Part shown: positions 1-64,000 of the stretch, piece by piece
Layout of the letters: each line of letters starts with the position of its first letter
Position numbering within the stretch: position 1 is the stretch's first letter
Source of the DNA: Thermococcus eurythermalis
GTDB taxonomy: Archaea; Methanobacteriota_B; Thermococci; Thermococcales; Thermococcaceae
Direction: 5' to 3'
DNA: 64,000 bases
NCBI RefSeq assembly: GCF_000769655.1
Contig: NZ_CP008887.1
Location: 310,001 to 374,000, forward strand
Notes under the pieces: model-generated
Told to the model about the DNA's origin: nothing
Database searches by the model: none
Seen by the model: the letters and a program-made list of their open reading frames with translations, nothing else
Position numbers and translations under genes: made by a program

Positions 1-156
1 TCTGATTTCCAAATTCTATTCGGCACACTGGGTGTAGTCCTGCTTTTTCTCGTATTCTGGCTCTTCTCTAACTGGATGAAGAGGTACGCAGAGAGAAAGG
101 AGAAGGAAATCGAAGAGGAGCTTAAAGAGTTGGAGCAAATTGGGGAGCTACATTAG
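1..156 (+). CDS. C-terminal fragment of a membrane-anchored protein
   Basis: The reading frame is open from the window edge to a TAG stop and gives 51 residues. A hydrophobic segment rich in Leu, Val and Phe (about residues 6-24) is followed by a strongly charged Lys/Glu tail that looks like a helix or coiled coil. This is consistent with a one-helix anchor at the end of a membrane protein, but too little is present to name the family. The 5' part lies outside the window. Confidence 0.5.
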   Translation, partial: SDFQILFGTLGVVLLFLVFWLFSNWMKRYAERKEKEIEEELKELEQIGELH

Positions 157-240
157 CCTACGTACAGACCGTTTGTCCCAGAACTGATAAACATAGAAAA
201 AGAGCCGTGCCGCAGTTAGGAGAAGAAAAAACCTTCAGCC

Positions 241-1275
241 TCAGGCCCCTTCCTTTTCATCGCCGGGGAAGTTTGAGGTCTCCTCGTTGGCCTTCATTAT
301 CTTTTGCCTGTACTCCTCGTACTTCCTCCGCGCCTCTTCTGCCTTCTCCTTCTCGCCGAGGTACTCGTAGGCCTCTGCAACGTGCTTCCACCACATCGGG
401 TCATTTTCAGCTTCCTTGAGGCAGTACTCGAGGAACTTCTGGTATGCCTCGCGGGCCAGCTCCTCTCTGCCGAGCTTCCTCGCTATGTTGCCGACGTCCT
501 CCCAGAAGACGCCCTCCTCCTGGGCCTCCTTGGTGTAGTACTCAAGGGCCTTCTCCCAGGCTTCCTTAGCTTTCTCCTCGTTTCCGAGCTCCTCGTAGAG
601 CTTGGCAACGTCCTCCCAGAACCAGGGCTCCTCCTCGGCGTACTTTTCAAGCGCCTTGGCGGCCCTCTCCATGTTTCCGGCCTTCTTCCAGTACTCGTGG
701 GCCTCCTTCAGGTAGTAGGTGTCCTTTTCCTTGTCGTAGAGGGCCTCGTATATCTCGGCGGCCTTCTCGTACTTTCCGGCCTTCTCGTAGGCCCAGGCGG
801 CGCTCTCAAGCCAGCCGAGCTTTAGGTACATCTCCGCGGCCTTCTCGTAGTTGCCGGCCTTCTCGTACTTCCTGGCGGCCTGCTTGTAGCGGCCCATCTT
901 TTCAAGCTTCTCAGCGGAGCGGAAGCGGTCGGCTATGCTCAAATCGGGCTCGCTTATGTACCATATTCCGAAGGCCAGCAGGAGGACGAAGAACGCTATG
1001 ATTCCCCCAACGATTTCGAGCTTCTGCCAGGTGAGCACGAGGTAGGAGCCGTAGCCCGCTATCGCGGTGAGGACTGCCAGAATGGCCCCGTACTTCCAGC
1101 TCTCGGCGTAGAGTGTCAGCGCCGTAAAGAAGAGCAGCGCGAGCGTGAAACCGACGAAGCCTATCGCGAGGACAACCTGCACCAGCTTCCAGAAGCCCCA
1201 GTTGTAGACTATGAAACCGGCCACCGCAAGGAGGGCAACGAGGAAGCCGATTATATAGGCTTTCAGCTTGTCCAT
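241..1275 (-). CDS. Membrane-anchored TPR-repeat protein
   Basis: The 344-residue protein begins with three to four hydrophobic segments (about residues 8-110). A soluble region of tetratricopeptide-like helical repeats follows, with recurring units such as KAGNYEKAAEMYLKLG and KAGKYEKAAEIYEALY. TPR arrays bind other proteins, so it is probably a membrane-tethered scaffold; its partner is unknown. Its start overlaps the end of the alkyltransferase gene by 13 bp, suggesting one transcript with that gene and the RNA methyltransferase upstream. Confidence 0.75.
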   Translation of the reverse strand: MDKLKAYIIGFLVALLAVAGFIVYNWGFWKLVQVVLAIGFVGFTLALLFFTALTLYAESWKYGAILAVLTAIAGYGSYLVLTWQKLEIVGGIIAFFVLLLAFGIWYISEPDLSIADRFRSAEKLEKMGRYKQAARKYEKAGNYEKAAEMYLKLGWLESAAWAYEKAGKYEKAAEIYEALYDKEKDTYYLKEAHEYWKKAGNMERAAKALEKYAEEEPWFWEDVAKLYEELGNEEKAKEAWEKALEYYTKEAQEEGVFWEDVGNIARKLGREELAREAYQKFLEYCLKEAENDPMWWKHVAEAYEYLGEKEKAEEARRKYEEYRQKIMKANEETSNFPGDEKEGA

Positions 1276-1787
1276 TCCTTCACCCCCTCAAGTTCGAGCA
1301 GGAACTTCTTTTCTTCAATCCCAAGGTTATAGTGGCCTATGCCGTCATTCGCCACAACCCTGTGGCAGGGGACGATTATTGGATACGGATTCCTCTTCAT
1401 CGCCCCGCCGACCGCTCTCGGCGACGTTTCAAGGGCCTTTGCAAGGCTACCGTAGGTTATAACAGCCCCTCTTTTAACGTTTTTCGTGAGCCATTCGTAA
1501 ACGCGCCTCTCAAAGGGTGTTACACCCTCGAAGGAGAGCTCGGAAAGGGCTTTCCCGTTGTCAAGCTCCCCAACCATAACGCGATAAACGAGCTCGGTGT
1601 AGTTGCTCGGCTGGACGTCGAGGGAAATGGCAACGTTTCTCCCCCGCAGGAACTCGGCAAGGTTTCTGATTCTCTCCAAAAGCTCGCCCCTCGTGAAGGC
1701 GAAGCTTACACCCTGAATCCTCCCGTGAAAGATTACCCCAATCCAGACGTCTCTCCCGTTGACCCTAAACCTCTCCACCGCGAGCAT
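1263..1787 (-). CDS. ogt: Methylated-DNA--protein-cysteine methyltransferase (O6-alkylguanine-DNA alkyltransferase)
   Basis: The 174-residue product carries the suicide acceptor motif PCHRV (about residues 140-144) preceded by the helix-turn-helix region ITYGSLAKAL and RAVGGAMKRNP, the DNA-binding and active-site signature of AGT/MGMT proteins. The enzyme repairs O6-alkylguanine by transferring the alkyl group irreversibly to the Cys of PCHRV. Length matches archaeal Ogt. It lies between an RNA methyltransferase (stop directly abutting its ATG) and the TPR protein, which it overlaps. Confidence 0.95.
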   Translation of the reverse strand: MLAVERFRVNGRDVWIGVIFHGRIQGVSFAFTRGELLERIRNLAEFLRGRNVAISLDVQPSNYTELVYRVMVGELDNGKALSELSFEGVTPFERRVYEWLTKNVKRGAVITYGSLAKALETSPRAVGGAMKRNPYPIIVPCHRVVANDGIGHYNLGIEEKKFLLELEGVKEWTS

Positions 1788-2489
1788 TCAGCATTCCTCC
1801 AGCCTCTTAACGGCCCTTCTCAGCGGGCCCATGAGGGTGTGCACCTCCCGACCATAGAGGAAGGCCTTACCGACTGCCTTCCGGAAGACCTTAACGAAAA
1901 CCTCTCGCCTCTCCTCGTCCTTGGGGTAGTTGAGAGCGTTTAAAAGCTCGGCCCATACCCTAACGAGCGCCTCCTTTTCCCGCAGGGTCGCCGGCTCAAG
2001 GGCCTCAACAGATGGCTCGGGCCTGGCCTTCGAGAGCTCATAGAGTATAACCGCAACTGCCTGGGCGAGGTTCATAACGGGGTAATCCTCGCTCGTGGGG
2101 ATTGTGACCGTGATGTCAAGCCGCTCAAGCTCCTCGTTTTTCAGGCCAATGCTCTCCCTGCCAAAGAACAGGCCCACCCTACCGGTGTAGCCCTTGAGGG
2201 TCTCCCTAAGCTCCCAGGGGTACATAGGGGCCCGGTATGGGATAAACCTTGCCCCAGGTTTCCCGGTAGTCCCCACGGTCAGGTCAAACAGCTCAAGGGC
2301 TTCATCAAAGCCCTCCAGCACGACGGCGTTATCGAGCACGTCCTTGGCGTGAACGGCGTAGCTGTAGCTCTCCTCTGTCAGGTTCGGCCTCACGAGGACT
2401 AACCTCGAAAAGCCGAAGTTCTTCATGGTCCTCGCTATCATTCCTATGTTCGCCGGCCCCTCCGGTTCGACTAGAACAACAGAGAGCAT
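1788..2489 (-). CDS. SpoU/SPOUT-family RNA 2'-O-methyltransferase (TrmJ-like)
   Basis: The 233-residue protein shows the three SpoU motifs: PANIGMIARTMKNFG near the N terminus, GRESIGLKNEEL around residue 116, and MNLAQAVAVILYEL around residue 140. These form the SAM-binding trefoil knot of 2'-O-ribose methyltransferases. Archaeal proteins with this layout include TrmJ, which methylates position 32 of tRNAs. The exact substrate cannot be read from sequence alone. It is the first gene of the minus-strand cluster with ogt and the TPR protein. Confidence 0.85.
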   Translation of the reverse strand: MLSVVLVEPEGPANIGMIARTMKNFGFSRLVLVRPNLTEESYSYAVHAKDVLDNAVVLEGFDEALELFDLTVGTTGKPGARFIPYRAPMYPWELRETLKGYTGRVGLFFGRESIGLKNEELERLDITVTIPTSEDYPVMNLAQAVAVILYELSKARPEPSVEALEPATLREKEALVRVWAELLNALNYPKDEERREVFVKVFRKAVGKAFLYGREVHTLMGPLRRAVKRLEEC

Positions 2490-2535
2490 CGGTATGCATT
2501 TAAGGGGAAGTCTTTAAACGGTTGCGGTGGGAGTA

Positions 2536-2994
2536 ATGTATTCGCTGGCTTACATTCCGCTTGTCCTCCCCGCGGTGAAGAAAAAAGCAAGGCCGTTTTC
2601 GGCGGGGGCTTTGCTGGCCTTTGCGGTGAGCTATCCCCTCCCAGAGGAGGCCATGTACGGCCTGATTGCGCTCTCCGTTCTTCTCCTTGCACTGGGCTAC
2701 CCCTACGAGAAACAGCCCGTTAAGTTCTGGGAGCGCTTCTTAAACGCCGTGATAGGGGGCACTGGCCTGGCGATAGCGCTCGGCCTCCGTGAACTTGGAG
2801 AGGCAGGCGCAGTCCTCGGCGTTGCAGTTCCATTCCTGCTAACGAAAAACAGGGTTCTTGCCTCGTTTGGGCTCCTGCCCGCGTCGGCGCTCTACCTGAC
2901 AGGGGCTTACAGGGTTTCAGAAAACGCGAAGCTGACACTCTTTGCGCTGGTTTACATCTATTCGCTCCACCACATGAGAAAGCTGCTGAGGTGA
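2536..2994 (+). CDS. Hypothetical polytopic membrane protein
   Basis: This 152-residue protein is largely hydrophobic, with about five predicted membrane segments and basic loops (KKKARP near the N terminus, KLLR at the C terminus). I do not recognise a family. ATG 2536 is preferred over the in-frame GTG at 2527 because GGTGGGA sits at a suitable distance. It ends 4 bp before the ketopantoate reductase gene and is probably co-transcribed with it. Confidence 0.6.
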
Positions 2995-2998
2995 GACC

Positions 2999-3913
2999 AT
3001 GAAAGTCTACGTGCTCGGTGCGGGAAGCATTGGCTCCCTTTTCGGTGCCCTCCTGGCGAGAGCGGGGCACGACGTCCTTCTCATAGGGAGAGAGGAGCAG
3101 GTCCGGGCAATCAAAGAGAAAGGGCTGAGAGTTGTGGGCGCTGAAGAGTTTAAGGTGAAGGCAAAGGCGACGACTTACGCCCCCAACGAGCCCCCGGAGC
3201 TGCTTCTCCTGACAACGAAGTCGTACTCGACGAAGACGGCCCTTGAATGCGCGAGAAGATGCATAGGGGAAAACACGTGGATTCTAAGCGTCCAGAACGG
3301 CCTCGGGAACGAGGAGCTGGCACTAAAGCTGACACCGAACGTAATAGGCGGAGTAACGACCAACGGGGCCATGCTCGTTGAGTGGGGAGTCGTTAAGTGG
3401 GCGGGAAAGGGGATAACCGTCATCGGAAAGTATCCGACAGGAAGAGCTGAGTTCGTTGAGGAAGTCGCGAGGGCCTTCACCGAGGCGGGATTAGAAACGA
3501 AGGTCACAGAAAATGCCATCGGCTGGAAGTGGGCGAAGGCAATAGTGAACTCCGTGATAAATGGGCTGGGAACAGTTCTGGAGGTCAAAAACGGTGTCCT
3601 CCGCGAGATACCGGAGCTCGAAGGAATTTCCATAGAGATAGCGAGGGAAGGCTGCATAATCGCCCAGCAGCTCGGCATCGAGTTCGAAGTCCACCCCCTT
3701 GAGCTCCTCTGGGACACGATAGAGAGGACAAAGGACAACTACAACTCGACCCTGCAGGACGTAATGCGCGGGAGGAGGACGGAGGTGGACTACATACACG
3801 GCAAAATCGTGGAGTATGCGCACTCGGTCGGCCTTGAGGCCCCGAGGAACGAGTTGCTGTGGGCACTTATCAAGGCAAAGGAAAACCTAAATAGGAGTTC
3901 CACGAATCCTTAA
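2999..3913 (+). CDS. panE: 2-dehydropantoate 2-reductase (ketopantoate reductase)
   Basis: The 304-residue protein has the N-terminal Rossmann motif [17 protein letters not shown] and the ketopantoate reductase signatures [16 protein letters not shown] and [17 protein letters not shown], where the Lys is catalytic. It reduces 2-dehydropantoate to pantoate in coenzyme A synthesis. In Thermococcus the orthologous step is the reported CoA feedback point. It is followed within 14 bp by a PhoU-like gene. Confidence 0.93.
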
Positions 3914-3926
3914 GTGGGGTGTGAAC

Positions 3927-4574
3927 ATGTCACTCTTCGGGGGTAAGGAGAACGACGTTTTTGAGGCCATAGACAGGCACCTTAACGTTGTTTACGAGAC
4001 CGTCAAGACGTTTGAGAAGCTTATCGAAGCCTACCTCAACGGCGACTTCGAGAGGGCCAAGGAGCTTGAGGAGGAAGTAGGGACCCTTGAGAGCGAAGCA
4101 GACAAGCTCAGGAGGAGCATCGAGCTCATGCTCTATGAGGGCGCCTTCCTCCCCGCCAGCAGGGGAGACTACGTGAGGCTGAGCGAGCTGATAGACCAGG
4201 TCGCCGACGCTGCCGAAAGCGCGGCCCACACCCTCATTCTGGCCAAGCCTAAGGTTCCGGGAGAGCTCAAGAACGACCTAATGAACCTTGTAAGGGAATC
4301 CGTGAAGACGTACGAAAAGCTCATGGAAGCGGTAAAGGCGCTCAACAGGGACGTAGATAAAGCCATAGAGCTCGCCAAGGAGACCGAAGACCTCGAAGAA
4401 AATGCCGATGAAGTAGAGTACCGGCTCAAGGGGATGGTGTTTGAGAGCGAGACCATAACCACCTACGCAAAATTAATATGGAACCAGATTCTTACAAAAA
4501 TCGGCGACATAGCCGACCGCGCGGAGGACGCCTCCGACCAGGTCATGCTGATGGCTATAAAGAGGAGGGGATGA
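3927..4574 (+). CDS. DUF47/PhoU-like protein
   Basis: The product of about 215 residues is an all-helical acidic protein with spaced E/DxxD-type patterns (for example EEEVGTLESEADKLRR and DIADRAEDASDQV) typical of the DUF47 branch of the PhoU superfamily. Members bind metal ions and usually accompany Pit-type phosphate permeases. Here no permease is adjacent; a second DUF47 protein at 32861 does sit beside one. ATG 3927 is preferred over GTG 3921 because GGGGTG lies upstream. It is in line with panE and the dehydrogenase downstream (3 bp gap). Confidence 0.85.
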   Translation: MSLFGGKENDVFEAIDRHLNVVYETVKTFEKLIEAYLNGDFERAKELEEEVGTLESEADKLRRSIELMLYEGAFLPASRGDYVRLSELIDQVADAAESAAHTLILAKPKVPGELKNDLMNLVRESVKTYEKLMEAVKALNRDVDKAIELAKETEDLEENADEVEYRLKGMVFESETITTYAKLIWNQILTKIGDIADRAEDASDQVMLMAIKRRG

Positions 4575-4577
4575 AAA

Positions 4578-5492
4578 ATGAAAGTTCTCGTTGCGGCGCC
4601 ACTTCACGAGAAAGCTTTGGAGGTTTTGAAAAACGCAGGTTTTGAGATTGTTTACGAGGAGTACCCAGACGAGGACAGGCTCCTTGAGCTCGTCCGTGAT
4701 GCTGACGCTATCATCGTCAGGAGCAAACCAAAGGTTACGAGGAAGGTTATAGAGGCCGCTCCAAAGCTCAAGGTCATCGGAAGGGCCGGCGTCGGCCTCG
4801 ACAACATAGACCTTGAAGCGGCAAAGGAGCGCGGTATAAAGGTCGTCAACAGCCCGGGAGCGAGCTCAAGGAGCGTTGCCGAACTGGCAGTTGGGCTCAT
4901 GTTCGCCGTCGCCAGGAAGATAGCCTTCGCCGACAGGAAGATGAGGGAAGGCGTCTGGGCCAAGAAGCAGTGCATGGGCATCGAGCTTGAGGGCAAGACC
5001 ATTGGAGTTATCGGCTTCGGAAGGATAGGCTACGAGGTCGCCAAGATAGCCAACGCCCTCGGCATGAAAGTCCTGCTCTACGACCCCAAGCCAAACGAGG
5101 AGCGCGCAAAGGAAGTTGGAGGAAAGTTCGTCAGCCTTGAGGAGCTCCTCAAGGAGAGCGACGTCGTTACTCTACACGTCCCGCTCCTCGATGCAACTTA
5201 CCACCTCATCAACGAGGAGCGCCTTAAGCTCATGAAGAAGACCGCGATACTCATAAACGCCGCCCGCGGGGCCGTCGTTGACACCGAGGCCCTCGTCAAG
5301 GCCCTTCAGGAGGGCTGGATTTACGGAGCGGGCCTCGACGTCTTCGAGGAGGAGCCACTGCCGGCGGATCACCCGCTCACCAAGCTCGACAACGTTGTTT
5401 TAACGCCGCACATCGGCGCCTCAACTGAGGAGGCCCAGATGCGCGCTGGCGTTCAGGTCGCGGAGCAAATAGTCGAGATTCTCAAGGGCTGA
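4578..5492 (+). CDS. serA: D-3-phosphoglycerate dehydrogenase (short form)
   Basis: This D-2-hydroxyacid dehydrogenase family member has 304 residues. It has the substrate-domain motif GRAGVGLDNID, the NAD-binding GFGRIGYEVA, and the catalytic Arg/Glu/His in NAARG, EEEPL and TPHIGAST. It oxidises 3-phosphoglycerate toward serine. The length matches archaeal enzymes that lack the C-terminal ACT domain, so allosteric serine control of the bacterial kind is unlikely. A related hydroxyacid substrate cannot be fully excluded. Confidence 0.85.
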   Translation: MKVLVAAPLHEKALEVLKNAGFEIVYEEYPDEDRLLELVRDADAIIVRSKPKVTRKVIEAAPKLKVIGRAGVGLDNIDLEAAKERGIKVVNSPGASSRSVAELAVGLMFAVARKIAFADRKMREGVWAKKQCMGIELEGKTIGVIGFGRIGYEVAKIANALGMKVLLYDPKPNEERAKEVGGKFVSLEELLKESDVVTLHVPLLDATYHLINEERLKLMKKTAILINAARGAVVDTEALVKALQEGWIYGAGLDVFEEEPLPADHPLTKLDNVVLTPHIGASTEEAQMRAGVQVAEQIVEILKG

Positions 5493-5557
5493 TGCCCTTT
5501 CCCTTCTTACTTCTAACGCCCGCTGAACCAAGTTCGGTGTTCTCGGGGCAGATACTA

Positions 5558-5670
5558 CCAGTATAGTGTGATAGTTTGGGCGAAATGTTTACCAGTATGG
5601 TGGTAGAGTTTTGGGAAAAAGTCCGCCAGTATAGTGGTAAACTTTATAGGAAGTTTGCACCAGTTTAGCC
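5558..5670. repeat. Four 34-bp-spaced direct repeats upstream of the ATPase gene
   Basis: The unit CCAGTATAGTGGTA, or a close variant, begins at 5558, 5592, 5626 and 5660, exactly 34 bp apart each time. The second copy contains the inverted repeat TACCA-N6-TGGTA, and the third CCA-N6-TGG. The last copy (CCAGTTTAG) abuts the ATG at 5672. A TATA-like TTTATAGG lies between copies three and four. The layout suggests an operator array for the ATPase gene rather than CRISPR, because the segments between cores are only about 20 bp. Confidence 0.75.
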
Positions 5671-5671
5671 C

Positions 5672-6964
5672 ATGAAGGCGGAGAAACTCAAAAGGATTTT
5701 AGCCGACCAATGGGAGACCCTCCGCGAGAAGCTCGAAAGGGAGAACATCGTCGAGAGGGAGCTAAAAGAGAAGATAGTGAAAAACTTCAGCCCAACGGCC
5801 CACATAATAACGGGGCCGAGGCGCTCCGGAAAGTCCGTTCTCTCGGCAACCCTGCCGGGCAAGCCACTCTACGTGAACTTCGAGGATCCTGCGATGGCAG
5901 GGTTCGAGGTGAGGGACTACAAAGAGCTACTCAAAGCCGGTTACGAGCTCCTCGGCGAGTTCGACTACATAGTCCTCGACGAGGTTCAGGAAGTTGAAGG
6001 CTGGGAGCGAATGGTCTCGGTTCTGAGGGAGAGCTATCCCACCGTCGTCACGGGAAGCAACGCCCGCCTGCTCTCGCGGGAGTTCTCAACCTACCTGACC
6101 GGCAGGTACCTGAGCTACACCCTCCTCCCGTTTTCGTTCAGAGAGTTCTTAGCTTACAGGGGAATTAAGCCGGAGGTTAGAACCACGAGGGACGAGGCAA
6201 GGGTAAAGAGAGCCCTAACGGAGTACATCGAGCGCGGGGGCTTTCCAGAGGCACTGCGCTTCGGCAGGGAGTACCTCGTGAACCTCTACAACGACATAAT
6301 CACGAGGGACGTTATAGTCCGCTACGGCATTAGAAACGTCCGCGAGCTGAAGGAGGCCGCGTTCTATCTCTTCTCGAACTTCGCGGGCAGGTTTACCTAT
6401 AGCAAGACAAAGAACGTCCTTAGAATCGGCAACGTCGAGACGGTCAAGAACTACGTCGAGGATCTCCAATCGGCCTACCTGATATTCGAGCTTCCCAAGT
6501 TCTCCTTCAAGCCGAAGGAAGTCGTTAGAGGCGATAAAAAGGTCTATGCAATCGACACGGGAATGCTCAACGCCGTCCTGCCGAAGGTTTCCGAGAACAT
6601 CGGCAGACTCATGGAGAACGTCGTCTTCCTTGAACTCCTACGGTTCAAATATTACAAGAGACCCAGTGTTGAACTCTACCATTATCGGGACACCAAAGGC
6701 GAGGTGGACTTCGTCGCCAAAGAGAACGGAAGTGTTGAGCTGATTCAGGTCACCTACGCTTCAGAGGAAGGGGAGATAGCAAAGAGGGAGCTGGAAAGCC
6801 TGTTCAGAGTTATGGAACTCTTCGGCGTGAAAACAGGGACGCTCGTGACGTGGGACTACTCCGGAGAAATAACGAGGGACGGACTACGGGTTAACGCCGT
6901 TCCCCTCTGGAGATGGCTTTTAAATTTTCGCGTCAATCTTTTTAACTTTCACACCCAACCTTAG
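5672..6964 (+). CDS. AAA-type ATPase with DUF4143-like C-terminal domain
   Basis: The 430-residue protein has a Walker A motif GPRRSGKS (about residue 50), Walker B YIVLDEVQ (about residue 105) and a sensor-like VVTGSNARLL. The C-terminal half contains GEVDFVAKENGSVELIQVTY, a PD-(D/E)XK-like arrangement seen in DUF4143 proteins. These archaeal and bacterial ATPases are common, often multicopy, and of unknown cellular role. The upstream repeat array suggests autoregulation. Codon use looks like that of its neighbours. Confidence 0.8.
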   Translation: MKAEKLKRILADQWETLREKLERENIVERELKEKIVKNFSPTAHIITGPRRSGKSVLSATLPGKPLYVNFEDPAMAGFEVRDYKELLKAGYELLGEFDYIVLDEVQEVEGWERMVSVLRESYPTVVTGSNARLLSREFSTYLTGRYLSYTLLPFSFREFLAYRGIKPEVRTTRDEARVKRALTEYIERGGFPEALRFGREYLVNLYNDIITRDVIVRYGIRNVRELKEAAFYLFSNFAGRFTYSKTKNVLRIGNVETVKNYVEDLQSAYLIFELPKFSFKPKEVVRGDKKVYAIDTGMLNAVLPKVSENIGRLMENVVFLELLRFKYYKRPSVELYHYRDTKGEVDFVAKENGSVELIQVTYASEEGEIAKRELESLFRVMELFGVKTGTLVTWDYSGEITRDGLRVNAVPLWRWLLNFRVNLFNFHTQP

Positions 6965-6979
6965 ACAGGTGAGTGCCTA

Positions 6980-7831
6980 TTGATAGATGCCATCGTCGAG
7001 GCGATAAGGCTCGCTGTGACGAGGATTCCAGACGACGTCGTTTCCGCTTTGAGAGAAGCCTACGAGCGCGAGGACAACGATGTGGCGCGCTTCAACCTCG
7101 GGAACATCTTGAGGGCGATAGAGATTGGCAGAACCGAGTCAATACCCGTCTGCCAGGACACGGGGACGCTTACGTTCTTCGTAGAGGCCGGCGTGGAGAG
7201 CCCGTTTCTCGGAGAAGTTAAAGACTGGCTCGTCGAGGCGACGAGAAAAGCTACCACGGAAATCCCGCTCAGGCCCAACGCCGTGGACGTTCTCACAGGG
7301 GAAAACTCCGGCGACAACACGGGCAAAGACGTTCCAGTAATCCACTGGGAGCTCGTCCCTGGTGATGCTATAAGAATAGCGGTACTCCCCAAGGGTGGCG
7401 GAAGCGAGAACTGCTCCGCCTTGGCAATGCTCACGCCAGGCGAGGGCTGGGAAGGAGTTAAGCGCTTCGTGGTCGAGAGGATTAAGGCCTGCGGTGGAAA
7501 GCCCTGTCCACCGGTTGTCCTGGGCATAGGCGTCGGCGGTGGCGCCGATTACTCCCTCCTGCTGGCGAAGAAGGCCCTCCTCAGGAGGGTCGGCGAGAGG
7601 AACCCTGACGAAAGGATTGCAGAAATCGAGGGGGAGCTTCTGGAGGAAATCAACGCCCTCGGAGTCGGCCCGATGGGGATGGGCGGGAAAACGACCGCTC
7701 TGGACGTGAAGATAGAGGTCACCCACAGGCATCCTGCGAGCTTCCCCGTTGGTCTAATAGTCCAGTGCTGGGCCAACAGGCGGGCCTTCGTGAGGATAAA
7801 ACCCGACGGGAGGGTCGAGGTGTGGCAGTGA
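6980..7831 (+). CDS. Fumarate hydratase class I, alpha subunit
   Basis: The 283-residue product has cysteines in [18 protein letters not shown] and [10 protein letters not shown] that match the 4Fe-4S ligands of class I fumarase/tartrate dehydratase alpha subunits, and the glycine-rich [11 protein letters not shown]. With the next gene it should interconvert fumarate and malate in the partial citric acid pathway. Translation starts at TTG 6980 with AGGTGAG about 6 nt upstream; no better start is present. The start region overlaps no other gene. Confidence 0.92.
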
Positions 7832-8337
7832 GGCTGAGAACCCCGCTGAGCACGGAGGATGTCCTTAGACTGGAGGTGGGGGACGTCGTTTACCTATCGG
7901 GAGAAATCGTTACCGCGAGGGACTCGGCCCACAGGAGGATTCTGAGCCTTCCGAAGGAGGAACTGCCCTTCAACCCCGAGGGGGCCGTAATCTACCACTG
8001 CGGGCCCGTCGTGAGGAAAACTGGAGAGGGCTACGAGGTAGTCTCGGCAGGGCCGACGACGAGCGCGAGAATGAACCGCTACCTCGACGGGGTTCTTGAC
8101 CTGGGCGTCAGGGGGATAATAGGGAAGGGAGGAATGAAAGCTGAGCCGTTCAGGGGCAGAGCGATTTACTTCGCCTTCACTGGAGGGGCCGGCTCACTCG
8201 CCGCCAAAAGCGTAAAGCGGGTCAGGGCCGTCCACTGGCTTGACCTCGGAATACCTGAGGCCCTCTGGGTCCTTGAGGTGGAGGACTTCCCCCTGCTGGT
8301 TGCAATCGACGCGCACGGGAACTCGCTCTACCGGTAG
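7828..8337 (+). CDS. Fumarate hydratase class I, beta subunit
   Basis: About 169 residues carrying the beta-subunit signatures [15 protein letters not shown] and [13 protein letters not shown]. Splitting the enzyme into separate alpha and beta chains is usual in archaea. The GTG at 7828 overlaps the alpha-subunit stop (GTGA) and is preceded by GAGGTG, so it is preferred over the in-frame GTG at 7822 and the upstream extension. Its 3' end overlaps the convergent malic enzyme gene by 10 bp; fumarate, malate and pyruvate are thereby linked. Confidence 0.92.
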
Positions 8338-9614
8338 GCCTTACGCTCATCATTCATGGGGACTATGAACCTGGAGTAGAACTCCCTCCACTTCCTTAGC
8401 CTCTCCGCGACCTCCTCTGGATTAACGCGAACCCTTGCAACGCCTTCCTTCATGGCTTCCTCAGCGACAGCCTTCGCCACAGTGGGGTGAACGTCGGGGT
8501 GGAAGGGTGAGGGGATTATCTCCTCCTCGCTCGGCTCTATCACGGAGGCCATGGCCTTTGAGGCTTCGATTATCATGCCGTCCGTTATCGTCCTGGCCCT
8601 CACGTCAAGGGCCCCGCGGAAGATTGCAGGGAAACCGAGCAGGTTGTTTATCTGGTTCGGGTAGTCGCTCCTCCCCGTTGCCACGATCCTCGCACCGGCT
8701 TTCTTTGCCTCTTCCGGCAGTATCTCGGGCGTTGGATTGGCGAGCGGAAACACTATCGCGTCGTCGGCCATGCCTCTTACCCACTCGGGTTTTATGACGC
8801 CCGGCCCGGGCCTCGTGAATGAGATGAGAACGTCCGCTCCCCTGAGCGCCTCAGCCGAACCTCCCTCAACTCCCTCGCCGTTCGTTCTTGCCAGAAGTTC
8901 GCCCCTGTATGGAAACAGCTCTTCAAGGGGAAGGTCTGAAGTCAGAACCCTCGGCTTCCCATCAACGAGCTCAACGACGCGGACGTTTTCAGGCTTGACG
9001 CCAGCCTTGACGAGGAGCCTGAGCGTTGCAAAACCGGCAGCACCGGCCCCGAACAGTGCGATGCTGACCTCCCCCAGCTTCTTGCCGACGACCTTGAGGG
9101 CGTTGATAAGGCCAGCCAGAACGACGCTCGCTGTCCCCTGCTGGTCGTCGTGAAAGACAGGTACCTCCAGCTCTTCCCTGAGCCTCTCCAAGATGTAGAA
9201 GCACTTCGGCGAGGCTATGTCTTCGAGGTTTATCCCACCAAAGGAGGGTGAAACGGCCTTAACGACCTCGATGAACCTTTCTGGTTCTTTTTCCGCCAGA
9301 ACGAGCGGAAAGGCATCAACACCGCCGAAGGCCTTGAAGAGAAGCGCCTTTCCTTCCATCACGGGTAGGGCGCCGAGAGGCCCTACGTCGCCGAGGCCGA
9401 GAACCCTGCTCCCGTCGCTCACCACCGCAACCGTGTTAGCCCGATTGGTATATTCGAAAACCTTCTCAAGTTCTCTGCTTATCTCACGCGAAACCTCGGC
9501 GACGCCTGGCGTGTAGGCCAGCGGGAGCGTCTCCCTGGTGAGGGGAACCTTCGGAATGACCTCTATCTTGCCGTTGCCTATGAAGTTGCCCCTGTGAAAC
9601 TCCTTCGCGTCCAT
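8328..9614 (-). CDS. Malic enzyme (malate dehydrogenase, oxaloacetate-decarboxylating)
   Basis: The protein has 428 residues, the short archaeal and bacterial malic enzyme length. Motifs include [13 protein letters not shown], the catalytic region [23 protein letters not shown] with metal-binding acids, and the Rossmann motif [11 protein letters not shown]. It decarboxylates malate to pyruvate with reduction of NAD(P). It is convergent with the fumarase genes, which feed it malate. Confidence 0.93.
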
Positions 9615-9731
9615 TCAACCACCGGAGGGGTTGGCATGAGGAAGTTAAAATGCCTTTCGATGAAGGGAAAAATTGACAAGAACCGGTCAGGGGCCGATTA
9701 GCTCATCACGGCTCAGCTACCTACCCTCACA

Positions 9732-10229
9732 TCATCCCAGCCCCAAAGCGGTGCGAATCCAGAGCGGAATGAGGCCTATCTTCGGGAACACCATCTCGGC
9801 CTTGGCCTCGACGGCGTAGGCTGGGACACAGCCGGCCATATACCCCTCGGGGAGCAAGACTTCCAGCGGGCCTTCAGAGGAGGGGTACGGGGGGTCGGGG
9901 ACGGGGTTGTTGTCCCCCCACGTCACGTAGCACGTCTCGGGCCTTCCGTTGATTTTAACGGTGGAAACGTACCGGACGCGGTGGATTATCGGGTACTCGT
10001 AACCGGGGCGCTTGTAGACTATAACGTCGCCGACCTCCACTTGGTCGGGGCTCGTAACGCCCCTCAGGAGGACGATGTCTCCCCGGTAAAACACCGGCTC
10101 CATCGAGCCGCTGACGACTATAACTAAGGGAGAGTCCGTGTGGAGGGCCACCCTAAGCCCCACGTGGATTCCAAAGACGACGACCAGTGCAACAACGAGC
10201 CACGCTACTTCCCTCTTCCACTCCCCCAT
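9732..10229 (-). CDS. Signal peptidase I (archaeal type)
   Basis: The 165-residue protein has an N-terminal membrane anchor (about residues 8-27) and the catalytic serine in VSGSMEPVFYRGDIV. It also has GDVIVYKRP and IIHRV, where archaeal and ER-type enzymes use His instead of the bacterial Lys. A final hydrophobic stretch (FPKIGLIPLWI) may contact the membrane. It removes signal peptides of secreted proteins at the outer face of the membrane. It overlaps the DUF531 gene by 25 bp. Confidence 0.92.
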   Translation of the reverse strand: MGEWKREVAWLVVALVVVFGIHVGLRVALHTDSPLVIVVSGSMEPVFYRGDIVLLRGVTSPDQVEVGDVIVYKRPGYEYPIIHRVRYVSTVKINGRPETCYVTWGDNNPVPDPPYPSSEGPLEVLLPEGYMAGCVPAYAVEAKAEMVFPKIGLIPLWIRTALGLG

Positions 10230-10759
10230 CTCAGGGCCTCCATATACGTGGCGATTCTAACGGCTATGGCACCTATCGCGGTGCACGTCTCAAGGCTGAC
10301 TCTCTTGCCCGTGACGTCCATATGATAGCGTGCCAACTTAAAGGTTTCCTTCGGGAGACCGTGTCTCCCGAGCCCGATGAGGAGCAGAAAACGCTCGCCG
10401 TTGAGAGCCCTCTCAGCAAGTTCTAAGGGGGTTATCTCCTTATCCCCAGAAGGCTTTCTCGTGGTCGCCACAGGAACCCCAAACTGGGGCGGAAATCCCC
10501 TCTTCGGGAAGTCCAGCAGGTGGAAGCGGTTCCCGCGGGCGAGCTCAATCAGGTACTTACCCCCCTCTCCTATCGTGGTGTGCCCGCTGACTTCCTCCGC
10601 AACGTCGAGGGGCTTTCCGTCGAAGGGGAACCCCACAAGGGCCAGGTGAAAGCCGTAGGCGTATGCTATCGGAGCGGAGCGGGCTATCGCACGAAGATGG
10701 GCCTCGTGAAGCCTCCTAACATCGTATGTGTTGTACAAGGCTAAGGTCAGCATCGGCAT
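10205..10759 (-). CDS. DUF531 family protein (predicted SPOUT-type)
   Basis: The 184-residue protein has the conserved archaeal pattern LALYNTYDVRRLHEAHLRAI and a C-terminal segment GLGRHGLPKETFKLARYHMD followed by VSLETCTAIGAI. The latter resembles the knot region of SPOUT RNA methyltransferases. Function is unproven; RNA methylation is an inference. The start could be ATG 10759 or ATG 10753. It is the first gene of a pair with signal peptidase I. Confidence 0.75.
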   Translation of the reverse strand: MPMLTLALYNTYDVRRLHEAHLRAIARSAPIAYAYGFHLALVGFPFDGKPLDVAEEVSGHTTIGEGGKYLIELARGNRFHLLDFPKRGFPPQFGVPVATTRKPSGDKEITPLELAERALNGERFLLLIGLGRHGLPKETFKLARYHMDVTGKRVSLETCTAIGAIAVRIATYMEALRWGSGRGK

Positions 10760-10814
10760 GGTTCTTAGAACACTGGGAATGTTTATAAGGGTTTAGAAGC
10801 TAGTAAAAACCACT

Positions 10815-11891
10815 ATGACCACTCTAGAGGATATCCGGGCTCTGGCGGAGAGGGGGCAGTTTGAGGACGCGCTCGGGCGGATTGAAGAACTTGACAGCAG
10901 GCTAGACCAGATAAAGGCCCTCATAGACGTCGCCATAATTATGAAGGAGAAAGGCAATCCTGAGGACTGGATTATAGGACTCATTGAGGACGCCGAATAC
11001 ATAGCTGGGCACTGTAAGGACCCGTACACCAGAACAGTAGGATACGGCATAATCGCGTTTGCTTTTCACACCCTGGGATACTACAATGAAGCCTCAGAGG
11101 CATTTAACACGGCCATAGATGAGGCCGGGAAGATTAAGGACCCCCTGGCACGGGGACAGGCCATAGCGACTGTAGCCTACTACATCGCCACCACCGGCGA
11201 CGCCGAGACCGCAATGGAGCTCTTTAATACGGCCTTTGAAGTGATAGCCAGGGCCGAGGTTGAGTACCGGGCCAAAGTTGACGGCCTCCTTAGGGTGGCT
11301 GAACTCCTAGAAAACGCTGGAGACGCGCTGTTCTCAAAGAACGCAATAGAGTTCTACAGAATAGCCTTCGATATCTTTGACAAACTCCACGTGAACCAGA
11401 GGGCAGGGGTCGTTGAGAAGAAGCTCCAGCTGGCAGAGATTACCAGCGAGACGGGCCTGCCCGAGATACGGCGGGCCCTACTTGAGGGGCGTTACCACTA
11501 CGCACTGGCACTCATAAGGAGGAAGTTTAGGGGGGCGTCTAGGCTTATAGGAGAGCTTGAGGCCGCTCTGTGGATGAAGCGCGTAAACGACCCGACTTAT
11601 ATTGACGTGGTCGAAGAGGCCCTTAAGGAGACAAGAGAAGTCGAGCTCTCACCCGCGAGCGCCGAGAGGATAGCAACCCTTCTTACCCAGCTTGGAAGCC
11701 TGAGGGAAGCCCTTGCCTTCGCACAGCTGATAGACGATGCAACCAGGAAGAGCAGCGCCCTCAGGGGGATAGCCCTTGCCCTCGCAGAGAGGGAGGAGTA
11801 CGAGGACGCCGAGAAGGTCGCGGAGCTGATACCTCTACCACACGTCAGAGAGGAAACCTTAAGGGACATAGAGACCATGTCCCTTGGGTGA
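10815..11891 (+). CDS. Helical-repeat (TPR-like) protein
   Basis: This 358-residue soluble acidic protein is built of about 35-residue helix pairs, with repeated patterns such as ALAERGQFEDALGRIEEL, YNEASEAFNTAIDEAGKI and EEYEDAEKVAELI. No catalytic motif or membrane segment is visible. It probably acts as a protein-binding scaffold. The product is in the cytoplasm as far as can be seen. It runs directly into the dipeptidase gene with a 4-bp gap, so the two are probably co-transcribed. Confidence 0.65.
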   Translation: MTTLEDIRALAERGQFEDALGRIEELDSRLDQIKALIDVAIIMKEKGNPEDWIIGLIEDAEYIAGHCKDPYTRTVGYGIIAFAFHTLGYYNEASEAFNTAIDEAGKIKDPLARGQAIATVAYYIATTGDAETAMELFNTAFEVIARAEVEYRAKVDGLLRVAELLENAGDALFSKNAIEFYRIAFDIFDKLHVNQRAGVVEKKLQLAEITSETGLPEIRRALLEGRYHYALALIRRKFRGASRLIGELEAALWMKRVNDPTYIDVVEEALKETREVELSPASAERIATLLTQLGSLREALAFAQLIDDATRKSSALRGIALALAEREEYEDAEKVAELIPLPHVREETLRDIETMSLG

Positions 11892-11895
11892 GCCC

Positions 11896-12828
11896 ATGAT
11901 TTTCGATGCCCATTCCGACCTGCCGACCTTTGTCTATGATGAGAGAAAGGCCGGAAAAACGCGCGTCCTTGAGGAAAACTATAAGAAGTTCTTCAACGGC
12001 TGGGTTAGTTCGAGGGTTATGGCAATCTGGACGAGGCCCGAGAGGAGAAAAGACGCCACCACCTACGGCCTGGAAGTCCTAAACGCTCTTCTGAGGGACG
12101 TTGAAGAGAGCGAGCGCTTTGAATTAGTCACAACAGTCAAAGAAATGAAAAAAGCCATAGAAGACGGGAGGGTCGCCCTCTGGCTCGGCCTTGAGGGCGG
12201 AGAGCCAATAGGGGAGAGCCTCGACGTCCTTGAGGTCTTCCACAGGCTCGGCCTTAGGGTTCTAACACTGACCTGGAGCCTGCGCAACGCGATAGGCGAC
12301 GGTGTCTTTGAGAGAACTGGCGGCGGACTCACCAACTTCGGCGTCGAGGTCGTCGGCAAGGCAGAGGAGCTCGGCATCGTTATAGACCTCAGCCACATAA
12401 ACGAGGCCGGCTTCTGGGACACCCTTGATGTAACGTCTTTCCCGGTCATAGCCTCCCACTCCAACGCAAGGGCCCTCTGCGACAACCCAAGAAACCTGAC
12501 GGACGACCAGCTGAAGGCGATAGCCGAGAGGGACGGTGTCGTCGGGGCAGTTGCGATACCGAGCTTCGTGGACAGGGAAAGGCCAACACTGGGGAAGTAC
12601 GTGGAGCACATAAAGTACATGGCAGACCTCATCGGCTACAAACACGTCGGCCTCGGCTTTGACTTTGTTTACTACCTCCAGGGCTGGAGCGGAAGGAGCG
12701 TTGAGGGCTTTGAAAACGAGTCAAAGATTCCCGCGCTGGTGGAGATGCTGAAGGAGAACTTCAGCGAGAAAGAGGTAGAGGCAATAACGTTCAAAAACTT
12801 TGAGAGGGTTTTTGAGAGGATAACCTAA
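11896..12828 (+). CDS. Membrane dipeptidase family (peptidase M19) protein
   Basis: About 310 residues. It starts MIFDAHSDLPTFV with the HxD zinc ligands of the M19 family. LWLGLEGGEPIG supplies the bridging Glu, DLSHINEAGFWD and VIASHSNARAL supply further His ligands, and VGLGFDFV closes the barrel. M19 enzymes hydrolyse dipeptides, including D-amino-acid types. ATG 11896 is chosen because it begins the conserved domain and follows GGTGAG; an upstream in-frame TTG at 11884 is less likely. No signal peptide is seen, so it is cytoplasmic. Confidence 0.88.
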   Translation: MIFDAHSDLPTFVYDERKAGKTRVLEENYKKFFNGWVSSRVMAIWTRPERRKDATTYGLEVLNALLRDVEESERFELVTTVKEMKKAIEDGRVALWLGLEGGEPIGESLDVLEVFHRLGLRVLTLTWSLRNAIGDGVFERTGGGLTNFGVEVVGKAEELGIVIDLSHINEAGFWDTLDVTSFPVIASHSNARALCDNPRNLTDDQLKAIAERDGVVGAVAIPSFVDRERPTLGKYVEHIKYMADLIGYKHVGLGFDFVYYLQGWSGRSVEGFENESKIPALVEMLKENFSEKEVEAITFKNFERVFERIT

Positions 12829-13268
12829 GGCTTCCTCAGGAAGGAGGGGCATCTTAGGGGCCTCTTGCTGTTGGGAAAACCCACAAAGCCGAGGAATCTC
12901 ACCTCGCCAGTGAGACGTACTGAGAGCATGCCGAAAGTCTTTGAACGCTCCGTGGCTGAACGAACTGTCTCAGTGCTGAGCTCGACCTCAAGGGTAGGGG
13001 GACTGTAACTACCAAGCGCTATGGCCTGCTCCCTGTCAGAGGCCCCCTTTCGCCTCCCTTTTTTGAAAGCATTGACAGCACTCGACAGGACGTTATTGGC
13101 CTCTGCCTCCATGAAAACACGGTTCTTAAGCTCCCTGGCCCACCCGCTCCACGCGAGATGACCCGAGTAGCCCAAGAGATAGCCGAGTAAGTAGGCCTTT
13201 CGTACGGGGTCGGTCTCCAATAGTATCTCCTTTACCGTCACCGGCTTTTCGCTGAAGCGTTTGCTCAT
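12825..13268 (-). CDS. Hypothetical protein coupled to a KaiC-like ATPase
   Basis: The 147-residue basic protein is not recognised. It begins with a helical region (PVTVKEILLETDPVRKAYLLG) and has a basic linker KKGRRKGAS. The C-terminal third contains FGMLSVRLTGEVRFLGFVGF, likely beta strands. Its ATG overlaps the stop of the KaiC-like gene (ATGA), indicating translational coupling and probably a shared function, for example as a regulator or partner of that ATPase. It converges on the dipeptidase gene with a 4-bp overlap. Confidence 0.6.
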   Translation of the reverse strand: MSKRFSEKPVTVKEILLETDPVRKAYLLGYLLGYSGHLAWSGWARELKNRVFMEAEANNVLSSAVNAFKKGRRKGASDREQAIALGSYSPPTLEVELSTETVRSATERSKTFGMLSVRLTGEVRFLGFVGFPNSKRPLRCPSFLRKP

Positions 13269-13957
13269 ACGAGCGGCCCCCTGACGTAGAGCCCGCGAGG
13301 CCCGAACTCAATTCGGTGCATCTTCGTTTCGTGGTTCGTCCTGCGCATCTTGAGAACCTGAATCGCCCTCACCATATCGGCACCGTCCAAGTAGTAGTGA
13401 AGCATTATAACGCCATCAACCAGGTAGTATTCCTCCGTATAGCGGTCGAGTTCAGTCATTTCAGCAATGAAGATACTGGTTATCCCCAGATCCTCGATTG
13501 TCCTAATAAACGTCGCCAGCTCGGCCCTCTTCTCCGCAAGATTGGTGGTTGGAAAGTCTATCGCCGTCAGGGGATCTATCACGAGCCGTGAGACATTCGC
13601 CTCCCTCGCGAGGTCTTTAATGCGGATCATCACACTGCTCCACTGGGGAGGTTTGGCAGTGGAGCCCCAGAGCTCCCTCCCAAGGTCGTAGAGGATGAAG
13701 TTCCCATTGGCAACGTAGTCCTTCACCCGCGGATCAAAGCGCTCAAAATCCTTGAGAACTTCATCAGGCTTGTAGACGAGTGAGATGTAAGCAACGCGTT
13801 CGCCGTTCCTTGCACCCTCTGCAAGGAACTGCATTGCGAAGGTCGTCTTCCCGCTCCCAGGAGGACCAGTCACTAGGTAAGCCTTTCCGGGTATAAATCC
13901 CCCCTCAATTAGCTCGTCAAAGCCGGGCACCCCGGAGGGGATCCTTCCCCACGTCAT
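13265..13957 (-). CDS. KaiC/RadA-like RecA-superfamily ATPase, single domain
   Basis: About 230 residues opening with MTWGRIPSGVPGFDELIEGG, the classic KaiC-family lead-in. Walker A GPPGSGKTT and a Walker B-like strand SRLVIDPLTAID follow, then the KaiC-type tail VLKMRRTNHETKMHRIEF. Single-domain archaeal KaiC-like proteins are thought to be signalling ATPases; a specific role is unknown. ATG 13957 is preferred over the longer frame because GTGGGGGG lies just upstream. It is followed by a coupled unknown gene. Confidence 0.85.
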   Translation of the reverse strand: MTWGRIPSGVPGFDELIEGGFIPGKAYLVTGPPGSGKTTFAMQFLAEGARNGERVAYISLVYKPDEVLKDFERFDPRVKDYVANGNFILYDLGRELWGSTAKPPQWSSVMIRIKDLAREANVSRLVIDPLTAIDFPTTNLAEKRAELATFIRTIEDLGITSIFIAEMTELDRYTEEYYLVDGVIMLHYYLDGADMVRAIQVLKMRRTNHETKMHRIEFGPRGLYVRGPLV

Positions 13958-14035
13958 GTTTTCGCCCCCCACAATAATAAAACCAAGGTGCAAAATTATA
14001 TAAAAGTATGGCGGACTGTAAGGCTGGGGAAAGGC

Positions 14036-14893
14036 ATGGACGCTTACTTTTTAACGGCCAGGGACGCAAGGAGAATGCTCCTTTCAAGGGGGGCAGTTAA
14101 GCTCAACCTCGACCTTAGAAAAACAAACAGGACGTGGGAAGTTGTCCGAGAAGGCGCCGAGTTCATCTTTCCCGACGGTACGCGGGTTGAGAGGGAAATA
14201 ATCGAAAGAATTGCGAGGGACGAGGGGAGCGTCTACTTCGTTAAGGACGGGAAGGTCTACAAGGCGGCGATAGCGGGTGAGCACTTCTACAAGCTCGTTC
14301 CAACAATCCCGCCGACGATAGAGATAAACGGCATCAGGATGCACAGGACTAAGGGGGTAAACCCCCTCCAGGACACGAGGAACAAGGTGAACACGGTCAA
14401 GCCAAAGGAAGGAGAGACCGTCCTCGACACCTGCATGGGGCTCGGCTACACCGCCATAGAGGCCTCGAAGCGCGGGGCGTATGTCATAACCATCGAGAAA
14501 GACCCCAACGTCATCGAGCTGGCAAGGATAAACCCCTGGAGCAGGGAGCTCTTCACGGGCGGAAAAATCCAGGTGATTCAGGGAGACGCCTTCGAGGTCG
14601 TGAAGAAGTTCAAGGACGGGAGCTTTGACGTTGTAATCCACGACCCGCCGCGATTCTCGTTAGCCGGCCACCTCTACTCGGAAGAGTTCTACCGCGAGCT
14701 TTTCAGGGTTTTAAAACCCGGAGGAAGGCTCTTCCACTACGTAGGTAACCCAGGAAAGAAATACCGGGGGAAAGACCTTCAGAAGGGCGTCATGGAGCGG
14801 CTGAGGAGAGCGGGCTTCATGGGGGTTAAAAGGGTCGAGGAAGCGCTTGGAGTCGTTGCGAGAAAACCCGAAAAGAAGGGGGGAAGGGATTAA
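14036..14893 (+). CDS. Predicted SAM-dependent RNA methyltransferase (COG2521-like)
   Basis: About 285 residues. The N-terminal part (to about residue 105) is a mixed region possibly binding RNA. The C-terminal Rossmann domain has VLDTCMGLGYTAIEA as motif I, ITIEKDPNVIELA as motif II and the catalytic-type VVIHDPPRFSLAGH, resembling the (D/N)PP(Y/F) motif of amino-methyltransferases acting on bases. A Thermococcus enzyme that makes N4,N4-dimethylcytidine in 16S rRNA is known, but I cannot tell whether this is its ortholog. ATG 14036 is likelier than the longer 13988 start. Confidence 0.75.
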   Translation: MDAYFLTARDARRMLLSRGAVKLNLDLRKTNRTWEVVREGAEFIFPDGTRVEREIIERIARDEGSVYFVKDGKVYKAAIAGEHFYKLVPTIPPTIEINGIRMHRTKGVNPLQDTRNKVNTVKPKEGETVLDTCMGLGYTAIEASKRGAYVITIEKDPNVIELARINPWSRELFTGGKIQVIQGDAFEVVKKFKDGSFDVVIHDPPRFSLAGHLYSEEFYRELFRVLKPGGRLFHYVGNPGKKYRGKDLQKGVMERLRRAGFMGVKRVEEALGVVARKPEKKGGRD

Positions 14894-16290
14894 ATCCCTC
14901 CGACCTCTTCAAGCTCTTCGAAGGCCTCAAGGTTCGTGTAGTAGTCCATCAGCTCGGCTATCTCCCTTCTGAGCTTGAAGCTCCTGAGTATTGCAATTCC
15001 AAAGCCTATTATTGACGGCCACGCCAGCAGGAGGAGCAGCTTTGCGTCGCTCATCGGTATGGGTCTCGGGTCGGTGAAGCGGTTGAAGTTCCATATCATA
15101 AAGGCTATCATCAGCCAGGCGGTGGAGAAGTTGGTGAGCCCGCTGCCGCTCTCGCCGAGCTTGAAACCGGGGATAACGTCCTTGGTGATGGGTGGCAGGA
15201 GGTTGCTTCCCATGAATCCGAGCTGGTCTTCGAAGACGTGGAGCCACTGGCCAATCATTGAAGCGATGGCAAGCTCCGTGGCGTGCGAATAGCCTATCAG
15301 CTTGAAGAAGGCGAAGACGACGAGGCCTATTATGATGCCCATCGTGAGGGAGTGGCTGAAGCCGTGGTGCCATGGCAAAAACCTGTCCTTGACGACGGTC
15401 TTGCCCTTGAACGTGGCTCTCCTGAACGCTATCTCCGGGCCGGAGAAGGAGTCTATCCTCGTGGGCTTGGGGTAGGTCTTGATGAAGGGAACGCTGACCT
15501 TCGCTATTCCATAGCGCCTGTACTCGGGCGGCTTGTCCGTTATGGCCACTCCTCCAGGGGTCACTATCGGCCCCATCTCGACGCGGACTTCCCTCTTCGG
15601 CGGGTCGAGGTGGACGAAGAACTGCCTGTAAACGTCTCCTGGCAGGCGGATGTTGTGTATCTTGACTATCCTCTCGCCCTCGTGGTAGGCCTCCTCGATG
15701 GCCCTTGCTATCGTCTCCGCTATGCCCTGCGGGTGCGGTGCGTCGCTGACGACGAGCTTGAGGGAGCCGTCCTCATCAACATCGACGTAGCCAAAGACGA
15801 GCATCTCCCTGCCTTCCTCTATCTTTCCGAACTCCTCCTCGAAGAACTCGTAGTCATCTCCGAAGGCCTCAACGGTAATCTTCCCTGTTCCGTCGTTGAG
15901 GGTGAAGACTATGCTGTTGTAGCTATCCGTCACGGTCTCTTCCGTTCCGTCCTCGCGGAGCACCTTGTAAGTGAGCTTTCCTGAACCCCGGACGAGGATT
16001 TCCTCGACCTTTCCCTCGACGGCAAAGAACTGGTAGCGGTTCTTCTCGCTAAGCTCGCTGATTTTAACGAGCTTCGGAGCGTAGTGCTTCTTCTCGTCCC
16101 ACGGGGCCGGGTCTATCTCGTAGTCCCTTCTGGCGAAGAACTTCCCGAACTTGAAGTCCACGAAGTCAGGGAAGTAGGCAGCGGCTGCAGCTATGACGGG
16201 GATGAGTATGCCGAGGCGCAGGTCGCCGACGAGGGCGGCGAAGAAGGTCGCCGCCGCGAGACCCGATATGTAGTGCGTGAATCCTCTCAT
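14890..16290 (-). CDS. YdjM-like membrane metal-dependent hydrolase with inserted OB-fold domain
   Basis: The 466-residue protein combines the DUF457/YdjM pattern with a large soluble insert. That pattern is HYISGLAAATFF at the N terminus, AAYFPDFVDF, then HHGFSHSLTMG and HVFEDQLGF late in the chain, with several membrane helices. The insert (about residues 75-190) contains VEGKVEEILVRGSG and FTLNDGTGKITVEAFG, an OB-fold pattern like those of the 995-residue protein encoded upstream. It is the third gene of that operon (6 bp after the permease). The enzyme reaction is unknown; link to phospholipid or nucleic-acid processing is speculation. Confidence 0.75.
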   Translation of the reverse strand: MRGFTHYISGLAAATFFAALVGDLRLGILIPVIAAAAAYFPDFVDFKFGKFFARRDYEIDPAPWDEKKHYAPKLVKISELSEKNRYQFFAVEGKVEEILVRGSGKLTYKVLREDGTEETVTDSYNSIVFTLNDGTGKITVEAFGDDYEFFEEEFGKIEEGREMLVFGYVDVDEDGSLKLVVSDAPHPQGIAETIARAIEEAYHEGERIVKIHNIRLPGDVYRQFFVHLDPPKREVRVEMGPIVTPGGVAITDKPPEYRRYGIAKVSVPFIKTYPKPTRIDSFSGPEIAFRRATFKGKTVVKDRFLPWHHGFSHSLTMGIIIGLVVFAFFKLIGYSHATELAIASMIGQWLHVFEDQLGFMGSNLLPPITKDVIPGFKLGESGSGLTNFSTAWLMIAFMIWNFNRFTDPRPIPMSDAKLLLLLAWPSIIGFGIAILRSFKLRREIAELMDYYTNLEAFEELEEVGGI

Positions 16291-16296
16291 CTTACA

Positions 16297-17619
16297 TCAC
16301 CCCAGCCCGAGCAGGTGCATGAAGTACCCGGTGTGTCCAGTCATGCTGATGAGCACGGGCAGTACGAGCCCTCCAAGGCAGTAGCTCCTCCTGGTGTTGA
16401 AGGCCGCCGCCATCATTCCAATGGCCGTTGAGACGAAGAGCACGACAACTCCCATCGGGCCCGTGAGGAGGTAGGAGATAACTACTAGGACTACTGCCAC
16501 GATGTACGAGAGCTTCTTGATGTGGAGGACGTTGAAGCTCCTGGCTATGAACTTGGAGAGGTAGTAGGTGAACAGGAAGCTTATTCCCGCGCTGAGCAGT
16601 ATGACGCCCATGGCGGCAAGGTACTCCGAGTAGCTCTTTGGCGTGTAAACTGAGCTCACGAGCCATGCCGCCGCTCCCCTCGTGAGCCTGAGGTTCGGCA
16701 GGAAGAGGAGCGTGAAGGCTCCAACGTAGTAGATGACCCTGTTCACGCCCTGGCTTATGATGAAGGCATCGTCTCCACGCTGGCTCGTCATGTGGCCGGC
16801 TACGAGCGCACCCATACCTCCGGTGATTATTGGGTAGACTGCCGCTATGGTTCCACCGAGCGCTCCACCGAAGGTGGCCTTGAGGGCGTTGTATATGCTA
16901 CTCTCGACCTTGTCCTCTGGGACCTGCTCAAGCATCGGCGGGTTGGAGAGTATGTTGAGGAGAACCCACGACATTCCAAAGAAGCCTATGAACATCGGGG
17001 TCAGCCTGGTGTAGGCGCTCGTAGTCGGAAGGAGGTTGGTGTTCATAACGATGAAGCCCAGTATTCCTGAGATGAAGAACACTAGGATTCCGCCGAGTAT
17101 CTGCCTCCAGGCCAGCCAGAGCCTCTGGAGGGGCGTCTTTCCGCGGTCGCCTTCCTTGGGCCACTCACTCATGAACATGAAGACCACTATGGCGACGAGG
17201 AAGTAGGTTATGTAGGGGCTGGTGGCCTGGTAGATTGGAGGTAGAACCTTCGGGAATATGAAGAGCGCCCCCAGCACGAGGACGAGGGTTCCTGCAACTG
17301 CACCGATGAGGTAAAGGAGAACCGCCTCATGTCCCCTGCCTAGGAGCAGGTAGCGCTGGGTCGGGAAGAGGAGGAACACCGCGCTCTCGTCGGCGACGCT
17401 GAAGTAGACGCTCGATATCGCGCTTACGAAGGCATAGGCCACTATGGCCCCTATGGCGAAGAACGGGAAGGCCTGCACGGGCATGAGCTCGCCGACGCCA
17501 AAGACCGCCACGAGGAGGGCCATTATGTTGAATATGTGGAACCCCGGAATCCACGAGATTAGTGAGCCGAACAGCACTCCAGCGAACGACCAAAGTAAAA
17601 GGTCGGAGAGGGGAATCAT
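16297..17619 (-). CDS. TctA-like (tripartite tricarboxylate transporter permease family) membrane protein
   Basis: The 440-residue protein has about 11-12 hydrophobic segments and a TctA-like start (FAGVLFGSLISWIPGFHIFN). A repeated glycine-rich feature, ALGGTIAAVYPIITGGMGAL, recurs in the second half. No TctB or TctC partner is nearby. Instead it is sandwiched between an OB-fold repeat protein and a YdjM-like protein, so its substrate may not be a carboxylate. ATG 17619 (GGTGATGGCC upstream) is preferred to GTG 17628. Confidence 0.7.
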   Translation of the reverse strand: MIPLSDLLLWSFAGVLFGSLISWIPGFHIFNIMALLVAVFGVGELMPVQAFPFFAIGAIVAYAFVSAISSVYFSVADESAVFLLFPTQRYLLLGRGHEAVLLYLIGAVAGTLVLVLGALFIFPKVLPPIYQATSPYITYFLVAIVVFMFMSEWPKEGDRGKTPLQRLWLAWRQILGGILVFFISGILGFIVMNTNLLPTTSAYTRLTPMFIGFFGMSWVLLNILSNPPMLEQVPEDKVESSIYNALKATFGGALGGTIAAVYPIITGGMGALVAGHMTSQRGDDAFIISQGVNRVIYYVGAFTLLFLPNLRLTRGAAAWLVSSVYTPKSYSEYLAAMGVILLSAGISFLFTYYLSKFIARSFNVLHIKKLSYIVAVVLVVISYLLTGPMGVVVLFVSTAIGMMAAAFNTRRSYCLGGLVLPVLISMTGHTGYFMHLLGLG

Positions 17620-17624
17620 GGCCA

Positions 17625-20612
17625 TCACCTCACCTCGATACAGTCAGTTCTGTAGGGAATGACCTCAACGGTTCCCTTGTACTCCGAGACGTAGCCCGCT
17701 ACTCTGACCGTCTGGCCCTTCTCGAAGCTCATGTCTCCAGCAACGCTCTTCGGAATGAATACCACCAGCTCGCCGCTTCCGTCGTCTACGGTAAGCTTGA
17801 TGAAGGAACTGCCCACATAGACGTCCTTAACGGTGCCCTCGACAACGACGGTCTTTCCGAGCAGGTCAAGGGTGACCTTGCCGGTCTTGAGCTCCTCCGC
17901 CGGGACTGCCTCAACAACGGTTATGGAGACGACCTTCTTGGCGTCAGCGTCGTAGGTTATCCTGAGGGTGCTTCCGGTTCCAGCTTCCCTCGGGTCTGGG
18001 AGGAGCTCTCTCTGGACCGGGAGCTCTGCACTTCCGCTGTCGTCGTGGACTTTCATGAAGTAGCCGTTGTCGTAGCCAAGCTCGTCCCATACCACCGTGA
18101 GGTTAACGACTCCGGTGGCACTTGAAAGCTCGGCGACTTTCACTTCTTCCGTTGCGGAGGTCTCCTCAGAGGGGCCCTCGGAAGGTGCCTCTTCCACGAT
18201 GACCGCGTTGAGGTCGTAGACGACTATCTCCGCCTCACCGTTGTACTCATCAACGTATCCAGCTGCACTGACAATCTGCTCCTCCTTGACGCTGAGGTCG
18301 GCTCCACCCGGTATGAAGACCGTTACCTCACCGCTTCCATCGTCCACCTTCAGCTTGAGGTTGCTTCCAACGGTGGCAACCTCGGAAACGGTTCCCTTTA
18401 CGGCAACGGTCTTGCCCTTCATGGAGAGGTCGACGGCACCCGTGCCGAGCAGTGGCGATGGTTTGGCCTTGATGACCTCAAGCTGGGTTATTCTGCCGGA
18501 GAGCGGGTCAGCAACTACCTTAAGGGTGCTTCCGGTACCGGCTTCAAGCGGGTTCGGCAGGAGCGAGCGCTCGGCGAGGAGCGTCGCGCTTCCGGTGGAA
18601 TCGCTGACTGTCAGGGCGTAGTCCGGCTTCTGGTAGGCAATTGAGTCCCAATTTACAGCCAGGAGGAGCGGTTCAGAGGCGGTCTTCAGGTCGGAGACCG
18701 TTCCTTCGACTGATCCGCCCTGCTGGAGCTTTTCAATGGCGAGAGGGTTGAAGACGACAACCTCTGGCTCGCCGCGGTAGATTTCAACGTATCCACCGAC
18801 CTGCACGATATCGCCAGCAGACGGAACATAGGTCAGCTCATTGGCAGCCGCCCTCGGAACGAAGACCGGCAGGTTACCGATGGTTATCTTGAGGTTGCCG
18901 CTGAGGTTTGCCACGTCAGTGACCTTGCCGACGACCGCGACGAGCTGACCCTCCATCTCCGTTGTGACCTCGTCGGGCTTGAGCGGAACCGGGGCCACGG
19001 GCACTTCAACCGTGATGTTCTCGCCCTTCACAAGGCTCTCATCAACGACCGTGCCCCTGACAACGACCTGGCTACCGGTACCCGCTTCGAGCGGGTTGAG
19101 GTTGAGGAGTGCATCCCTCTGGAGGGAGACTTTAACACCGTCGACGGTGATGTAGTATGTGCCGTCGGAGTACGTTACTCCCTCCAGAGAGCCAGCGAAC
19201 TCAACGGGCTGACCCTTGTAGTCAGCGAGCTGAGAGGCGCTGACCCTCGGGAGCTCAACGGTCTGGGGCCGGACGGGTTCTCCAAGGGCCCTTATGCCGG
19301 CTCCAGTGTAAACAACTATTTCAAGCGCACCGCGGTACTCCTCGAGGTATCCGCCAACCTCAACACCGAGACCGTCCTTGAGCTTGTCAATAGTCTCGTT
19401 GGAAATCTCGGCGAGGGTTGCCGACGGAATGAAGACGTCAATCTTTCCAGTTCCGTCGTCAACAACGAGCTTGAGGTTGGAGCCCACCCTGACGACTTCC
19501 TCGATGTTGCCCTTCACCGCAACTATCGAGCCAATCATGTCAGAGGTTAGGGTTCCGATGGGCCTGAACTCGGCCTTACCGGGCTTGACGATGCTCAGGT
19601 AAGCCGCAACGAGCCTGCCGTCGTCTCCCATCTTTCCGGCAACCTTAATGACGCTCTCGCTCGATACTCTGAACGGGTCGAGGTTTGCGAGAACCTCGCG
19701 CGGGGCAATGACCTCAAGGTAGTTCTGACCGTCGGTAAGGGTAATCACGTAGCGGCCGCTCTCGTAGGTTACGCCCGCAAGGGAACCCTCAACGGACATT
19801 GCCATTCCTGGATAGCCGTGGGCTTCTCCTATCTGAACGACTGGGGCGTTTTCAATAGACTTTACCGAGACCTGGGAGAGGTCCCTAACGACTATCTCAG
19901 GAGATGAACCCTTGTAGAGATAAACTATTCCCGGGGCGTACACAGTGTCGCCAACTTTCACATTGAAGTCATTGAAGACCAGCAGAACCCTTGGGATAAG
20001 GACTGCAACCTCAGAGTCGCCCGTGTCCACAGTAAGCAGGTATCCAGAGCTGACGTTTAAGAACTCGGTGACGATGCCCTCAACAGCCACGTAGGTGTTG
20101 GCCATATCGGGGGTCAGGGAAGTGACGACCTGAGGGTTCTCGGAGTAGAGCTTCGAGTCGAACTTCAGGCCGTCGAGGTACTGGAGCATCGAGTAGGTGT
20201 ACGTCTCCCTCACGCGGAGCTGGACTTCTGCAGTCACGTTGTCCCCTGGGAAAGGGATAACGCCCTTTTTCAGCATCTCATCGGCGAGTGGCGAGTATAC
20301 CCTGACGTCAATTTGACCCGTCCCATCGTCAACCGTGAAAGTTAAGGAAAGCTTTCCGCCCGACTGCGACACGTAGGGAACACTGGCCACTGTGCCGCTA
20401 ACCCTCACCACCGCGTAGTTCATCATGTAGTTGCCGTAGACGTCGCTTACTTTCACAAGAGGAGCCTGAGCACTCTGAGCGGCGACGAGAAGAATAGCGA
20501 CGCCGATTACCGACAGGAGAATGGAGATATATTTGAGCCTCGACACGTCGAGCTTCTTCTGTTCTTTCAGCCCGTGGTAGTAGAGCTTTTTCTCACGTTT
20601 CTTTTCCGTCAT
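17625..20612 (-). CDS. Giant membrane-anchored OB-fold repeat protein
   Basis: The 995-residue protein has a basic cytoplasmic tail, one membrane helix (about residues 27-47) and a very long extracellular part. That part consists of about ten repeats of 80-100 residues. Most contain an OB-fold strand pattern such as VVDDGTGKIDVFIP, TVDDGSGELVVFIP or KVDDGSGEVTVFIP, followed by GYVxEYxGxxEIVVY. Two repeat subtypes alternate, the second with the linker NPLEAGTGS. OB-folds usually bind nucleic acids or oligosaccharides; outside the cell either is possible. It is first in an operon with a TctA-like permease and a YdjM/OB protein. Confidence 0.8.
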   Translation of the reverse strand: MTEKKREKKLYYHGLKEQKKLDVSRLKYISILLSVIGVAILLVAAQSAQAPLVKVSDVYGNYMMNYAVVRVSGTVASVPYVSQSGGKLSLTFTVDDGTGQIDVRVYSPLADEMLKKGVIPFPGDNVTAEVQLRVRETYTYSMLQYLDGLKFDSKLYSENPQVVTSLTPDMANTYVAVEGIVTEFLNVSSGYLLTVDTGDSEVAVLIPRVLLVFNDFNVKVGDTVYAPGIVYLYKGSSPEIVVRDLSQVSVKSIENAPVVQIGEAHGYPGMAMSVEGSLAGVTYESGRYVITLTDGQNYLEVIAPREVLANLDPFRVSSESVIKVAGKMGDDGRLVAAYLSIVKPGKAEFRPIGTLTSDMIGSIVAVKGNIEEVVRVGSNLKLVVDDGTGKIDVFIPSATLAEISNETIDKLKDGLGVEVGGYLEEYRGALEIVVYTGAGIRALGEPVRPQTVELPRVSASQLADYKGQPVEFAGSLEGVTYSDGTYYITVDGVKVSLQRDALLNLNPLEAGTGSQVVVRGTVVDESLVKGENITVEVPVAPVPLKPDEVTTEMEGQLVAVVGKVTDVANLSGNLKITIGNLPVFVPRAAANELTYVPSAGDIVQVGGYVEIYRGEPEVVVFNPLAIEKLQQGGSVEGTVSDLKTASEPLLLAVNWDSIAYQKPDYALTVSDSTGSATLLAERSLLPNPLEAGTGSTLKVVADPLSGRITQLEVIKAKPSPLLGTGAVDLSMKGKTVAVKGTVSEVATVGSNLKLKVDDGSGEVTVFIPGGADLSVKEEQIVSAAGYVDEYNGEAEIVVYDLNAVIVEEAPSEGPSEETSATEEVKVAELSSATGVVNLTVVWDELGYDNGYFMKVHDDSGSAELPVQRELLPDPREAGTGSTLRITYDADAKKVVSITVVEAVPAEELKTGKVTLDLLGKTVVVEGTVKDVYVGSSFIKLTVDDGSGELVVFIPKSVAGDMSFEKGQTVRVAGYVSEYKGTVEVIPYRTDCIEVR

Positions 20613-20817
20613 ACATGATACCTCCTGGCCATTGATTTGGCAACCCAGTTGATGGATTGTATTTTTAACATTTTCGTGTCAAAATAAGGCAGAGTTGGGC
20701 AGTTTTGAGCAAAATAGTACATTACACGTTGGAGAAATAATTAAATACTCTGATTAAAAGTCCACACTGGACAGTGTCAAGACAAGGAAAATCGCGTTAA
20801 GAAGAAAAAAGATAACA
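20613..20817 (-). promoter_or_regulatory. Intergenic region: peptidase terminator and promoter of the OB-fold operon
   Basis: The 205-bp AT-rich gap separates two minus-strand genes. On the minus strand the run TTTTTTCTTCTT (about 20800-20812) just after the peptidase stop is a typical archaeal oligo-T terminator. Further on, AT-rich stretches around 20740-20760 (GAGTATTTAATTA on the minus strand) could be the TATA element of the OB-fold gene. No coding pattern was seen. Confidence 0.4.
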
Positions 20818-22686
20818 TCAGTTCCCATTCCCCTTGAGTATCTTCTCTACCTCAAAGCCCTCCTCGTACTTCTTGAGCTTGCGCTCGAAGAACTCTATGA
20901 AGAGCCTGTAGCGCTTCGCCCTGTGCCTCGGGCTTCCGCGGACGCTGTGGCCGTGGGCGCCGCGCTTGAATATCGCTATGTAGGCTTCCTTGCCCATGTC
21001 CTTGAGCACGTTGTAGAACATAAGGCTCTGGTCTAGCGGACAGCGGTAGTCCTCAAGCGAGTGGATTAGGAGTATCGGCGCCTTCACGTTCTGAGCGTAG
21101 AACAGCGGGCTGAGCTTCCTGAAGTTCTCGTTCTCTAACGGATTTGGCCCGATGACCTCGACGTCGTACCAGAGCCCTATGTCCGAGAAGGCGTAGCTGG
21201 TGAGCCAGTAGCTTATGCCGTTCTCGCTTATTCCTGCCTTGAAGAGGTCGCTCTGAGTCAAGGCCCAGTTGGTCATGAAGCCGCCGTAGCTTATGCCCGT
21301 TATTCCAACGCGCTCCCTGTCGGCCTGCGGTTCGAGCTTGAAGAACTCCTCGATGCCGTTCATTATGTCCTCAAAGTCCTCCAAGCCAGTCCTCTCCAGG
21401 ACGCGGAGCGCGAAGTCTTCGCTATAGCCGTCGCTGCCGCGCGGGTTCACGAAGACGACGTAGTAGCCCTTGCTCGCCATCAGCTGCATCTCGTAGACGA
21501 AGCGGTGGCCGTACATCCCCTTCGGCCCGCCGTGGACGAAGACTATCACCGGGGCCTTCTCCTCTTTAACCTCCGGCCTGAGGTACCAGCCGTCTATCTC
21601 GAGGTCTTTGCTCTTGAAGCGGAAGTGCCTCGGCTCGAAGGTCTTGAGCTTCCTGAATATCGGCCCGTTGTATTCGGTGACCTGTTTCAGCTCGCCGTCG
21701 TAGAGGTAGAGCTCGCCTATCCTCGTGGCGGTCATGATGAGGAGCAATGCTTTGCCATCGCTGACGTCAAGCCCGTAAATCCAGTGGTCGCCGGTAACAA
21801 CACGCTCGGCCTTCCCGTCCCAGAGCCAGAGGTTTACCCTGCCCGCATCTGGAGTGAGGAAGTAGACCTTTCCTTCCGTGAGCTTGGCTTCCCAGACGTC
21901 GAGCGGGCCCTCGTAGATCGGTTTAAGCTCGCCGTCCCAGAGGTACAGCCAGTCGTGCTCGCTGATGAACCGCTTTTCTTTCTTGCCCCTCAGGAGTATT
22001 CTCTTTCCGTCGGAGTCAACCGCCTCGAAGGAGACCCTCTCGAAGAGCTTCTCTTCCTCCCCGTCCTTCCATAGGACTATGTCGTAGAACTTGAACAGGG
22101 CAGGCTTGCTCCCCTCGCGGTGCGGGACGTTCACAACTATCGCATCGCCGTGCCAGAGGCCACTCGAAAACCTCAGCTTCTCAAACTGTTCGAGTATCTC
22201 CTCGCTTTCAGTGTCGAGAACCCAGAATGTGGTCTTCTCCCCGTCGAAGAATCCCATATTGTCGAACCAGACCGGGACGTCGTCGTCAAAGACGAAGTCC
22301 TCATCGTCCCTCCTCTTGAAGCCGACAACTAAGAGTCTCCTCGAATCGTCGTTCCACTGCATCGAGCGGACGTTTTTAGTTGAGAGGACTTTCTTGGCGC
22401 TCAGGGTCTGGATATCGGCCACCCATATCTCGGTCTCCTTCTTCTCCTCGTTAAAGCGGGTGAAGGCGAGCTTTCTGCCGTCTGGCGAAATCCTCGGTAT
22501 TGAGGCGTTCTCGATGAAGCGCCTTGAGCCCGTTTCAAGGTCTTCAACAACAACCGTGCTCTCGTACTTGTTGTCCTTCATGTTGGCCTTCGTCAGGGTG
22601 TACGCGATTAAGTTTCCCCGTATCCTCGGGTCGCCCAGGTAGGCGAACTTAGAAAAGGTCTCGTGGTTCCATTCGATGCCGGTCAT
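20818..22686 (-). CDS. apeH: Acylamino-acid-releasing enzyme (prolyl oligopeptidase family, S9)
   Basis: About 622 residues, with an N-terminal beta-propeller and a C-terminal alpha/beta-hydrolase domain. The nucleophile is in GITGISYGGFMTNWA, with the catalytic Asp in HSLEDYRCPLDQ and His in KRGAHGHS. The oxyanion-hole motif is FVHGGPKGMYG. It releases N-acylated or free amino acids from peptides. ATG 22686 with GGTGAT upstream begins the real protein; the 62-residue upstream extension in the same frame is hydrophobic noncoding sequence. Confidence 0.92.
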   Translation of the reverse strand: MTGIEWNHETFSKFAYLGDPRIRGNLIAYTLTKANMKDNKYESTVVVEDLETGSRRFIENASIPRISPDGRKLAFTRFNEEKKETEIWVADIQTLSAKKVLSTKNVRSMQWNDDSRRLLVVGFKRRDDEDFVFDDDVPVWFDNMGFFDGEKTTFWVLDTESEEILEQFEKLRFSSGLWHGDAIVVNVPHREGSKPALFKFYDIVLWKDGEEEKLFERVSFEAVDSDGKRILLRGKKEKRFISEHDWLYLWDGELKPIYEGPLDVWEAKLTEGKVYFLTPDAGRVNLWLWDGKAERVVTGDHWIYGLDVSDGKALLLIMTATRIGELYLYDGELKQVTEYNGPIFRKLKTFEPRHFRFKSKDLEIDGWYLRPEVKEEKAPVIVFVHGGPKGMYGHRFVYEMQLMASKGYYVVFVNPRGSDGYSEDFALRVLERTGLEDFEDIMNGIEEFFKLEPQADRERVGITGISYGGFMTNWALTQSDLFKAGISENGISYWLTSYAFSDIGLWYDVEVIGPNPLENENFRKLSPLFYAQNVKAPILLIHSLEDYRCPLDQSLMFYNVLKDMGKEAYIAIFKRGAHGHSVRGSPRHRAKRYRLFIEFFERKLKKYEEGFEVEKILKGNGN

Positions 22687-22807
22687 AACGCTATCACCAG
22701 GTTTCAATAGACACAGCGGAGTATATAAGCTTAACTTTGATGGACAGCATTGGGCACGGAGAACATTTAAAAAAGAGCCCGCCGATATGATGGGCCAGGT
22801 GAGAGAC

Positions 22808-23134
22808 GTGAAGGAGACGAGCGCTATAGCGATAATCTTCTCAACTGGGATAGTCCTCTCACTCCTGCTCAAGAACTACATAGGGATAGCGGTGGCGGCC
22901 ATTGGAATTCCGGCGTACCTAGCGTACACCGCCCGCGAGCAGAACATCCTCGCGAAGTCGAGGCTCTACGACAGAGACCTCTTTATCATGATTGGAATCT
23001 CGGTAGTGGTAATCCTCGTGTTCAACTACTTCCTCGACCCGAGGATTGGGCTCATAGCCCTTGCCGTTGTTGTCCCGCTTCTTGCGGTCTGGGCAGACAG
23101 GCTAAAGACCGGAAAGGAGCTCCAGAAGGCGTGA
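22808..23134 (+). CDS. Small hypothetical membrane protein
   Basis: About 108 residues with three to four hydrophobic segments (AIAIIFSTGIVLSLLL, IGIAVAAIGIPAYLAY, LFIMIGISVVVILVF, IGLIALAVVVPLLAVW). The family is not recognised. A TATA-like TTTAAAAA at 22766-22773 would start transcription near 22795. This favours GTG 22808 (AGGTGAG upstream) over the tandem ATGs at 22787 and 22790. It overlaps the convergent kinase-like gene by 33 bp. Confidence 0.55.
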   Translation: MKETSAIAIIFSTGIVLSLLLKNYIGIAVAAIGIPAYLAYTAREQNILAKSRLYDRDLFIMIGISVVVILVFNYFLDPRIGLIALAVVVPLLAVWADRLKTGKELQKA

Positions 23135-23752
23135 GAGCCGGCCAGTCCTCTTGTATTCCCTCAGCGCTTCTTTAACATTCTCTCGAAAGCCCTCGTCGAG
23201 GTCGAACTTTGAGTAGAGCCTCTCGGAAATCGCGTTTTTACCCACGAACAGCATTGAAAAAGTTGACGTGAGGTTGTTGGGCTTCCTCCAGCCTGCCTTC
23301 TCGAAGTCTATAATCCACACACGGGCGCCAACTATGATGTGCTTGCCCCCCTGCATCTGGCCGTGGTCGAGGCCGAGCCTGTCGAGGAGGGCAGTCTTTT
23401 CGGCTATCTGAAAGAGGTGGCGCTTTTCGATGTCGGCGTAGAGTATAGGCTCGCCCTCGGCGAACTCCCTGACGATGTAGGGGAGTCCCTCAAACGTCCC
23501 GGTGAAGAGCAACGGCGGGGTTATTCCAAAAGGCCGTATGGCCTTAAGTATATCGGCCTCCCTGTCGAAGTTGCTCCTCGGGGAGTCTGGTCTCTGGAGC
23601 TTTACGATGGCCTTTTTTCCCTTAAACTCTCCCACGAACACGAGGCTCGTCGTCCCCTTGGAGAGCGGCCTAACCCCATCAAACCCAAGTTCACCGAGGC
23701 GGGTCAAAAACCGCTCAAGCCTTTTACGACCAATGATGTTCTCGAACGTCAT
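23102..23752 (-). CDS. Predicted serine/threonine protein kinase-like protein (COG2112-like)
   Basis: The 216-residue protein has a minimal kinase fold. It has a glycine-loop-like LSKGTTSLVFVG, the ATP-binding Lys in AIVKLQRPDS and a Glu in the alpha-C position (FDREADILKAI). The usual HxD is replaced by LDHGQMQGGKH, and the DFG element reads IDFEKAG. This is the archaeal compact kinase family seen in Thermococcales. The substrate is unknown, and the altered catalytic loop makes a true kinase activity uncertain. Confidence 0.7.
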   Translation of the reverse strand: MTFENIIGRKRLERFLTRLGELGFDGVRPLSKGTTSLVFVGEFKGKKAIVKLQRPDSPRSNFDREADILKAIRPFGITPPLLFTGTFEGLPYIVREFAEGEPILYADIEKRHLFQIAEKTALLDRLGLDHGQMQGGKHIIVGARVWIIDFEKAGWRKPNNLTSTFSMLFVGKNAISERLYSKFDLDEGFRENVKEALREYKRTGRLSRLLELLSGL

Positions 23753-23801
23753 TCTCGATAAGCTTAAATAGGGCGAGGGTTAAATATTTTTGGTGATACC
23801 C

Positions 23802-24029
23802 ATGGTGACGGCTTTTATTTTGATGGTTACGGCCGCTGGAAAAGAAAGGGAAGTTATGGAGAAGCTTCTTGCCATGCCCGAGGTTAAGGAGGCCTACGTC
23901 GTCTACGGCGAGTACGACCTCGTCGTTAAGGTTGAGACCGACACGCTAAAGGACCTCGACCAGTTCATAACGGAAAAGATAAGGCGCATGCCGGAGATCC
24001 AGATGACCTCGACGATGATAGCCATCTGA
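23802..24029 (+). CDS. Stand-alone Lrp/AsnC ligand-binding (RAM) domain protein
   Basis: The 75-residue protein is a lone alpha/beta RAM domain (VTAFILMVTAAGKEREVME, YGEYDLVVKVET, MTSTMIAI) with no DNA-binding helix-turn-helix. Such small proteins form decamers or octamers and bind amino acids. They may combine with full-length Lrp-type regulators. GGTGAT precedes ATG 23802, which is preferred over the longer start at 23790. It is a single gene with its own promoter. Confidence 0.88.
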   Translation: MVTAFILMVTAAGKEREVMEKLLAMPEVKEAYVVYGEYDLVVKVETDTLKDLDQFITEKIRRMPEIQMTSTMIAI

Positions 24030-24280
24030 ACCTCCCTTCCGTTATTCCATTCTCTCTTAATATTAGAACGCTTTCGAAGCCCATCCTTCAGAACAGGGCA
24101 AAGTTCACGCTCAAAAGCACTATCGTGACGATGGGAACTAAAAATATCACCATTTATTTGAGTATAGAAAATGTAACTTAACCGGTGGGTTTTTACTTTA
24201 ATTTTTAACTTAAAGTTTACGAAACTTTTTTGAATCCAGAATTATTTGCCCAGAGCTGAAAATCCTTGGAGGTGGTAACA
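24030..24280. other. AT-rich boundary region before the toxin-like island
   Basis: This 251-bp stretch holds no convincing gene on either strand. It is markedly AT-rich from about 24140 (TTTACTTTAATTTTTAACTTAAAG near 24190), which probably includes the promoter of the following secreted toxin-like gene. It marks the switch from ordinary Thermococcus coding to the degenerate accessory island. Confidence 0.4.
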
Positions 24281-25659
24281 TTGAACCGTCAGGGAATTGT
24301 TGGAGTGGTATTTCTCTTCCTAGTTCTAACTCTGCCAGGAACCTCCGCCCTTTCCCTGCCTTGGTCAGGGCTTCCGATTTTGGGGACAGAGAGTGGCGCC
24401 TATCCAATTCGTCTCGAGAGCGTTGAGCAGAGCGGCAACATCGCGGTCATTACCTGGGACGTCCCACCGAACTGCATCTCCGGCTACTGAACAGTCCTCA
24501 TCAGCAAAGACAGGAGAACTGTAAAGGAAAGAGTTCATCTTGGCCGTCTCAAGCCGTGGGGCAAGAAGGTTGCCGTTTTCCTGAACGTCAAAGAGCCAGT
24601 TTACGTCAAGCTACGCATCACCTCCGGAAATGGCATCTTCATGAGCTCGTGGGTGAGGCTAACCCCCAATCCGTGCCGAGGTTCTTCCCCACCGGCTATA
24701 CGGCAACCTACCCCGTGCAGAAAGGAGAGATAAAACCGCAGTTCATTCAAATCCCGATCCTCATCGGGGCGATAATCTCAGTGGGTTTTGCGCTCTGGGA
24801 CGCGTATGACGCGTACAACGTGTGCTCCGACTACGGTGGTGACTCCATAAAGTGTACCGTTGCGGCGGGTTCCGTGTTTGTTTTCAGCCTGGCCATAGAA
24901 GGTGATGAGATTGTTAGCGTATTTAGGCACGGTGATGAGCTTGTCGAGGTTCCTGGGAGGTTGTACAGTACGCTAAAGCGCCTCGACATTGTTGAGGAGA
25001 TTGACCAAGGGCTTCAAAAGGCCAGGTTCGTAAATGAGAGGTTCGCCCACATCTTTGACGACATCGTCAAGCACGGCGATGATGCCGCTAAGGCCCTCGA
25101 CGACCTTGTCAGGGCGGGCGTTTCAAAGGAGGCAGTTGAGGAGGCCGTTAAGCACGGAGCAACGATAAAGGGAGTGAAGGAAGGGATTGAGAGGTTTGCA
25201 AAATCAACATCATCCATAAAGAACTCTCATGGATACACTATCGTCATAGAGAGAGGCAACGAGAGATATGGCCTGATCCACGGCTGGTTAAGGCACGTGC
25301 ATGGCTACGAGATGGACTATAAGCGGGAGACATCGTTCTTTCCGATGGGACAGGAAATAGTGTACTACGTGAACGGCCAGAGGAAAGTTATGAAACTTCC
25401 CAAGACAATCCAGTCTCCGGAGGAACTGTACAATGAGATTGTACGACTAACAAGGCAATATAAGGACCTACTGAGGCCCAACATGGAATCTCGCCCAGGT
25501 ACAATTATTTTAACCAAGCCGTCTAATCTCCCAGGAATAACTGAAATAACCGTAGTCTTTAAGAGAAGAGGAAGCACATATAAGCTCATTACATTCTGGC
25601 CAGATAGTGGAAGTGCAGTATGGGTATACAAGAACGGTAAGTGGATACGCCGTCCATGA
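24281..25659 (+). pseudogene. Secreted polymorphic-toxin-like protein, broken by a stop and a frameshift
   Basis: TTG 24281 (GGAGGTGG upstream) begins a signal peptide (MNRQGIVGVVFLFLVLTLPG) and a beta-rich domain. An in-frame TGA at 24488 interrupts it, but coding continues in frame (TVLISKDRRTVKERVHLG up to SSWVRLTP). A one-base shift near the C run at 24671-24676 then joins it to PRFFPTGYTATYPVQKGE. Next come a hydrophobic pretoxin-like part, a helical region, and a C-terminal toxin-like module of about 145 residues with GLIHGWLRHVHGYE, FFPMGQ and GSAVWVYKNGKW. The same module recurs downstream as orphan copies. It may be dead, or the changes may be sequencing errors. Confidence 0.65.
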
Positions 25660-25669
25660 GGTGATTCCG

Positions 25670-26338
25670 ATGCCCTTCCAGGAGTTCAAATTTGCTGGAA
25701 AGCACCTGAAGGTAGAAATCGGACCACCTCCCCACGGGCTCTTGCCCGAGTGCTTCTTTGGCTTTTTTTCAGTTATTACTGTTGATGGCGAGCCATTGTT
25801 TGGCGAGGTTATTGGGGGCCACATAGAATATGATGAGTGCGGTCTTGAGATAGCTATCGAGCTCATGCAGGCTATTCTCTGTCTGTTAAGCCCCAGGATG
25901 TCCCTTAATCCACACTGTGCAAAATGTCTCAACCCACCCGCAGAGAGGAAATGTGAACACTTCCTCTCCAGACGTAAGGAAATCCCTGATGCGGCTTACT
26001 GTGCAAGAATCGGTCGTAATTATTATTTATTCACCATCGAAAACGGAATGTTTGTTGTGTATTATAAGATAAATGAACACCGGGCAGTTGGAGACATTGA
26101 AGTCTTTGTTCCAGTTGAGAAAGTTCTCCGGCTTTCATTTAGGGAATTCGCTGAGGACATAATAGATATGGCAGAAAACTTCTGGAACTACTTACTTTCA
26201 AACTTGGAGGACATTAACAGTTTCCTAGTATCGTCTGGATGCGAGGAGTGGATGATTACGGAAAAAGAACTCGGAAAATACAAAAGTCTTCTCACGACTC
26301 TAAAATCTATCTACTCGGAAAAGACAAATTTGAGGTGA
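25670..26338 (+). CDS. Putative immunity protein 1 of the toxin-like locus
   Basis: The 222-residue protein lies 10 bp after the toxin-like gene, with GAGGTGAT before its ATG. Its C-terminal half has the pattern VEKVLRLSFREFAEDIIDMAENF, related to the segment VPLKEFVEDVLKISREYLE of the other island proteins, so they form one paralogous family. A possible zinc-binding group (CAKC...CEH, about residues 82-95) is special to this copy. Position after a toxin module suggests an immunity role; no characterised family was recognised. Confidence 0.55.
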   Translation: MPFQEFKFAGKHLKVEIGPPPHGLLPECFFGFFSVITVDGEPLFGEVIGGHIEYDECGLEIAIELMQAILCLLSPRMSLNPHCAKCLNPPAERKCEHFLSRRKEIPDAAYCARIGRNYYLFTIENGMFVVYYKINEHRAVGDIEVFVPVEKVLRLSFREFAEDIIDMAENFWNYLLSNLEDINSFLVSSGCEEWMITEKELGKYKSLLTTLKSIYSEKTNLR

Positions 26339-26342
26339 GAGC

Positions 26343-27008
26343 ATGGAGCTGCAACTAAGGGGCAGGTTCTTTGAAATTGTTGTAAATCTGCCTGAAACTG
26401 GGGTAAATTGCAGGTATCCATTCAAAATTTCATTAAGAATGGGGGGAATTCAAGTTACTCCCCACCGAGGAGTTTCCGGAGATGTGTTTGGGCTATTTAG
26501 AGACCTTGTTAGGCTGAGCATCTGTCTCCTTGAGGAAGAAAACTGTGAGGAAGTTAAAGAGGATTCCTTCCTCTTCTGGAGGGACATTGCTATTGAGGCG
26601 GGCTTTTATAAAGCGGATGAAATTCCAATAGAGGACGTTGTTGCGGGAAAAATAAGGACATATTCAGCCAGCTTAATGCTCCAGGACTGCATCTTTTCCT
26701 TCAGGTCGGAGGAGGAGACTTTAAGAATACACTTCAAGTGTGGGGATTTCAATCTTGGCAGTGTAGATGTGCCAATTAAAGAGTTCGTTCTTGAAGTTCT
26801 CAAGCTCTCCAGAATGTTTTTGCGGTTTTTAGAGGGGAATTTAGACCATATAAATGAGCACTTAAAAAAGAAAGGGTGCAAATGGCCATTTACTATAACA
26901 AAAGGTGAATTGCTTGGATTGAAGAGAGATGTAGGATATCTCAAGGAACTCCTGCGTGGAAAATACTTGGAGGAAGTTGATATTGGGTCAATTGAGGAAA
27001 CTACCTAA
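26343..27008 (+). CDS. Putative immunity protein 2
   Basis: The 221-residue protein shares the family layout. It has an N-terminal beta region (MELQLRGRFFEIVVNLPE), a helix DVFGLFRDLVRLSICLLEEE, then VDVPIKEFVLEVLKLSRMFL and a C-terminal helix. It follows immunity protein 1 by only 4 bp with no toxin module between them, as if the intervening toxin had been lost. It is AT-rich compared with flanking housekeeping genes. It is probably expressed with the preceding gene. Confidence 0.5.
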   Translation: MELQLRGRFFEIVVNLPETGVNCRYPFKISLRMGGIQVTPHRGVSGDVFGLFRDLVRLSICLLEEENCEEVKEDSFLFWRDIAIEAGFYKADEIPIEDVVAGKIRTYSASLMLQDCIFSFRSEEETLRIHFKCGDFNLGSVDVPIKEFVLEVLKLSRMFLRFLEGNLDHINEHLKKKGCKWPFTITKGELLGLKRDVGYLKELLRGKYLEEVDIGSIEETT

Positions 27009-27019
27009 AATGAAAATGA

Positions 27020-27427
27020 AAGAGAACCGAGAGGAGCGGACTGCTCCATGCATTCCTCAGACACGTTTGGGGGTACGAGATGGAGAAGAAACCAGTTACC
27101 ACTTTCTGGCCGATGGGTCAGAAGATTGTCGTGAACGGTCAGGCGAAGCAGCTGCCTAAGGTATTCAGGGACGAGCGTGAACTCAGAGAGTTCCTTGATG
27201 AAGTACTGGAGAGGGCGCTTAAGAAAGAAAAGTACGCGAAGAAGTTCAAGGAGGGTAGTGTTACCTTAACTGTCGAACTCTCGGACGTTGGCATTTACAA
27301 GCAAGGCATAACATCAGTAGAGTTTGCATTCGAATACAAAAACGGTGTCTACTACCTGAAGACAGCATATCCTAAGAAGGGCTGGGCTGTTGAGACGTAT
27401 ATTCCTGGCAGGGGCGGCTGGCAGTGA
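27020..27427 (+). pseudogene. Orphan toxin C-terminal module without a start codon
   Basis: The frame is open from just after a TGA at 27017 and gives 135 residues. GLLHAFLRHVWGYEMEKKPV and TTFWPMGQKIVVNGQ align with the toxin-like module of the 24281 gene (GLIHGWLRHVHGYE, SFFPMGQEIVYYVNGQ). The end LKTAYPKKGWAVE matches LITFWPDSGSAVW. No ATG, GTG or TTG precedes the conserved His-Arg-His region; ATG 27080 would omit it. This is what an orphan module, usable only after recombination onto a full-length gene, should look like. Confidence 0.65.
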
Positions 27428-27437
27428 GGTGCTAGGA

Positions 27438-28089
27438 ATGTGGGTCACAATGAAGGGAAAGCACTTGGAGTTGCGGTATGAGATTGGGTACTTCGAGGAC
27501 GTAGAAGTGTGGAATCCCTTCCACCTTCTAATTTTTATTGACGGCCACATGCTAGTAGGATACGCGTTCAAAAAATACAACTGCAAGATAATGGGAGAGG
27601 GAGGGGATCCCTACAGTTTCTTCGGGGATATGTTAAACTGTTGTGATTTTATGCTTGACGATGAAGGGAAGTATTTGGAGGGGGAATTATATTGGTGATC
27701 TCAGAGAGGAGGCAAGGGAGCTTGGGTTTGTTGTTAAGGATTCGACGAAGCTTTACTGGTCGCATCTTGGGGCGGATTATTCGAGGGCGATTCTTGAGCT
27801 TGATGGTGAGCTTTTGAAAGTCCATTATTACAATGACTTGCTCAGTTACACCGACTGCCCCGAGTTTGAAGGCAAGCATAAGGGCACTGTTGTCGTTCCC
27901 TTCAATGAGTTCGTTGAAGATGTGCTAAAAATGGCCAGAGAGTACATTGAGAAGTGGTTCCCAGTAGATGTTAAAATCAGGTTTGATGTGGATGATGACT
28001 TCACTCCGGAGGATTATGAGCGGAGAAAAAAACGCATGAAAGAGTTCATTAAATACGTTGAAAAACTTTATCAGAAAAAGGCGAAATGA
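27438..28089 (+). pseudogene. Putative immunity protein 3, frameshifted
   Basis: ATG 27438 (GAGGTG upstream) opens MWVTMKGKHLELRYEIGYFE through LDDEGKYLEGELY. A one-base shift near 27685-27700 then leads into DLREEARELGFVVKDS and the family motif VPFNEFVEDVLKMAREYIEK. The two halves together match immunity protein 4 along its whole length. Two separate short proteins or a sequencing error are possible, but decay of an unused immunity gene is the simplest reading. Confidence 0.6.
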
Positions 28090-28212
28090 GACTGGCTTCA
28101 ATTCAGCTTTAGCTTTGAGGATGGGAAGTTCGTCCTGAAGACGGCGTATCCAGAGAAGGGTAGTGCTGTGTGGGAGTACAACAGATACCTCGGATGGAGG
28201 GTGAAAAAATGA
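28090..28212 (+). pseudogene. Remnant of a toxin module (last 40 residues)
   Basis: Directly after the immunity-3 stop, the frame reads DWLQFSFSFEDGKFVLKTAY, then PEKGSAVWEYNRYLGW and a TGA. It corresponds to the C-terminal end of the two larger toxin modules (LKTAYPKKG, PDSGSAVWVYKNGKW). The stop overlaps the ATG of the next immunity gene as ATGA, preserving the original toxin-immunity junction. Too short to function as a toxin. Confidence 0.6.
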
Positions 28213-28853
28213 TTGAGTATTTTGATTTGCGGGGAAGGCACGTGTTTGTAAGAGTCTGGACAGAGTACGTGCCTTCCCCAGACCCCTTCACTTTAGTTTT
28301 TATCATCGACAACAATATTATCACCGGAATATGCTGGAACGGAGAACTCGAAGGAGCTGAGGCTGACGTTTACAGGTTTTTTGAGAGTTTGTTAACTGCT
28401 TGTTATTACTTTTTACAGCTGGAACATCCACACGTTCAAAAGATAACCAAATACAGCAGGGAGGAGGCGGAGAAAGAGGGGTTTCAATTGAAAGATGAAA
28501 TCGTAGTGTATCAAGTGCCTGAAAGATCGAGCATTTACTACTTCTGCTCCACCAAGAACACAGTGAGAGTATACTACCACAATGAACTCCTTGAAGCCAC
28601 GAATTGCCCAGAATACAAGGGCAAGCACAAGGGTGTTGTTGAAGTTCCTCTCAAAGAGTTCGTTGAGGATGTTTTGAAAATCAGCAGGGAGTACTTGGAG
28701 AAGTACGCTTCAGTCATCGAGAAAATCAGGCTTGAGCACGGGGAAGAGCCAGATGATTATGGGTTCCTCCAAGAGTTTTATCGTGAAGTGAAGGAACTGT
28801 ACCATAAAAAATTCCAGTCTAGTCCATATAGCCATAGGTATCCTCAAGACTAA
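28209..28853 (+). CDS. Putative immunity protein 4 (intact)
   Basis: The 214-residue protein is the best-preserved member of the island's immunity-like family. It has an N-terminal beta region (FTLVFIIDNNIITGICW), a helix VYRFFESLLTACYYFLQLE, the segment TNCPEYKGKHKGVVEVPLKE, then EFVEDVLKISREYLEKY and a helical tail. It is closest to immunity 3 (TDCPEFEGKHKGTVVVPFNE). It follows a toxin remnant with a 4-bp overlap. Its binding partner would be the cognate C-terminal toxin; this is inferred from position only. Confidence 0.55.
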   Translation: MIEYFDLRGRHVFVRVWTEYVPSPDPFTLVFIIDNNIITGICWNGELEGAEADVYRFFESLLTACYYFLQLEHPHVQKITKYSREEAEKEGFQLKDEIVVYQVPERSSIYYFCSTKNTVRVYYHNELLEATNCPEYKGKHKGVVEVPLKEFVEDVLKISREYLEKYASVIEKIRLEHGEEPDDYGFLQEFYREVKELYHKKFQSSPYSHRYPQD

Positions 28854-28891
28854 CAAAACAGTATTGCTATAGAATCTGGAGGATGAGAGAT

Positions 28892-29048
28892 ATGAAGGAA
28901 AATAACCCCTAGGGGAAAGCATATCTCACTGAAAAGTACTTCAAAAAAGCTTTGGATTCAGTTCTTCTTTATTATTGACGGCAATCTAACCACTGGAACA
29001 TGCTGGATTAAAGAAAAGCTATATCCAATCAAGGAAACCAGTTGCTGA
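28892..29048 (+). pseudogene. Remnant of a fifth immunity gene
   Basis: GGAGGATGAGAT precedes ATG 28892, but the frame stops after six codons. In another frame the sequence GKHISLKSTSKKLW then FFFIIDGNLTTGTCWIKEKL matches the N-terminal part of immunity protein 4 (FTLVFIIDNNIITGICW). It ends at TGA 29046-29048 without the C-terminal half. It was evidently truncated and frameshifted. The remaining sequence up to 29111 shows nothing else. Confidence 0.5.
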
Positions 29049-29111
29049 AGAGCGCGCGGTTGACTGTCTGGCCCCATATACCACACAATAAAAAAATTTG
29101 AAAACAAAAAG

Positions 29112-30029
29112 CTACTGAACCATCTTTAGGAAGATTTCTTCTAAGCTTGGTTCTTTGACTTGCATGGTGAGTATCTTCGCCCCCTGACCTGCAACAAAGT
29201 CGTGAATCTCCTCCCTAACGTCCCTCGACGCAACGACACGGTACTTGTTCTCCCCAAGCGGGGCAACGCTCCACTCCACGGAACCCCAGTCCACCGGTTT
29301 GTTCGTCTCAATGATGATGGTGTAACCTGCCTTCCTCAGGAACTCGCGCTTGATGTTCTCGATACTATCCTTCAAGCGGAGTTTACCCTTGACAATCACC
29401 CCAACCGTGTCGCAAACCTCCTCCACGTGCGCGAGAATGTGGCTGGAGAAGAACACCGTCTTCCCAGCCTTCCTCTGCTCCCTGATAATCTCCTTGAACT
29501 CGGCTATTCCTTTCGGATCCAGCCCGGTCATCGGCTCGTCAAGAATGAGAAGCTCCGGGTCGTTGATGAGCGCCTGGGCAAGGAGAAGCCTCTGACGCAT
29601 TCCCTTGGAGAACTTACCGACCTTCCTGTTCCTGACCTCCTTCAAACCAACCAGGTCGAGGAGTTCACCTATGCGCTTCTCCTTCTCGGCCCTGGGAATC
29701 CCGAAGGCGTCGGCAATAACGTCAAGAGTCTGCTCGGGAGTTAGAAAATCCCAGAGCGTGGCGTGCTCCGGCATGTAACCGACCCTCGCTTTAGCCTTGA
29801 CGAGCCTGCCCTCATCAAACCTGCCGTCCCTGAAGACTTCCTCGCCAAACAATTCAATCCTCCCCTCCTGAGGGAAGATGAGGCCGAGGGTGCTGAGAAT
29901 CGTCGTGCTCTTCCCGGCACCGTTGGGTCCAAGGAAGCCGTAAACTTGACCTGGCTTAACCTCAAGGTTAAGACCGTCCAAAGCCCTAACGTCCTTATAG
30001 ACCTTGACAAGGTTCTCAACCCTCAACAT
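29112..30029 (-). CDS. ABC transporter ATP-binding protein (ABC-2 type)
   Basis: About 305 residues with Walker A GPNGAGKST, a signature variant FSKGMRQRLLLAQAL, Walker B LLILDEPMTGLDP and the H-loop FFSSHILAHVEE. The C-terminal domain of about 80 residues is typical of ATPases serving ABC-2 exporters. ATG 30029 fits GAGGTGA better than GTG 30038. It is last in a minus-strand operon with two permeases and a second ATPase; substrate unknown. Confidence 0.88.
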   Translation of the reverse strand: MLRVENLVKVYKDVRALDGLNLEVKPGQVYGFLGPNGAGKSTTILSTLGLIFPQEGRIELFGEEVFRDGRFDEGRLVKAKARVGYMPEHATLWDFLTPEQTLDVIADAFGIPRAEKEKRIGELLDLVGLKEVRNRKVGKFSKGMRQRLLLAQALINDPELLILDEPMTGLDPKGIAEFKEIIREQRKAGKTVFFSSHILAHVEEVCDTVGVIVKGKLRLKDSIENIKREFLRKAGYTIIIETNKPVDWGSVEWSVAPLGENKYRVVASRDVREEIHDFVAGQGAKILTMQVKEPSLEEIFLKMVQ

Positions 30030-30034
30030 CGCCC

Positions 30035-30955
30035 TCACCTCAAGTCCATTCTTCTGAACCTGAAGAGGGTAAGTCCCAGGTAAACCGGGACAAGGCCAGC
30101 CATCAAGGCCGTTTGAGCGGGATTGTCAGCTATGGCTCTCTTGACCCCGATATACTCAACCGTATACGTGCCGTCGTCGTTGAAGGTGGTCCTGTCTATG
30201 TCCGTGAACACGTCGAGCATGAGAACCTGGGGGGCGTAGAAGAGGTACCGCAGGTGGTACTCCCGATAAAGCTCGTCCAGGCGCTCGCGGTAGGCCATTT
30301 TCTCCCCCTGCGAAAGCTTGTCGAAGTCCTTCCAGTCCTCAATTCCGAACTCCTCCTTCGCCTTATCCTCCGCGAAGCCGTCCACCACCTGGGGCATGAC
30401 GAGCCCTGTAACGAAGAACATAACAAGGGCCAGCCCCAAGGCGGTGTTGGAGGAGCGGATAAGGGTAGAAATCAGCAGGCCGAGAGCCAACAGCTGGAGC
30501 ATGGCAAGGAGGATTAGCAGGTTCGAGAGGATTAAATCCCCCACGAGGGAAGCCGTGAGGGAGAGGCCGTAGTACTTCGTTATCGCGAAGGAGAGCAGAG
30601 TAGCAAAGACCATCGCCACGACTATGCTGACCGTCTGGCCGAGGAACTTGCCGAGCAGGTATGAAACCCTCCCCAGTGGCTTGCTGAGTGACACCCTCAC
30701 CGTTCCGTCCTCAAGGTCCGAGTTCACGGCAGTTGCCCCCGCCATGAGGGCGTAGAGGCCGATGAAGAGGAACGCACTGACCGCTATGTAACCCACGACG
30801 CTCGTGACGAGCACTTCCTGCGGGTTCGTGGCACCTTCAAGGTTGTCCCGCACTTCCCTGAAGGCCATGGCGTAGATTAGCAGAATCAAAACCAGTATCA
30901 GCCAGAACTTCTTCGTCCTTAGACTTTTCTTCAGCTCAAGCTCGAACCCCCACAT
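30035..30955 (-). CDS. ABC-2 family transporter permease
   Basis: The 306-residue protein has an N-terminal amphipathic region (ELELKKSLRTKKFWLI), about six membrane segments and a soluble loop (residues about 205-255). Motifs such as NSDLEDGTVRVSLSKPLGR are typical of ABC-2 permeases (Gldf/NatB-like). It probably pairs with the ATPase whose gene follows. It begins 4 bp after a related permease. Confidence 0.82.
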   Translation of the reverse strand: MWGFELELKKSLRTKKFWLILVLILLIYAMAFREVRDNLEGATNPQEVLVTSVVGYIAVSAFLFIGLYALMAGATAVNSDLEDGTVRVSLSKPLGRVSYLLGKFLGQTVSIVVAMVFATLLSFAITKYYGLSLTASLVGDLILSNLLILLAMLQLLALGLLISTLIRSSNTALGLALVMFFVTGLVMPQVVDGFAEDKAKEEFGIEDWKDFDKLSQGEKMAYRERLDELYREYHLRYLFYAPQVLMLDVFTDIDRTTFNDDGTYTVEYIGVKRAIADNPAQTALMAGLVPVYLGLTLFRFRRMDLR

Positions 30956-30959
30956 TCTA

Positions 30960-32003
30960 TCACCTCAGGTCGGCTTTTCTGAATGCGAGCCACGAGATGG
31001 TTAAGTAGACAAGCGTCGGGACGACCAGCATAGCCAGATTGCCAGGATAGCTTAGAACCTCCGATACCGATTTGGGCGGAAGGCCCCTACTCGGAGAGAC
31101 GGCCATCGCAAGCACGGTGTAGTGCAGGTTAGGACTCGGCACGGGGAGGGAGTTTTTGGCCAGAGCATCGTGGAAGGAATCCCCTACCGAAGTTGAGGCC
31201 GCGGTGATGGAGATTGGAACGGCGAAGCCCAGCAGGAAGGCCAGAACCAGCGAGGAGAAAAGCGCCTTCCTGCCCCTCATGAAGACCGAGAGCAAATAGC
31301 CGAGGGCCAGGTACTGGACGAGCGAGAGAAATAGTAGAAAGCCAAAGGCAAGACCAAGTTCGAGGGTTCTATCCGAAGGGGAGCCAAGACGCATGGCGTA
31401 GGCAACGATGAAAGCGACGTAGAGACTAGCGCCAATCAACACCGCCAGAAGGTCGCTCAGGAGCGTCCCGAGGAAAAAGTCCCTCCTCCTCAACGGCTTG
31501 CTCAGCAGAACTCTAACAGTGCCGTTCTCGATGGCCGAGCCTATCGAGACCGCACCAAGGGGAATAACAACGAAGGGCAGGAACACGCCACCCAAAGTCG
31601 AAATTAAGGCGTTCAAAACGCCGGTAGGGCCGTAAAGGGAGTGGTACTTATCGAGGGTAGCCTTGTTTAAGAAGGCCATCAAGACCGTCAGGGCGACGAA
31701 AGCCATGAAGCGTTTGCTCTGAAGGCTCAGCCCGAGGAAAACGCCGTAGAGCCCGCGTGGAGAGAAGGAAAAACGGGGGGCCGAGAACGATTCAGAAGCC
31801 CTCAGCTCCCTCCTCCGGAAGGCCTCCATTCCCGCGAGCTCCACGTTCCCCCGCTTGGCAAAATCCTCAACGGCCTTGCTTATACTGCCAACCGCCGAGA
31901 GTGTAAAGTTGAAACCGAGGCTTACAAAGAGAAACGCCAGGAATACAATAGCAACCCTTTTCTTTTCGTGCCTGAGCTTTCTAAGGGTTACTTTTAACTT
32001 CAT
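30960..32003 (-). CDS. ABC-2 family transporter permease
   Basis: About 347 residues with six or seven membrane segments and the ABC-2 pattern SAIENGTVRVLLSKPLRRRD, which mirrors GTVRVSLSKPLGR of the neighbouring permease. An N-terminal helix is followed by an extracellular loop before the core. The start overlaps the end of the MacB-type ATPase gene by about 23 bp; GTG 32012 is an alternative. The two permeases may form a heterodimer. Confidence 0.8.
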   Translation of the reverse strand: MKLKVTLRKLRHEKKRVAIVFLAFLFVSLGFNFTLSAVGSISKAVEDFAKRGNVELAGMEAFRRRELRASESFSAPRFSFSPRGLYGVFLGLSLQSKRFMAFVALTVLMAFLNKATLDKYHSLYGPTGVLNALISTLGGVFLPFVVIPLGAVSIGSAIENGTVRVLLSKPLRRRDFFLGTLLSDLLAVLIGASLYVAFIVAYAMRLGSPSDRTLELGLAFGFLLFLSLVQYLALGYLLSVFMRGRKALFSSLVLAFLLGFAVPISITAASTSVGDSFHDALAKNSLPVPSPNLHYTVLAMAVSPSRGLPPKSVSEVLSYPGNLAMLVVPTLVYLTISWLAFRKADLR

Positions 32004-32652
32004 GAACCTCACCGTCCCTGAGGATTATTAAAACGTCGGCGAACTCGAAAAACTCCCTCTCGTGAGTTGAAGCTATAACAGTAACGCCCTCTTTCTCGTT
32101 TATTTCCCTCAGCAGACGCCAGATTCTCATCTTGTTCTCCCAGTCTAAATTGGCAGTCGGCTCATCCGCAAAGAGGTATCTCGGCTTATTAGCTAAAGCC
32201 CTCGCGATTGCAATCCTCTGCATTTCTCCACCGCTCATGTGTTCGGGCAGTTTGTCCGCTAAGTGCTCCGCGTTGACCAGCTTCAACAGCTCCCTAGCTC
32301 TCTCTTCAGGATTTTTAATCTTCTTGGAGTATTTCATCGGAAGCAAAACGTTCTCCAGTCCCGTCAGGTACGGCACCAGGTAGAAGAACTGAAAGATTAT
32401 CCCGAAGTTCTCCAGGCGATAGCGCCTAAGCTCCTTTTCCTTCATTTCCGTGATGTCCCTTCCATCAATGAGAACCCTGCCTTTGGTGGGCTTGTCAATG
32501 CCCGTCAGGATGTTGAGCAAAGTCGTTTTCCCGCTCCCAGAAGCCCCCGCTATAATGTAGAACTTCCCGTCCTCAAAGGTCAGGTTTATGCCCCGGAGTG
32601 CCCTAACTTTTCCGAATTCGTAAACCTTTTCGATATTATGAGCCTCAATCAT
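31981..32652 (-). CDS. ABC transporter ATP-binding protein (MacB/LolD type)
   Basis: About 223 residues with Walker A GASGSGKTT, a Q-loop GIIFQFFYLVPYLTGLENV, signature MSGGEMQRIAIARAL, Walker B YLFADEPTANLD and H-loop ASTHER. This class usually works with MacB-type or FtsX-type permeases, yet here the following permeases are ABC-2 type. The same operon therefore carries two different ATPases. ATG 32652 follows GGTGAT. Confidence 0.88.
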   Translation of the reverse strand: MIEAHNIEKVYEFGKVRALRGINLTFEDGKFYIIAGASGSGKTTLLNILTGIDKPTKGRVLIDGRDITEMKEKELRRYRLENFGIIFQFFYLVPYLTGLENVLLPMKYSKKIKNPEERARELLKLVNAEHLADKLPEHMSGGEMQRIAIARALANKPRYLFADEPTANLDWENKMRIWRLLREINEKEGVTVIASTHEREFFEFADVLIILRDGEVHEVKSNP

Positions 32653-32662
32653 TTTTATCACC

Positions 32663-32806
32663 TTAGACGTGACTGAGAGTGCCCCCCATCACCGCAACCT
32701 GGATTAGAAGGCCTATCAGGTAGCTGACCACGTCCCAGCGGTAACTGAAAAAGACCTCCCTCTGAATGTTGAAGAACTCGCGGACTATTCCAACACCGTC
32801 CCTCAT
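32663..32806 (-). CDS. 47-residue ABC permease-like small protein or remnant
   Basis: GGTGGGA precedes ATG 32806, giving 47 residues: VREFFNIQREVFFSYRWDVV followed by the hydrophobic YLIGLLIQVAVMGG. This resembles the start of an ABC-2 permease (amphipathic helix plus first membrane segment). The stop lies 11 bp before the ATPase start, so it heads the ABC operon. It may be a truncated permease gene or a genuine small membrane subunit. Confidence 0.45.
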   Translation of the reverse strand: MRDGVGIVREFFNIQREVFFSYRWDVVSYLIGLLIQVAVMGGTLSHV

Positions 32807-32860
32807 TCCCACCAGAAGAAGTCAGCAGAAAGAACTTAAAAGAATATCGGAGGTATAGGC

Positions 32861-33535
32861 TCACTTGTTCATCATCAGCCTTATCCTCTCGGCGGCGTCC
32901 TTGGCCTTGTCCGAGATGTTGCTGAGGGTCCTCGCGATGTTGAGGATACACAGACCGGTTCCCCAGTCAAGCCTGTCCGAGTTCTCGAAGACGAGCCTCA
33001 TCAGCTTCGTGTCGAGGCCGTCGATTTTGCTCTCAACCTCCTCAATGGCGCGAATCAGTTCATATTCCCTCGCTATTTCCTGTTCTGCAAAACCGCTCTC
33101 TATCACCCTGTCCATCTGCACTATGGCCTCGTAAACGAGCTTCGCCGCCTTGATGCTCTCAGTACCCATCTGGAGGACTACATCTTTTATTTCTTCGGGA
33201 ATACCGCAGGGGCTCTTGACGAGGAGCCACTTGGCCGTGTCCTCGGCAGAATCGGCGACCTTGTCCTGCATGTGGAGGTATATGAGGACGTCCTCCCTAG
33301 CGACGGCCATCATGAGCTTTGAGCTCAAGGTGTCGCGGATTTCCTCCTTTATCCTGTCGGCGACGTCCTCAAGCCTGTCCACCTCGACGGCAAGCCTCTC
33401 CATCTCCTCCGTTTTCCCGTCGTGCCAGGCCTGGAGGGCCTTCTCAAGAGTTTCAACCGTCTGAATGACCACTTCCGCGTGCTTTATCAGGGGCTTGAAC
33501 GGGCTCTTTGCGAAGAGCTTAGTCCACACCTGCAT
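32861..33535 (-). CDS. DUF47/PhoU-like regulator of phosphate uptake
   Basis: The 224-residue helical protein has the paired PhoU-like patterns EVDRLEDVADRIKEEI and MQDKVADSAEDTAKWL, with acidic residues able to bind metal. It begins 4 bp after the Pit permease gene. In many prokaryotes Pit and a DUF47 protein form an operon in which the latter modulates transport. Distinct from the paralog at 3927. Confidence 0.9.
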   Translation of the reverse strand: MQVWTKLFAKSPFKPLIKHAEVVIQTVETLEKALQAWHDGKTEEMERLAVEVDRLEDVADRIKEEIRDTLSSKLMMAVAREDVLIYLHMQDKVADSAEDTAKWLLVKSPCGIPEEIKDVVLQMGTESIKAAKLVYEAIVQMDRVIESGFAEQEIAREYELIRAIEEVESKIDGLDTKLMRLVFENSDRLDWGTGLCILNIARTLSNISDKAKDAAERIRLMMNK

Positions 33536-33539
33536 GGTA

Positions 33540-34751
33540 TCACCCCACGATCATCAGGAGTTTGAAAATGGCCGCGCTTATCAGCCCAGCGACCGGGACG
33601 GTAACGAACCAGGAAATTATTATGTCCCTAACGATGTCTTTATTTATTGCCTTTACTCCCCTCGCAAGGCCTATTCCTATGACAGCTCCAACGACGGTGT
33701 GCGTCGTCGAAATCGGCATTCCGAGCCAGCTCGCGATGAGGACGACGGTTGCCGCTGAAAAATCTATAGTGAAGCCGCGGGTGTTCGTCAGTTCTGTTAT
33801 CTTCTTGCCAACGGTCTCCATGACGCGGTAGCCGTATGTGGCGACGCCGACCGCTATGCCGAGACCACCGAGGGCCAAAATCCACCTCGGCACGGGCACC
33901 TTCATTCCGGCCAGCCCCATCGTGGCAACGGCGTAAACGGCCGCAACAGGGCCGATGGCGTTTGCGACGTCGTTGGCACCGTGCGCGAGGGCAACGTAGG
34001 CGGAGGTAATCACCTGTGCTTTCCTGAATATTGCCTCGACGCCAATGAACGGGTCACTGCTCGGGAAGCGGAGCCTTATCAGAAGGTAGGTCATTGCAAA
34101 CACGACTACTCCCAGAGGAATGCCATACAGCAGAACTCCGGTCTTGAGGTCGTTTCCATGGAGAACCTTAAGATAGAACATAGTTCCGATCACGACAAAC
34201 GCCATACCAATCCAGAAAGGCGACCATATCCGAGCACTCCTAACGGGGTCTCTCGTCTCGAAGATGCTCTTCGTGAACATCTTGAATATTAAATATGCCA
34301 TTACGGCACCGACTATGGGCGAGAGAATCCAGCTGAGGACGACCTGGCCCATTTTGCCCCAGTTGACTATCTCAGTACCGGCGTAAACTATTCCATAGCC
34401 TGCTATTCCGCCTATGATGGAGTGTGTTGTCGAGACGGGCAGGCCAAACTTGGTGGCTATGATGAGCCAGATGGTCGCGGCCAGGAGCGCTGCCACGGAG
34501 CCATATATGAGGACGTTCGGGTCAGTTATCATAGACGGGTCGAGGATGCCCTTCCTAACCGTCTCGGTAACGCTCTTTCCAAAGAAATAGGCGCCAGCGA
34601 ACTCAAGGACGCCGGCTATCACAACAGCCTGCTTCGGGGTTATAGCCTTTGCACCCACGGCCGTGCTCATCGAGTTAGCGGCGTCGTTCGCACCTATCGC
34701 CCAGGCCATCGCGAATCCAAGGGCAATCGTTATCAGCAACCAAGGGTCCAT
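33540..34751 (-). CDS. pit: Inorganic phosphate transporter, PiT family
   Basis: About 403 residues with some ten membrane segments and the two PiT signatures: AIGANDAANSMSTAVGAKAI near the N terminus and AHGANDVANAIGPVAAV in the second half. VSTTHSIIGG and ISTTHTVVGA are the duplicated loop motifs. It carries phosphate with a cation. It is transcribed with the PhoU-like gene. ATG 34751 fits GGTGAT better than TTG 34754. Confidence 0.93.
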   Translation of the reverse strand: MDPWLLITIALGFAMAWAIGANDAANSMSTAVGAKAITPKQAVVIAGVLEFAGAYFFGKSVTETVRKGILDPSMITDPNVLIYGSVAALLAATIWLIIATKFGLPVSTTHSIIGGIAGYGIVYAGTEIVNWGKMGQVVLSWILSPIVGAVMAYLIFKMFTKSIFETRDPVRSARIWSPFWIGMAFVVIGTMFYLKVLHGNDLKTGVLLYGIPLGVVVFAMTYLLIRLRFPSSDPFIGVEAIFRKAQVITSAYVALAHGANDVANAIGPVAAVYAVATMGLAGMKVPVPRWILALGGLGIAVGVATYGYRVMETVGKKITELTNTRGFTIDFSAATVVLIASWLGMPISTTHTVVGAVIGIGLARGVKAINKDIVRDIIISWFVTVPVAGLISAAIFKLLMIVG

Positions 34752-34856
34752 CAATCACCACCGGACTGGGCTGAGCACCCTACAATAAATATCTTGCCGC
34801 AGTAGAATATAGCCAGCTAAAGGTCTCTATATAGATGCAAATAGAAAAGAGAGAAG

Positions 34857-36482
34857 TCACTCGGAGACCTCAACGGGCTCAACGGTAATGTTCCCATCGG
34901 CCCCCATTCCCAACCTGACGTAGTGGTAGAAGCCTCCCTCATCATGCTTAGCGTAGAGGGGAGCCCCTCCTCCACCGGTTATGACGAAGTGGACGCCGTC
35001 ATAGGTTCCGTTCCAGAAGATGTGGATGTGGCTGAAGATTCCGAACGCGTTGTACTCCCCCATCAGTGCAAGCAGTTCCTTGGCGCTTTCCTCGTCCATC
35101 GCGTGGTCGTGGCTATGCCTCGGGTCGTAGGGCGGGGCATGCATAACTATTACAGGCCTCTCACCACGCTCCTTAGCTATTTCAAGCTGTTCTTTGAGCC
35201 AGGCAAGCTGCTCCTCGGTGAGGCGGTAGCCGTTGTCTACGTTGTTGGCAAAGATGTAGCGGTAGCCCCCGAAGCTGAAGGCGTAGTCGGTCGGGCCGAA
35301 GTAGTAGTGGAAGATGCTGACGCCTTCTCCCTGATACTCGTGGTTTCCAACCGCTATAAAGACCGGCTTGTTCCAGCGCCAGACCTTCATGAGCTCGGCC
35401 CACTGGTAGATTGTTCCGGAGTAAACGAGGTCTCCGCCGTCTATGACAAAGGCCCCGTCCTCTTTGTTAATCTCTTCCATAATCTTGAGGAAGACTTCAG
35501 GGGGCTTTTCCCCGCTTCCCGGCCTGTGGTCTCCGAATGCGAGGACTTTGTAGCCAGAGACGTCCTTTGCAACTATGGAGAAGCCCGGCTCGTCAGTGGT
35601 GAACTTTATGGTAGTGTTGTCAACGACCTTCGTTCCCTCCGGAAGAACCATGAGCTTGGGGTTGACGTTTTCGAGGACGTAGGTGAGCGGGACGCCTTTC
35701 GGGTTCTCAATCTTAACGGTGACGTTGAAGCCGAGGGCCCTTAAGTAAATCGTCGTGCCGTTTACGAGCCTTATGAAACCACCGCTGACGGTGACGTTCT
35801 CACCCTTAACGACGCGCCAGTAGTAGTTGAAGGGCTCGTCGAAGAGGAGCTGGTGGAGTTCGTAGTACTCGTCATCGTCCGGGAACCCGTTAAAGTTCAC
35901 GTCGCCGAGCTCCTTGAGGAGGACTCCCTCAAAGGACTTCGAGCGCACCACTGCGTTGCGGTCAACGGAAAGCGTTCCGTCTTTGAGGCCCTTCAGGAAG
36001 TAGAGCGACGCGCCTACCCCGGCCCTGCTCGTTCCCGTGATGACCATCATTGAGCCATTTTCGGAGTTCATGACAGCCACCACACCGAGCCAGGGGCCTG
36101 GTAGGTGGGTCCCCTGCTTGTAGGCGATGTAGCCAAAGGGCTCAAGCTCCTGAACCTGGAGTGATTTCCCGAAGAGGAGCCTCGACTTAATCGCGTCTCC
36201 GGGGGAGAGAACGGCTATTCCGCTCCCCTCAAAGGCAGAGAACGGCTCGACCTTTGCGTCCGGGAAGTAGTGCTTCACGAGGTCGGCGTAGCCGTCGCTG
36301 ACGTAGAAGGTCTCGTTGAAGAATTTCCACCAGGCTCCAACAACCTTTCCAGTGGGATGCTGGGAGAAATCGATTCCAGCTACCGTTGAGGTTGAAGTCG
36401 TTGAGCCCTCGTCAGAGCCAGAACCAAGGCACCCGGCCGATAAGACAACAAGGATTAACACAAGCCCAAGCAACCGCTTCAT
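34857..36482 (-). CDS. Secreted lipoprotein metallophosphoesterase
   Basis: About 541 residues. A signal peptide ends in a lipobox LSAGCLG (Cys about residue 18), followed by a Ser/Thr/Gly linker typical of archaeal surface lipoproteins. A beta-rich N-terminal half precedes a calcineurin-like domain. That domain has FGDHRPGSG (variant of DxH), IDGGDLVYSG, GNHEYQG, VMHAPPYDPRHSHD and SHIHIF. It should hydrolyse phosphate esters outside the cell. Its position beside the Pit phosphate system suggests phosphate scavenging. ATG 36482 with GGTGGTTGT is the likely start. Confidence 0.85.
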   Translation of the reverse strand: MKRLLGLVLILVVLSAGCLGSGSDEGSTTSTSTVAGIDFSQHPTGKVVGAWWKFFNETFYVSDGYADLVKHYFPDAKVEPFSAFEGSGIAVLSPGDAIKSRLLFGKSLQVQELEPFGYIAYKQGTHLPGPWLGVVAVMNSENGSMMVITGTSRAGVGASLYFLKGLKDGTLSVDRNAVVRSKSFEGVLLKELGDVNFNGFPDDDEYYELHQLLFDEPFNYYWRVVKGENVTVSGGFIRLVNGTTIYLRALGFNVTVKIENPKGVPLTYVLENVNPKLMVLPEGTKVVDNTTIKFTTDEPGFSIVAKDVSGYKVLAFGDHRPGSGEKPPEVFLKIMEEINKEDGAFVIDGGDLVYSGTIYQWAELMKVWRWNKPVFIAVGNHEYQGEGVSIFHYYFGPTDYAFSFGGYRYIFANNVDNGYRLTEEQLAWLKEQLEIAKERGERPVIVMHAPPYDPRHSHDHAMDEESAKELLALMGEYNAFGIFSHIHIFWNGTYDGVHFVITGGGGAPLYAKHDEGGFYHYVRLGMGADGNITVEPVEVSE

Positions 36483-36567
36483 ACAACCACCATTAAAAAC
36501 GCGCCGGCGAACCTTAAAAGCGTGAAGGTTTAAATAGGACGCTCCCCAAGAACTAAGCGGTGATACC

Positions 36568-36921
36568 ATGTTCGTAGGCCACTACCAGGACGTCCCCGAG
36601 AAGGACACCGGTTTTGAGGGCGTAACGATAAGGTGGCTCGTTTCTCCGAAGCTCGGCGCCAAGAACTTCGCGATGCGCTACTTCGTCCTCAAGGAGGGCG
36701 CCGAAATCCCGATACACCAGCACGACTGGGAGCATGAAATCTTTATCGTTAAGGGAGAGGGCATAATAACCAACGGGAAGGAGGAGTACCACGTTAAGGA
36801 GGGCAACTTCCTCTACGTCCCGCCCAACGAGCCCCACGGCTACAAGGCCCTGAGCGACACCCTGGAGTTCCTCTGCCTCATCCCCGCCAAGAAGGAGGCC
36901 ATCCCAGAAGACGAGTGGTGA
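36568..36921 (+). CDS. Small cupin-domain protein
   Basis: The 117-residue protein is a single cupin barrel. IPIHQHDWEHEIFIVKGEG supplies the first His/His/Glu metal group and VPPNEPHGYKAL the last His. Small cupins of this kind bind a metal and may be isomerases, dioxygenases or sugar-binding proteins, so no reaction can be given. The gene is divergent from the phosphoesterase gene (about 85 bp between the starts). Confidence 0.85.
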   Translation: MFVGHYQDVPEKDTGFEGVTIRWLVSPKLGAKNFAMRYFVLKEGAEIPIHQHDWEHEIFIVKGEGIITNGKEEYHVKEGNFLYVPPNEPHGYKALSDTLEFLCLIPAKKEAIPEDEW

Positions 36922-36981
36922 TTCTTCTCATTCTCCGAGCCATTCCCTGTTCTTCTTTATTAACAAAAGGCAAAAGAAAAC

Positions 36982-38256
36982 TTATTCAAGAGCGCCAAGC
37001 AGGTATGTCGCGGTGGCGCGGGTGACCTTCGCCTTCACGAGCTCACCAGCCTCTCCTGAGTCGAGTATTACCTCCTTGTAGTTGAACGTCCTGCCCTCGA
37101 CTCCGCCCTTTTCGCCCGGCCCGTGGACGAGGACTTCGACGGTCTTTCCGATGTAGGCCTCGTTTATCTCGTGGGCTATCTGGAGGCGGAGCCTGTGGAG
37201 GAGCCTTGAGCGCTCCTTGGCCTTCCAGCCCGGTATCTGCTTCCACCTCGCCGCTATCGTGCCGGGCCTTGCAGAATAGCGGGAGACGTTTACCTTGTCG
37301 GGCCTCACGCGCTTGATGAGCTCGACCGTGTTCTGGAAGGCCTCGTCTGTCTCCCCGGGGAATCCGACGATTATGTCAGTGTTGAGGTTCAGCCCGGGAA
37401 CTTTCTTCCTGAACTCGCTGACTATCTCCTCGAACTCCTCCACCGTGTAGGTCCTGCCCATCTTCCTCAAAACTTCGTTGTCCCCGCTCTGGACTGGAAG
37501 ATGGAGGAACTTGTAGACCTTTTCGTCCTGATAAGCCTCAATGAGCTCGTCGAGGAACTCGAGGACATGGTTGGGATTCATCATGCCGACCCTGACGCGG
37601 AAGTCACCTTCAATGGCCGTTATCTCATCGAGGAGCTTTGCCAAATTAGTTCCAATGTCAAAGCCATAACAGCCGGTGTCCTCGCTGGAAAGCTGTATCT
37701 CCTTATAACCTCTCGCCAGAGCTTCCTTTACCCACTTGACGACTAGCTCGGGTTTGTAGCTCTTGAGGACTCCCCTGGCGAAGCGTGTCGCACAGTAGGT
37801 GCAGGCGTTGAGACAGCCCTCACTTATCGGCACAACGAAGGCCACGCCGGACTTCCAGAGGCGCGGGAGCTCAAGCTTGTCGGGATTTCTCTCGCGCCAG
37901 CCCTCGACGCTCACGAGCTTTCCGCCATGCTCCGCGGTTTCAACGGCTTCAGCTATCCTGTCTATGCTCTTGACCCCGAGGATTCCGGAAACGCGAGGGT
38001 CTATGACGTCCGGATTGACGTGGACGAGACAGCCGGTGACTATGACCTTCTTTCCAGAGTCGAGGAGCTCCCTTATGCGCCTCGCCATCTTGACCTCTGT
38101 CGGGTCTTTCACGGCGCAGGTGTTCACAACGACGTAGTCCGCACTCTCAGGAGTCTCGGCTAGCTCGTAGCCCGCACTGAGGAGGAGCGCTTCCATTATC
38201 TCGCCGTCTGCCTTGTTCCTCGTGCACCCGTAGCTCTCGACGTGAACCCTGACCAT
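36982..38256 (-). CDS. tRNA N6-threonylcarbamoyladenosine methylthiotransferase (MiaB-like, e-MtaB family)
   Basis: The 424-residue protein has the three methylthiotransferase domains. The N-terminal UPF0004 domain has Cys residues in ESYGCTRNKADGE, VVNTCAVKDPTE and TGCLVHVNPD. The radical SAM domain has CLNACTYCATR (CxxxCxxC). A C-terminal TRAM domain ends the protein. Archaeal members convert t6A37 to ms2t6A37 in tRNA. The next minus-strand gene upstream also encodes a TRAM domain. Confidence 0.92.
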   Translation of the reverse strand: MVRVHVESYGCTRNKADGEIMEALLLSAGYELAETPESADYVVVNTCAVKDPTEVKMARRIRELLDSGKKVIVTGCLVHVNPDVIDPRVSGILGVKSIDRIAEAVETAEHGGKLVSVEGWRERNPDKLELPRLWKSGVAFVVPISEGCLNACTYCATRFARGVLKSYKPELVVKWVKEALARGYKEIQLSSEDTGCYGFDIGTNLAKLLDEITAIEGDFRVRVGMMNPNHVLEFLDELIEAYQDEKVYKFLHLPVQSGDNEVLRKMGRTYTVEEFEEIVSEFRKKVPGLNLNTDIIVGFPGETDEAFQNTVELIKRVRPDKVNVSRYSARPGTIAARWKQIPGWKAKERSRLLHRLRLQIAHEINEAYIGKTVEVLVHGPGEKGGVEGRTFNYKEVILDSGEAGELVKAKVTRATATYLLGALE

Positions 38257-38373
38257 CGGGCCAGGCTGGGCCGAGGTGTTTAAAAAGGGTGCGGTTCAGA
38301 AGTGGGAAATTGCATCAGCAAAGACGTGTCATAAGCTTCACTATAAGATAAGAAGTAGAAGAGGAAAAAGCCA

Positions 38374-38604
38374 TCACTCGATGACCGAGGCGAAAGCGAA
38401 CTTCCTCTTGACGGAGTTAATCACAATCTCAACTTCGTCCCCGACCTGGGTGTTCGGGACGAATATAACGAAGCCCTGAATCTTGGCGATTCCATCGCCG
38501 CCCTTTCCAAGGCTCTCGATCTTGACAGTGTAGCGCTCTCCAACCTTAACCGGGGCTTCGCTCCCGTAGTCCCTTCCATATCCACCAAATCTATCTCCGT
38601 ACAT
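38374..38604 (-). CDS. Single TRAM-domain RNA-binding protein
   Basis: The 76-residue protein has a short Gly/Tyr/Arg-rich N terminus ([15 protein letters not shown]) and a TRAM barrel ([29 protein letters not shown]). Lone TRAM proteins in euryarchaea bind RNA and behave as RNA chaperones. A TATA-like element, TTTATATACC on the minus strand at about 38681-38690, lies upstream. ATG 38604 begins the natural protein. Confidence 0.9.
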
Positions 38605-38809
38605 ACACAACACAACCTTTCCATTTTCGGAACCTTCTCGAAAGACTCCGAGAAGAGTCCCATTGGGGAGTTAGCTGGAGGGTATATAAAGGTTTGCATT
38701 GAGAGCCGGCATCATTCTGGCCAACAGGTATTTCACGGATTCATAATGAACATCAGACCGTAAGTTCTCCACATGCAAAGCAAGGACCGAGAACAAACTC
38801 AAACGCTTC

Positions 38810-38859
38810 GTTGAAAACCCCTGGTTCAGTAAAAGCGGTTCAAAAAACGCCTTTTAACC
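38810..38859 (+). promoter_or_regulatory. Orphan SurR-type site plus BRE/TATA promoter
   Basis: GTTGAAAACCCCTGGTT at 38810-38826 exactly fits GTTn3AACn5GTT, the reported binding consensus of the Thermococcales sulfur-response regulator SurR. Fifteen bases further on, GTTCAAAAAACGCCTTTTA (from 38838) is nearly identical to the frh promoter sequence GTTCAAAAAACGCTTTTA at 40508. The first ATG downstream (38868) gives only ten codons. It may drive a noncoding RNA or a long leader of the dehydrogenase gene. Confidence 0.5.
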
Positions 38860-39104
38860 TCAATAATGGAAAGTCAAGTGTACAGAAAAAGGATTTGACA
38901 AAAATAAGAACGATTTAGACCTTTCACACTGCTCCCTTTTTAAATTTCAGCGGCTTTGACGTATGCTTTCAAGGCACTCTGAAATTAGTTAAATAAATCT
39001 GCTTTAATTAATAAAAAAAAGAAAACAAATTCGTGTTTAGTAAATTCCGTAATATTTTTATGCTTTTGTTTACCTTATTGGTTAAAATAATCAGAACTTT
39101 ACAG

Positions 39105-39160
39105 AACGTATTGTTAGAAACTGTTGGTTGTACATTTCTGGTTGTAAAAAGGCTTTTATC
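39105..39160 (+). promoter_or_regulatory. SurR-type site and promoter of the alcohol dehydrogenase gene
   Basis: AACGTATTGTTAGAAAC (39105-39121) is an exact reverse-orientation match to GTTn3AACn5GTT. A BRE/TATA-like GTAAAAAGGCTTTTATC follows at 39144-39160, and the ATG is at 39205. A site upstream of TATA suggests activation. SurR activates hydrogen-metabolism genes when sulfur is absent, in line with reported sulfur-limited expression of this type of Thermococcus dehydrogenase. Confidence 0.6.
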
Positions 39161-39204
39161 CTGCCCAAAGTATCTATGAATGAACACATTTGGAGGAATG
39201 TACA

Positions 39205-40425
39205 ATGTTGTGGGAGTCCCAGATCCCCGTAAACCAGGTGTTTGAACTCCGTTGCAGGGCCCTGACATACTTCGGCGTGGGGGCCATCAACAGGTTCTAC
39301 GACATAGCCAAGAACCTTAAGGAAAACCGCGGCATAACCAAGGTCATTCTCGTTACCGGAAGAAGCTCGTACAAGAAGTGTGGCGCCTGGGACGTTGTGA
39401 AGCCGGCCCTTGAGGAATACGGCATTGAGTACGTTCACTACGACAAGGTCGGCCCGAACCCAACCGTTGACATGGTCGACGAAGCCGCCCAGCTCGGTAG
39501 GGAATTCGGGGCACAGGCCGTCATTGGCATCGGTGGTGGAAGTCCGATTGACACCGCCAAGGGCGTTGCAATTCTGCTTGAGTACACCAACAAGACCGCC
39601 AGGGACCTTTACGAACTTAAGTTTACCCCGATGAAAGCGAAGCCCATCATAGCGATAAACACAACCCACGGAACCGGAACCGAGGTTGACAGGTTCGCAG
39701 TGGCTTCGATTCCAGAGAAGGAGTACAAACCGGCCATAGCCTACGACTGTATCTACCCGCTCTACTCGATTGATGACCCTGCCCTCATGACCAAGCTCCC
39801 AGCCGACCAGACGCGCTACGTAACCATTGATGCTCTCAACCACATTACTGAGGCAGCCACCACCAAGGTCGCCAGCCCGTACTCGATACTCCTTGCCCAG
39901 GAAACGGCAAGGCTGATATTCGACTACCTGCCTGAAGCTCTGAACCACCCGGACAACCTGCAGGCCAGGTACTACCTGCTCTACGCCTCCGCAATTGCGG
40001 GGATAAGCTTCGACAACGGCCTGCTCCACCTGACTCACGCCCTCGAGCACCCGCTCAGCGCAGTAAAGCCGGAGCTTCCACACGGACTCGGTCTCGCCAT
40101 GCTTCTGCCAGCGGTTATCAAGCACATCTATCCCGCCACCGCCAGGATACTCGCCGAGGTTTACAGGCCTCTCGTCCCAGAAGCCAAGGGGGTTCCAGGG
40201 GAAGCCGAACTCGTGGCGAAGAAGGTTGAGGAGTGGCTCTTCAACATCGGTATAACCGAGAAGCTCACCGACGTTGGATTCAGCGAGGAGGACGTTGACA
40301 AGCTCACCGAGCTGGCTATGACGACGCCAAGCCTAGACCTGCTTCTTTCGCTCGCCCCCATTGAGGCCACCAAAGAGAGAATCGCGGCCATATACAGGGA
40401 CTCACTGTACCCACTGAACAGATGA
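39205..40425 (+). CDS. adh: Iron-containing alcohol dehydrogenase
   Basis: The 406-residue group III dehydrogenase has the NAD(P)-binding GIGGGSPIDTAK, the family signature region TTHGTGTEVDRFA, and iron ligands around DALNHITEA, HLTHALEHPLS and LPHGLGLAM. It closely fits my memory of the Thermococcus ES-1 enzyme, which has the same length and reduces acetaldehyde to ethanol for disposal of reductant. ATG 39205 follows GGAGG. A SurR-type element precedes its promoter. Confidence 0.93.
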   Translation: MLWESQIPVNQVFELRCRALTYFGVGAINRFYDIAKNLKENRGITKVILVTGRSSYKKCGAWDVVKPALEEYGIEYVHYDKVGPNPTVDMVDEAAQLGREFGAQAVIGIGGGSPIDTAKGVAILLEYTNKTARDLYELKFTPMKAKPIIAINTTHGTGTEVDRFAVASIPEKEYKPAIAYDCIYPLYSIDDPALMTKLPADQTRYVTIDALNHITEAATTKVASPYSILLAQETARLIFDYLPEALNHPDNLQARYYLLYASAIAGISFDNGLLHLTHALEHPLSAVKPELPHGLGLAMLLPAVIKHIYPATARILAEVYRPLVPEAKGVPGEAELVAKKVEEWLFNIGITEKLTDVGFSEEDVDKLTELAMTTPSLDLLLSLAPIEATKERIAAIYRDSLYPLNR

Positions 40426-40443
40426 TACCGCAGGTGATACCCC

Positions 40444-40459
40444 TTATTCTTTTTTCTTC
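40444..40459 (+). terminator. Oligo-T terminator after adh
   Basis: TTATTCTTTTTTCTTC begins 19 bp after the dehydrogenase stop. Archaeal termination is driven by such T-rich tracts without a stem-loop. It separates adh from the frh promoter about 35 bp further on. Confidence 0.55.
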
Positions 40460-40493
40460 GTGCAAAGCCCGAACTTCTGCAATATCATATCCC

Positions 40494-40527
40494 GTTCTAA
40501 ACCTTTAGTTCAAAAAACGCTTTTATC
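40494..40527 (+). promoter_or_regulatory. SurR-type site abutting the frh promoter
   Basis: GTTCTAAACCTTTAGTT (40494-40510) exactly matches GTTn3AACn5GTT. It is directly followed by BRE/TATA-like CAAAAAACGCTTTTATC (40511-40527). The hydrogenase gene begins at 40574. The tight spacing is compatible with activation by contact with TBP/TFB or with repression; position alone does not decide. Confidence 0.6.
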
Positions 40528-40573
40528 GTGCGTTTCGAATTCAAAAACAGAGTGAGAAGAGGAGGTGAGCGCT

Positions 40574-41746
40574 TTGGGCGAAGTAACCCTCGACAAGGTG
40601 TGCAGGATTGCAGGTGAGGCCAAGCTCATCCTGTACGAGGAAGACGGAATCGTTCAGGACGCCCTCTTCATAGCGACTGCCCCTGTGAGGGGCTTCGAGA
40701 AGATGGTGATCGGAAAGAACCCCCTCTTCGCAGTCGAAGCGGTCATGAGGATATGCGGCCTCTGCCACGCCTCCCACGGCATAGCGGCTAGTGAGGCCAT
40801 AGAGCACGCCATAGGCGTTACTCCCCCGAGGAATGGAAGGCTCATGCGGGAAGCCCTCGGCCTGATAAACAGGGCCCAGAGCCATGCACTGCTCTTCCTG
40901 ATGGTCGCGGGCGACTTGATTAAGGAAGAGAAGAGGAACGAAGTGCTCTTCAAACTCATGGACTTCCACGCGAAGATTAGCGACTACCTGCTAAAGCTCG
41001 GTGGCGCTGCGACACACCCACCGAACCTGACGATAGGCGGCATGCTCTCAGTTCCGAAGTGGAGCGTTTTCAACAACCTGAAGGCAAGGTTCAACGACCT
41101 CGTGACAAGCTGGGAGAGAATCGAAGAACTTTTGGTTGACGAGGACATTCAGACGGAAATTGCAGAGGAGCTCAGAGAGGCCAAAAGGCCGTTCAAGTAC
41201 CTTACAAGCGGCTTTTTCTACGGGGACAGGTACAACATCGAGTGGGAAAAGGTCTCAAGTGTTCCGTACTATGAGTTGCGGAAGGAGGAAGCAGCAAAGG
41301 AATCAACGACGCTCGTTTCATTCTACGACGGCGAGAAAGTTGAGACGGGGCCGAGGGCGAGGATGGTCACCTACCGTGAGTTCAAGGACGAGTCCCTCTA
41401 CGGCCTGCACCTCGCGAGAATCGAGGACACGAGACTGGCCATCCAGAGGCTCGGCGAAATCCTTGACGAGATAAGAATGGAGGAGCCCTTCAGGGCTGGT
41501 GACATAACGTTCAGGCCGGGGAAGGGCGTTGGAGTTTACGAAGCTCCAAGAGGGACGCTCATCCACTACGTCGAGCTCGGGGAGGAGGGAAGGGTTCTGA
41601 AGTCAAGGATAGTCGTCCCGACGATGTTCAACATCCCCGTTATGGAGGAGATGGCGAAGGGTCTGAGCGTTAAAGCCGCTGAGGCAGTTATGAGGCTCTA
41701 CGACCCGTGCATACCCTGCACAACCCACGTCGTGAGGATGAGGTGA
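40574..41746 (+). CDS. frhA: F420-type [NiFe] hydrogenase large subunit (FrhA-like)
   Basis: The 390-residue protein has both nickel-binding motifs, RICGLCHASHG in the N-terminal part and DPCIPCTTH at the C terminus. The latter is near the natural end, so any maturation tail is very short. It is smaller than most uptake hydrogenases and fits FrhA. Thermococcus Frh enzymes are known, for example in T. onnurineus; from memory, one was linked to thioredoxin reductase. TTG 40574 follows GGAGGTGA and is preferred over GTG 40565. Confidence 0.88.
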   Translation: MGEVTLDKVCRIAGEAKLILYEEDGIVQDALFIATAPVRGFEKMVIGKNPLFAVEAVMRICGLCHASHGIAASEAIEHAIGVTPPRNGRLMREALGLINRAQSHALLFLMVAGDLIKEEKRNEVLFKLMDFHAKISDYLLKLGGAATHPPNLTIGGMLSVPKWSVFNNLKARFNDLVTSWERIEELLVDEDIQTEIAEELREAKRPFKYLTSGFFYGDRYNIEWEKVSSVPYYELRKEEAAKESTTLVSFYDGEKVETGPRARMVTYREFKDESLYGLHLARIEDTRLAIQRLGEILDEIRMEEPFRAGDITFRPGKGVGVYEAPRGTLIHYVELGEEGRVLKSRIVVPTMFNIPVMEEMAKGLSVKAAEAVMRLYDPCIPCTTHVVRMR

Positions 41747-41751
41747 TGAGT

Positions 41752-42432
41752 ATGGAGAAGCTCAAAGTTCTTCACGTGGACTTCGGCGGGTGTGAGGGGT
41801 GCAACGTCAGCATAATCAGGGCGTATCCAAAGCTGATGAACGAGGTAGAGCTCGACATATCCTACCTCCGCGACGGTCCATGCAAGTACGATGAGTACGA
41901 CGTCGCTTTGATAACCGGTGGGGCCTGCATGAACGAGCCGAGGGTTCTCGAGGAGCTGAAGGAAATAAGGGAGAAGGCCAGGGTCGTTGTCGCCTTCGGC
42001 TCGTGCGCGGCACTCGGCGGAATATTGCGCTTCTGCCGCGGAGGCCAGGAGCCGAGGCCCGACCACAGGAACTTCCAGCCGATAAACAGCGTAATAACAG
42101 TTGACTACTCCATCCCAGGCTGTCCCCCAACACCGCAGATGCTCCAGTCGTTCTTCAAGTTCTTCATGGCTGGGAACGAAGCTAGGCTCAAGCTGTTCAA
42201 GGTAACCGCCGGCCTGAAGAAGCTGAGCGGGTTTGACCTCATCGACGACATAGTCCTGACGGGCCTCTGCATAGGCTGTGGCGCCTGCGAGCTTTCGTGT
42301 CCAACCGGCGCGATAAAGCTTGTGGATAAAAGACCGACCTTAATCCAGGAGAGGTGTATCCGTTGTGGAACCTGTTACATCCGCTGTCCGCGTGCGTCCC
42401 AGTTAATGTGCCTCGGGGGTGAAAAAACATGA
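41752..42432 (+). CDS. frhG: F420-type hydrogenase small subunit with two 4Fe-4S clusters (FrhG-like)
   Basis: The 226-residue protein has the proximal-cluster cysteines in GGCEGCNVS, GGACMNEPR, GSCAALGG and GCPPTPQ. A C-terminal ferredoxin module follows with CIGCGACELSCPTG and CIRCGTCYIRCPRA. It passes electrons from FrhA to FrhB. ATG 41752 with GAGGTGA upstream is favoured over ATG 41746. Its stop overlaps the frhB start (ATGA). Confidence 0.9.
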   Translation: MEKLKVLHVDFGGCEGCNVSIIRAYPKLMNEVELDISYLRDGPCKYDEYDVALITGGACMNEPRVLEELKEIREKARVVVAFGSCAALGGILRFCRGGQEPRPDHRNFQPINSVITVDYSIPGCPPTPQMLQSFFKFFMAGNEARLKLFKVTAGLKKLSGFDLIDDIVLTGLCIGCGACELSCPTGAIKLVDKRPTLIQERCIRCGTCYIRCPRASQLMCLGGEKT

Positions 42433-43259
42433 TGCCCGTTAGTGAAAGCCTTCTCGGGCAGTTTTATGGGGTTTACCTCGCCCGGGCGAAGGACGAGGAA
42501 ATACTCAAGAGGAAGGTCGCGAGCGGTGGAGCGGTAACGGCGCTCCTCTGCTACGCCCTCGACAAGGAGCTCGTTGATGGAGTTGTGACTTCAAAGAGGG
42601 TGAAGGGGTTCGAGGGCAGGGCTATTGTCGCCCGCAACAAGGACGAACTGCTCGATGCAGCAGGAAACAGCTGGAGCATTGTCCCATTTGCGGCAAGGAT
42701 AAAGGCTAAGATTGAAGAGGAGGACCTCAAAGAAGTCGCGGTAGTCTGCCTCCCCTGCCAGGCGCAGTTCTTCGGACAGATGAGGGACTTCCCGATACTC
42801 GAGACGGACTTCGGCAACAGGATTAAGTACATAATCAGCCTGTTCTGCATGGGCACGTTTGCATTCGAAGCCTTCCTGAACTACCTGCGCGTCAAGTATG
42901 GGGTTAGAGCTGAGGAGATAGAGGACATAAGGCTCTCAAGAGAATCCCTCGAAATCCACAGGGAAACGGGGGTTCTCGAGATACCGCTCAAGGAAGCATA
43001 CTCCTACCTCCAGACTGGCTGTCTGGTGTGCACCGATTACACGGGGCTGTGGAGCGACATCTCGGCTGGGTTCGTCGAAAGCGAGCCGGGCTGGACTGTT
43101 CTGATAACGAGGAATGCCCGCGGAGAGGAGCTCGTCAGGAGGGCAGAAAAGGAGGGATACATAGAACTTCGCGACGGTTCTTACGTCCTTGGAGACGTTC
43201 TAAAGAGGGCAAGGGAGAAGGTCGCCAGGGCTCAGAGAAACATGGCACATCTGTTCTGA
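42429..43259 (+). CDS. frhB: Coenzyme F420 hydrogenase beta subunit-like flavoprotein (FrhB-like)
   Basis: The 276-residue FrhB/FdhB-family protein has KVASGGAVTALLCYALDKE near the N terminus (flavin and F420 side), CLPCQAQFFGQM, and late cysteines in TGCLVCTDYTGLWSDIS that bind iron-sulfur. In methanogens FrhB carries FAD and reduces F420. In Thermococcus the acceptor may differ, since F420 is not central to this metabolism. The three frh genes form a compact operon. Confidence 0.88.
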   Translation: MMPVSESLLGQFYGVYLARAKDEEILKRKVASGGAVTALLCYALDKELVDGVVTSKRVKGFEGRAIVARNKDELLDAAGNSWSIVPFAARIKAKIEEEDLKEVAVVCLPCQAQFFGQMRDFPILETDFGNRIKYIISLFCMGTFAFEAFLNYLRVKYGVRAEEIEDIRLSRESLEIHRETGVLEIPLKEAYSYLQTGCLVCTDYTGLWSDISAGFVESEPGWTVLITRNARGEELVRRAEKEGYIELRDGSYVLGDVLKRAREKVARAQRNMAHLF

Positions 43260-43356
43260 CTCCTATTTTCTCATATCTCTTCTACGTGAGACCATCGCAG
43301 AAGACAGTGGAGCACCCAAAAACTGAACCTGGACTCAAGCACTTCTTTAACTTTTG

Positions 43357-43420
43357 GTTTACAACGAGCAGTTTCCTACCTTTTTTTGCCAACACAGAGC
43401 TTTAGAAAACTGTTTTAAGC
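43357..43420 (+). promoter_or_regulatory. SurR-type site and promoter of the mbh operon
   Basis: GTTTACAACGAGCAGTT (43357-43373) exactly matches GTTn3AACn5GTT. A BRE/TATA-like AGAAAACTGTTTTAAGC follows at 43404-43420, about 55 bp before the TTG start of mbhA. In Pyrococcus furiosus SurR activates mbh through such an upstream element, so this is probably the same arrangement. Confidence 0.7.
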
Positions 43421-43477
43421 GAAAAAAGAGAAGTCTACATTGAGGGTAAACAAAAGCGTTAATGTGGAGGTGATAGC

Positions 43478-43981
43478 TTGCCCTTCATAGCCGCGTTCGT
43501 CTTTGCCTATATACTCTGGCTCATCTTAACGGCCGGGAGCAAAGGACTTCTCTGGAGCACGCAGGAACTCATAGCGGGCCTGATATTCGCAGGGATAATA
43601 GGATACACAACCAAAGACATCATCGGAGAAAAATCAACCCGCTTCCTCAACCCGATCAGATGGCTCGAGTGGATAGCCTACATCCCGGTCCTGTTCTGGG
43701 GAATGGTCAAGGCAAACTTCCACGTTGCGTGGCTCGTCATAACGGGGAAGATAAGGCCCGGAATCGTCAGGGTTCCCGTTGACCTCGAAGAGGACGCCCA
43801 GTACACGATACTCGGCAACTCGATAACTCTCACGCCCGGAACGCTAACCATAGATGCCTGTCCCAAGGAAAAGGCCCTATACGTCCACTGGATTGACATA
43901 CCGGAGGGAATGGAGAGGCCCGAGAGCTCGGAACCCGTCGCGGGACCCTTTGAGAAGTGGGCCAGGAGGTTGGGAAAATGA
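43478..43981 (+). CDS. mbhA: Membrane-bound hydrogenase subunit A (MrpE-like)
   Basis: The 167-residue protein has two or three N-terminal membrane segments and a soluble tail. ITLTPGTLTIDACPKEKALY is the typical MrpE/MnhE-type pattern. It is the first gene of the 14-subunit Mbh operon and belongs to the sodium-proton antiporter-like half. Translation starts at TTG 43478 after GGAGGTGAT. Confidence 0.9.
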   Translation: MPFIAAFVFAYILWLILTAGSKGLLWSTQELIAGLIFAGIIGYTTKDIIGEKSTRFLNPIRWLEWIAYIPVLFWGMVKANFHVAWLVITGKIRPGIVRVPVDLEEDAQYTILGNSITLTPGTLTIDACPKEKALYVHWIDIPEGMERPESSEPVAGPFEKWARRLGK

Positions 43982-44241
43982 TTGAGCCCGTGTTCTTCTA
44001 CTCGGCACTGATAATCTCGTTTGCAGCGTTCTTAGCTATACTCAGGGTTCTCCTCGGTCCCAGTGTTCCGGACAGGGTCGTCGGAGTTGACACCCTCAAC
44101 ACTCTCGTCGTCGCGGGAATGGTTCTCCTGGGAGCCGCATACGACAGGACGATTTACATCGACATTGCAATAGTTTATGCGCTCCTCAGCTACATCGGGA
44201 CGCTCATAATCGCGAGGTACCTCCAGGGGGGATTGAAATGA
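43978..44241 (+). CDS. mbhB: Membrane-bound hydrogenase subunit B (MrpF-like)
   Basis: The 87-residue protein has three membrane helices. VLLGPSVPDRVVGVDTLNTL is the characteristic MrpF region with its conserved Asp. It is part of the ion-translocating membrane module. ATG 43978 overlaps the mbhA stop (ATGA), showing translational coupling; an upstream in-frame extension within mbhA is rejected. Confidence 0.9.
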   Translation: MIEPVFFYSALIISFAAFLAILRVLLGPSVPDRVVGVDTLNTLVVAGMVLLGAAYDRTIYIDIAIVYALLSYIGTLIIARYLQGGLK

Positions 44242-44609
44242 GCTGGGTTAACTACCTGATTTACGCCTTCCTCGCGGTAAACATCACCTTCAACCTCCTC
44301 GGGAGCATAGCCCTCCACCGCTTCCCGGACGTTTACACGAGGCTTCATGGAGCAACCAAGTGCACGACCTTCGGAACGATATTCGCCGTCTTCGCGGTTG
44401 CGGCCCACGCCCTCTACCAGCTCCACGTCACCGGCGACGCGAAGTACCTCCAGATGACCCTTCACAGCTTCGTAGCTTTGATAGCGCTCCTCCTCACGAA
44501 CCCGGTCGGAGCGCACGCCATAGCAAAGGCCGCCCACCTGAGCGGTTATAAGCCCGCCAAGGCTGTCGTTGACGCCTACGAGGAGAAGCTCGGGGGTGGA
44601 AAGGAATGA
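44238..44609 (+). CDS. mbhC: Membrane-bound hydrogenase subunit C (MrpG-like)
   Basis: The 123-residue protein has three membrane helices and the MrpG pattern GSIALHRFPDVYTRLHGATKC, with HRFPDVYxRLH conserved. The C-terminal charged tail (EEKLGGGKE) is probably cytoplasmic. It forms part of the Mrp-like sodium-proton exchange module of Mbh. The start overlaps mbhB by 4 bp. Confidence 0.92.
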   Translation: MSWVNYLIYAFLAVNITFNLLGSIALHRFPDVYTRLHGATKCTTFGTIFAVFAVAAHALYQLHVTGDAKYLQMTLHSFVALIALLLTNPVGAHAIAKAAHLSGYKPAKAVVDAYEEKLGGGKE

Positions 44610-44872
44610 ACGCCCTGACCCTTGACATGATAATTCAGGCAATCGTCCTCATAGGAGTCCTAATCACCGCTTACCTCACGGTTAGGTTTAGAGACCTGCT
44701 CGCGGCAGCTCTGTCTTCCACAGCCATGAGCCTCCTCCTCAGCCTGGAGTTCTACATGCTCCACGCGCCGGACGTTGCGATAGCAGAGGCGGCGGTTGGT
44801 GCGGGCGTTGTTACTGCCATAGTCGTGTATGGAATTGCTAAGACTGAGAGATGGGAGCGTGAGGGACCATGA
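44606..44872 (+). CDS. mbhD: Membrane-bound hydrogenase subunit D (DUF4040, MrpA C-terminal/MrpB-like)
   Basis: The 88-residue protein has three helices and the pattern LLSLEFYMLHAPDVAIAEAA, matching the DUF4040 domain found at the MrpA C terminus. It overlaps its neighbours by 4 bp on both sides. It belongs to the antiporter-like module. Confidence 0.9.
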   Translation: MNALTLDMIIQAIVLIGVLITAYLTVRFRDLLAAALSSTAMSLLLSLEFYMLHAPDVAIAEAAVGAGVVTAIVVYGIAKTERWEREGP

Positions 44873-45165
44873 AGAGAACAATCGCTTTCCTCTCGTTGCT
44901 GTTCGTCCTTGGGGCGCTCCTTTACATAGCCAACCCCGATTACGGCCTCAAGTTCGGCCTCGGCAGCGAGGACTGGAAGAACCTCCGCTACACCGACGAC
45001 TACTACATCGAACACGGTGTGGATGAAGTCGGAGGTACCAACATCGTTACCGACATAGTCTTCGACTACCGTGGCTACGATACCCTCGGAGAGGCCACCG
45101 TCCTGTTCACGGCCATTGCCGGTGCGGTGGCCCTTGCGAGGCCCTGGAGGGGGGACGAGCAATGA
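44869..45165 (+). CDS. mbhE: Membrane-bound hydrogenase subunit E (MrpA C-terminal/MrpB-like)
   Basis: The 98-residue protein has a helix at each end. Between them lies a hydrophilic stretch with IVTDIVFDYRGYDTLGEATV, a hallmark of the MbhE/MrpA C-terminal piece. It sits between mbhD and mbhF, with 4-bp overlaps to both. It probably helps join the hydrogenase arm to the ion-exchange module. Confidence 0.88.
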   Translation: MKRTIAFLSLLFVLGALLYIANPDYGLKFGLGSEDWKNLRYTDDYYIEHGVDEVGGTNIVTDIVFDYRGYDTLGEATVLFTAIAGAVALARPWRGDEQ

Positions 45166-45620
45166 GGCCGAAGTGCGGTGGCGATATGGGGCTTATCGTT
45201 AAAACCTCGGCGAGGGCCATAATCCCGCTCATCGGAATATTCGGCGCCTACGTGGTCTCCCACGGTCACCTCACCCCCGGCGGTGGATTCCAGGGAGGAG
45301 CCACCATAGCGGGGGCCGGAGTGCTCTTCCTCGTCGCATTCGGCCTCAGCGAGATGAGGAAGCACTACAACAAGCACCTCTATTCAGCGCTTGAGGGACT
45401 CGGCGGTCTAGTCTTCCTCGGCGCGGCGATGCTTGGCATAGGCACGGCGTTCTTCTACAACACACTATGGCACAACGGGCCTATACTCAACGGAAAGCCC
45501 GGGACGCTTCTCTCAGCTGGATTTCTACCCATAATGAACCTCGCCGTTGGCCTTAAGGTCTTCACGGGTCTCGTGAGCGCTCTAGTTGCCATAGCCATGT
45601 ACAGGAGGTGGAAGTCATGA
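45162..45620 (+). CDS. mbhF: Membrane-bound hydrogenase subunit F (MrpB-like)
   Basis: The 152-residue protein has four membrane helices and the MrpB pattern GHLTPGGGFQGGATIAGAGV. A second ATG at 45186 (MGLIVKTSARAI) begins the core helix; the first ATG overlaps the mbhE stop and is kept. It belongs to the sodium-proton exchange module. Confidence 0.9.
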   Translation: MRPKCGGDMGLIVKTSARAIIPLIGIFGAYVVSHGHLTPGGGFQGGATIAGAGVLFLVAFGLSEMRKHYNKHLYSALEGLGGLVFLGAAMLGIGTAFFYNTLWHNGPILNGKPGTLLSAGFLPIMNLAVGLKVFTGLVSALVAIAMYRRWKS

Positions 45621-45976
45621 TCCAGTTTCAGTTCATAACGGCCTTCCTGCTCATAGCCCTCGGAATATACGCCTTCCTCTACAAGAGGAACCTCATCAAG
45701 CTGGTTCTTGCCCTCGACATCATAGACTCCGGCATCCACCTGCTCCTTGTGAGCCTTGGATACCGCATGGAGCTGAACGAAGTCCCAACAGCGCCAATTT
45801 ACACTGGCTACGAGACGCTCAAGAGCGCCATGGTCGGCCCGCTCCCGCAGGCCCTCGTGCTCACAAGCATAGTCATCGGCGTCTGTGTCCTTGCCCTCGC
45901 GATGGCCCTCACGATAAACGCCTACCGCCACTACGGAACCCTTAACGTGAGAGCCCTCAGGAGGTTGAGGGGATGA
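45617..45976 (+). CDS. mbhG: Membrane-bound hydrogenase subunit G (MrpC/NuoK-like)
   Basis: The 119-residue protein has three membrane helices and the NuoK/MrpC pattern LALDIIDSGIHLLLVSLGYR, then PLPQALVLTSIVIGVCVLAL with PLPQALVLTxIVI conserved. ATG 45617 with AGGAGGTGG upstream is favoured over GTG 45608. It overlaps mbhF and mbhH by 4 bp each. Confidence 0.92.
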   Translation: MIQFQFITAFLLIALGIYAFLYKRNLIKLVLALDIIDSGIHLLLVSLGYRMELNEVPTAPIYTGYETLKSAMVGPLPQALVLTSIVIGVCVLALAMALTINAYRHYGTLNVRALRRLRG

Positions 45977-47571
45977 ACGGGGAAGCGATACTTCCTTACC
46001 TCATAATCATCCCGCTCTTCGGAGCGTTCTCAATGCCGATAGTGAGCCTCGCAGGGAAGAAGGCGAGAGAGGCATGGGCAGTGCTCATAAGCGCCCTTAC
46101 GCTGGTTGTAGCCTCCGCAGTGTTCTACCACGTCTGGGACACCAAGGAAATCATAGTCTACACCCTCGGCGCAAAGACCCCGTTCGGCCAGGGGGTTGAC
46201 TTCCCCATCAGGATAGTCTGGGAGGTTGACCTCCTCGGTGCAATAATGGCGCTGACCGTGGCCTTCGTCTCGCTGATGGCGATCCTCTACTCCATCGGCT
46301 ACATGAAGCACGACACCGGGCTCGATAAGTACTACACCCTTATACTCGTCCTCGAGCTCGGAATGCTGGGCATAGCCATAACCGGCGACCTGTTCAACTT
46401 CTACGTCTTCCTCGAAATCATGAGCATAGCCAGCTACGCCCTCGTCGCCTTCAGGAACGACACCTGGGAAGGTATCGAAGCGGGAATCAAGTATATGTTC
46501 GTCGGCTCAATAGCGGGCTCCTTTATCCTTCTCGGCATAGCGCTCCTTTACGGCCAGTACGGAACCCTCACGATGGGATACATAGCCCTCAAAATCCTGG
46601 AAAACCCGACCGTTACGGCAAAGGTCGCACTGGCCCTCTTCATAGCGGGACTCCTCTTCAAGAGCGGTGCTTCACCCGTCCACATGTGGCTTGCCGATGC
46701 ACACCCAGCGGCCCCCAGCAGCATCTCGGCAATGCTTTCGGGCCTGGTCATCAAGGTCGGTGGAATCTACGCGCTCGCGAGGATACTCTTCAGCATCTAC
46801 ACCCCAATGGGCCACGTAGTCGTCCTCAAGTCCTATCTCCAGCCCTACATCAACATGACAGCGGTAGGCTGGCTCATCATAATCTTCGCCTGCCTGACGC
46901 TGATAATCGGCAACGCGATGGCCGTAATCCAGACCGACATGAAGAGGCTCCTCGCCTATTCATCAGTGGGACAGATAGGCTACATCCTCCTCGGCCTTGG
47001 AATAGGCCTGGCGGCTTACGGAACCCATGCTGGTGAAGTCGCCCTTGCCGGTGCAATCTACCACACCGTGAACCACGCCCTCATGAAGGCACTCCTGTTC
47101 CTTGTCGCAGGTGCTGTAATCCACGAGGTAGGCACTAGGAACTTGAACGAGCTCAGCGGACTTGCGAAGACCATGCCAAAGACCACGTTCGCTTTCCTCA
47201 TCGGAGCTGCTGCCATAGTCGGCCTCCCGCCGCTGAACGGCTTCGCCAGCAAGTGGCTCATCTACGAGAGCTCTGCCATATACAACCCGGTTCTCGGCGC
47301 GATAGCCATAATAGGAACGGCTTTCTGTACCGCCGCCTACGTCAGGGTGCTCTACACGTTCTTCGGCAGGCCAAGCGAGAGGGTGGCGAACGCCAAGGAC
47401 CCGGAGACCTCAATGATGCTCCCAATGATCCTGCTCGTGCTCGCAATAATCGTCATGGGCCTCTTCCCGTGGCAGATAAGCGACAAGGTAATGATACCCG
47501 CGGCCAGGATGCTGGAGCAGTTCAGGTTGGAGTACATAAACGCCCTGATGGGCCTGCTGGGGGGTGCGTGA
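45973..47571 (+). CDS. mbhH: Membrane-bound hydrogenase subunit H (MrpD-like antiporter subunit)
   Basis: The 532-residue protein has about 14 membrane helices of the NuoL/M/N-MrpD family. It shows YVFLEIMSIASYALVAF with the membrane Glu, KSGASPVHMWLADAHPAAPS with Lys and His of the ion path, and HTVNHALMKALLFLVAGAV. It is the main ion-pumping-like subunit, coupling ferredoxin-driven hydrogen formation to a sodium gradient. mbhI begins 1 bp after it. Confidence 0.93.
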   Translation: MNGEAILPYLIIIPLFGAFSMPIVSLAGKKAREAWAVLISALTLVVASAVFYHVWDTKEIIVYTLGAKTPFGQGVDFPIRIVWEVDLLGAIMALTVAFVSLMAILYSIGYMKHDTGLDKYYTLILVLELGMLGIAITGDLFNFYVFLEIMSIASYALVAFRNDTWEGIEAGIKYMFVGSIAGSFILLGIALLYGQYGTLTMGYIALKILENPTVTAKVALALFIAGLLFKSGASPVHMWLADAHPAAPSSISAMLSGLVIKVGGIYALARILFSIYTPMGHVVVLKSYLQPYINMTAVGWLIIIFACLTLIIGNAMAVIQTDMKRLLAYSSVGQIGYILLGLGIGLAAYGTHAGEVALAGAIYHTVNHALMKALLFLVAGAVIHEVGTRNLNELSGLAKTMPKTTFAFLIGAAAIVGLPPLNGFASKWLIYESSAIYNPVLGAIAIIGTAFCTAAYVRVLYTFFGRPSERVANAKDPETSMMLPMILLVLAIIVMGLFPWQISDKVMIPAARMLEQFRLEYINALMGLLGGA

Positions 47572-47572
47572 A

Positions 47573-47920
47573 ATGTTCGGCTACTGGGACGCCCTTTACT
47601 TCGTCTTCATCTTTATTATCGGCCTAATCCTAGCGTGGCTGCTGAACGAGTGGGCCAAGAAGTCAGGTATGGGCACCAGAGAGACAGGCGACGGAACCAA
47701 GATATTCATCAGCGGTGAAGACCCGGACAAAGTCATTCCGGGCTTTGAGCACCTAGAGGGCCACTTCACAGGCAGGAACGTCATGTGGGGCCTCACATAC
47801 GCCCTCAAGAGGTTCTTTACCGTCCTTAGAGCGGACCACACCGGCCTGCTTACTGATTACGTGAGCTACCTGCTCATAACCACCGCCTTCGTGCTTGGAG
47901 TGCTGTTAATATGGGGGTGA
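47573..47920 (+). CDS. mbhI: Membrane-bound hydrogenase subunit I
   Basis: The 115-residue protein has one N-terminal membrane helix (YFVFIFIIGLILAWLLN), a hydrophilic middle and a C-terminal helix. In the Pyrococcus Mbh structure the corresponding subunit links the two membrane modules, like the lateral helix of complex I. ATG 47573 is favoured over GTG 47564 inside mbhH. Confidence 0.85.
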   Translation: MFGYWDALYFVFIFIIGLILAWLLNEWAKKSGMGTRETGDGTKIFISGEDPDKVIPGFEHLEGHFTGRNVMWGLTYALKRFFTVLRADHTGLLTDYVSYLLITTAFVLGVLLIWG

Positions 47921-47934
47921 ACAAGGTGATTGTC

Positions 47935-48045
47935 ATGCACGGGTTTGAAAGAAAGAACGTGAGAAACCCAATCACCAGAGGGGCCCTCGAAGAGACCCCA
48001 AAACTTCCGCGAGCGCTTGCGAAGGCAAGGGCTCATAGGGGGTGA
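47935..48045 (+). CDS. Possible 36-residue protein between mbhI and mbhJ
   Basis: In the 129-bp gap within the mbh operon, AAGGTGATTG precedes ATG 47935, giving a basic 36-residue product (MHGFERKNVRNPITRGALEE then TPKLPRALAKARAHRG). Its TGA at 48043-48045 lies 4 bp before the mbhJ start. It has good spacing and Thermococcus-like codons, but its length makes coding uncertain. It could be a small hydrogenase-associated protein or only a leader for mbhJ. Confidence 0.35.
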   Translation: MHGFERKNVRNPITRGALEETPKLPRALAKARAHRG

Positions 48046-48049
48046 TTGA

Positions 48050-48580
48050 ATGAGCATCAAGGTTCCCGCTGACCAGAACAAGACGAATGTGGCCACGAGC
48101 GAGCGTGAGAAGCTTGAGAAGAGGATAGCCCAGCTGTGCCGCTTCATAGGGAGATCACCATGGGTATTCCACGTGAACAGCGGCTCCTGCAACGGCTGTG
48201 ACATCAAAATCATAGCCGCCTTAACGCCTCGCTACGACGCCGAGCGCTTTGGTGTCAAGCTCGTCGGCTCGCCGAGGCACGCCGACGTTCTCTTGGTGAC
48301 CGGGCCCGTCACGGACCAGAGCCTCGAAAGGGTCAAGCTCGTCTACGAGCAGACCCCAGACCCCAAGATAGTCATAGCCGTCGGGGCCTGCCCAACAGGT
48401 GGCAGCGTGTTCTACGAGAGCCCCTTCACCAACGCACCGCTGAGCAACGTTATCCCGGTGGACGTCTACGTGCCGGGCTGCCCGCCGAGGCCCGAAGCTA
48501 TCCTCCACGGCGTCGTCCTGGCACTCGAAAAGCTTGCTAAAATACTGAAAGGCGAAGTCCCGGAGGGTGAGGAGAAATGA
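48050..48580 (+). CDS. mbhJ: Membrane-bound hydrogenase small subunit (NuoB-like)
   Basis: The 176-residue protein has cysteines in SGSCNGCDIK, VGACPTGGS and VPGCPPRPE, which bind the proximal 4Fe-4S cluster as in NuoB and group 4 [NiFe] hydrogenases. It takes electrons from MbhN toward the nickel-iron site in MbhL. The stop overlaps the mbhK start by 4 bp. Confidence 0.93.
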   Translation: MSIKVPADQNKTNVATSEREKLEKRIAQLCRFIGRSPWVFHVNSGSCNGCDIKIIAALTPRYDAERFGVKLVGSPRHADVLLVTGPVTDQSLERVKLVYEQTPDPKIVIAVGACPTGGSVFYESPFTNAPLSNVIPVDVYVPGCPPRPEAILHGVVLALEKLAKILKGEVPEGEEK

Positions 48581-49158
48581 TGGGCGAAGTTAATGATAAC
48601 GCTAACGTTGAGAAGATCACTGAGGAAATTAAAGAACCAACCAAGGCTGAGAAGGTCGCGAGTGCAATAGCGGAGCGCTTCCCAAACGCCCAAGTTGAGG
48701 TCAGAGTAAACAAGTGGGGGCGCGAGAGGGTCTGGGTGAGAATTCCTAGGGAAGACTACAAGGCGCTCATGAAGTTCATCGTTGAGCTCGACCCCAAGGC
48801 CCACTACTCGATAGGCATCGAGCAGGACTACGGCGAGGAGCTCGGCTACATGAGCCACATCCTCCTGCACTACGAGGACGCCCCGGGAGTTTCACTGCTC
48901 GTCGAGGTCAGGGCACCGAAGGACGACCCCGTCATTCCAGACATCAGCGACGTCTTCCCAATAGCGACCCAGTACGAGAGGGAAGCGGCCGAGATGATGG
49001 GCATAGTCTTCGAGGGAATCCCTGACAGCAGGAGGCTCTTCCTCCCGGACGACTTCCCGGAGGGCATCTACCCGCTCAGGCTTGACGAGAAGGGCATCTC
49101 TGAGGAGACCGTCAAGAACGCCGGACACCCGTACTACATAAAGGGGGGAGGTAAATGA
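48577..49158 (+). CDS. mbhK: Membrane-bound hydrogenase subunit K (NuoC-like)
   Basis: The 193-residue protein has a long charged N-terminal helix and a NuoC-like domain. Its typical tail is EREAAEMMGIVFEGIPDSRR, followed by LFLPDDFPEGIYPLRL. It supports the large subunit in the soluble arm of the complex. The coupled start lies at ATG 48577 or the adjacent ATG 48580. Confidence 0.9.
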   Translation: MMGEVNDNANVEKITEEIKEPTKAEKVASAIAERFPNAQVEVRVNKWGRERVWVRIPREDYKALMKFIVELDPKAHYSIGIEQDYGEELGYMSHILLHYEDAPGVSLLVEVRAPKDDPVIPDISDVFPIATQYEREAAEMMGIVFEGIPDSRRLFLPDDFPEGIYPLRLDEKGISEETVKNAGHPYYIKGGGK

Positions 49159-50435
49159 CCGAGAAGGTCGAGTACTGGGTAAAGGTCCCAATCGGGCCAA
49201 TTCACCCCGGCTTAGAAGAGCCCGAGAAGTTCATACTCACCCTCGACGGCGAGAGGATAATCAACGTTGACGTCAAGCTCGGTTACAACCTTCGCGGAAT
49301 CCAGTGGATAGCGTACAGGAGGAACTACGTCCAGATGATGTACCTGGTAGAGAGAATCTGCGGCATCTGCTCATTCTCGCACAACCACACATACAGCAGG
49401 GCCGTCGAGGAGGCGGCAGGCATAGAGGTGCCTGAGAGGGCCGAGTACATACGCGCCATAGTGGGCGAGCTGGAGAGGGTTCACTCCCACCTGCTCAACC
49501 TCGGTGTTGTCGGCCACGACATAGGCTACGACACGGTTCTCCACCTCACATGGCTGGCGCGTGAGAAAGTCATGGACGTCCTTGAGGCAATCTCCGGAAA
49601 CCGCGTGAACTACTCGATGGTGACCATAGGCGGCGTCAGAAGGGACATAGACGAGAAGGGCAAGAGGCTCATCCTCGACCTGATAAAGTACTACAGGAGC
49701 ATAATGCCACAGATAGAGGAGGTATTCCTCCACGACCCGACAATTGAGGCCCGTCTGAGGGATGCGGCGGTGGTGAGCAGGCGCATCGCCAAGGAGTACG
49801 GTGCAGTCGGCCCGACCGCCAGGGGTTCCGGGCTAAAGGTGGACGCCAGGTGGAGCGAGGGGCTCGGCGTTTACCCGGACCTTGGAGTTAAGCCGGTGCT
49901 CCCGCAGGACGTCACCGGCGAGAAGCCGCACGGCGACGTTTACGACAGGACGGCGGTGAGGATTGGGGAAATCCACCAGAGCCTTGAGATACTCGAACAC
50001 GCCCTCGACCAGATGCCGGACGGAAAAATCAAGGCCTTCCCTAAGGACAACGTCCTCGTCGCCAAGCTCAAGATTATGGTCGACGGGGAGGGAATCGGAA
50101 GGTACGAGGCCCCGCGTGGCGAACTGGTGCACTACGTCCGCGGAAAGAGGGGCTCGGACAAGCCGCTCCGCTGGAAGGCGAGGGAGCCGACCTTCCCGAA
50201 CCTATTCACCATCGCCAAGGGACTGGTGGGCAACCAGGTCGCGGACGTCGTGGTTGCCATCGCCTCAATAGACCCGTGCCTCAGCTGTACAGACAGGGTT
50301 GCCGTGATTCAGGACGGAAAGAGGAGAGTCCTCACGGAGAGAGACCTCATCAAGGCCTCGATAGAGAAGACGCGCGAGCTCAACCCCGACGTTAAGGGAG
50401 ACCCAAGCCCGCTCGGAGTGGGCTGTGTGAGGTGA
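49155..50435 (+). CDS. mbhL: Membrane-bound hydrogenase large catalytic subunit (NuoD-like)
   Basis: The 426-residue protein has the two nickel-binding motifs RICGICSFSHN and DPCLSCTDR. It has the complex I-like features GVRRDIDEKG and GPTARGSGLKVDAR. It makes hydrogen from protons with ferredoxin-derived electrons. The C terminus runs past the last motif by about 50 residues, as in group 4 enzymes. It overlaps mbhK by 4 bp. Confidence 0.95.
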   Translation: MTEKVEYWVKVPIGPIHPGLEEPEKFILTLDGERIINVDVKLGYNLRGIQWIAYRRNYVQMMYLVERICGICSFSHNHTYSRAVEEAAGIEVPERAEYIRAIVGELERVHSHLLNLGVVGHDIGYDTVLHLTWLAREKVMDVLEAISGNRVNYSMVTIGGVRRDIDEKGKRLILDLIKYYRSIMPQIEEVFLHDPTIEARLRDAAVVSRRIAKEYGAVGPTARGSGLKVDARWSEGLGVYPDLGVKPVLPQDVTGEKPHGDVYDRTAVRIGEIHQSLEILEHALDQMPDGKIKAFPKDNVLVAKLKIMVDGEGIGRYEAPRGELVHYVRGKRGSDKPLRWKAREPTFPNLFTIAKGLVGNQVADVVVAIASIDPCLSCTDRVAVIQDGKRRVLTERDLIKASIEKTRELNPDVKGDPSPLGVGCVR

Positions 50436-50440
50436 TGGAG

Positions 50441-51433
50441 ATGGACGTCATGGCAAACATCGTCTATCCTGTAGCAGGTCTGATAGGCATCTACGCCTTC
50501 GTCTCACTCGCTTCACTCGTCTGGGAGGGAATAGACAGGAAGCTGGTCGCGAGGATGCAGAGGAGGGTTGGCCCGCCGCTCCTTCAGCCCATCTACGACT
50601 TCCTCAAGCTGGCGAGCAAGGAGACAATAGTCCCCAACACCGCCAACTACATGTTCAGAGCGGCACCCGTGCTTGCCCTAGCGACAGCCATAGCACTCCT
50701 CGCCTACACCCCGATGGGCTTCGAACCACTGCTCTCAAGCAGGGGAGACGTCATCGTCTTCATCTACCTCCTTACGCTGATATGCTTCTTCAAGATACTC
50801 GGTGCAATAAGCTCTGGAAGCCCCTACGCGAAGATAGGTGCGGCGAGAGAAGCGGCGATAATGGTCTCCAGGGAGCCCGCAATGATGCTGGCCATCTTTG
50901 CGATAATGTGGCGCCTTGGAAAGCTCGGCGTCGAGAAGCCGTTCAGCATGGGGGTCTTCTACCAGCACAACATCTGGGAGATAGGAACCCCGCTAAGCTT
51001 CGTGGGTGCAGTGATACTCCTCTACGTCTTCGTCATCTGGCTGGCGAGCGAGATAGAGGCCGGATACTTCAACATCCCCGACGCGGAGGAGGAGATAGCA
51101 GAGGGGCTGCTCGCCGAGTACAGCGGGCGCTACCTGGCCTTACTAAAGCTCACGAAGGCCCTCAAGACGTACATAGCGGCGTCGCTCGTCGTGTCAATAT
51201 TCTTCCCGTGGGGAATAGCGGGCTACCTCAACCTCAGCGGGCTTTCAGCGGACATCGTGAACATGCTCTTCCACACGCTCAAGGTGTTCATACTCCTCTT
51301 CGCAGTCCAGAGCGTCTTCAGGGCCACCACCGGCAGGCTCAGGGTGACTCAGGCCGTTGAGCTCCTCTGGAAGAACGTCTTCCCGGCCTCGCTCATCGGT
51401 ACACTCCTCATAGCGATGGAGGTGATAATGTGA
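50441..51433 (+). CDS. mbhM: Membrane-bound hydrogenase subunit M (NuoH-like)
   Basis: The 330-residue protein has about eight membrane helices. Typical motifs are RMQRRVGPPLLQPIYDFLKL near the start and FVIWLASEIEAGYFNIPDAE with conserved acids. It joins the hydrogenase arm to the membrane and transmits energy to the antiporter-like part. ATG 50441 fits GGTGATGG; the GTG at 50432 and ATG at 50435 are possible. Confidence 0.92.
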   Translation: MDVMANIVYPVAGLIGIYAFVSLASLVWEGIDRKLVARMQRRVGPPLLQPIYDFLKLASKETIVPNTANYMFRAAPVLALATAIALLAYTPMGFEPLLSSRGDVIVFIYLLTLICFFKILGAISSGSPYAKIGAAREAAIMVSREPAMMLAIFAIMWRLGKLGVEKPFSMGVFYQHNIWEIGTPLSFVGAVILLYVFVIWLASEIEAGYFNIPDAEEEIAEGLLAEYSGRYLALLKLTKALKTYIAASLVVSIFFPWGIAGYLNLSGLSADIVNMLFHTLKVFILLFAVQSVFRATTGRLRVTQAVELLWKNVFPASLIGTLLIAMEVIM

Positions 51434-51861
51434 GGCTCTCACCACTCATCCCAACGGTGCTCAGGAACATGTTCAGAAAGCCAGCCACCAACCTCTTTCC
51501 CAAAACAGAGCCAGTGCCAGTCCCCGAGAACTTCAGGGGGCAGATAAAGTACAACGTGGACAAGTGCGTCGGCTGCAGGATGTGCGTCACTGTCTGTCCG
51601 GCAGGAGTCTTCGTCTTCCTGCCCGAGATAAGGAAGGTCGCCCTGTGGACGGGCAGGTGCGTCTACTGCGCGCAGTGTGTCGACGTCTGCCCGACCGGGG
51701 CGCTCCAGATTAGCGACAACTTCCTGCTGGCCAGCTACGACAACTACGACGACAAGTTCATTCCGCTCAAGCCCGAGAAGGTCGAGGAGATCAAGAAGAA
51801 GCTTGAGGAGCAGAAAAAGGCAAAGGAAAAGGCCAAAGCTGAGAAGAAGGACTCAAAGTAG
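51430..51861 (+). CDS. mbhN: Membrane-bound hydrogenase ferredoxin-like subunit (NuoI-like)
   Basis: The 143-residue protein has two 4Fe-4S motifs, CVGCRMCVTVCPAG and CVYCAQCVDVCPTG, and a Lys/Glu-rich tail of about 35 residues that is probably exposed. It accepts electrons from reduced ferredoxin. GTG 51430 overlaps the mbhM stop. It is the last mbh gene and runs into the convergent ferritin-like gene with a 9-bp overlap. Confidence 0.93.
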   Translation: MRLSPLIPTVLRNMFRKPATNLFPKTEPVPVPENFRGQIKYNVDKCVGCRMCVTVCPAGVFVFLPEIRKVALWTGRCVYCAQCVDVCPTGALQISDNFLLASYDNYDDKFIPLKPEKVEEIKKKLEEQKKAKEKAKAEKKDSK

Positions 51862-52341
51862 CCCCTTCTTTTTTCTCCATTCGTAGAGGGCCTTTAGGGC
51901 AGAGTGATGTCCCCTTTCGATGTCGGCCAAATAGAGGTAAACCTTCTTGAGCTCCTCACTCTCAGTCTCCTCCGCGAGCTTTCTGTAAATCGCCTCCGCG
52001 AGCTTTTCAGCTTCCATAGCATTCAGGAGAACGTCCTCGAGGTCTTCGACCTTCCAGAACTTTCCGAGGACGTGGGTTCCCTCCACGCTCGGTATGTTGA
52101 CATCAACCAGTTCCTCGCCGTACCTCTCCCTGTAAATCTTGTAGAGCTCGTCGCCGTGGCCCTTGGATTCCTTGCCAAGCCTCTCAAAGGTCTCGTAGAC
52201 CTCCTTTGGAAGGCCGAGCTCTTTTGCTCTTTCAGCGAGCTTGAGGTAGGTTTCGGCCTCCTCGTATTCGCCCCTAATCCAGTAGCTGAGAAGCTCCCTT
52301 TCGTTGAGCTTTCTTATCTCGTTTAGAATCTCCACAACCAT
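51853..52341 (-). CDS. Ferritin-like (rubrerythrin-type, COG1633) protein 1
   Basis: The 162-residue four-helix protein has the diiron-type residues in RGEYEEAETYLKLAERAK, NAMEAEKLAEAIYRKLAEE and LADIERGHHSAL (ExxH). No rubredoxin tail is present. It may bind iron or detoxify peroxide. ATG 52341 with GGTGGTTG is the likely start. It begins 1 bp after the stop of a paralog. Confidence 0.8.
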   Translation of the reverse strand: MVVEILNEIRKLNERELLSYWIRGEYEEAETYLKLAERAKELGLPKEVYETFERLGKESKGHGDELYKIYRERYGEELVDVNIPSVEGTHVLGKFWKVEDLEDVLLNAMEAEKLAEAIYRKLAEETESEELKKVYLYLADIERGHHSALKALYEWRKKKGLL

Positions 52342-52342
52342 T

Positions 52343-52822
52343 TCAACCACCCAACCGTTCGTATTCCCGTTTGAGGGCCTCGTAATGCCCCTTTTCAACC
52401 TCTGCGAGCTTGAGGTAGAGCTCCCTCAGGTGCTCGTCCCCAACTTTCTCGGCCAGCGCCTGGTACGCCCTCATCGCTATCAGCTCGCTCTCCATTGCAG
52501 TTTCGAGAACTTCCCTGACCTGGTCGGCGCGCTCAAACTTCCCAAGGACGGGGAGAACCTCCAGCGGTGGAACATCGCTCGAAGGCTCCCTGCCAAATGA
52601 CAACTTGAACTGCTTCGCCAGCTCCTCGGCGTGCTTTTCGGAGTCCCTGCTGAGCTTGAGAAACGTCTCAACGAGGCTCTCAGGAAGCCCAAGGTCTCTC
52701 GCCCTCCCGGCAAGTTGCCTGTAAAACTCCGCCTCCTCCCTCTCGCTCGCTATCCAATAAGCTAAGGCCTCCTCATAGCCCAGCCCCTTGAGCCTCTCGA
52801 TGACTTCTTCAATGTTGAACAT
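52343..52822 (-). CDS. Ferritin-like (rubrerythrin-type, COG1633) protein 2
   Basis: The 159-residue protein is a clear paralog of the following gene: EREEAEFYRQLAGRARDLGL, ETAMESELIAMRAYQALAEK and LAEVEKGHYEAL align with its diiron helices. The two probably arose by tandem duplication and may form a heteromer. The upstream AT-rich stretch around 52850-52880 is the likely promoter. Confidence 0.8.
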   Translation of the reverse strand: MFNIEEVIERLKGLGYEEALAYWIASEREEAEFYRQLAGRARDLGLPESLVETFLKLSRDSEKHAEELAKQFKLSFGREPSSDVPPLEVLPVLGKFERADQVREVLETAMESELIAMRAYQALAEKVGDEHLRELYLKLAEVEKGHYEALKREYERLGG

Positions 52823-52924
52823 CGTTACCCCCGGAACATTTTGTAGGCCAACCTAATAAGCTTTTATCATGTAAAATTTCAATACCCACAACTCAGGACT
52901 TTCCAAAATCAAATCCCGAACCCC

Positions 52925-53407
52925 TCAGTCCTTTACCTCGAACTTGAGAACCTCCCCTTTCCGGACGACGCCGATTCCCGCCCGCTTTCCGAGAACCTCA
53001 ACGAGGACCGTGTAATCGGGCTCGCTCAGGTTCACTTTGAGGCCGTAGCGCTCGACGAGAAGGGAGCCAAGTTTAATCTCAAGCTCCCTCTGGGAGAGCC
53101 TCTTGTTGCCGCGGACTTTGGCGCGGACTGCAAAAGTCCCGTTTATCCTCTTTCCGAGCTCAAGGACCGCCTTTTCAACCTCTTCCCACTTCGCAGGGAC
53201 TACGATTTCAAGCGGGACAACCCTCTGTATTGCCTGCGTCTCAAACTCCCTGAGCCTTTCAAGGGCTTCATCTTTGGAGAGAGGCGTCTCGGCAAGGAGA
53301 ACGCCCCTCCAGTCCGTCCCCCTAACCCTGACGTCGCCAAGGGCCCACTCAAGTTCGAGTATTGCGGCCCCTTCCCTGCCGGGGGGTGCCGTTACAAGGA
53401 GAATCAT
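52925..53407 (-). CDS. THUMP-domain RNA-binding protein (Tan1-like)
   Basis: The 160-residue protein has the THUMP features VRAKVRGNKRLSQRELEIKL and PDYTVLVEVLGKRAGIGVV at its C-terminal half, and an N-terminal ferredoxin-like part. Archaeal lone THUMP proteins resemble eukaryotic Tan1, which assists cytidine acetylation in tRNA. It is divergent from the Orc-like ATPase gene. Confidence 0.85.
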   Translation of the reverse strand: MILLVTAPPGREGAAILELEWALGDVRVRGTDWRGVLLAETPLSKDEALERLREFETQAIQRVVPLEIVVPAKWEEVEKAVLELGKRINGTFAVRAKVRGNKRLSQRELEIKLGSLLVERYGLKVNLSEPDYTVLVEVLGKRAGIGVVRKGEVLKFEVKD

Positions 53408-53467
53408 TTCCGCTCACCAATGAACAAGCTTTTATATTCAGAGACCTTAAACACTTCGGTGGGTGAA

Positions 53468-54664
53468 ATGGAGGGTCTTAAACTTTACCAGTCATACGAG
53501 GTCTACGGCCTCTCAGCTAACCCCTTTGAACAGCTCGCCAGTGAGGGGATAAGCGACGTCGAGAGCATTCACGTTTATCAGGAGGTGGACATGCGCCTCC
53601 AGATGATAGTCTCGGAAGTCATAGGAAACAAGAGCTCAATAGCGCTCAGCATCGTCGGGCCCCTCGGCATGGGCAAGACCCAGAGACTGAAGACGCTCAT
53701 GAAGGCGATAGAGGAAAACAAAGGAAAGGCGATATACGTCAAGGTTGACACGAACGACATCCTCAAGCTGACGCGCGACATATTCTACGCGCTGAGGCCG
53801 CCCAAGAGCAGAACCAACATCTTCCTTGAGAACCTAAGCAAAAAGCTCGGCTTCATAGACAGGCTCGAGAAGATGCTCAGCGACCCAAAGGAGTACAAGA
53901 GCAGGGACATAGCCGAGCTTCTCGTCGAGCAGATGAGCAAATACCCATACTGCGCCCTGCTCCTGGACGAGCTCGAAAACATGCAGGGCGCAAGGGAGCA
54001 AGAGAAGATACAGTTCTTCGAGATGCTCAGGCACTTCATAAGCACGATGCCTAAGGGGTGCATCGTTGCCTTCGCGTGCGTCCCGGAGGCCTATGAGGAG
54101 TACAGCAGGATTTTCCCGGCGTTCTTCATGCGCCTCCACTACGAGTTCAAGCTCAGGCCGATGAGCCTTGAGGAGACATTTGAGCTCGTGAAGAAGAGGT
54201 TAAACAGGGTTCGCATAAGGGATACCGATGACCCAATATACCCCTTTACCGAGGAGGCAATAAAGCTCATCCACCAGCTCGGAAAGGGCAACCCGAGGCA
54301 GATTTTAAGGTTCCTGCACTACGTCCTGAGCGAGGCGGCGAAGCACAAGTTCGACCCGATTGACGACTACGTCGTGACTACAATCCTTGAGGAGCCCAAG
54401 AGCCTTGAGGAGTACCTCATGCGGATTCCAAAGGACTACAAAGACCTGGTGGAGGCCATAGTGTTTGAGTTCAACGGCGGGCCGGTAAGCTACATACAGG
54501 TGGCAAAGACCGTCAAGAAGCCGGGAATGCAGGTCTATGACAAGCTCAACGAGCTGGTAAGGCTCGGCTTCCTCGTGGGCGACCCCAAGGGCAACTACAA
54601 GGTTCCGGACTACGTCAGAAAGTTTTTAGAGGAGGGGCAGGTGGAGAAGCTGAAGGGTGAGTGA
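53468..54664 (+). CDS. Orc1/Cdc6-like AAA+ ATPase
   Basis: About 398 residues. LYQSYEVYGLSANPFEQLAS opens the protein, then Walker A GPLGMGKTQ, Walker B CALLLDELEN and a sensor-2-like GKGNPRQILRFLHYV. A C-terminal winged-helix region follows (GGPVSYIQVAKTVKKPGMQV and KLNELVRLGFLVGD). The layout resembles archaeal Orc/Cdc6 relatives, but it is shorter than the initiator and lies apart from any visible origin. It is translationally close to a membrane hydrolase-like gene. ATG 53468 follows GGTGGGTGAA. TATA-like GCTTTTATATTC lies at 53428-53439. Confidence 0.7.
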   Translation: MEGLKLYQSYEVYGLSANPFEQLASEGISDVESIHVYQEVDMRLQMIVSEVIGNKSSIALSIVGPLGMGKTQRLKTLMKAIEENKGKAIYVKVDTNDILKLTRDIFYALRPPKSRTNIFLENLSKKLGFIDRLEKMLSDPKEYKSRDIAELLVEQMSKYPYCALLLDELENMQGAREQEKIQFFEMLRHFISTMPKGCIVAFACVPEAYEEYSRIFPAFFMRLHYEFKLRPMSLEETFELVKKRLNRVRIRDTDDPIYPFTEEAIKLIHQLGKGNPRQILRFLHYVLSEAAKHKFDPIDDYVVTTILEEPKSLEEYLMRIPKDYKDLVEAIVFEFNGGPVSYIQVAKTVKKPGMQVYDKLNELVRLGFLVGDPKGNYKVPDYVRKFLEEGQVEKLKGE

Positions 54665-54665
54665 A

Positions 54666-55199
54666 GTGCCAAACTACGATACCCACGTGCTCAGCGGAAT
54701 AGTGACCTACCCGGCAGTGGTGCTCATGGGAGAGCTCCTGAAGGTCTACCTCCACCTGCCCATCGAGCTAACCACGACAGCGCTGGTGCTCGGCTATGCC
54801 TTTTACGTCCTCGGGAGCGATTTGCCGGACATAGACCACCCCGACGCACTGATACACAGGGGCTCAAAGCCGATAGTGAGCGTCGCGGTGGGAAGTGCAG
54901 TCTTCCTGTGGGCAAAGGACTTCGTGAACCTAAACCCTCCCTGGCTCAACCATGTTGTTTCATGGCTTACCGGCGCCTTCGGGGGCCTCGCCGCGTGGTA
55001 CCTGTTCACCGCGATAATGCCGAAGCACAGAGGAATCGTCCACTCGCTCCTCTTTGCGGCAATCTATGGAATGCTAGCGTTCCTCCTCGTTAACTACGGC
55101 CTCGGCATGAGCGAGGGTGCCGGCCTATACACAGGGCTCTCCGCGTTCCTCGGATACACCCTCCACCTGCTCCTCGACCGCTCGGTTAAGCTGGTATGA
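54666..55199 (+). CDS. YdjM-like membrane metal-dependent hydrolase
   Basis: The 177-residue membrane protein has the DUF457/YdjM pattern: YDTHVLSG, GSDLPDIDHPD and MPKHRGIVHSLLFA, with about four to five hydrophobic segments. It carries no OB insert, unlike the related gene at 14890. The start GTG 54666 follows GGTGAGTGA at the end of the Orc-like gene, so the two are co-expressed. The reaction is unknown. Confidence 0.75.
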   Translation: MPNYDTHVLSGIVTYPAVVLMGELLKVYLHLPIELTTTALVLGYAFYVLGSDLPDIDHPDALIHRGSKPIVSVAVGSAVFLWAKDFVNLNPPWLNHVVSWLTGAFGGLAAWYLFTAIMPKHRGIVHSLLFAAIYGMLAFLLVNYGLGMSEGAGLYTGLSAFLGYTLHLLLDRSVKLV

Positions 55200-55230
55200 G
55201 GAAAGGGCCGTGTGATGAAGCCCAGAACCT

Positions 55231-55243
55231 CTTTTTTTATTTA
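55231..55243 (+). terminator. Oligo-T terminator
   Basis: CTTTTTTTATTTA lies about 30 bp after the YdjM-like gene and fits an archaeal T-rich terminator. It also sits right before the hairpin resembling an IS200/IS605 end. Confidence 0.5.
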
Positions 55244-55248
55244 ATACA

Positions 55249-55300
55249 CGTCTGACCTCCTCCCCGCCGTGAACGGCGAGGCTTTCAAAAGAAAAATGTA
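55249..55300. mobile_element. Possible IS200/IS605-family end remnant with hairpin
   Basis: CTGACCTCCTCCCCGCCGTG followed by AACGGCGAGGCTTTC forms a hairpin (55262-55281, GCCG/CGGC around loop TGAA plus flanking pairs). This sequence closely resembles what I remember of the right ends of IS200/IS605 (TnpB) elements in Thermococcales, read here on the minus strand. No tnpA or tnpB gene is present. It would be a solo end left after decay. Confidence 0.4.
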
Positions 55301-55434
55301 ACTAACAGGATTAAGCTCGACGCGGAAACCCCTCCAGGCGAAATAAGGGTCGAGGTCGTGGTTTAAATACACACCGCTGGGCAATAATGCTTTTAAGTAT
55401 TCAACCAAAAGTTGGGAACTGGAGGTGAGTTAAG

Positions 55435-56430
55435 ATGTTCAGCCTCGGAGGATTTTCAGGCGGAAAAGACTACGAGAACAAGACCTGGGACGTGCTCATC
55501 ATCGGAGCGGGGCCAGCAGGCTTTACCGCGGCAATATACGCGGCGCGCTTCGGCCTTGAGACCCTAATCATAAGCAAGGACATCGGCGGAAACATGGCGC
55601 TGACCGACCTCATAGAGAACTACCCAGGCTTTCCAGAGGGAATCAGCGGCTCGGAGCTGGCAAGCAAGATGCACGAGCACGTCAAAAAGCTCGGCGTTGA
55701 TGTCGTCTTTGACGAGGTCGAGAGGATTGACCCGGCGGAGTGCGCCTACTACGAGGGCCCGTGCAAGTTCGTCGTCAAAACGAAGAACGGCAAGGAGTAC
55801 AAGGGGAGAACCATAATCATAGCCGTTGGAGCAGCGCCGAGGAAGCTCCACGTCCCCGGAGAGGAAGAGTTCACCGGAAGGGGCGTTTCCTACTGCGCCA
55901 CCTGCGACGGCCCGCTCTTCAAGGGCAAGAAGGTCATAGTCGTCGGCGGCGGGAACACCGCGCTCCAGGAGGCCCTCTACCTCAAGAGCATCGGCGTTGA
56001 CGTCACCCTCGTCCACAGGCGCGACCAGTTCAGGGCCGACAAGATACTCCAGGACCGCTTCAAGGAGAGCGGAATTCCAACCATACTCAACACCGTCGTC
56101 ACGGAGATTAAAGGAACCAACAAGGTTGAGGCAGTTAAGCTGAAGAACGTCAAGACCGGCGAGGAGTGGGAGATGGAGGTTGACGGCGTCTTCATATTCA
56201 TCGGCTACGAGCCGAAGACCGACTTCGCCAAGCACCTCGGCATAACCGACGACTACGGTTACATTCCCGTGGACATGTACATGCGCACGAAGGTTCCGGG
56301 CATATTCGCGGCCGGCGACATAACCAACGTCTTCAAACAGATAGCGGTAGCGGTCGGCCAGGGAGCCATCGCGGCGAACTCGGCTAAGGAGTTCCTCGAG
56401 GAATGGAAGACGAAGAACGGGGTAGAGTGA
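55435..56430 (+). CDS. trxB: Thioredoxin reductase
   Basis: The 331-residue flavoprotein has FAD-binding GAGPAGFTAAIYAARFG, the redox-active CATCDGP, NAD(P)-binding GGGNTALQEALYL and the closing FAD motif GIFAAGDITN. It is slightly longer than bacterial TrxB because of an N-terminal extension. It reduces protein disulfide oxidoreductases. Promoter-like GCTTTTAAGTAT lies at 55389-55400 and GGAGGTGAG before the ATG. Confidence 0.93.
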   Translation: MFSLGGFSGGKDYENKTWDVLIIGAGPAGFTAAIYAARFGLETLIISKDIGGNMALTDLIENYPGFPEGISGSELASKMHEHVKKLGVDVVFDEVERIDPAECAYYEGPCKFVVKTKNGKEYKGRTIIIAVGAAPRKLHVPGEEEFTGRGVSYCATCDGPLFKGKKVIVVGGGNTALQEALYLKSIGVDVTLVHRRDQFRADKILQDRFKESGIPTILNTVVTEIKGTNKVEAVKLKNVKTGEEWEMEVDGVFIFIGYEPKTDFAKHLGITDDYGYIPVDMYMRTKVPGIFAAGDITNVFKQIAVAVGQGAIAANSAKEFLEEWKTKNGVE

Positions 56431-56580
56431 AGCGAATCCCTTCCTCATCTTTCTTTTAACCACATTGATTTTTCACCTCACCCTGGTAAGACGGCACTCT
56501 TTTACAGGTTCAAGTTTTCCGAAGCATTCTCGAAAAACTTTCGGCCAAAGATGTCCATTATTGAGCGTAGAGTTATATAG

Positions 56581-57948
<1,368 letters not shown>

Positions 57949-57991
57949 AGTTTTTAACCTCTTCCTCCCCTTTTCTAACTTGGGTGATTGA

Positions 57992-58591
57992 ATGGACGAG
58001 ACACTGGTCGAGCTTTCGAGGTATACCCCCTATGCGTTTGCGGTTGCAATAGTGGTCTTTGTGCTCTATCTGTGGCTCAACCGCCGGAAGTTCAGAAACG
58101 TCAATGTTGTAGCCGTTGCAGGAGTTTCAACGGCGCTCGTTGCCGTCGCGACGAGGGCAATCAACATCCCCACGCCGGCCACAGGAGGATACATCAACCT
58201 CGGCGACACGATGGTCATGTTCGTCGCAATGGTCTTCGGGCCCGTGATTGGGACCTTCGCCGGCGGTGTGGGTTCGGCCCTTGGAGACGTTATATCCGGA
58301 TATCCCGGCTGGGCACCGGTAACACTCATCATAAAGGGCATCGAGGGCCTCGTAGTCGGCTACATATCCCAGAAGTTCGAAGGCGTCGGGGGCCTCATAG
58401 TAGCTGGAACGGTAGGCGGAATACTCATGGTCTCAGGCTACTTCCTCTTCGAGTACTACGCCTTCGGCTTCAGCAATGCGTACAGCGAGCTCCCAGGGAA
58501 CCTTGCCCAGGCGGTTACTGGAATAATCGTCGGAACTGGGCTTGCTAACGCAATAAAGAAAAGATATCCGGAAATCGAGAGCCTTCTTTAA
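57992..58591 (+). CDS. ECF transporter S-component (substrate-binding membrane protein)
   Basis: The 199-residue protein has about six membrane segments and the S-component pattern GGYINLGDTMVMFVAMVFGP followed by GGVGSALGDVISGYPGW and IKGIEGLVVGYI. It captures a vitamin or cofactor precursor and works with a shared ECF energising module, which is not in this window. The specific substrate is not readable. It ends 4 bp into the convergent DUF1884 gene. Confidence 0.82.
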   Translation: MDETLVELSRYTPYAFAVAIVVFVLYLWLNRRKFRNVNVVAVAGVSTALVAVATRAINIPTPATGGYINLGDTMVMFVAMVFGPVIGTFAGGVGSALGDVISGYPGWAPVTLIIKGIEGLVVGYISQKFEGVGGLIVAGTVGGILMVSGYFLFEYYAFGFSNAYSELPGNLAQAVTGIIVGTGLANAIKKRYPEIESLL

Positions 58592-58881
58592 ACGTCCAGT
58601 TTCTCCAATTCTTTCCAGACCCTCTCTTCCTCAAGGAATGGCTCAACTGAAATCCTGCGGGAGGCCTTCTTTATCTGGCTGAGGTAGTTTGAGTCCGCTA
58701 TCACCGCATCGTAGCCAAGCTCGTCTATCCTGTAGATTTTAAGGCCCAGCGACGGCAGGAGCTCCCTGGCGTGCTCGATAAACCCTGGCCCAGCGAGCAT
58801 TATGTCCGGGTTCATGTCGTCCTTCTTGAGCTCCTCAATGGCCTTGAGTATGACCTCTTTCAGCTCCTCAATGTTCTTCAT
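58588..58881 (-). CDS. DUF1884 protein (predicted truncated HK97-fold, 'family 4' encapsulin-like)
   Basis: The 97-residue protein has a leading helix ([20 protein letters not shown]), then [40 protein letters not shown] and a basic beta region [16 protein letters not shown]. It fits DUF1884 (PF08967) as I remember it, a family restricted to hyperthermophilic archaea. From memory, it was proposed to be a lone A-domain of the HK97 capsid fold, called family 4 encapsulins, with deoC among its partner genes. Its ATG overlaps the deoC stop (ATGA), so the two are coupled. Confidence 0.65.
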
Positions 58882-59549
58882 TTTTGGGCGCCCTCCACAA
58901 TTTTTACACCGCTCGACGTGCCAATCCTGTTCGCACCGGCCTCTATCATGGCAACGGCCTGCTCGTAAGTCCTTATTCCACCGGAAGCCTTAACGCCCAT
59001 CTCGGGGCCGACTACCTTTCTCATCAGCCTGACGTCCTCAACTGTGGCACCGCCGCTTCCAAAGCCGGTCGAAGTCTTCACGAAGTCAGCACCTGCCTCC
59101 TTTGCCAGCTCGCAGGCCTTGACCTTCTCCTCGTCGGTTAGGTAGCAGGTCTCGATTATGACCTTGACCTTTGCCCCTTTCTCGTGCGCTACTTTCACGA
59201 CCTCCTCTATGTCCCTCTTAACGTACTCGTAGTCCCCGTCCTTGAGGGCGCCTATGTTGATGACCATGTCGAGCTCATCGGCGCCGTCGTCAAGGGCCTT
59301 CTTTGCCTCGAAGACCTTGACCTCAGTCGGCGTCGCGCCGAGCGGGAAGCCGATGACGCTGGCAACCCTGACGTCCGCCCCCTTCCCGCTCAGGTAGTCT
59401 TTGGCGAGCTTGACGCGGTAGGGGTTCACACAGACAGCGTAGAAGCCGTACTGGATTGCCTCATCGCAGAGCTTGATGATGTCCTCCTTCGTCGCGTAAG
59501 GCTTTAGATTGGTATGGTCTATGTAGCGTGCAATCTCGCGGGCATTCAT
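58878..59549 (-). CDS. deoC: Deoxyribose-phosphate aldolase
   Basis: The 223-residue TIM barrel has [15 protein letters not shown] at the N terminus, [17 protein letters not shown], and the Schiff-base Lys in [30 protein letters not shown] lies at the C-terminal phosphate site. It cleaves 2-deoxyribose 5-phosphate to glyceraldehyde 3-phosphate and acetaldehyde. The acetaldehyde could feed the alcohol dehydrogenase. It is followed by a coupled DUF1884 gene. Confidence 0.95.
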
Positions 59550-59623
59550 TGATGACCACCTGAAGTGAGTAGCTTGAAAGAACTATTTAGCGTTTTCTCT
59601 CCTTCGTTAGGGAGGAACCGAGA

Positions 59624-59941
59624 TTATTGATTTTCAAAGCGTGTCAAGCTTCTCAGGACGGTGATGAGCTGTTCTTCCACGGAGGAATCTTCAAGCTCGG
59701 GCCTTACTTCTCCCCGTGCTATGGCGTCAAGAACTTCAACAGCGTTGTCCCAGCTCTCCTCAAGGGTTTCGCCCTTGGGAATCGGGTTCCTGAGGACGTG
59801 CCAGCGCCCTGTCGCTTCAGAGTAGACGAGAACCCGGGGAATGTAGTCGATATCCATGAAGGTATTATCAAGGCTGAGCTCGATTCTAAGGCCGTCGAGC
59901 TCAAGGTAACCTTCTTTCCGGAGCTTCCTTTTCCAGTCCAT
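59624..59941 (-). CDS. Hypothetical protein (Thermococcales-type)
   Basis: The 105-residue protein begins MDWKRKLRKEGYLELDGLRI and is a mixed alpha/beta chain with DYIPRVLVYSEATGRWHVLR. A C-terminal helical acidic tail follows. It has no known motif. It is transcribed after the CGP-CTERM gene, with a 30-bp gap, and may be co-transcribed with it. Confidence 0.55.
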   Translation of the reverse strand: MDWKRKLRKEGYLELDGLRIELSLDNTFMDIDYIPRVLVYSEATGRWHVLRNPIPKGETLEESWDNAVEVLDAIARGEVRPELEDSSVEEQLITVLRSLTRFENQ

Positions 59942-59971
59942 GGTGAAAAGTTGAAGAATGTGTTTAAAAGC

Positions 59972-61177
59972 TCATCTCTTCCAAAGTAGGACGACCAGAG
60001 ACAACCCAACCATCAGGGCAGGGCCGCAGATTTCCCCGCTCGGCGAGCCATTAGTCGAAGTCGTAGTATCTGTTGAGGGCGGCTGAGTTGCGGTTGGCCC
60101 GACATAAGCCGTTCCGTTCGGGAGGTCGTAGGCGGGCACAACGGGCGAGGTGCACCTGACCAGGGAGGGGTCTTTGCTCTCATCGTAGGGTATCCAGGCA
60201 TAAGCGCCGTTTTTCGTCTCGTACCAGCCGATGTGAGAGTTCCAGCCGGCCTTTCCAGACCCGGCAACCCTGGTTATTGCCCCAATGTCCTCATCGCTTA
60301 TCTGGAGGACTCCCACTTCCCTCAGCCACTCAAGCTCTGTCTTTACCGCTACGGATAAGTTTACCTCGGAGGGGTCTATTACAGGGGCAATCTCCACCTG
60401 GGGCGAAATTGCAGGGTCCGATAGTGGCAGGCAGTCAACTCCAAAGGCGGAGAGAAACTCCCCGACCGCGGCCTTAAGCTCATCGGGCCCCACGCCGCGA
60501 GCTTCGGCTTCCACCTCCACGAGACCCGCCCGGATAACCTGTGATGGGTCAACCCCGTGCTTTCTAAGGCATGATTTAAAGTCCCCGTTCGGCTTCCAGG
60601 TGCAGAACCCGTTTACACAGCCACAGCTCGTCAGCGAGAAACACTCATACCACGGCTTATAAACACAGGGAGTTACTATCTTCGCGGCCTCGTTTCTGGG
60701 GGCGCAGACCTCCCCGGAGCAACCGCCAGTGGCGCAGTCCCTGTCAGAATTACACTCGCTCCCGGCTACAGGCTTCAGGGCTATCGTGATGTTGTCCCTG
60801 GTAAAGGTCATGTTGGCTATCTCCTTCCAGCCCCCAGCCTTCAGCTTTTCAATAGCGGAGGCAGTCACAAGTAGGGAGGCGTTGAAAGTAACGCTGGCCA
60901 CTACCTCCGCAGGAATCTGCACCCTCAAGTGCGGGCCGTCGCTGGCGTTCCAGAGCATGACGATGAGCCTCTCATCGTAGTGGGAGCGGAAAATGAAGGT
61001 ACCGTTCTCAACTATCGCGTTGTGGAGAGCGTTGAAAGTCGGATAGGGCCTGTAAACTATCCCCGGCTTGTTCAGAACGACCTCAACGGCATAGGAATCG
61101 GCGGGACTCATGCAGGCCTTCACGAGGGGAGCAGAGAACAACACCAGGAGCACGATAAATGCGACAGCTTTCCGCAT
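59972..61177 (-). CDS. Secreted eight-cysteine-cluster protein with CGP-CTERM tail
   Basis: The 401-residue protein has a signal peptide ([20 protein letters not shown]). A Cys cluster follows ([19 protein letters not shown], then [20 protein letters not shown] and KSCLRKHG). A Pro/Thr/Ser-rich linker comes next. The C terminus is [19 protein letters not shown], a CGP-CTERM sorting signal. This tail occurs in many Thermococcaceae surface proteins and probably leads to processing and anchoring at the Cys. The function of the cluster is unknown. ATG 61177 with GGTGAG is favoured over GTG 61183. Confidence 0.82.
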
Positions 61178-61250
61178 TATCACTCACCGAGATGAGAATA
61201 TGCAAACGGATATATACGCCTATCCATTGCTTCAGCCCGGATTGAAGCTA

Positions 61251-61263
61251 AAACCTTTATATG
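61251..61263 (+). promoter_or_regulatory. BRE/TATA promoter of the enolase gene
   Basis: AAACCTTTATATG matches the Thermococcus BRE plus TATA form. It lies about 33 bp before ATG 61296, so transcription would start near 61285, giving a short leader that contains GAGGTGAT. Confidence 0.55.
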
Positions 61264-61295
61264 CCCACCCGCGAATATCACCCGAGGTGATTGAT

Positions 61296-62588
61296 ATGGA
61301 GAACCCGTTTGAGATAACCGGAGTCGTTGCCAGAGAGATACTCGACAGCAGGGGAAACCCAACCGTCGAGGTCGAGGTCTACACGCCGGCCAGCATGGGA
61401 AGGGCCGCAGTGCCGAGCGGTGCCTCAACCGGAACCCACGAGGCCCTTGAGCTCCGCGACGGCGGAAGCCGCTACCACGGAAAGGGAGTTAAGAGGGCCG
61501 TTGAGAACGTCAACAAGATTATAGCCCCGGAGATCATCGGTATGGACGTCACCTGGCAGAGAGACATAGATATGCTCATGCTTGAGCTCGACGGCACCGA
61601 GAACAAGAGCAACCTCGGTGCCAACGCCATACTCGGCGTTTCTCTGGCCGTTGCCAAAGCGGCCGCCAACGCCCTCGGACTTCCACTCTACCAGTACATC
61701 GGCGGAACAAACGCCTACGTCATGCCAGTCCCGATGAGCAACGTCATCAACGGCGGTGTCCACGCGGGCAACGAGCTCGACTTCCAGGAGTTCATGATAA
61801 TGCCCGTTGGAGCGAGCTCCTTTAGGGAGGCCATAAGGTGGGTCAGCGAGACCTACCACGTCCTCAAGAAGGTCATCGCCGAGCGCTATGGTAAAAACGC
61901 CGTCAACGTCGGCGACGAGGGTGGCTTTGCCCCGCCGATGAAGGAGGTCACCGAGCCTCTCGACGTCCTCATTAAGGCCATTGAGGAGGCCGGCTACAAG
62001 CCCGGCGACGAGATTGCCTTCGCCCTCGATGCCGCTTCCAGCGAGTTCTTCCACCCGGACAAGGACAAGTACGTCGTGAGTGGCAAGGAGTACGACAGGG
62101 GCGAGCTCCTCGAGCTCTACCGCGAGCTGGTCTCGGCCTACCCGATAGTCTCCATCGAGGACCCGTTCCAGGAGGAGGACTGGGAAGGCTTCGTCATGAT
62201 AACCAAGGAGCTCGGCAGGAAGGTTCAGATAGTCGGCGACGACCTCTTCGTCACCAACCCAAGGAGGATAAGGAAGGGCATCGAGATGGGCGCCGCCAAC
62301 GCGCTCCTCCTCAAGGTCAACCAGATTGGAACCCTCAGCGAGGCGATAGACGCAGCTTACACCGCCTTTAGGGCCGGCTATGGAGTCGTTGTCTCCCACA
62401 GGAGCGGAGAGACCGAGGACAGCACTATAGCAGACCTCGCCGTTGCCCTCAACGCCGGCCAGATCAAGACCGGCGCCCCAGCCAGGAGCGACAGGAACGC
62501 CAAGTACAACCAGCTCATACGCATAGAGGAGGAGCTCGAGGGCATAGCCGTCTATCCGGGCAAGAAGTTCAGGAACCCGTTCCTCTGA
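61296..62588 (+). CDS. eno: Enolase (phosphopyruvate hydratase)
   Basis: About 430 residues with [18 protein letters not shown] at the N terminus, the flexible loop [31 protein letters not shown] and the C-terminal signature [14 protein letters not shown], with metal ligands Asp and Glu. It converts 2-phosphoglycerate to phosphoenolpyruvate. The 62-residue upstream extension of the same frame is not natural; GAGGTGAT precedes ATG 61296. Confidence 0.95.
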
Positions 62589-62594
62589 TGGGGC

Positions 62595-63089
62595 TTAGGC
62601 TTCCTCTTCCCCTTTCTTCTTTGCCTCAAGCATCTCTCTGAGGGCCTTTCTCTTGGCGTTGAGTATCTCACAGACCCTGTCAAGGATTTTAAGGTATTCC
62701 TCTATGGCCTCCTTGGCAAGCTCCCGCCCGTAGCCCAGCTCCTCCAGCTTCTTCCTCAGCGCTTCGTGGTACTGGACGGCTATGTAAAGGGACTGGAGCG
62801 TTAGTTCGTTCGCCTCCCTGAGGTACTCCCATCCCTTTTCAGTGAGGGTGTACTTGATGAGCTTTCGCTTTCCATGGTACTCCTCCTTCGGCTCTAAAAG
62901 GCCCTCTTCCACCATCTTGCTCAGCATGTTGTAGAGGTTGCCGTGGCTCGGCTTCCACGTCCCCTGGCTTATCTTCTCAATCTCCTTGAGGATTTCATAG
63001 CCGTGCGCCTCTCCCTTGAAGCCGACAATGACGAGTATGAGATGCCGAATTGGAGCAAGGAACATGTTCCTCATAGATGGGACAGCCAT
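62595..63089 (-). CDS. PadR-family transcriptional regulator
   Basis: The 164-residue protein has a PadR winged helix: LAPIRHLILVIVGFKGEAHG, YEILKEIEKISQGTWKPSHG, NLYNMLSKMVEEGLLEPKEE and KYTLTEKGWEYL. A C-terminal helical dimerisation part rich in Lys and Glu follows. PadR proteins often repress divergent exporter genes and respond to small toxic molecules. Here an RND-type protein is divergent with a palindrome between. ATG 63089 follows GGTGGTG. Confidence 0.9.
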   Translation of the reverse strand: MAVPSMRNMFLAPIRHLILVIVGFKGEAHGYEILKEIEKISQGTWKPSHGNLYNMLSKMVEEGLLEPKEEYHGKRKLIKYTLTEKGWEYLREANELTLQSLYIAVQYHEALRKKLEELGYGRELAKEAIEEYLKILDRVCEILNAKRKALREMLEAKKKGEEEA

Positions 63090-63114
63090 GACACCACCTC
63101 GAAAGGTTTATAAG

Positions 63115-63135
63115 ATATGTTCGTTCCAAACATAT
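63115..63135. promoter_or_regulatory. Perfect 7-7-7 palindrome, probable PadR operator
   Basis: ATATGTT-CGTTCCA-AACATAT is a perfect inverted repeat in the 109-bp gap between the divergent padR and RND genes. PadR sites commonly have ATGT-spacer-ACAT cores, which this contains. A second imperfect repeat, AATATGTCTC then AAGAGATATTT, lies at about 63141-63164. TATA-like CTTATAAA for padR overlaps the left side on the minus strand. Confidence 0.6.
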
Positions 63136-63198
63136 TTGGCAATATGTCTCCTAAAGAGATATTTATGATTACCCCTTAAAAGATTTGAGGTGGTAGTA

Positions 63199-64000
63199 AT
63201 GGCGTGGAACGAGTGGATAGCAAAGCACCCAAAGACGGTGCTGGCAGTCTGGGTGGTGCTCATCGTCATTCTGGCACCGCTCGCCGGAAGGATTAGCGAG
63301 CTGACAGACTACAGCACAGAGCAGATGGTGTCCCACAACATAGAGTCCATCAGAGTCCAGGACATCATGAGCGAGGAGTTCACAGGAGCTCAGAACGAAG
63401 ACATGACGTACCTGCTGATAACGAACATCAGCGTCAACGACGAAAACGCGAGGAAAGCCTATTACGCGTTTAAAGACCGCGTTGAGGGCAGGTACGCCAC
63501 GAACGTAACATCTTACTATGACGCCCTCGACATGCTCTGGGACATGGACTACGAGCTGACCCTCAACATCACGAGGATGACCGCTAACATCACGGGAGTC
63601 CTCTACACGACAGTTAAGGGCGTCAACGACGGCTACGGAATGGTTCTGAGCCAGACGCTCCTTCTGAAGAACACAACCGAAATGGTAAGGGGAAGCCTCG
63701 TTGAAACCGCGGGGGCGTATCTGGCCCTCAAGGCCAACATGACGGCTCTCTACACTCAGCTCAATTCAACTGCCACTCTTCTCAGGGCCGCCGACGGGGC
63801 ATACCTCCAGATATGCGCTCAGAACCCGAATATGACCACTCAGGAGAAAGTCCTGGCCCTTCAGAACGCCCTTGAGAGCCAGGTTCCTGAGAACCAGAAA
63901 GCAATCGTCCCCGTCATAGCCCAGACCGTTGTGTCCTCAGACCCCTACTGCAAAGGTACGCTCCTCTCGAATGATGAGCTCCTCAGGAACACCACGGTCG
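63199..64000 (+). CDS. RND-superfamily (MmpL-like) exporter, 5' part
   Basis: The frame is open from ATG 63199 (GAGGTGGTAGT upstream) to the window edge, giving 267 residues. WNEWIAKHPKTVLAVWVVLI with a first membrane helix (about residues 13-31) precedes a large extracellular domain rich in Asn-Xaa-Thr/Ser sites. This is the layout of archaeal RND/MmpL-type exporters. The remaining membrane segments lie beyond the window. It is divergent from padR. Confidence 0.75.
   Translation, partial: MAWNEWIAKHPKTVLAVWVVLIVILAPLAGRISELTDYSTEQMVSHNIESIRVQDIMSEEFTGAQNEDMTYLLITNISVNDENARKAYYAFKDRVEGRYATNVTSYYDALDMLWDMDYELTLNITRMTANITGVLYTTVKGVNDGYGMVLSQTLLLKNTTEMVRGSLVETAGAYLALKANMTALYTQLNSTATLLRAADGAYLQICAQNPNMTTQEKVLALQNALESQVPENQKAIVPVIAQTVVSSDPYCKGTLLSNDELLRNTTV

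Follow-up and report, generated by a model that had tools for sequence, protein, structure and literature searches.

What is a SurR-type promoter doing where no gene follows it? The question arises in the window (the whole 64,000-nt stretch of DNA analysed, from the genome labelled G000) about 320 bp upstream of adh, on the same strand as that gene, which has a SurR promoter of its own. A sequence-only reading had proposed three answers: a sulfur-responsive noncoding RNA, a long adh leader, or the remains of a lost operon. We approached the choice by DNA search of a comparison set of 94 Thermococcaceae genomes, whose relatives of the window genome are labelled Gnnn.

The SurR-type match at 38802-38826 is real and non-random. 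The sequence GTTGAAAACCCCTGGTT at 38810-38826 (+) fits GTTn3AACn5GTT exactly and overlaps an exact match on the opposite strand at 38802-38818, the two forming a doubled palindrome. The window holds eight exact matches where 0.31 are expected, a count reached in none of 100 shuffles; genome-wide there are 55, compared with 5 for a reversed control pattern. Others in the window include an exact doubled palindrome at 43349-43373, past frhB, and an exact site at 55403-55419. A SurR motif upstream of BRE/TATA denotes activation, and this is the arrangement here: the long motif is followed at 14-15 bp by the BRE/TATA element CAAAAAACGCCTTTTAA (38841-38857), and the motif TGTACAG sits about 28 bp past the TATA centre. 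The element has GTTCAAAAAACGC and TTTTA in common with the frh promoter at 40508, with one base inserted. Behind it, no plus-strand ORF of at least 50 aa starts between 38826 and the adh ORF, the longest frame being of about ten codons (ATG 38867). The earlier description of the site, as an exact motif 15 bp before a BRE/TATA resembling that of frh and with no frame beyond about ten codons before the adh promoter, is thus borne out. Table 1 lists the features of the locus.

Table 1. Features of the orphan promoter and its surroundings, in window coordinates.
Feature	Position	Strand	Remarks
TRAM-domain RNA chaperone gene, left neighbour	38374-38613	-	NCBIfam NF053605; own TATA ~38684-38697 (-)
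SurR-type doubled palindrome AACn5GTTn3AACn5GTT	38802-38826		two overlapping exact GTTn3AACn5GTT matches; 1 mismatch in the five intact-operon relatives and G024
Conserved spacer CAGTAAAAGCGGTT, SurR site to BRE	38827-38840	+	nearly invariant in 7 genomes
BRE CAAAAAACG and TATA CCTTTTAA	38841-38857	+	TATA is CTTTTTAA in the other six genomes
Putative transcription start motif TGTACAG	38879-38885	+	invariant in 7/7 genomes; start probably A38882
Probable retained start of the lost operon's leader	38882-38912	+	homologous to the Fer4a-GltD-Fer4b operon leader in G040, G015, G090
Probable deletion/replacement junction	38907-38919	+	in G024 like leader AAGGACGCTAAAG and Fer4b last codons GAGGATGCTTTAA
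T-run CCCTTTTTAAA (38934-38943)	38920-38943	+	possible weak terminator; 38920-38943 identical in G000 and G024
Separate adh promoter	39105-39204	+	SurR doubled palindrome 39105-39129, BRE/TATA ~39144-39162, leader to ATG 39205
adh, iron-containing alcohol dehydrogenase (Fe-ADH)	39205-40425	+	Pfam PF00465
frh SurR promoter with frhA, frhG, frhB; downstream synteny anchor	40494-43259	+	motif and synteny

The sequence-only reading had recommended checking 38800-38950 for conservation in related genomes, and this check bears on the origin of the promoter. A block corresponding to 38797-38912 is present in 7 of the 94 genomes, at 81-89% identity. In five of them (G015, G090, G040, G088 and G092) it is immediately followed by an intact operon, Fer4a-GltD-Fer4b, encoding a 142-aa 4Fe-4S protein, a 356-aa GltD-like NAD(P)H oxidoreductase and a 167-aa 4Fe-4S protein; in the other two, G000 and G024, the block is kept and the operon is absent from the locus. 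In each of these five genomes an frh-type SurR promoter comes next after the operon, and in four of them it leads to frhAGB; in G040 (L033 2637-3496, -) the gene behind it is not frhA but that for FdhD. A diverged GltD-like/Fer4 pair, 78-79% identical, occurs elsewhere in the window genome (G000:C1:1786000-1791500, L048), behind Mrp-antiporter-like and hydrogenase-type genes.

Upstream neighbours vary among species, and the conserved block starts at the SurR site and is oriented toward the operon. This bears on whether the site might instead control the divergent TRAM gene, given that the palindrome is symmetric and only some 190 bp from the TRAM ORF. Such control is very improbable: the TRAM gene is served by a separate TATA (about 38684-38697), homology extends from the site in the plus direction only, and we reject the idea because further genes separate TRAM from the site in G024, G015 and others. 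The intervening genes differ: a zinc-type dehydrogenase and NAD synthase in G015 (L032 5425-7300), NAD synthase alone in G024 (L031 3948-4745), and none in the window.

The right-hand side of the locus has a different set of relatives. From 38988 onward the window matches DNA running from the operon end to Fe-ADH in genomes (G048, G046, G085, G081, G008 and G013) where a SurR promoter and Fe-ADH come after the same operon genes; 38988-40415 is 87% identical to G048. With operon-promoter homology on the left and post-operon homology on the right, about 2 kb has been lost or replaced. The order in the window would then be operon promoter and leader start, post-operon DNA, adh and frh, and the simplest route to it would be for the roughly 2 kb from the operon leader to the end of the third gene to have been deleted or replaced. 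Given a homologous promoter before the intact operon in five genomes, and no operon genes behind it here, we consider it highly probable (roughly 0.88) that what remains here is the promoter, with the start of the leader, of a SurR-type Fer4a-GltD-Fer4b operon stripped of its three genes. Of the three original answers it is thus the lost operon, on the strength of homologous promoters and shared gene order in five relatives, that has gained support; a noncoding RNA or a long adh leader could still be what the relic now provides, and for these we found nothing positive.

By description and gene order, the lost operon would be the counterpart of TON_0541-0543 of T. onnurineus and TK2073-2075 of T. 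kodakarensis. The former belong to the fdh3 cluster of T. onnurineus (PMC8965080), and both sets have been reported with a conserved upstream regulatory region (PMC5316973, PMC8965080). In those species the genes are present, whereas the window has the promoter and leader start only. Other SurR-controlled hydrogenase and electron-transfer promoters of Thermococcales (PMC12162507) likewise have an exact long motif upstream of BRE/TATA at a hydrogenase locus; the window promoter differs from them in having no gene left behind it.

The joint itself tells something of how the genes may have gone. In G024 it reads AAATAAGGATGCTTTAGACC, to be compared with AAATAAGGACGCTAAAGTAC in the G040 leader and GGGAGGATGCTTTAAC (Gly-Arg-Met-Leu-stop) at the end of the third operon gene in G046. 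Its resemblance to both leader and third-gene end places the joint within about a dozen bases common to the two, a pattern that fits, with moderate support, loss between short direct repeats. In G024 both operon ends can be made out plainly by visual inspection. Permutation gave p of about 0.014 for the G024 joint against G048 and G085 and 0.08-0.2 against G081 and G046; the window's own copy is eroded and not significant, so that the joint, a point on which the lost-operon reading might be faulted, is moderately supported in one orphan genome (p 0.014-0.2) and not in the other. The sequence past the junction bears no resemblance to the leader or the Fer4a start (p 0.18-0.70), which speaks against operon gene fragments continuing there.

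A further difficulty for the lost-operon reading is that the frh tree does not pair the two orphan genomes. In a tree of frhAGB, G000 branches before (G024,(G015,G090)) with support of 89/95; since G000 and G024 are not sisters, the orphan state marks no simple clade and a single simple deletion is insufficient. The adh protein of the window shares 94% identity with those of G048, G085 and G046, against only 77-78% for FrhA. Taken with the tree, this makes it likely that the segment recombined between lineages or was lost repeatedly; some such process, or regain, has to be invoked to explain the history. None of this alters the assignment of the promoter to the operon. Gene content varies at this locus in other ways. 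G024 keeps the Fe-ADH promoter with its doubled SurR palindrome (L031 2380-3577, -), and the gene behind it encodes a zinc-type alcohol dehydrogenase of 365 aa; here Fe-ADH is evidently swapped for a zinc-type enzyme behind the conserved adh promoter. In G022 the relic promoter is also gone and TRAM adjoins adh directly.

If the promoter is a relic, is it alive? Over 57 bp, the window departs from the intact consensus at 6 positions, compared with 2 in G024 and 0-1 in G015, G090 and G040. These changes, and the absence of anything useful downstream, suggest a promoter out of use and drifting, to which we assign somewhat less than even odds; against it, every landmark survives, from the SurR half sites through BRE and TATA core to the start motif, and the SurR match is exact. 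One of the six changes is what makes it so: the exact match at this promoter is peculiar to G000, CAC replacing AAC in the five intact-operon genomes and G024. Exactness thus appears partly derived, the site being imperfect in the other six genomes, and a motif better than in the intact relatives is unlike plain decay, a point that also counts against the lost-operon reading.

Conservation between the two orphan genomes is likewise equivocal. The relic unit is 90% identical in G000 and G024. Fourfold sites across the aligned window give 66%, a figure that is approximate because some of the ORFs counted are probably on the wrong strand. For frhA and frhG the fourfold figure rises to 75-82%, and the local background may therefore lie above 66%. 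The neighbouring region upstream of adh, at 84-85% identity, does not differ significantly from the relic unit (p 0.14). Purifying selection on the relic is therefore suggested by comparison with fourfold sites, yet indistinguishable from the state of the adjoining adh region, and we could not adopt it. Since the relic is conserved no less than the region of a live adh promoter, it may still fire; as it stands, the alignment gives neither clear decay nor clear proof of selection.

In its reduced form SurR binds upstream of BRE/TATA and switches on hydrogenase-type genes; once oxidised by sulfur it loses its affinity for DNA (PMC3407056, PMC12162507). A relic promoter still in use would be activated by reduced SurR without sulfur and silent with it. 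Its RNA would start near 38882 and would either stop at TTTTT (38937-38941), after about 60 nt, or run into adh as a leader of about 320 nt. The T-run that had been proposed to end a transcript of about 70 nt is indeed there, at 38934-38943; the length needs revising to about 60 nt.

The shorter product would matter most if the gutted operon had become a functional sulfur-responsive gene for a small RNA of about 60 nt (38882-38941) under selection. The T-run is well placed for this, no gene lies behind the promoter, the relic unit exceeds the fourfold figure by the margin given above, and the 31 bases of 38919-38949 are unchanged between G000 and G024. We nevertheless hold it distinctly improbable: the predicted fold is not stable (z-score 0.35), the site has no Rfam match, the RNA part occurs in just two genomes in the 94-genome search, neither the adh upstream region nor the frhA and frhG sites leave the relic standing clearly apart, and recombination between lineages could account for the similarity. 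Rfam does recognise a C/D box RNA elsewhere in the window, sR36 (RF01124; 9685-9739, -), scoring above the gathering threshold. The 24 nt CCTTTCACACTGCTCCCTTTTTAA (38920-38943) recur with 2 mismatches in G029 (L068 1508-1531), at what is probably the promoter of a MoaE-like gene, and in no other genome of the genus; this match may be due to chance.

The longer product would make of the relic a second, tandem sulfur-controlled start for adh mRNA. Position and strand suit such a role, the sole T-run able to stop a transcript before adh's own promoter region is short, and G024 keeps the arrangement before a different alcohol dehydrogenase; but adh's own complete SurR promoter suffices without the relic in G022 and in T. 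onnurineus-type genomes, and we regard a tandem promoter as unlikely, if less so than a small RNA gene. That gene loss sparing promoter, leader start and T-run yielded a new ~60-nt sulfur-responsive RNA gene, or else an extended adh leader under SurR control, selected in two Thermococcus lineages, is similarly a long shot. The weights given to drift, tandem promoter and small RNA overlap that of the lost operon because these are possible present fates of the same relic.

The intergenic ncRNAs of T. onnurineus NA1, which have TATA/BRE and low GC (PMC5316973), offer a parallel, in that the window likewise has a gene-less promoter and a low-GC, unstructured predicted product. The difference is that the origin of the window promoter can be traced to a lost operon, and that the case here is known from sequence alone. 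No pertinent paper emerged when we searched the literature for archaeal promoters orphaned by gene loss.

The locus thus offers a well-resolved case of a regulated archaeal promoter that has very probably outlasted its genes. SurR promoters persist at this locus even as the coding sequences they precede come and go: the operon lost, Fe-ADH replaced by a zinc-type enzyme in G024, frh by fdhD in G040. It is also a simple place to ask whether leftover promoters fall silent, become RNA genes or serve a neighbour; and if the small-RNA or long-leader reading were true, the emergence of a noncoding RNA out of a gutted operon could be traced here.
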